A DNA stretch of 9,469 bases from Planctomycetes bacterium RBG_16_43_13 (GTDB lineage: Bacteria; Planctomycetota; MHYJ01): positions 1-9,469 of the forward strand of contig MHYJ01000067.1 in assembly GCA_001828445.1 (NCBI GenBank), written 5' to 3'. The notes under the pieces were generated by a model, which saw only the letters and a program-made list of their open reading frames with translations, did no database searches and was not told the origin of the DNA. A program made the translations under genes and the position numbers. Of this stretch, positions 1 to 9,469 are shown piece by piece (the first letter of the stretch is position 1; every line of letters begins with the position of its first letter).

Positions 1-27
1 ATCCTCCATATAAACATATTCCTATCT

Positions 28-324
28 TTATTGCTCATTTACCGTAAAAATAACTTGCTGTTGACTACTTACATCATCAGGATTAGTTACTACTACATTA
101 TATTGACCTGTAGTAGCACCTGTCAGATTGAACTGGACCGTTATCTGCGTACTATTTACAACTACTACATTAGTACCATTAATTGTAGTATTACCACTAA
201 CTAAAGATACTTTTGCACCGCTTAGATAGTTTGTTCCCGTAATCGTTACGCTCACAGTAGTATTACTCACAGCGGTATTTGGATTGATGCCAGTAATAGG
301 TGATAAAATAGGGACAGCGACCAT
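28..324 (-). CDS. Small single IPT/TIG-domain protein
   Basis: A 98-residue protein made almost entirely of one immunoglobulin-like IPT/TIG domain. The signature pattern is visible: a Pro-rich start with 'ITGINPNTA', a 'VSVTITGTNYLSGAKVSL' strand pair, 'NSTQITVQFNLTG', and the closing 'GQYNVVVTNPDDVSS...FTV'. Such domains usually occur as repeats in secreted or surface proteins. Here there is only one copy, with no signal peptide, anchor or enzyme domain. The ATG lies 4 nt after the toxin stop and directly follows an in-frame TAA, so this is the earliest possible start, but no ribosome binding site is seen and translation may depend on the upstream gene. It may be a fragment of a larger adhesin-like or phage-tail-like protein that ended up behind the toxin-antitoxin promoter. 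The domain call is firm; the role is unknown. Confidence 0.6.
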   Translation of the reverse strand: MVAVPILSPITGINPNTAVSNTTVSVTITGTNYLSGAKVSLVSGNTTINGTNVVVVNSTQITVQFNLTGATTGQYNVVVTNPDDVSSQQQVIFTVNEQ

Positions 325-328
325 TTAT

Positions 329-523
329 TTAACCCAATAATTTATCGTATTCAGAATGATTACCAATCCTCACAGACCAATATCGGTCAACTTTCTTTAG
401 ATGTAGTGCTGGATGTCGTGGTTTCTCTTTAAGAATGGCGAAGTTTCTGTCAGACAAACGTTGGATGTGATTAGGCAATTTTCTATAGTGTCTCCAGAAG
501 CCATTGCTTGCATAATGGTTCAT
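329..523 (-). pseudogene. RelE/ParE-type toxin with internal in-frame deletion
   Basis: A 64-residue ORF whose two ends match a RelE/ParE-superfamily toxin type of about 85-88 residues, paired with the upstream antitoxin. The N-terminal part (residues 1-54: 'HYASNGFWRHYRKLP', 'KEKPRHPALHLKKV', 'RYWSVRIG') and the C-terminal tail ('NHSEYDKLLG') are both intact. In relatives as I recall them, about 20-24 residues lie between them, typically 'LHYRALAVE...WFWIG'. Here 'RIG' joins directly to 'NHSEYDKL'. The missing part is a core beta-hairpin of the mRNA-interferase/gyrase-inhibitor fold, so the protein is probably not toxic. The frame is kept. The ATG overlaps the antitoxin stop by 4 nt (ATGA), with AGGGAG just upstream. 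A shortened but functional toxin cannot be excluded. Confidence 0.7.
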
Positions 524-720
524 AACTCCCTGAATTTGCCCTTCCTAAAATCCACAATTGCCTTCTTAGCGATGGTGCTAATCCTCCCCTTCCTTACATC
601 TTCCTTGAATTGTTTATCCCACACCTCAGCGTCGAACTCGTCGAACCACGTCCGAAACCGAGCCAACTCTTTTGATGGGAGATTTAGTATCGCTCTTTCA
701 ATCTTAGCAACTGTTACCAT
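520..720 (-). CDS. Type II antitoxin, partner of the RelE/ParE-type toxin
   Basis: A 66-residue, charged, mostly helical protein. 'KIERAILNLPSKELARFRTWFDEFDAEVWDKQFKEDV' followed by 'ISTIAKKAIVDFRKGKFREL' fits a common family of small antitoxins encoded just before RelE/ParE-like toxins. Such antitoxins bind the toxin through the C-terminal part and often repress their own operon; no clear DNA-binding fold can be read from the sequence. The start is well supported by GAGG (726-729) 5 nt upstream and a near-consensus promoter at 746-774. The stop overlaps the toxin start (ATGA, 520-523), the usual coupled layout. The ORF looks complete although its partner toxin is damaged, which suggests a toxin-antitoxin locus in decay or an antitoxin kept for protection against a related toxin elsewhere. 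Confidence 0.75.
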   Translation of the reverse strand: MVTVAKIERAILNLPSKELARFRTWFDEFDAEVWDKQFKEDVRKGRISTIAKKAIVDFRKGKFREL

Positions 721-745
721 ACTCGCCTCTATAATTTCTGCTATA

Positions 746-774
746 TTTATACCGCAGAATGTTAGCTATGTCAA
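746..774 (-). promoter_or_regulatory. Sigma70-type promoter of the toxin-antitoxin operon
   Basis: On the minus strand, TTGACA (769-774) is followed after exactly 17 nt by TATAAA (746-751), close to the bacterial consensus. The predicted transcription start lies near 739, about 19 nt before the antitoxin ATG. An A/T-rich, only partly palindromic stretch (730-751) overlaps the -10 box and start and could be an operator for antitoxin autoregulation, but the symmetry is weak (7 of 11 positions). The promoter call is sequence-based. Confidence 0.65.
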
Positions 775-825
775 GTGGTTATGGTCTATCGGACATACTG
801 CTCCCCATCCATACCCCACTATAAA

Positions 826-854
826 TAGAAACCCTCGACATTATATGTTATAAT
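826..854 (+). promoter_or_regulatory. Possible promoter of queC
   Basis: TATAAT (849-854), a perfect -10 box, is preceded after 17 nt by TAGAAA (826-831), which matches 4 of 6 positions of the -35 consensus. Transcription would begin near 861, leaving a leader of about 20 nt without a Shine-Dalgarno sequence before the ATG at 881. It diverges from the toxin-antitoxin promoter in the same 160-nt gap (721-880). I see no preQ1 riboswitch: there is no room for one between the predicted start site and the gene. Confidence 0.4.
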
Positions 855-880
855 TCAGGGCATTATATATCATAAATGTA

Positions 881-1591
881 ATGAAGGCAATAGCATTGCT
901 CTCAGGCGGTTTGGATTCTACAGTCGCACTTGCGAAGGCACGGGAGAAACATAAAATCGTCCTCGCCCTCAATTTCGATTACGGACAACGTGCGGCGAGG
1001 AGGGAGGACTCCGCCGCTCGACGTGTCGCCAATCACTACAAGATACCGTATAAGAATATAAAATTAGAATGGCTCGAAGCAATAACGGATACAGCACTTG
1101 TGAAAGAAAGTCGGTCGCTCCCGCTACTGAAGATGTCACAACTCGACAACAAAAAAATCACGACTAAGACGGCGAGGGCGGTGTGGGTGCCGAATAGGAA
1201 CGGCGTATTTATAAATATAGCGGCGGGTTTTGCGGAGGCGGTCGGGGCGCGGCTTATTGTTACAGGGTTTAATAGAGAGGAGGCGGAGACGTTTCCCGAC
1301 AACTCGCAGGGATTTATGGACGCAATAAACAAGTCGCTCGCATTTTCTACGCTGAATAGCGTGAAAGTTACAAGCCCTACGGGTAAAATGGACAAGGTAG
1401 CGATTGTGAAATTGGGTATGAAGATAAATGCCCCGCTCGAATTTGTGTGGAGTTGCTACGAGGGCGGGCGGACGCAGGGTGGGCAGTCCGCAGGATCGTG
1501 CAAGAGATGCGAATCGTGCCAGAGATTTATGAGGGCGTGCGAAAAATCAAAAATCAACCCCGTACCGTCCCCATTATTTCTAAAGAAATAA
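881..1591 (+). CDS. queC: 7-cyano-7-deazaguanine (preQ0) synthase QueC
   Basis: Converts 7-carboxy-7-deazaguanine to preQ0 using ATP and ammonia, in the cytosolic pathway to queuosine and other 7-deazaguanines. The 236-residue protein has the PP-loop ATP-pyrophosphatase signature SGGLDST (8-14), 'LNFDYGQR' after the first strands, 'VPNRNGVFINIAAGFAEA' and 'TGFNREEAETFPDNS' in the middle, and the C-terminal zinc-binding cysteines C192, C207, C210 and C213. The oddity is the spacing from the first to the second cysteine: 14 residues, where relatives usually have about 8. The extra residues (around Q199-S206, containing GGQSAG) are encoded by a 20-nt repeat also found in the ORF at 2405. The ATG at 881 begins the expected 'MKAIALLSGGLDST'. 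No ribosome binding site is visible. The next gene starts 2 nt after the stop. Confidence 0.95.
   Translation: MKAIALLSGGLDSTVALAKAREKHKIVLALNFDYGQRAARREDSAARRVANHYKIPYKNIKLEWLEAITDTALVKESRSLPLLKMSQLDNKKITTKTARAVWVPNRNGVFINIAAGFAEAVGARLIVTGFNREEAETFPDNSQGFMDAINKSLAFSTLNSVKVTSPTGKMDKVAIVKLGMKINAPLEFVWSCYEGGRTQGGQSAGSCKRCESCQRFMRACEKSKINPVPSPLFLKK
1476..1495 (+). repeat. In-frame 20-nt dispersed repeat, copy in queC
   Basis: AGGGTGGGCAGTCCGCAGGA, identical over all 20 nt to 3261-3280. It encodes GGQSAG in the same reading phase in both genes. It sits between C192 and C207 of the QueC zinc site and accounts for most of the extra length of that loop. A 20-nt exact match is not expected by chance in a window of this size, and QueC and the other host protein are unrelated, so shared ancestry of the proteins does not explain it. 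Confidence 0.75.
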
Positions 1592-1593
1592 AT

Positions 1594-2358
1594 ATGTTTG
1601 AAAGTAAATGGTTTGTACCGTCAATAATAGGTATTGGGATAGTTTTGCTGATATGTGCTATATTATTTTTACCTTGTTTCGGAGTAGAGAAAAAGGATAT
1701 AGCACTACTTGTAGCTACTACCGTATTGACAGTAATAGTTACTCTAATTGCAATTACAATTCCTATTCGTCATGATATTATTAGTCGCAGGAATGAAAAA
1801 GAAGAAGAAATGAAGCAGATTTATATAAATAGCGTGATGTTTATAGGTTCAGAACTGGCTAATAATGTGGAGCTTTTACAGAGGGTAAAAGATACTATGG
1901 GTAAAAATGAAAAGGTTGCCCCATCAAAGGGACTACTATATGAATTGGCAGGAGTTGAAGTTGCTGGAAGGGCACTGCAATGTTTGGATGATAGATCTTA
2001 TGGCGATATAATAGCATCTGGTATTTTAGTAAAGGCACAAGATAGCGAATTTATAAACCGTTTACAAATGACTTATCAGGATATAAGACATTGTAAAGTG
2101 AGATTTGGGGAATGGGCTGAGATTTCTCATATGACTCTAAATCCACCTCCACCAATCAAGATAGAGGACAGCATAAATATGCATCGCGATGAAGTAGAGA
2201 AAGTTGTTAGGATATCGAAAGAAGAGCGTGACAATACTATTAAATCAATTGAGGAATGTATAAAAGCGGGGAATAAGGTTATTAAGCAATATGGCAAAGA
2301 GTTTACAATTCAGATGACTACGCAGGATGGCAAAGAGATTGAAAGAGAGATAAAGTGA
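1594..2358 (+). CDS. Two-helix membrane protein with cytoplasmic coiled-coil domain, unknown function
   Basis: I do not recognise this 254-residue protein. Two hydrophobic segments near the N-terminus (about residues 8-29 and 36-58) should form a membrane hairpin. A basic, charged stretch follows ('RHDIISRRNEKEEEMKQ'), which places the remaining 190 or so residues in the cytoplasm. This part is mostly helical, with a middle section 'SKGLLYELAGVEVAGRALQCLDDRSYGDIIASGI', a Pro run (PPPPIKIED), and a charged C-terminal stretch likely to form a coiled coil. The frame is open from 1447, but the first 49 codons overlap queC and read as non-protein-like sequence; the ATG at 1594, 2 nt after the queC stop, is the sensible start. 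Its A/T-rich coding sequence contrasts with the more G/C-rich queC and suggests a different origin. The tight junction implies co-transcription with queC. Confidence 0.7.
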   Translation: MFESKWFVPSIIGIGIVLLICAILFLPCFGVEKKDIALLVATTVLTVIVTLIAITIPIRHDIISRRNEKEEEMKQIYINSVMFIGSELANNVELLQRVKDTMGKNEKVAPSKGLLYELAGVEVAGRALQCLDDRSYGDIIASGILVKAQDSEFINRLQMTYQDIRHCKVRFGEWAEISHMTLNPPPPIKIEDSINMHRDEVEKVVRISKEERDNTIKSIEECIKAGNKVIKQYGKEFTIQMTTQDGKEIEREIK

Positions 2359-2404
2359 GGCGAAAAATAGTGACACTGACCATTTATTTTTGATTTTTTA
2401 AGCT

Positions 2405-3886
2405 ATGGCAATCGGTCAGACATTGAGGCAACTATTCCACAATATGCTGGTGGAGGGGATGCTCACAGGCGTCGTATATTACGATAGGGGAAAGCGGGCA
2501 TTCGTAGGGAGAGCCGCTCCATACACCTACACATTGAAAACGTCCCTGCCCACATCCAAGCAGAGGGATATGAGGGAGGCGCTTACGCCCCTTGCGAAGG
2601 GCTGGAGCGAGATTGCTACGAAGTGGGTTCGCCCCGTTAGCCCCGTTAGAAGTCCAACTTCTAACGGGGTTAGAAGTAATCCCGACTTATCGGGGCGAGA
2701 AACTTCTAACGGGGTTCATAAGCCCGATGGCACGCAAACCCTCTTCTATCCCGAGACGTCTCCTGACAAGATTACCCTAAACCAGAGGAAGGGGTGGGAG
2801 GGTGTGGCTAAAAGGGATAGGGATGCCAATCGGAAACGGCTACGGTATTATCAGATGGGTGAGAAGTTGAGCATACCCTGTTACAAGTGCGGCGGGTTCC
2901 ACCGTCGGAGGAGGCATCTGCGTCCTGCCAAGCGGTGCGGCATCATCCCGCGCGGTGCAGTTCTCACCTCCGGCTATAATGCATACATCCGCCACAATAT
3001 GTATGCCTACAGCGTCGGGTGGGGGATACCGCGCTTCGAGCCGCCATTTCTATCAGGCAAGGCATCCCCGCCAGAAATACTTGGCGTGTGGATTGAGGGA
3101 GACAAGATAATGCTCGCCATAGAGGAGGGCAGTTATCCGCGGGGCTTCCTACAACGTGCTATCAGGATTTGGGCAACTATACAGTATTGCGGTTTGGGGT
3201 ATGAGTTCTCAATAGTCGGCGCTGTGGAGTTGACGGGAAAGTTTAGACCTAATGACCAGAAGGGTGGGCAGTCCGCAGGACGAAGTGAGCCGTCCGCAGG
3301 ACTTGGTAAGAGGCGACCTATACACTTGGTAGTGGTTGATGTATTCGACGTTTCTAAACATACGTGGGGTGTGGAGGAGGTGTCCATTACAGACCTCGAT
3401 GGCGGGAGGGCTACATTTCAGTGTGATGCGGTAACGGCTAAGGATGAGGATACGGGGGCAATAGTAAGTGCGGTAGGGAATATGAAGGATGTAGAACTTC
3501 CCCGCAGGAAAGAAAATGGTAAGATAAAGAAGATAAAGGAGCACGTGAGAAGATATAAGCGGACACATAACACCGTATCCCCCATCTCTAAATTAAAGGC
3601 AAAAATAGCTGGTGAGATATACCGTGCCGAGAACAAGGAGAAGATAAAAATCTCTAAACAAAAGTGGGAAAAGGAGAATAGGGAGAAGATAAATGCCAAG
3701 CACCGTAAACGTTACAAGGAGGACGCTGAATTTAGGAGGCGGATTAAGGCAAGTAAGAAAAAGTGGGTGATGAAGAATAAGGAGAAGGCGTGCGGGTATG
3801 TAAAGAAGTATAACCAAAAGAACCGCGAGCGTATAAATGCCCAGAGGCGTGAGAGAAGAGCCAGAAAAAAGAAGGAGGGGAAGTAA
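2405..3886 (+). CDS. Large basic protein with in-frame palindromic repeats, unknown function
   Basis: A 493-residue protein of unknown function, a mosaic of four parts. Residues 1-75 ('GVVYYDRGKRAFVGRAAPYTYTLKTSLPTSKQRDMREAL') and 120-200 (ending 'LTSGYNAYIRHNMYAY') resemble, from memory and weakly, a loose family of phage- or conjugation-associated proteins with 'VVYYxRxGK' near the start and 'GYNxFxRxN' later. A Cys/His cluster (C159, C162, H166, H171, C178) could bind zinc. Residues 220-370 look like beta-rich globular sequence. Residues 377-493 are extremely Lys/Arg-rich, with recurring 'xNxEKIxxxxxKxxx' units typical of nucleic-acid-binding tails on phage proteins. Two repeat elements are translated within it (residues 76-109 and 286-301). 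No ribosome binding site precedes the ATG; M14 (2444) is an alternative. The long uninterrupted frame, despite two insertions, argues that it is expressed. Confidence 0.65.
   Translation: MAIGQTLRQLFHNMLVEGMLTGVVYYDRGKRAFVGRAAPYTYTLKTSLPTSKQRDMREALTPLAKGWSEIATKWVRPVSPVRSPTSNGVRSNPDLSGRETSNGVHKPDGTQTLFYPETSPDKITLNQRKGWEGVAKRDRDANRKRLRYYQMGEKLSIPCYKCGGFHRRRRHLRPAKRCGIIPRGAVLTSGYNAYIRHNMYAYSVGWGIPRFEPPFLSGKASPPEILGVWIEGDKIMLAIEEGSYPRGFLQRAIRIWATIQYCGLGYEFSIVGAVELTGKFRPNDQKGGQSAGRSEPSAGLGKRRPIHLVVVDVFDVSKHTWGVEEVSITDLDGGRATFQCDAVTAKDEDTGAIVSAVGNMKDVELPRRKENGKIKKIKEHVRRYKRTHNTVSPISKLKAKIAGEIYRAENKEKIKISKQKWEKENREKINAKHRKRYKEDAEFRRRIKASKKKWVMKNKEKACGYVKKYNQKNRERINAQRRERRARKKKEGK
2629..2716 (+). repeat. 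Self-complementary palindromic element translated within the 493-residue ORF
   Basis: A dense set of inverted and direct repeats. A perfect hairpin has 13-bp arms CCCCGTTAGAAGT (2641-2653) and ACTTCTAACGGGG (2657-2669) around a CCA loop. An enclosing 8-bp stem pairs TCGCCCCG (2629-2636) with CGGGGCGA (2691-2698). The 9-mer CCCCGTTAG is tandem (2632-2640, 2641-2649). AACTTCTAACGGGGTT occurs twice (2656-2671, 2701-2716), 45 nt apart, so both copies read TSNGV. A small hairpin CCCGA-CTTA-TCGGG lies at 2681-2694. The whole element is open in frame and adds about 34 residues (76-109) rich in Ser, Pro, Asn and Gly. Coding constraint alone does not create such pairing, so this looks like an inserted element. 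Confidence 0.8.
3261..3304 (+). repeat. In-frame dispersed repeat, longer copy in the 493-residue ORF
   Basis: Begins with the 20-nt sequence identical to 1476-1495 (here 3261-3280) and continues. The 11-mer GTCCGCAGGAC occurs at 3271-3281 and 3292-3302, 21 nt apart, so that SAG is translated twice in 'GGQSAGRSEPSAGLG' (residues 287-301). Each 11-mer can fold as GTCC-GCA-GGAC. GGACG (3278-3282) pairs with CGTCC (3291-3295) and AGTCC (3270-3274) with GGACT (3299-3303), giving alternative stems. It appears to be a fuller version of the element whose first part is present in queC. Confidence 0.75.
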
Positions 3887-3892
3887 GCGGTT

Positions 3893-4654
3893 ATGAAAGA
3901 TAAGGGATATCTGCTGGAGGTTTTCTCATCATATCAGGGCGAGGGCATCTATGCAGGAGTTCGGCAGATATTTATACGGCTTGGGGGATGCAATATCAGG
4001 TGTAATTACTGTGATACGCCCGAGAGCTGGGTGTTCCAGAAGACGTATAGAGTGGAGAATCCGCCCGAGAGCCAACTATTTGAGACGTTCAGTAATCCTG
4101 TCGGCACGGCGGATATTATTTCAGTTGTGAAGGAATATGTAGAAGGGGCTAACAGGGCGAAATATCATTCCATCAGTATAACTGGTGGTGAGCCGTTGGT
4201 TCAGGCCGCATTTCTGCAGACGTTATTACCGCAACTGCGGGAATTCGGACTGCCCATATATTTAGAGACGAATGGGACTATGGCGAGTAAGTTGAGGCAG
4301 GTGATAGACCTTGTGGACATAGTTGCCCTTGATATAAAACTGCCATCCTGTCCGGGTGTTGAGATGAGTTGGGAGGACACGGCGGAATGTATCTCTATAG
4401 CGAGTAGTAAAGATGTGTTCGTGAAGATTGTCGTAACGCAGGATAGCAGGGAAGAAGAGATAGAAAGGGCGGGCGGTATTGTGAAGGGTATAGACGTGGC
4501 AATACCTGTAGTTCTTCAGCCGGCTACGCCAGTGAATAGTGATGTAGTTCCGCCAGATGGGGAGCGGATAAGTTTATTCTCAGATATTATTAGGAAAAAA
4601 GGACTAAACGTTCATATAATGTCGCAGATACATAAACTTGTGGGATGGCACTGA
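3893..4654 (+). CDS. queE: 7-carboxy-7-deazaguanine synthase QueE
   Basis: A radical-SAM enzyme that rearranges 6-carboxytetrahydropterin to 7-carboxy-7-deazaguanine, the substrate of QueC. Visible features are the N-terminal 'SYQGEG' (13-18), the [4Fe-4S] motif with C33, C37 and C40 (the QueE-typical CX3CX2C, 'GGCNIRCNYCDT'), GGEP (98-101) for SAM binding, 'LETNGT' (124-129), 'DIVALDIKLPS' and a C-terminal 'LQPATP'. At 253 residues it is somewhat longer than many QueE proteins (about 210-230), mainly through the segment after the cluster motif (residues 50-80). The ATG at 3893 follows the previous stop by 6 nt, with AAGGAGG (3872-3878) about 14 nt upstream inside the preceding gene, slightly far for an ideal site. 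A long inverted repeat lies just beyond the stop. Confidence 0.95.
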   Translation: MKDKGYLLEVFSSYQGEGIYAGVRQIFIRLGGCNIRCNYCDTPESWVFQKTYRVENPPESQLFETFSNPVGTADIISVVKEYVEGANRAKYHSISITGGEPLVQAAFLQTLLPQLREFGLPIYLETNGTMASKLRQVIDLVDIVALDIKLPSCPGVEMSWEDTAECISIASSKDVFVKIVVTQDSREEEIERAGGIVKGIDVAIPVVLQPATPVNSDVVPPDGERISLFSDIIRKKGLNVHIMSQIHKLVGWH

Positions 4655-4657
4655 TGT

Positions 4658-4727
4658 ACCCAGCACCTAAATTTTATGTAGTGCCTTATATTAATTAGAA
4701 TTTATTAGTAAAATTTAAGTGCTGGGT
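4658..4727. repeat. Long inverted repeat after queE, MITE-like or structural
   Basis: Left arm ACCCAGCACCTAAATTTTA (4658-4676) pairs with the right arm (4709-4727) over 19 positions with a single C-A mismatch; the A/T-rich loop is 32 nt (4677-4708). It starts 3 nt after the queE stop. There is no T-run after the stem, so it does not look like a classic intrinsic terminator, though it could stop or protect the queE transcript. The arms resemble terminal inverted repeats of a very small non-autonomous element, but no obvious target-site duplication flanks it and no second copy is in the window. Confidence 0.7.
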
Positions 4728-4755
4728 TGCCGATTATAGTTACGCCTGATATAGA
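4727..4755 (+). promoter_or_regulatory. Weak candidate promoter for the small membrane protein
   Basis: TTGCCG (4727-4732), 17 nt, then TATAGA (4750-4755). Each box matches 4 of 6 consensus positions. The -35 box begins at the last base of the inverted repeat's right arm, so folding of that repeat in DNA could affect it. This is only a spacing-plus-consensus argument. Confidence 0.3.
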
Positions 4756-4803
4756 TATTGAGAGAGGGCAGAATGAGAGTTATTTATTTTTATGGTGGTG
4801 TAA

Positions 4804-5007
4804 ATGGAGCTATACAGGTTAATACCGGAGATACTGCCGTATTTGATAGTATCTGCTTTAGGCGTTCTAATCTATTTAGCGATACTTTCTCTTGTGCACA
4901 TACAACTATATCTAATAAGTCGTGTGGAGAGGCAGGAGAATGCAAAGATACGAATGCTTCAGGAATTAGCTAAAGTTGGTCAGCCGCCGCCGAAACAACC
5001 GCAGTAA
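4804..5007 (+). CDS. Small single-helix membrane protein, unknown function
   Basis: A 67-residue protein with a short N-terminus, one strongly hydrophobic segment (about residues 10-37, 'ILPYLIVSALGVLIYLAILS' onward), a charged amphipathic stretch ('RVERQENAKIRMLQELAKV') and a Pro/Gln-rich tail (QPPPKQPQ). It should be a bitopic membrane protein with a short cytoplasmic coiled coil. The ATG directly follows an in-frame TAA, so the start is fixed at 4804 or later; GGTGGTG just upstream is a poor ribosome binding site. A second reading frame from ATG 4773, with a better site (AGAGAGGG), overlaps it but encodes sequence without protein-like character. It could serve as a translated leader. The family is not recognised. 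It converges with the minus-strand operon and 29 nt separate the two stops. Confidence 0.55.
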   Translation: MELYRLIPEILPYLIVSALGVLIYLAILSLVHIQLYLISRVERQENAKIRMLQELAKVGQPPPKQPQ

Positions 5008-5036
5008 ATTATACAAAAGCAGGGCAATACCTATTC

Positions 5037-5399
5037 TTAAAAATACAAAAAGGGATCTGATATCCATAATACGATTATGGATATAGTTAGAAGAAAAACA
5101 AGCAATTCACAAAAAAGTATAGCGTTAAAAATAGCGAAACCATCGTTACTAAGATGCCTCCAGAAAAGAAGCAATAAAATAATGCTTAAGAGCGAGAGTA
5201 ATACAATAAACTTTGGTAGATTGTTTAAGAGAAAAAGGGCAATTTCTGTATAAGAAGGTAATCTCTCGGCACCTCCTTTGCCCGCGAACGTTGGTATTAA
5301 GTGGCCTATATGATGGCTCCAAGAATCACATAACGGAGCAAATACTGCCATCAGAGCTATAAATAAGACCACTTCAATAATACAGACAGCTTTTTTCAT
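5037..5399 (-). CDS. Small multi-pass membrane protein, third gene of the rpiB operon
   Basis: A 120-residue hydrophobic protein with about three membrane helices: residues 4-24 (after MKK, so it could also act as a signal anchor), 60-80 and 88-113. A polar loop between the first two contains 'SHHIGHLIPTFAGKGGAERLPSYTEIALFLLNN'. This loop and the helix after it faintly recall the 'VPxFA...ELPLPTxIL' segment of type II secretion/type IV pilus inner-membrane proteins (GspF/PilC), but the protein is far too short to be one and I do not assign it. The ATG lies 4 nt after the rpiB stop, so it is almost certainly co-transcribed. No clear terminator follows in the short gap before the convergent gene. 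Confidence 0.6.
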   Translation of the reverse strand: MKKAVCIIEVVLFIALMAVFAPLCDSWSHHIGHLIPTFAGKGGAERLPSYTEIALFLLNNLPKFIVLLSLLSIILLLLFWRHLSNDGFAIFNAILFCELLVFLLTISIIVLWISDPFLYF

Positions 5400-5403
5400 A
5401 TAA

Positions 5404-5844
5404 TCAGTGTCTGTGCAAATTATCTATTTTATCTACTCTTTGTTTATGCCTACCGCCCTCGAAAGGTGTTGAGAGCCAGAGTTTTAGCATCTTTTTTATG
5501 GTGTCTGCGTCCGTAGTGCGTGCACCTGCACAGAAGACGTTTGCATCATTATGCCTGCGGCTCATCTCGGCGGTATATTCGTTATGACAGACAGCGGCTC
5601 TGATACCTTTTATCTTATTAGCAGTCATAGCCATACCTATACCTGTACCGCAGAGAAGGACGCCGACATCATTTTTACCGCTACTTACGGATATTGCCAC
5701 CATCTTTGCAAAATCGGGATAATCTACGGATTCACCGCTATTCGTGCCGAAGTCGGTAATGTTATGTCCTAATGTGTTGAGGAAATGCTTTATATCTTCC
5801 TTCAGTTGCCAGCCCGCGTGGTCTGCACCGATAGCTATCTTCAT
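5404..5844 (-). CDS. rpiB: Ribose-5-phosphate isomerase B
   Basis: Interconverts ribose 5-phosphate and ribulose 5-phosphate in the non-oxidative pentose phosphate pathway (RpiB/LacAB family, cytosolic dimer). The 146 residues are full length for the family. Key positions are present: D8-H9 in 'IGADHAGWQLK', 'DYPDFA' (41-46), the catalytic-base Cys C65 in 'VLLCGTGIGM' with the GTGIG phosphate loop, 'IRAAVCHNEYTAEMSRRHNDAN' with H98 (equivalent to the ring-opening His of E. coli RpiB), and 'FEGGRHKQRV' near the end. Only the C-terminal His-rich tail (DNLHRH) is unusual. It begins 12 nt after the stop of the Sua5-phosphatase gene, without a visible ribosome binding site. In Bacillus subtilis the homologue ywlF lies beside ywlE and ywlC, so the neighbourhood is conserved. 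Confidence 0.96.
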   Translation of the reverse strand: MKIAIGADHAGWQLKEDIKHFLNTLGHNITDFGTNSGESVDYPDFAKMVAISVSSGKNDVGVLLCGTGIGMAMTANKIKGIRAAVCHNEYTAEMSRRHNDANVFCAGARTTDADTIKKMLKLWLSTPFEGGRHKQRVDKIDNLHRH

Positions 5845-5856
5845 AAAAGTGCTATA

Positions 5857-6921
5857 TTAAAACTTGTCTATCCTCTGCTCAATACATTTTTTTATTGTGT
5901 TAGCACACTCTTTGTAAGTATCCATACTGCCACCGATTGGGTCTTCTATCTGTTCGCTGTTAGGAGATAATAAGAACACTTTGTCTTCCGCCTCAGGCAT
6001 CCATTCTTTTACTATGTCTATATGCGAATCGGTCATTCCGTATATGTAGTCCGCCTCGTCTATCAGAGATGGTGTAAGTGGTTGTGATTGATGTTTCTCT
6101 ATATTGATGCCCATTTCCTCCATTGTCTTAACTACCCCTTCGACGGGCGGTACGCCTGCGCCTGCTGATGTCCCTGATGAGATTATCCTGAATCCCTTTG
6201 CCTCTAACTCATCCTCGCTTATGCCATACTTTTTTGCTAATAGATTCTTAAATATCGCCTCAGCTATAGGACTACGGCAGGTATTGCCAGTGCAGATGAA
6301 TAGGACAGTCGTATAAGAGAAGTCATATACTACGCTCTTTGGTATAGCGCCTTCACGCAGGACCTCAACATTATCTCCGATTATCCTTACTACTGTAGAT
6401 GACGTTCTGTGGCGGGTAGGTCCTCCATCTATGATATAGTCAATCTTGCCGTTAAATGCCTTTATTACGGAGTTCGCCTCATAGGCAGGCGGTTCGCCGG
6501 ATAGATTAGCACTTGGTGCTACTACTGTAACTCCTGATGTTTTTATGAGGTCACAGGCAATCTCATTATTTGGATACCGTAATCCTATACTTCCACCATC
6601 TCCTGCTGATAGGACTATAGTAAGTGGTCCTGGCCAGAGCTTATTTATCAGCTTCTGTGCCTTGTTTGGGATAGTGTTATTTATATATTTCTTTACACTG
6701 TTACTATCTGCGATATGAATAGTGAGCAGCTTTTCTTGTGGGCTATTTCTAACGGATAGCAGTTTGGCTATTGCATCAGGGTTATCTCTATTTGCCGCTA
6801 TTCCGTAGACCGTTTCTGTGGGGAACGCTACCAAGCCACCATCTCTAATGCACTTTCCGACAGGGGTGAGAAGATTGGTGTCATAATTTTCTGGGTCTAA
6901 CTTTAGTATGCGTGTTTCCAT
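5857..6921 (-). CDS. Sua5/YrdC threonylcarbamoyl-AMP synthase fused to protein-arginine phosphatase
   Basis: A 354-residue fusion of two enzymes. Residues 1-195 are a Sua5/TsaC domain: 'FPTETVYGIAAN' (33-44), 'KLWPGPLT' (94-101), 'APSANLSGEPP' (135-145) and 'TSSTVVRI' (173-180). It makes threonylcarbamoyl-AMP from Thr, bicarbonate and ATP for the t6A modification of tRNA. Residues 204-354 are a low-molecular-weight phosphatase with the P-loop C210-TGNTCR-S217 and general acid D327 in 'EDPIGGSMDTYKE'. Thr at position 214 of the loop, instead of the Ile common in tyrosine phosphatases, is the residue linked to phosphoarginine specificity in B. subtilis YwlE. In Bacillus the same activities are separate neighbours, ywlC and ywlE, with rpiB (ywlF). 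The ATG has AAGG about 10 nt upstream. It is first in an operon with rpiB and the small membrane protein. Confidence 0.93.
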   Translation of the reverse strand: METRILKLDPENYDTNLLTPVGKCIRDGGLVAFPTETVYGIAANRDNPDAIAKLLSVRNSPQEKLLTIHIADSNSVKKYINNTIPNKAQKLINKLWPGPLTIVLSAGDGGSIGLRYPNNEIACDLIKTSGVTVVAPSANLSGEPPAYEANSVIKAFNGKIDYIIDGGPTRHRTSSTVVRIIGDNVEVLREGAIPKSVVYDFSYTTVLFICTGNTCRSPIAEAIFKNLLAKKYGISEDELEAKGFRIISSGTSAGAGVPPVEGVVKTMEEMGINIEKHQSQPLTPSLIDEADYIYGMTDSHIDIVKEWMPEAEDKVFLLSPNSEQIEDPIGGSMDTYKECANTIKKCIEQRIDKF

Positions 6922-6931
6922 ATAACTTACC

Positions 6932-6960
6932 TTGAAAGGCGGGTATTATTTTATTATATT
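6932..6960 (+). promoter_or_regulatory. Sigma70-type promoter of the cysteine desulfurase operon
   Basis: TTGAAA (6932-6937) and TATATT (6955-6960) with exactly 17 nt between them; each box matches 5 of 6 consensus positions. Transcription would start near 6967, which rules out the TTG at 6960 as the start codon and supports ATG 6984, preceded by AAAGGA (6974-6979). On the opposite strand TATAAT (6953-6958) with a poor -35 box (TTTCCT, 6976-6981) could drive the Sua5-rpiB operon; the two -10 boxes would overlap, so the operons might compete for polymerase. Confidence 0.55.
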
Positions 6961-6983
6961 TGCTACCTACGACAAAGGAAAAT

Positions 6984-8171
6984 ATGCATAGAATAGTGTA
7001 TCTTGACAACGTCGCCACTACGAAGGTGCATCCGCAGGTATTAGAGGAGATGCTACCTTATTTCTCAGAGTATTATGCAAATCCATCCAGCATATATAAA
7101 GTTGGCAGAGATGCCAGAAAGGTGGTAGAGGACGCACGGGAGGATATAGCCAGATATCTAAACGCCCAGCCAAAGGAGGTAGTATTTACAAGTTGTGCTA
7201 CCGAGTCGAATAACCTTGCTATAAAAGGGGTGGCATACGCACAAAGGCAGAAAGGCAACCATATAATAACGTCAACAATAGAACACTCCTCTGTGATAAA
7301 AGTATGTAAAGAACTCGAGAGGGAGGGTTTTGAGGTAACATATATCCCTGTGGATGAGTTTGGTATAGTTGATGCAGGTGCTGTTAGGGGCGCTATAAAA
7401 AAGGCGACCGTTTTAATTTCTATAATGTTTGCAAATAATGAGGTTGGCTCAGTGCAACCAATAGCAGAGATTGGTAAGATAGCGAGAGCGAATAATGTAA
7501 TATTCTATACTGATGCGGTTCAGGCAATCGGCAAGATAAAGATAGATGTTAATGCGCTAAATATAGATATGCTTTCTCTATCAGGGCATAAAATATATGC
7601 TCCAAAGGGAATCGGTGCCTTATATATAAGAAAAGGCACGTCAGTAAAACCGATGTTAGTTGGTGGGGAACAGGAATTCTCAAAGAGAGCAGGAACAGAA
7701 AATGTGGCAGGTATAGTGGGTCTGTATAAGGCAATAGAACTTGCCCACAGAGGTATGAATGAGAATGTGTTCAGAATGAATCAGCTAAAGCGGAGGTTAA
7801 TGGAGAGAATATCATCCAATATAGAAGGTTCGCATATAAATGGTAGTCCTACGCAGTGCCTCCCAAATATATTGAATGTTAGCTTTGAAAACGTAGAGGG
7901 GGAGGCAATAATACTATCACTTGATTCTGTAGGTGTTTATGTATCTACTGGTTCTGCCTGTGCTTCAGGTAGCGTAGAGCCGTCCCATATATTGCTCGCA
8001 ATGGGACTGGATGCAAGGGCAGTCCGCAGTTCTATCCGTTTCTCTATTGGGATATATAATACGGAAGAGGATGTGGACTATACAGCGGATAAGTTGATAG
8101 AAGTTATCAGTAGATTGAGGAGTATATCGCCATTTTCTGTTAGCGAAGCGATTGGTGGTGTGAAGAAATGA
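6984..8171 (+). CDS. Cysteine desulfurase, NifS/IscS family
   Basis: A PLP enzyme that removes sulfur from cysteine as a protein persulfide, for Fe-S clusters, tRNA thiolation or other cofactors. The 395-residue protein is full length: 'IVYLDNVATTKVHP' at the N-terminus, 'ATESNNLAIKG' (72-82), H101 ('IEHSSV') that stacks on PLP, D177/Q180, 'SLSGHKIYAPKGIG' with the PLP lysine K203, 'RAGTENV' (235-241), and active-site Cys C326 in 'STGSACASG'. Two substitutions are uncommon: V10 where relatives have Ala ('DNAATT') and C71 where 'SGATE' is usual. The start at 6984 gives the normal family N-terminus and has AAAGGA upstream. The stop overlaps cutA by 4 nt. No IscU-type scaffold gene is adjacent, so nifS/iscS identity is left open. 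Confidence 0.93.
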   Translation: MHRIVYLDNVATTKVHPQVLEEMLPYFSEYYANPSSIYKVGRDARKVVEDAREDIARYLNAQPKEVVFTSCATESNNLAIKGVAYAQRQKGNHIITSTIEHSSVIKVCKELEREGFEVTYIPVDEFGIVDAGAVRGAIKKATVLISIMFANNEVGSVQPIAEIGKIARANNVIFYTDAVQAIGKIKIDVNALNIDMLSLSGHKIYAPKGIGALYIRKGTSVKPMLVGGEQEFSKRAGTENVAGIVGLYKAIELAHRGMNENVFRMNQLKRRLMERISSNIEGSHINGSPTQCLPNILNVSFENVEGEAIILSLDSVGVYVSTGSACASGSVEPSHILLAMGLDARAVRSSIRFSIGIYNTEEDVDYTADKLIEVISRLRSISPFSVSEAIGGVKK

Positions 8172-8488
8172 GTGAGTTTATTGTAGTTCTTGTAACCTGC
8201 GGTAAGAAGGAAGAGGCAGAGAAGATAGCCGAGTCGCTTATTTTAGAGCGGCTTGCCGCCTGTGTAAATATCGTGCCTGCTGTCAGTTCTATTTATTTCT
8301 GGGAAGGCAGGATATGTAACGAACAGGAGCTATTACTAATAATAAAAACGACTACTATACTCTATACCCGTCTTGAGAAGAGAGTTAAGGACCTCCACAG
8401 TTATGAGGTTCCTGAGATAATCTCAATACCGTTGGAGCAAGGTAGCGCTAAATATCTCAAGTGGATTAAGGATACAGTAGAGCAATAA
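8168..8488 (+). CDS. cutA: CutA1-family protein
   Basis: A 106-residue member of the CutA1 family, a trimeric ferredoxin-like-fold protein first linked to divalent-cation tolerance, whose exact function in most bacteria is unsettled. Family marks are present in order: 'VLVTCGKKEEAEKIAESLI' (7-25), 'LAACVNIVPAVSSIYFWEG' (29-47), 'EQELLLIIKTT' (52-62) and 'LHSYEVPEIISIPLEQGSAKYLKWI' (76-100). Length is normal and there is no signal peptide, so it is cytoplasmic. The ATG overlaps the cysteine desulfurase stop (ATGA, 8168-8171), indicating translational coupling; the glycosyltransferase gene follows 2 nt after the stop. Confidence 0.95.
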   Translation: MSEFIVVLVTCGKKEEAEKIAESLILERLAACVNIVPAVSSIYFWEGRICNEQELLLIIKTTTILYTRLEKRVKDLHSYEVPEIISIPLEQGSAKYLKWIKDTVEQ

Positions 8489-8490
8489 AA

Positions 8491-9469
8491 ATGAATAATA
8501 AGGACTTATCATTAGCCGTTGTAATACCTGTCTATAATGAGGCATCTACGTTAAGGGAGATATTTCGCAGAGTATCGCATGTCCCGATAGTAAGTGAGAT
8601 AATAATAGTAGATGATTTCTCTACTGACAGCTCGCGTGAGATTCTTAAGGATATAGAGAATGAGCATAAGATAAAGTTTCCACCGCCAAAGTACAGGTTG
8701 AAGGTCATATATAATAGCAAAAATATGGGTAAGGGGGCATCTCTCAGAAGGGGATTTAAAGAAGTGCGTAGCGACCTAACGATAGTCCAAGACGCTGATT
8801 TAGAGTATAATCCTAACGAATATGAAAAGTTAATACAACCAATCGCAGACGGTTCTGCGGATGTTGTATACGGCTCGCGCTTTCTTGGCTTTCCACGGCG
8901 AGTTCACCTTTTCTGGCATACCCTCGGCAATAGATTGCTTACTTTCATCTCAAATATGACCACTAATCTGAACCTTACAGATATGGAAACCTGCTATAAA
9001 CTCTTCAAGACAGAGATAATAAAAAATATACCCATCCGCTCTAATAGATTTGGTTTTGAGCCAGAGATAACCGCAAAGATTGCTAAACTAAACTGTAGGA
9101 TTTACGAGGTGCCTGTCTCATATAAGGGGCGGACCTACGCAGAGGGCAAAAAGATACGGTTAAAAGACGGCATCCAAGCTCTCTTCGCCATATTGAAATA
9201 TTGGTTGATAGACGACATAGCGTCGTATGACGTAGAGCATTTCACTCTCCGCATCATGCAGAGGGCGATAAAATATAATAAGTGGCTCCATTCTAAATTC
9301 GAGAAATATTTGGGGCAAAACATCCTCGAAATCGGCTCCGGGATAGGGAATATCACGCGGTTTCTTCTAAGCAGAAAGAATGTTACAGCGACGGATGTAT
9401 CCACTAAACTCTTGAACGAACTCTCCCTATCCTACGGGAGTTACGAAAATCTGAAGGTGCATATCTTCG
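8491..9469 (+). CDS. Family 2 glycosyltransferase fused to SAM methyltransferase (partial, runs off window)
   Basis: An open frame of 326 codons, cut by the window end. Residues 1-240 are a GT-A family 2 glycosyltransferase of the dolichyl-phosphate-mannose-synthase-like group: 'AVVIPVYNEASTLREI' (9-24), 'IIIVDDFSTDSS' (37-48), 'NMGKGASLRRGF' (79-89), the DXD metal/nucleotide site D101-A-D103 in 'VQDADLEYNP', 'VVYGSRF' (125-131) and 'TDMETCYKLF' (163-172). No C-terminal membrane helices are seen. After a short linker, residues 270-326 begin a class I SAM-dependent methyltransferase with motif I 'ILEIGSGIGNIT' (278-289) and the acidic D302 in 'ATDVS'. Bifunctional proteins of this order are known in bacteria and are usually assigned to cell-surface glycan or glycolipid synthesis. 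Donor and acceptor cannot be inferred. It lies 2 nt after cutA. Confidence 0.9.
   Translation, partial: MNNKDLSLAVVIPVYNEASTLREIFRRVSHVPIVSEIIIVDDFSTDSSREILKDIENEHKIKFPPPKYRLKVIYNSKNMGKGASLRRGFKEVRSDLTIVQDADLEYNPNEYEKLIQPIADGSADVVYGSRFLGFPRRVHLFWHTLGNRLLTFISNMTTNLNLTDMETCYKLFKTEIIKNIPIRSNRFGFEPEITAKIAKLNCRIYEVPVSYKGRTYAEGKKIRLKDGIQALFAILKYWLIDDIASYDVEHFTLRIMQRAIKYNKWLHSKFEKYLGQNILEIGSGIGNITRFLLSRKNVTATDVSTKLLNELSLSYGSYENLKVHIF

Follow-up and report, generated by a model that had tools for sequence, protein, structure and literature searches.

The DNA analysed here is a stretch of 9469 bases (the window), in which queC, the gene of 7-cyano-7-deazaguanine synthase, lies on the plus strand at 881..1591. 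The assignment came from Pfam (PF06508, E 1.1e-55) and from the NCBIfam equivalog TIGR00364, against which the protein scored 183 bits at a cut-off of 150.3. On the same strand, at 2405..3886, lies the orphan gene ORF493. An exact repeat search revealed that the 20-nt word AGGGTGGGCAGTCCGCAGGA occurs in both genes, at 1476..1495 and 3261..3280, with the two copies on the plus strand and the loci 1.8 kb apart; no extragenic copy was seen in the window. When direct and inverted repeats of at least 12 nt were listed, this was the longest exact repeat of the window, followed by a 16-mer within ORF493, and all others reached at most 13 nt. Allowing as many as 3 mismatches brought no third copy to light in the window, and the 20-mer was matched in 0 of 200 dinucleotide shuffles. 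As the first-pass annotation had claimed, both copies are read in the same frame as GGQSAG, and they are identical over six codons (GGT GGG CAG TCC GCA GGA), synonymous positions included. Two loci would share a reading frame by chance in one case out of three, so that this agreement is no evidence by itself, and the queC copy is free of stops in all six frames, so that its frame was not forced.

The repeating unit was found to be 21 nt, or seven codons, in size, with one unit in queC (GGQSAGS) and two units head to tail in ORF493. The first ORF493 unit (3263..3283, plus strand; GGQSAGR, residues 287-293) was identical to the queC unit at 18 of 21 positions, and the second (3284..3304, plus strand; SEPSAGL, residues 294-300) agreed with the first at 16 positions and with the queC unit at 15, which bears out the internal 21-nt repeat proposed earlier for this gene. 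The pair was not listed by Tandem Repeats Finder at a score of 30. No fourth unit was detected in the window with the consensus of the three units at up to 3 mismatches, and the 19-nt consensus of the units found no match in 200 shuffles. The word RGTGRGCMGTCCGCAGGAY belongs to the repeat unit carried in queC and ORF493.

The queC unit coincides with an insertion in the encoded enzyme. A search for QueC homologues gave 7683 proteins, and the comparison was made with the 119 others among the matches listed (120 of 7683). The zinc-site cysteines C192 and C207 are spaced as C-x14-C in the window protein versus C-x7-C in 119 of the 119 others among the matches listed, none of which has the extra residues; the positions given for the two cysteines in the first-pass annotation were correct. 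In all 30 relatives that were aligned (30 of the 119 others), a gap of seven residues stood opposite GGQSAGS, residues 200-206, placing the insert at 1478..1498 on the plus strand (GGT GGG CAG TCC GCA GGA TCG). These bounds were taken from the protein alignment alone, cover 18 of the 20 bases of the 20-mer, and nearly coincide with the bounds of the repeat obtained from the DNA comparison; furthermore, the insertion is as long as one period of the internal repeat of ORF493 (21 nt). The insertion can slide by 1 nt at most, hence no target-site duplication longer than 1 nt is visible. Spacers slightly longer than the seven residues of the relatives, counted by eye, were present in more distant QueCs, with 8 residues in the solved structures 2pg3 and 3bl5 and 9 in L070 and L071.

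The SGG-DS motif and the four alignment-invariant cysteines are retained in this QueC. Its AlphaFold2 model had a mean pLDDT of 91.3, with values below 50 at residues 199-203, mostly insert, as expected for a flexible loop. Two of five genomes searched contained QueC matches, the longest of them at 30% identity, and a search by family succeeded in 6 of 6; the two QueCs compared from these genomes were 30% and 28% identical to the window QueC, too distant to be informative. A comparison with phages gave 243 records, every one below 60% identity. The few organism names among the listed QueC homologues were mixed (Poribacteria, Firmicutes, Planctomycetota, Deltaproteobacteria and others); for a Sua5-phosphatase fusion, the seven organism-named homologues among the 120 matches listed were all Planctomycetes or Planctomycetota, so that a planctomycete origin of the window is possible but weakly grounded. 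For queC, the gain of a repeated coding unit by in-frame insertion is well supported.

ORF493, the other host, had the top codon score of six frames. The homologue search returned its own record alone (P0121), no Pfam or NCBIfam family was matched, tblastn against phages and plasmids gave no match, and a single weak match to PHROG (E 0.046) covered residues 411-460. Three stretches on viral contigs matched a pattern made from ORF493, none of them confirmed as a relative, and the structure model had a mean pLDDT of 47.4, too low for a fold search. No relative of ORF493 came to light in which the place of its units might be seen empty. A distinct, strongly palindromic segment lies in frame in this gene at 2631..2715 (plus strand, about residues 76-104), where RNA folding gave -46.9 kcal/mol (z -5.66; 0 of 200 shuffles as good), and the segment contains a 16-mer in direct repeat (2656, 2701) as well as inverted arms of 13 nt.

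As a palindrome, the repeat unit itself is weak. A single unit forms a stem of just 4 bp (GTCC-GCA-GGAC). A possible hairpin spans both ORF493 units at 3270..3303 on the plus strand (12 pairs, one A bulged on each side, 8-nt loop), with an energy of -17 kcal/mol that was not significant (z -1.23; 25 of 200 shuffles folded as well); the folding of the queC copy was likewise not unusual (z -0.78), and no match was obtained with Rfam at gathering scores. The earlier proposal of a family of translated palindromic mini-elements is partly supported: it holds for the translated, in-frame unit in queC, which all 119 listed relatives are without, whereas the family, seen at two loci, and its mobility are conjectural and the palindrome is weak.

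Other occurrences of the repeat were sought in the window, in reference genomes and on viral contigs. The 18-mer core was present in 59 reference-genome stretches, all differently named records, with one copy in each and two copies in none of the 59. GC was at least 0.57 in 54 of these 59 stretches, many of the Burkholderia-group matches lay in one common context, and the flanks, judged by eye, differed from those in the window. Within the window, a 13-mer part of the unit, GGGCAGTCCGCAG, was found at 8017-8029 in a cysteine desulfurase gene, where it is read in another frame; shuffles gave a mean of 0.00 matches. Since the cysteine desulfurase aligns without gaps to its best solved-structure match at this place, GGGCAGTCCGCAG is not insertion-like there, and parts of the word can thus arise for other reasons.

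On viral contigs, GGGCAGTCCGCAGGACG was found in 10 stretches, six of them with identical flanks. No match was obtained for GAAGTGAGCCGTCCGCAGGA, for AACTTCTAACGGGGTTAGAAG or for the second element's gapped inverted arms. Doubled GTCCGCAGGAC at a spacing of 3-25 nt occurred in 10 viral stretches versus 1 and 1 for two controls of the same composition, a reversed word and a stem-swapped word. The ten stretches are not independent, because the flanks of L078 and L079 are alike and L073 and L077 share one sample number. In the arrays of these four, PSAG repeats are encoded in one open frame by TCC GCA GGA, the codons also used in the window; several frames are open, and the SAG frame is the longest in L078 and not in L073, L075, L077 or L079. 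The viral arrays, which are unlike the window unit in length, were not taken for the same element.

We consider it somewhat probable that the queC insert is a REP-like small dispersed repeat unit, a very short one, which was copied into queC. A 21-bp unit, specifying seven residues in the frame used, would have been copied into this gene of an uncultured, possibly planctomycete, bacterium, so that the loop joining the first and second zinc-site cysteines grew from 7 to 14 residues with the gene left unbroken. Such a repeat would be non-autonomous and tolerated where the frame survives and a Gly/Ser/Ala-rich peptide falls into a flexible loop, and the insert may well be neutral for QueC. As no target duplication longer than 1 nt is visible, the copying was probably by template switching in replication or repair, or by an unknown recombinase, the direction and the mechanism both being inferred. 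Further copies of the 21-bp unit may be expected elsewhere in the genome. Counting against a dispersed repeat are the presence of only two loci in the window, the single 18-mer in 59 of 59 reference stretches, the short stem with its non-significant fold, the failure to find relatives of ORF493 that could mark its copy as an insertion, and the 13-nt part in the cysteine desulfurase gene. A wider version, in which an uncultured, possibly planctomycete, lineage would hold a family of frame-preserving, 7-codon units of 21 bp, free of stops in all six frames like the lone queC copy, which invade coding regions and are multiplied there in head-to-tail order, with enzymes gaining loop modules of seven residues, is put forward tentatively and is rather doubtful.

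Some of the same observations would suit a one-off event of copying, in which, during replication or repair, queC received a short stretch of ORF493 (or of its forerunner) over a distance of 1.8 kb, or ORF493 one of queC, with neither a family nor mobility involved. We regard this as possible, if on the unlikely side: the window has two loci only, near each other and on the same strand, there is no visible target duplication longer than 1 nt, and none of the 59 reference stretches was a multi-copy match. The two hosts are also alike in composition (GC 0.50 and 0.51, third-position GC 0.57 and 0.58; 0.28-0.49 in the seven other genes measured). However, the tandem pair in ORF493, with 5 differences in 21 positions, suggests an older, self-repeating unit. 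An artefact of assembly, with the shared 20-mer stemming from a chimeric metagenome join, would be suggested by the fact that the window may be a metagenome record and that repeats can misjoin contigs; but queC is found on both sides of the insert in the right order and frame, and as a single misjoin cannot create an insert between intact flanks, we hold this to be very improbable.

That GGQSAG-type linkers are useful, with the shared DNA following from a peptide that was selected for or arose by convergence, seems improbable to us; the PSAG repeats encoded by TCC GCA GGA codons in four viral arrays (L073, L077, L078, L079) would fit such protein-level selection, but the window copies share even their synonymous positions, none of the 119 other QueCs among the matches listed has such a linker, and with several frames open the viral arrays favour the SAG frame by length in L078 but not in L073, L075, L077 or L079. 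We give an equally low probability to the idea that the unit truly belongs to the GTAG-tagged REP superfamily and was mobilised by a RAYT transposase. By eye, GTGRGC together with GTCC-GCA-GGAC resembles the tag, spacer and hairpin of REPs such as GTGGGAGGGGGCTTGC and GTGAGCGGGCTTGCCC (PMC3116915), and Opitutus terrae, described as richest in intragenic REPs, has GTGG tags (PMC3733652); against it stand the 4-bp stem, compared with the 5-13 bp described for REPs (PMC3733652), the GTGA of one unit, and the finding that Pfam named no transposase on eight window proteins.

If further copies exist, a very small coding repeat would join the repeated DNA known to lengthen proteins in frame, and its host site, a metal-site loop, would make the tolerance of insertions directly testable; if there are only two loci, the case would be one of neat but ordinary local sequence copying. 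A 21-bp family, if true, would be smaller than any translated mobile repeat of this manner known to us.

Among known repeats, the cyanobacterial small dispersed repeats (Elhai 2008), some of which measure 20 bp, stand in tandem with differing copy numbers and may be mobile (PMC2884548), resemble the window unit by description only: it is about 20 bp, its tandem number varies (one in queC, two in ORF493), and the dispersal seen in the window is that of two loci 1.8 kb apart. PARCEL repeats are palindromic coding units, tandem in proteins, which form amphipathic domains, largely of membrane proteins, and were spread by horizontal transfer (PMC2996958), unlike the window unit of seven residues within an enzyme. 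REPs are described with stems of 5-13 bp and a tag at one end, mostly between genes and with pairs mostly inverted (PMC3733652). Intragenic GTAG/CGTC REPs of 20-40 bp, single or paired and some wholly intragenic, are reported from Opitutus terrae, Rickettsia conorii and others; the group occurs in the Planctomycetes-Verrucomicrobia-Chlamydiae superphylum, and intragenic REPs are most numerous in O. terrae, whose superphylum includes Planctomycetes and for most of whose GTAG-20 elements GTGG is reported (PMC3733652). Like these, the window units are short, single (queC) or paired (ORF493), and inside genes; unlike them, they have a stem below the REP range, a pair arranged head to tail, and no copy outside genes in the window. 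Where a terminal GTAG tag or a variant of it would stand, two units have GTGG and the third GTGA.

Rickettsia palindromic elements (RPEs) are 105-146 bp in size, with long stem-loops and inverted ends (PMC2229807), and are inserted in frame and translated in conserved genes, where the host enzyme, for example guanylate kinase, can stay active (PMC2229807; PMC10969869). The likeness to them drawn in the first-pass annotation was apt as to manner, for the queC unit lies in frame in a conserved gene whose 119 listed homologues are all without it, but it did not extend to size and stem, as the window unit is of 21 bp with a 4-bp stem in place of a long stem-loop and is known at two loci. Taken as precedents, in-frame REPs and RPEs favour the reading of the queC segment as a repeat insertion (PMC3733652; PMC2229807).

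The longest exact repeat in the window was the 20-mer AGGGTGGGCAGTCCGCAGGA, found at 1476-1495 within queC (7-cyano-7-deazaguanine synthase; 881-1591) and at 3261-3280 within an orphan 493-residue ORF (ORF493; 2405-3886); the first-pass annotation, which had reported such a repeat in queC and an unrelated ORF, was right on this point. No third copy was detected in the window with up to 3 mismatches allowed, and 200 shuffles gave no match. The protein search with ORF493 returned its own record alone, and no match was found among Pfam and NCBIfam families. Between the two genes lies a 254-residue ORF (1594-2358) without match in Pfam, NCBIfam or PHROG, whose third-position GC (0.28) was far below that of its neighbours. 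A 26-nt direct repeat (88% identity) was also seen at 305-330 and 2364-2389, the second copy being shortly upstream of ORF493.

Cysteine spacing was compared in the best 120 of 7683 QueC homologues (one of the 120 being the window's own protein) by scoring the motif C-xN-C-x2-C-x2-C for the spacing between its first two cysteines. The spacer was 7 residues in all 119 others and 14 in QueC of the window, and the earlier claim of a much shorter spacer in relatives was confirmed. By-eye counts gave 8 residues in the distant structures 2pg3 and 3bl5 and 9 in two further distant QueCs (L070 and L071); the loop is therefore slightly variable, with nothing near 14 among the QueCs seen. Alignment of 30 of the 119 relatives with QueC of the window revealed a single clean 7-residue gap in every one (30/30) and invariance of the four cysteines; the gap was also present in the closest listed relatives (63-65% identity). 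The inserted codons at 1478-1498 were GGT GGG CAG TCC GCA GGA TCG, and 18 of the 20 bases of the DNA repeat, which had been identified independently of the protein alignment, fell within these 21 bases. The AlphaFold2 model (31-sequence alignment) predicted a confident fold (mean pLDDT 91.3) with a flexible extra loop (pLDDT below 50 at residues 199-203). Judged from these comparisons, an insertion in queC is well supported. Among the matches listed, organism names of QueC relatives were mixed, and the 7 organism-named relatives of the Sua5-phosphatase fusion were all Planctomycetes/Planctomycetota; a planctomycete host is weakly indicated.

With the queC insert (GGQSAGS) taken as the unit, ORF493 carried two units in tandem, at 3263-3283 (GGQSAGR) and 3284-3304 (SEPSAGL), and the 21-nt insertion length thus equals the repeat period there. 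The queC unit was identical to them at 18/21 and 15/21 positions, respectively, and they to each other at 16/21. A consensus of the first 19 positions of the three units matched those units themselves and no other site in the window. The queC copy was free of stops in all six frames and the ORF493 pair had a stop in one of six; the common reading frame at both loci, expected by chance 1 time in 3, is poor evidence alone. The 13-mer GGGCAGTCCGCAG, part of the unit, recurred at 8017-8029 in a different frame of a cysteine desulfurase gene, with no indel relative to the best solved-structure match.

The best-supported reading is that queC received a copy of a small repeated unit, which would be tolerated there because the frame was kept and the position lies in a loop. 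The copying may have been the work of a recombinase, a RAYT-like transposase (RAYT, the transposase associated with REP repeats) or template switching. The insertion slides by 1 nt at most, so no target-site duplication longer than 1 nt is visible, and this, together with the near-palindromic core, inclines us towards copying during replication or repair. The main rival is that copying happened just once, from one of these genes to the other over a distance of 1.8 kb; this reading, too, is compatible with a base composition common to queC and ORF493 and unlike that of the other seven genes measured.

The wider family of repeats, and its mobility, is unproven. The reference-genome scan, which reached exact copies of an 18-mer core and not diverged ones, found the core in 59 stretches from differently named records, as a single copy apiece, and 54 of the 59 had a GC of at least 0.57; no genome scanned had two exact copies. 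The 11-mer GTCCGCAGGAC was doubled in 10 viral-contig stretches, not mutually independent, vs 1 and 1 for two control words of equal composition, which hints at a word inclined to repeat, with no kinship inferred. Its clearest arrays had 15-nt units (viral contigs L073, L077, L078 and L079, with 11 copies in L079) and several open frames; one of these reads PSAG repeats, and was the longest open frame in L078 only. In the viral contig L080, GTCCGCAGGAC was repeated at 7487-7531 right after a lysine/arginine-rich part of an open frame, possibly, as a guess, inside a phage replication gene.

The idea of translated palindromic elements fared unevenly. Each unit had a stem of at most 4 bp, GTCC-GCA-GGA(C/T); the ORF493 pair folded at -17 kcal/mol (z -1.23) and the queC copy gave z -0.78, a weak palindrome for the 20-mer. 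The strong palindrome of ORF493 was a different, in-frame segment (2631-2715, z -5.66), to which the idea was better fitted; these 85 strongly self-complementary nucleotides, with a direct 16-mer repeat, may be the better candidate for an element like the Rickettsia palindromic elements (RPEs). An intergenic 75-nt hairpin with 19-nt arms (4656-4730, z -5.24) follows a queE-like radical SAM gene that scores under the curated QueE cut-offs; it could act as a terminator or be a small inverted-repeat element.

RPEs are described as repeated elements of 105-146 bp translated in frame within conserved genes (PMC2229807), and intragenic REPs are reported from several species, with the highest numbers in Opitutus terrae and Rickettsia conorii (PMC3733652). 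In the REP layout outlined in PMC3116915 a tag precedes a hairpin, and by eye the unit, GTGRGC then GTCC-GCA-GGAC, resembles REP groups I and II of P. fluorescens in that account. Unlike the REPs characterised in PMC3733652, the unit has a stem under the published range and the ORF493 pair runs head to tail; by stem length it falls outside both REPs and RPEs. Nearest in size are the small dispersed repeats of about 20 bp with variable tandem number, as presented in PMC2884548. By analogy, the unit would work like RPEs, intragenic REPs and small dispersed repeats, and the kind of element is already known.
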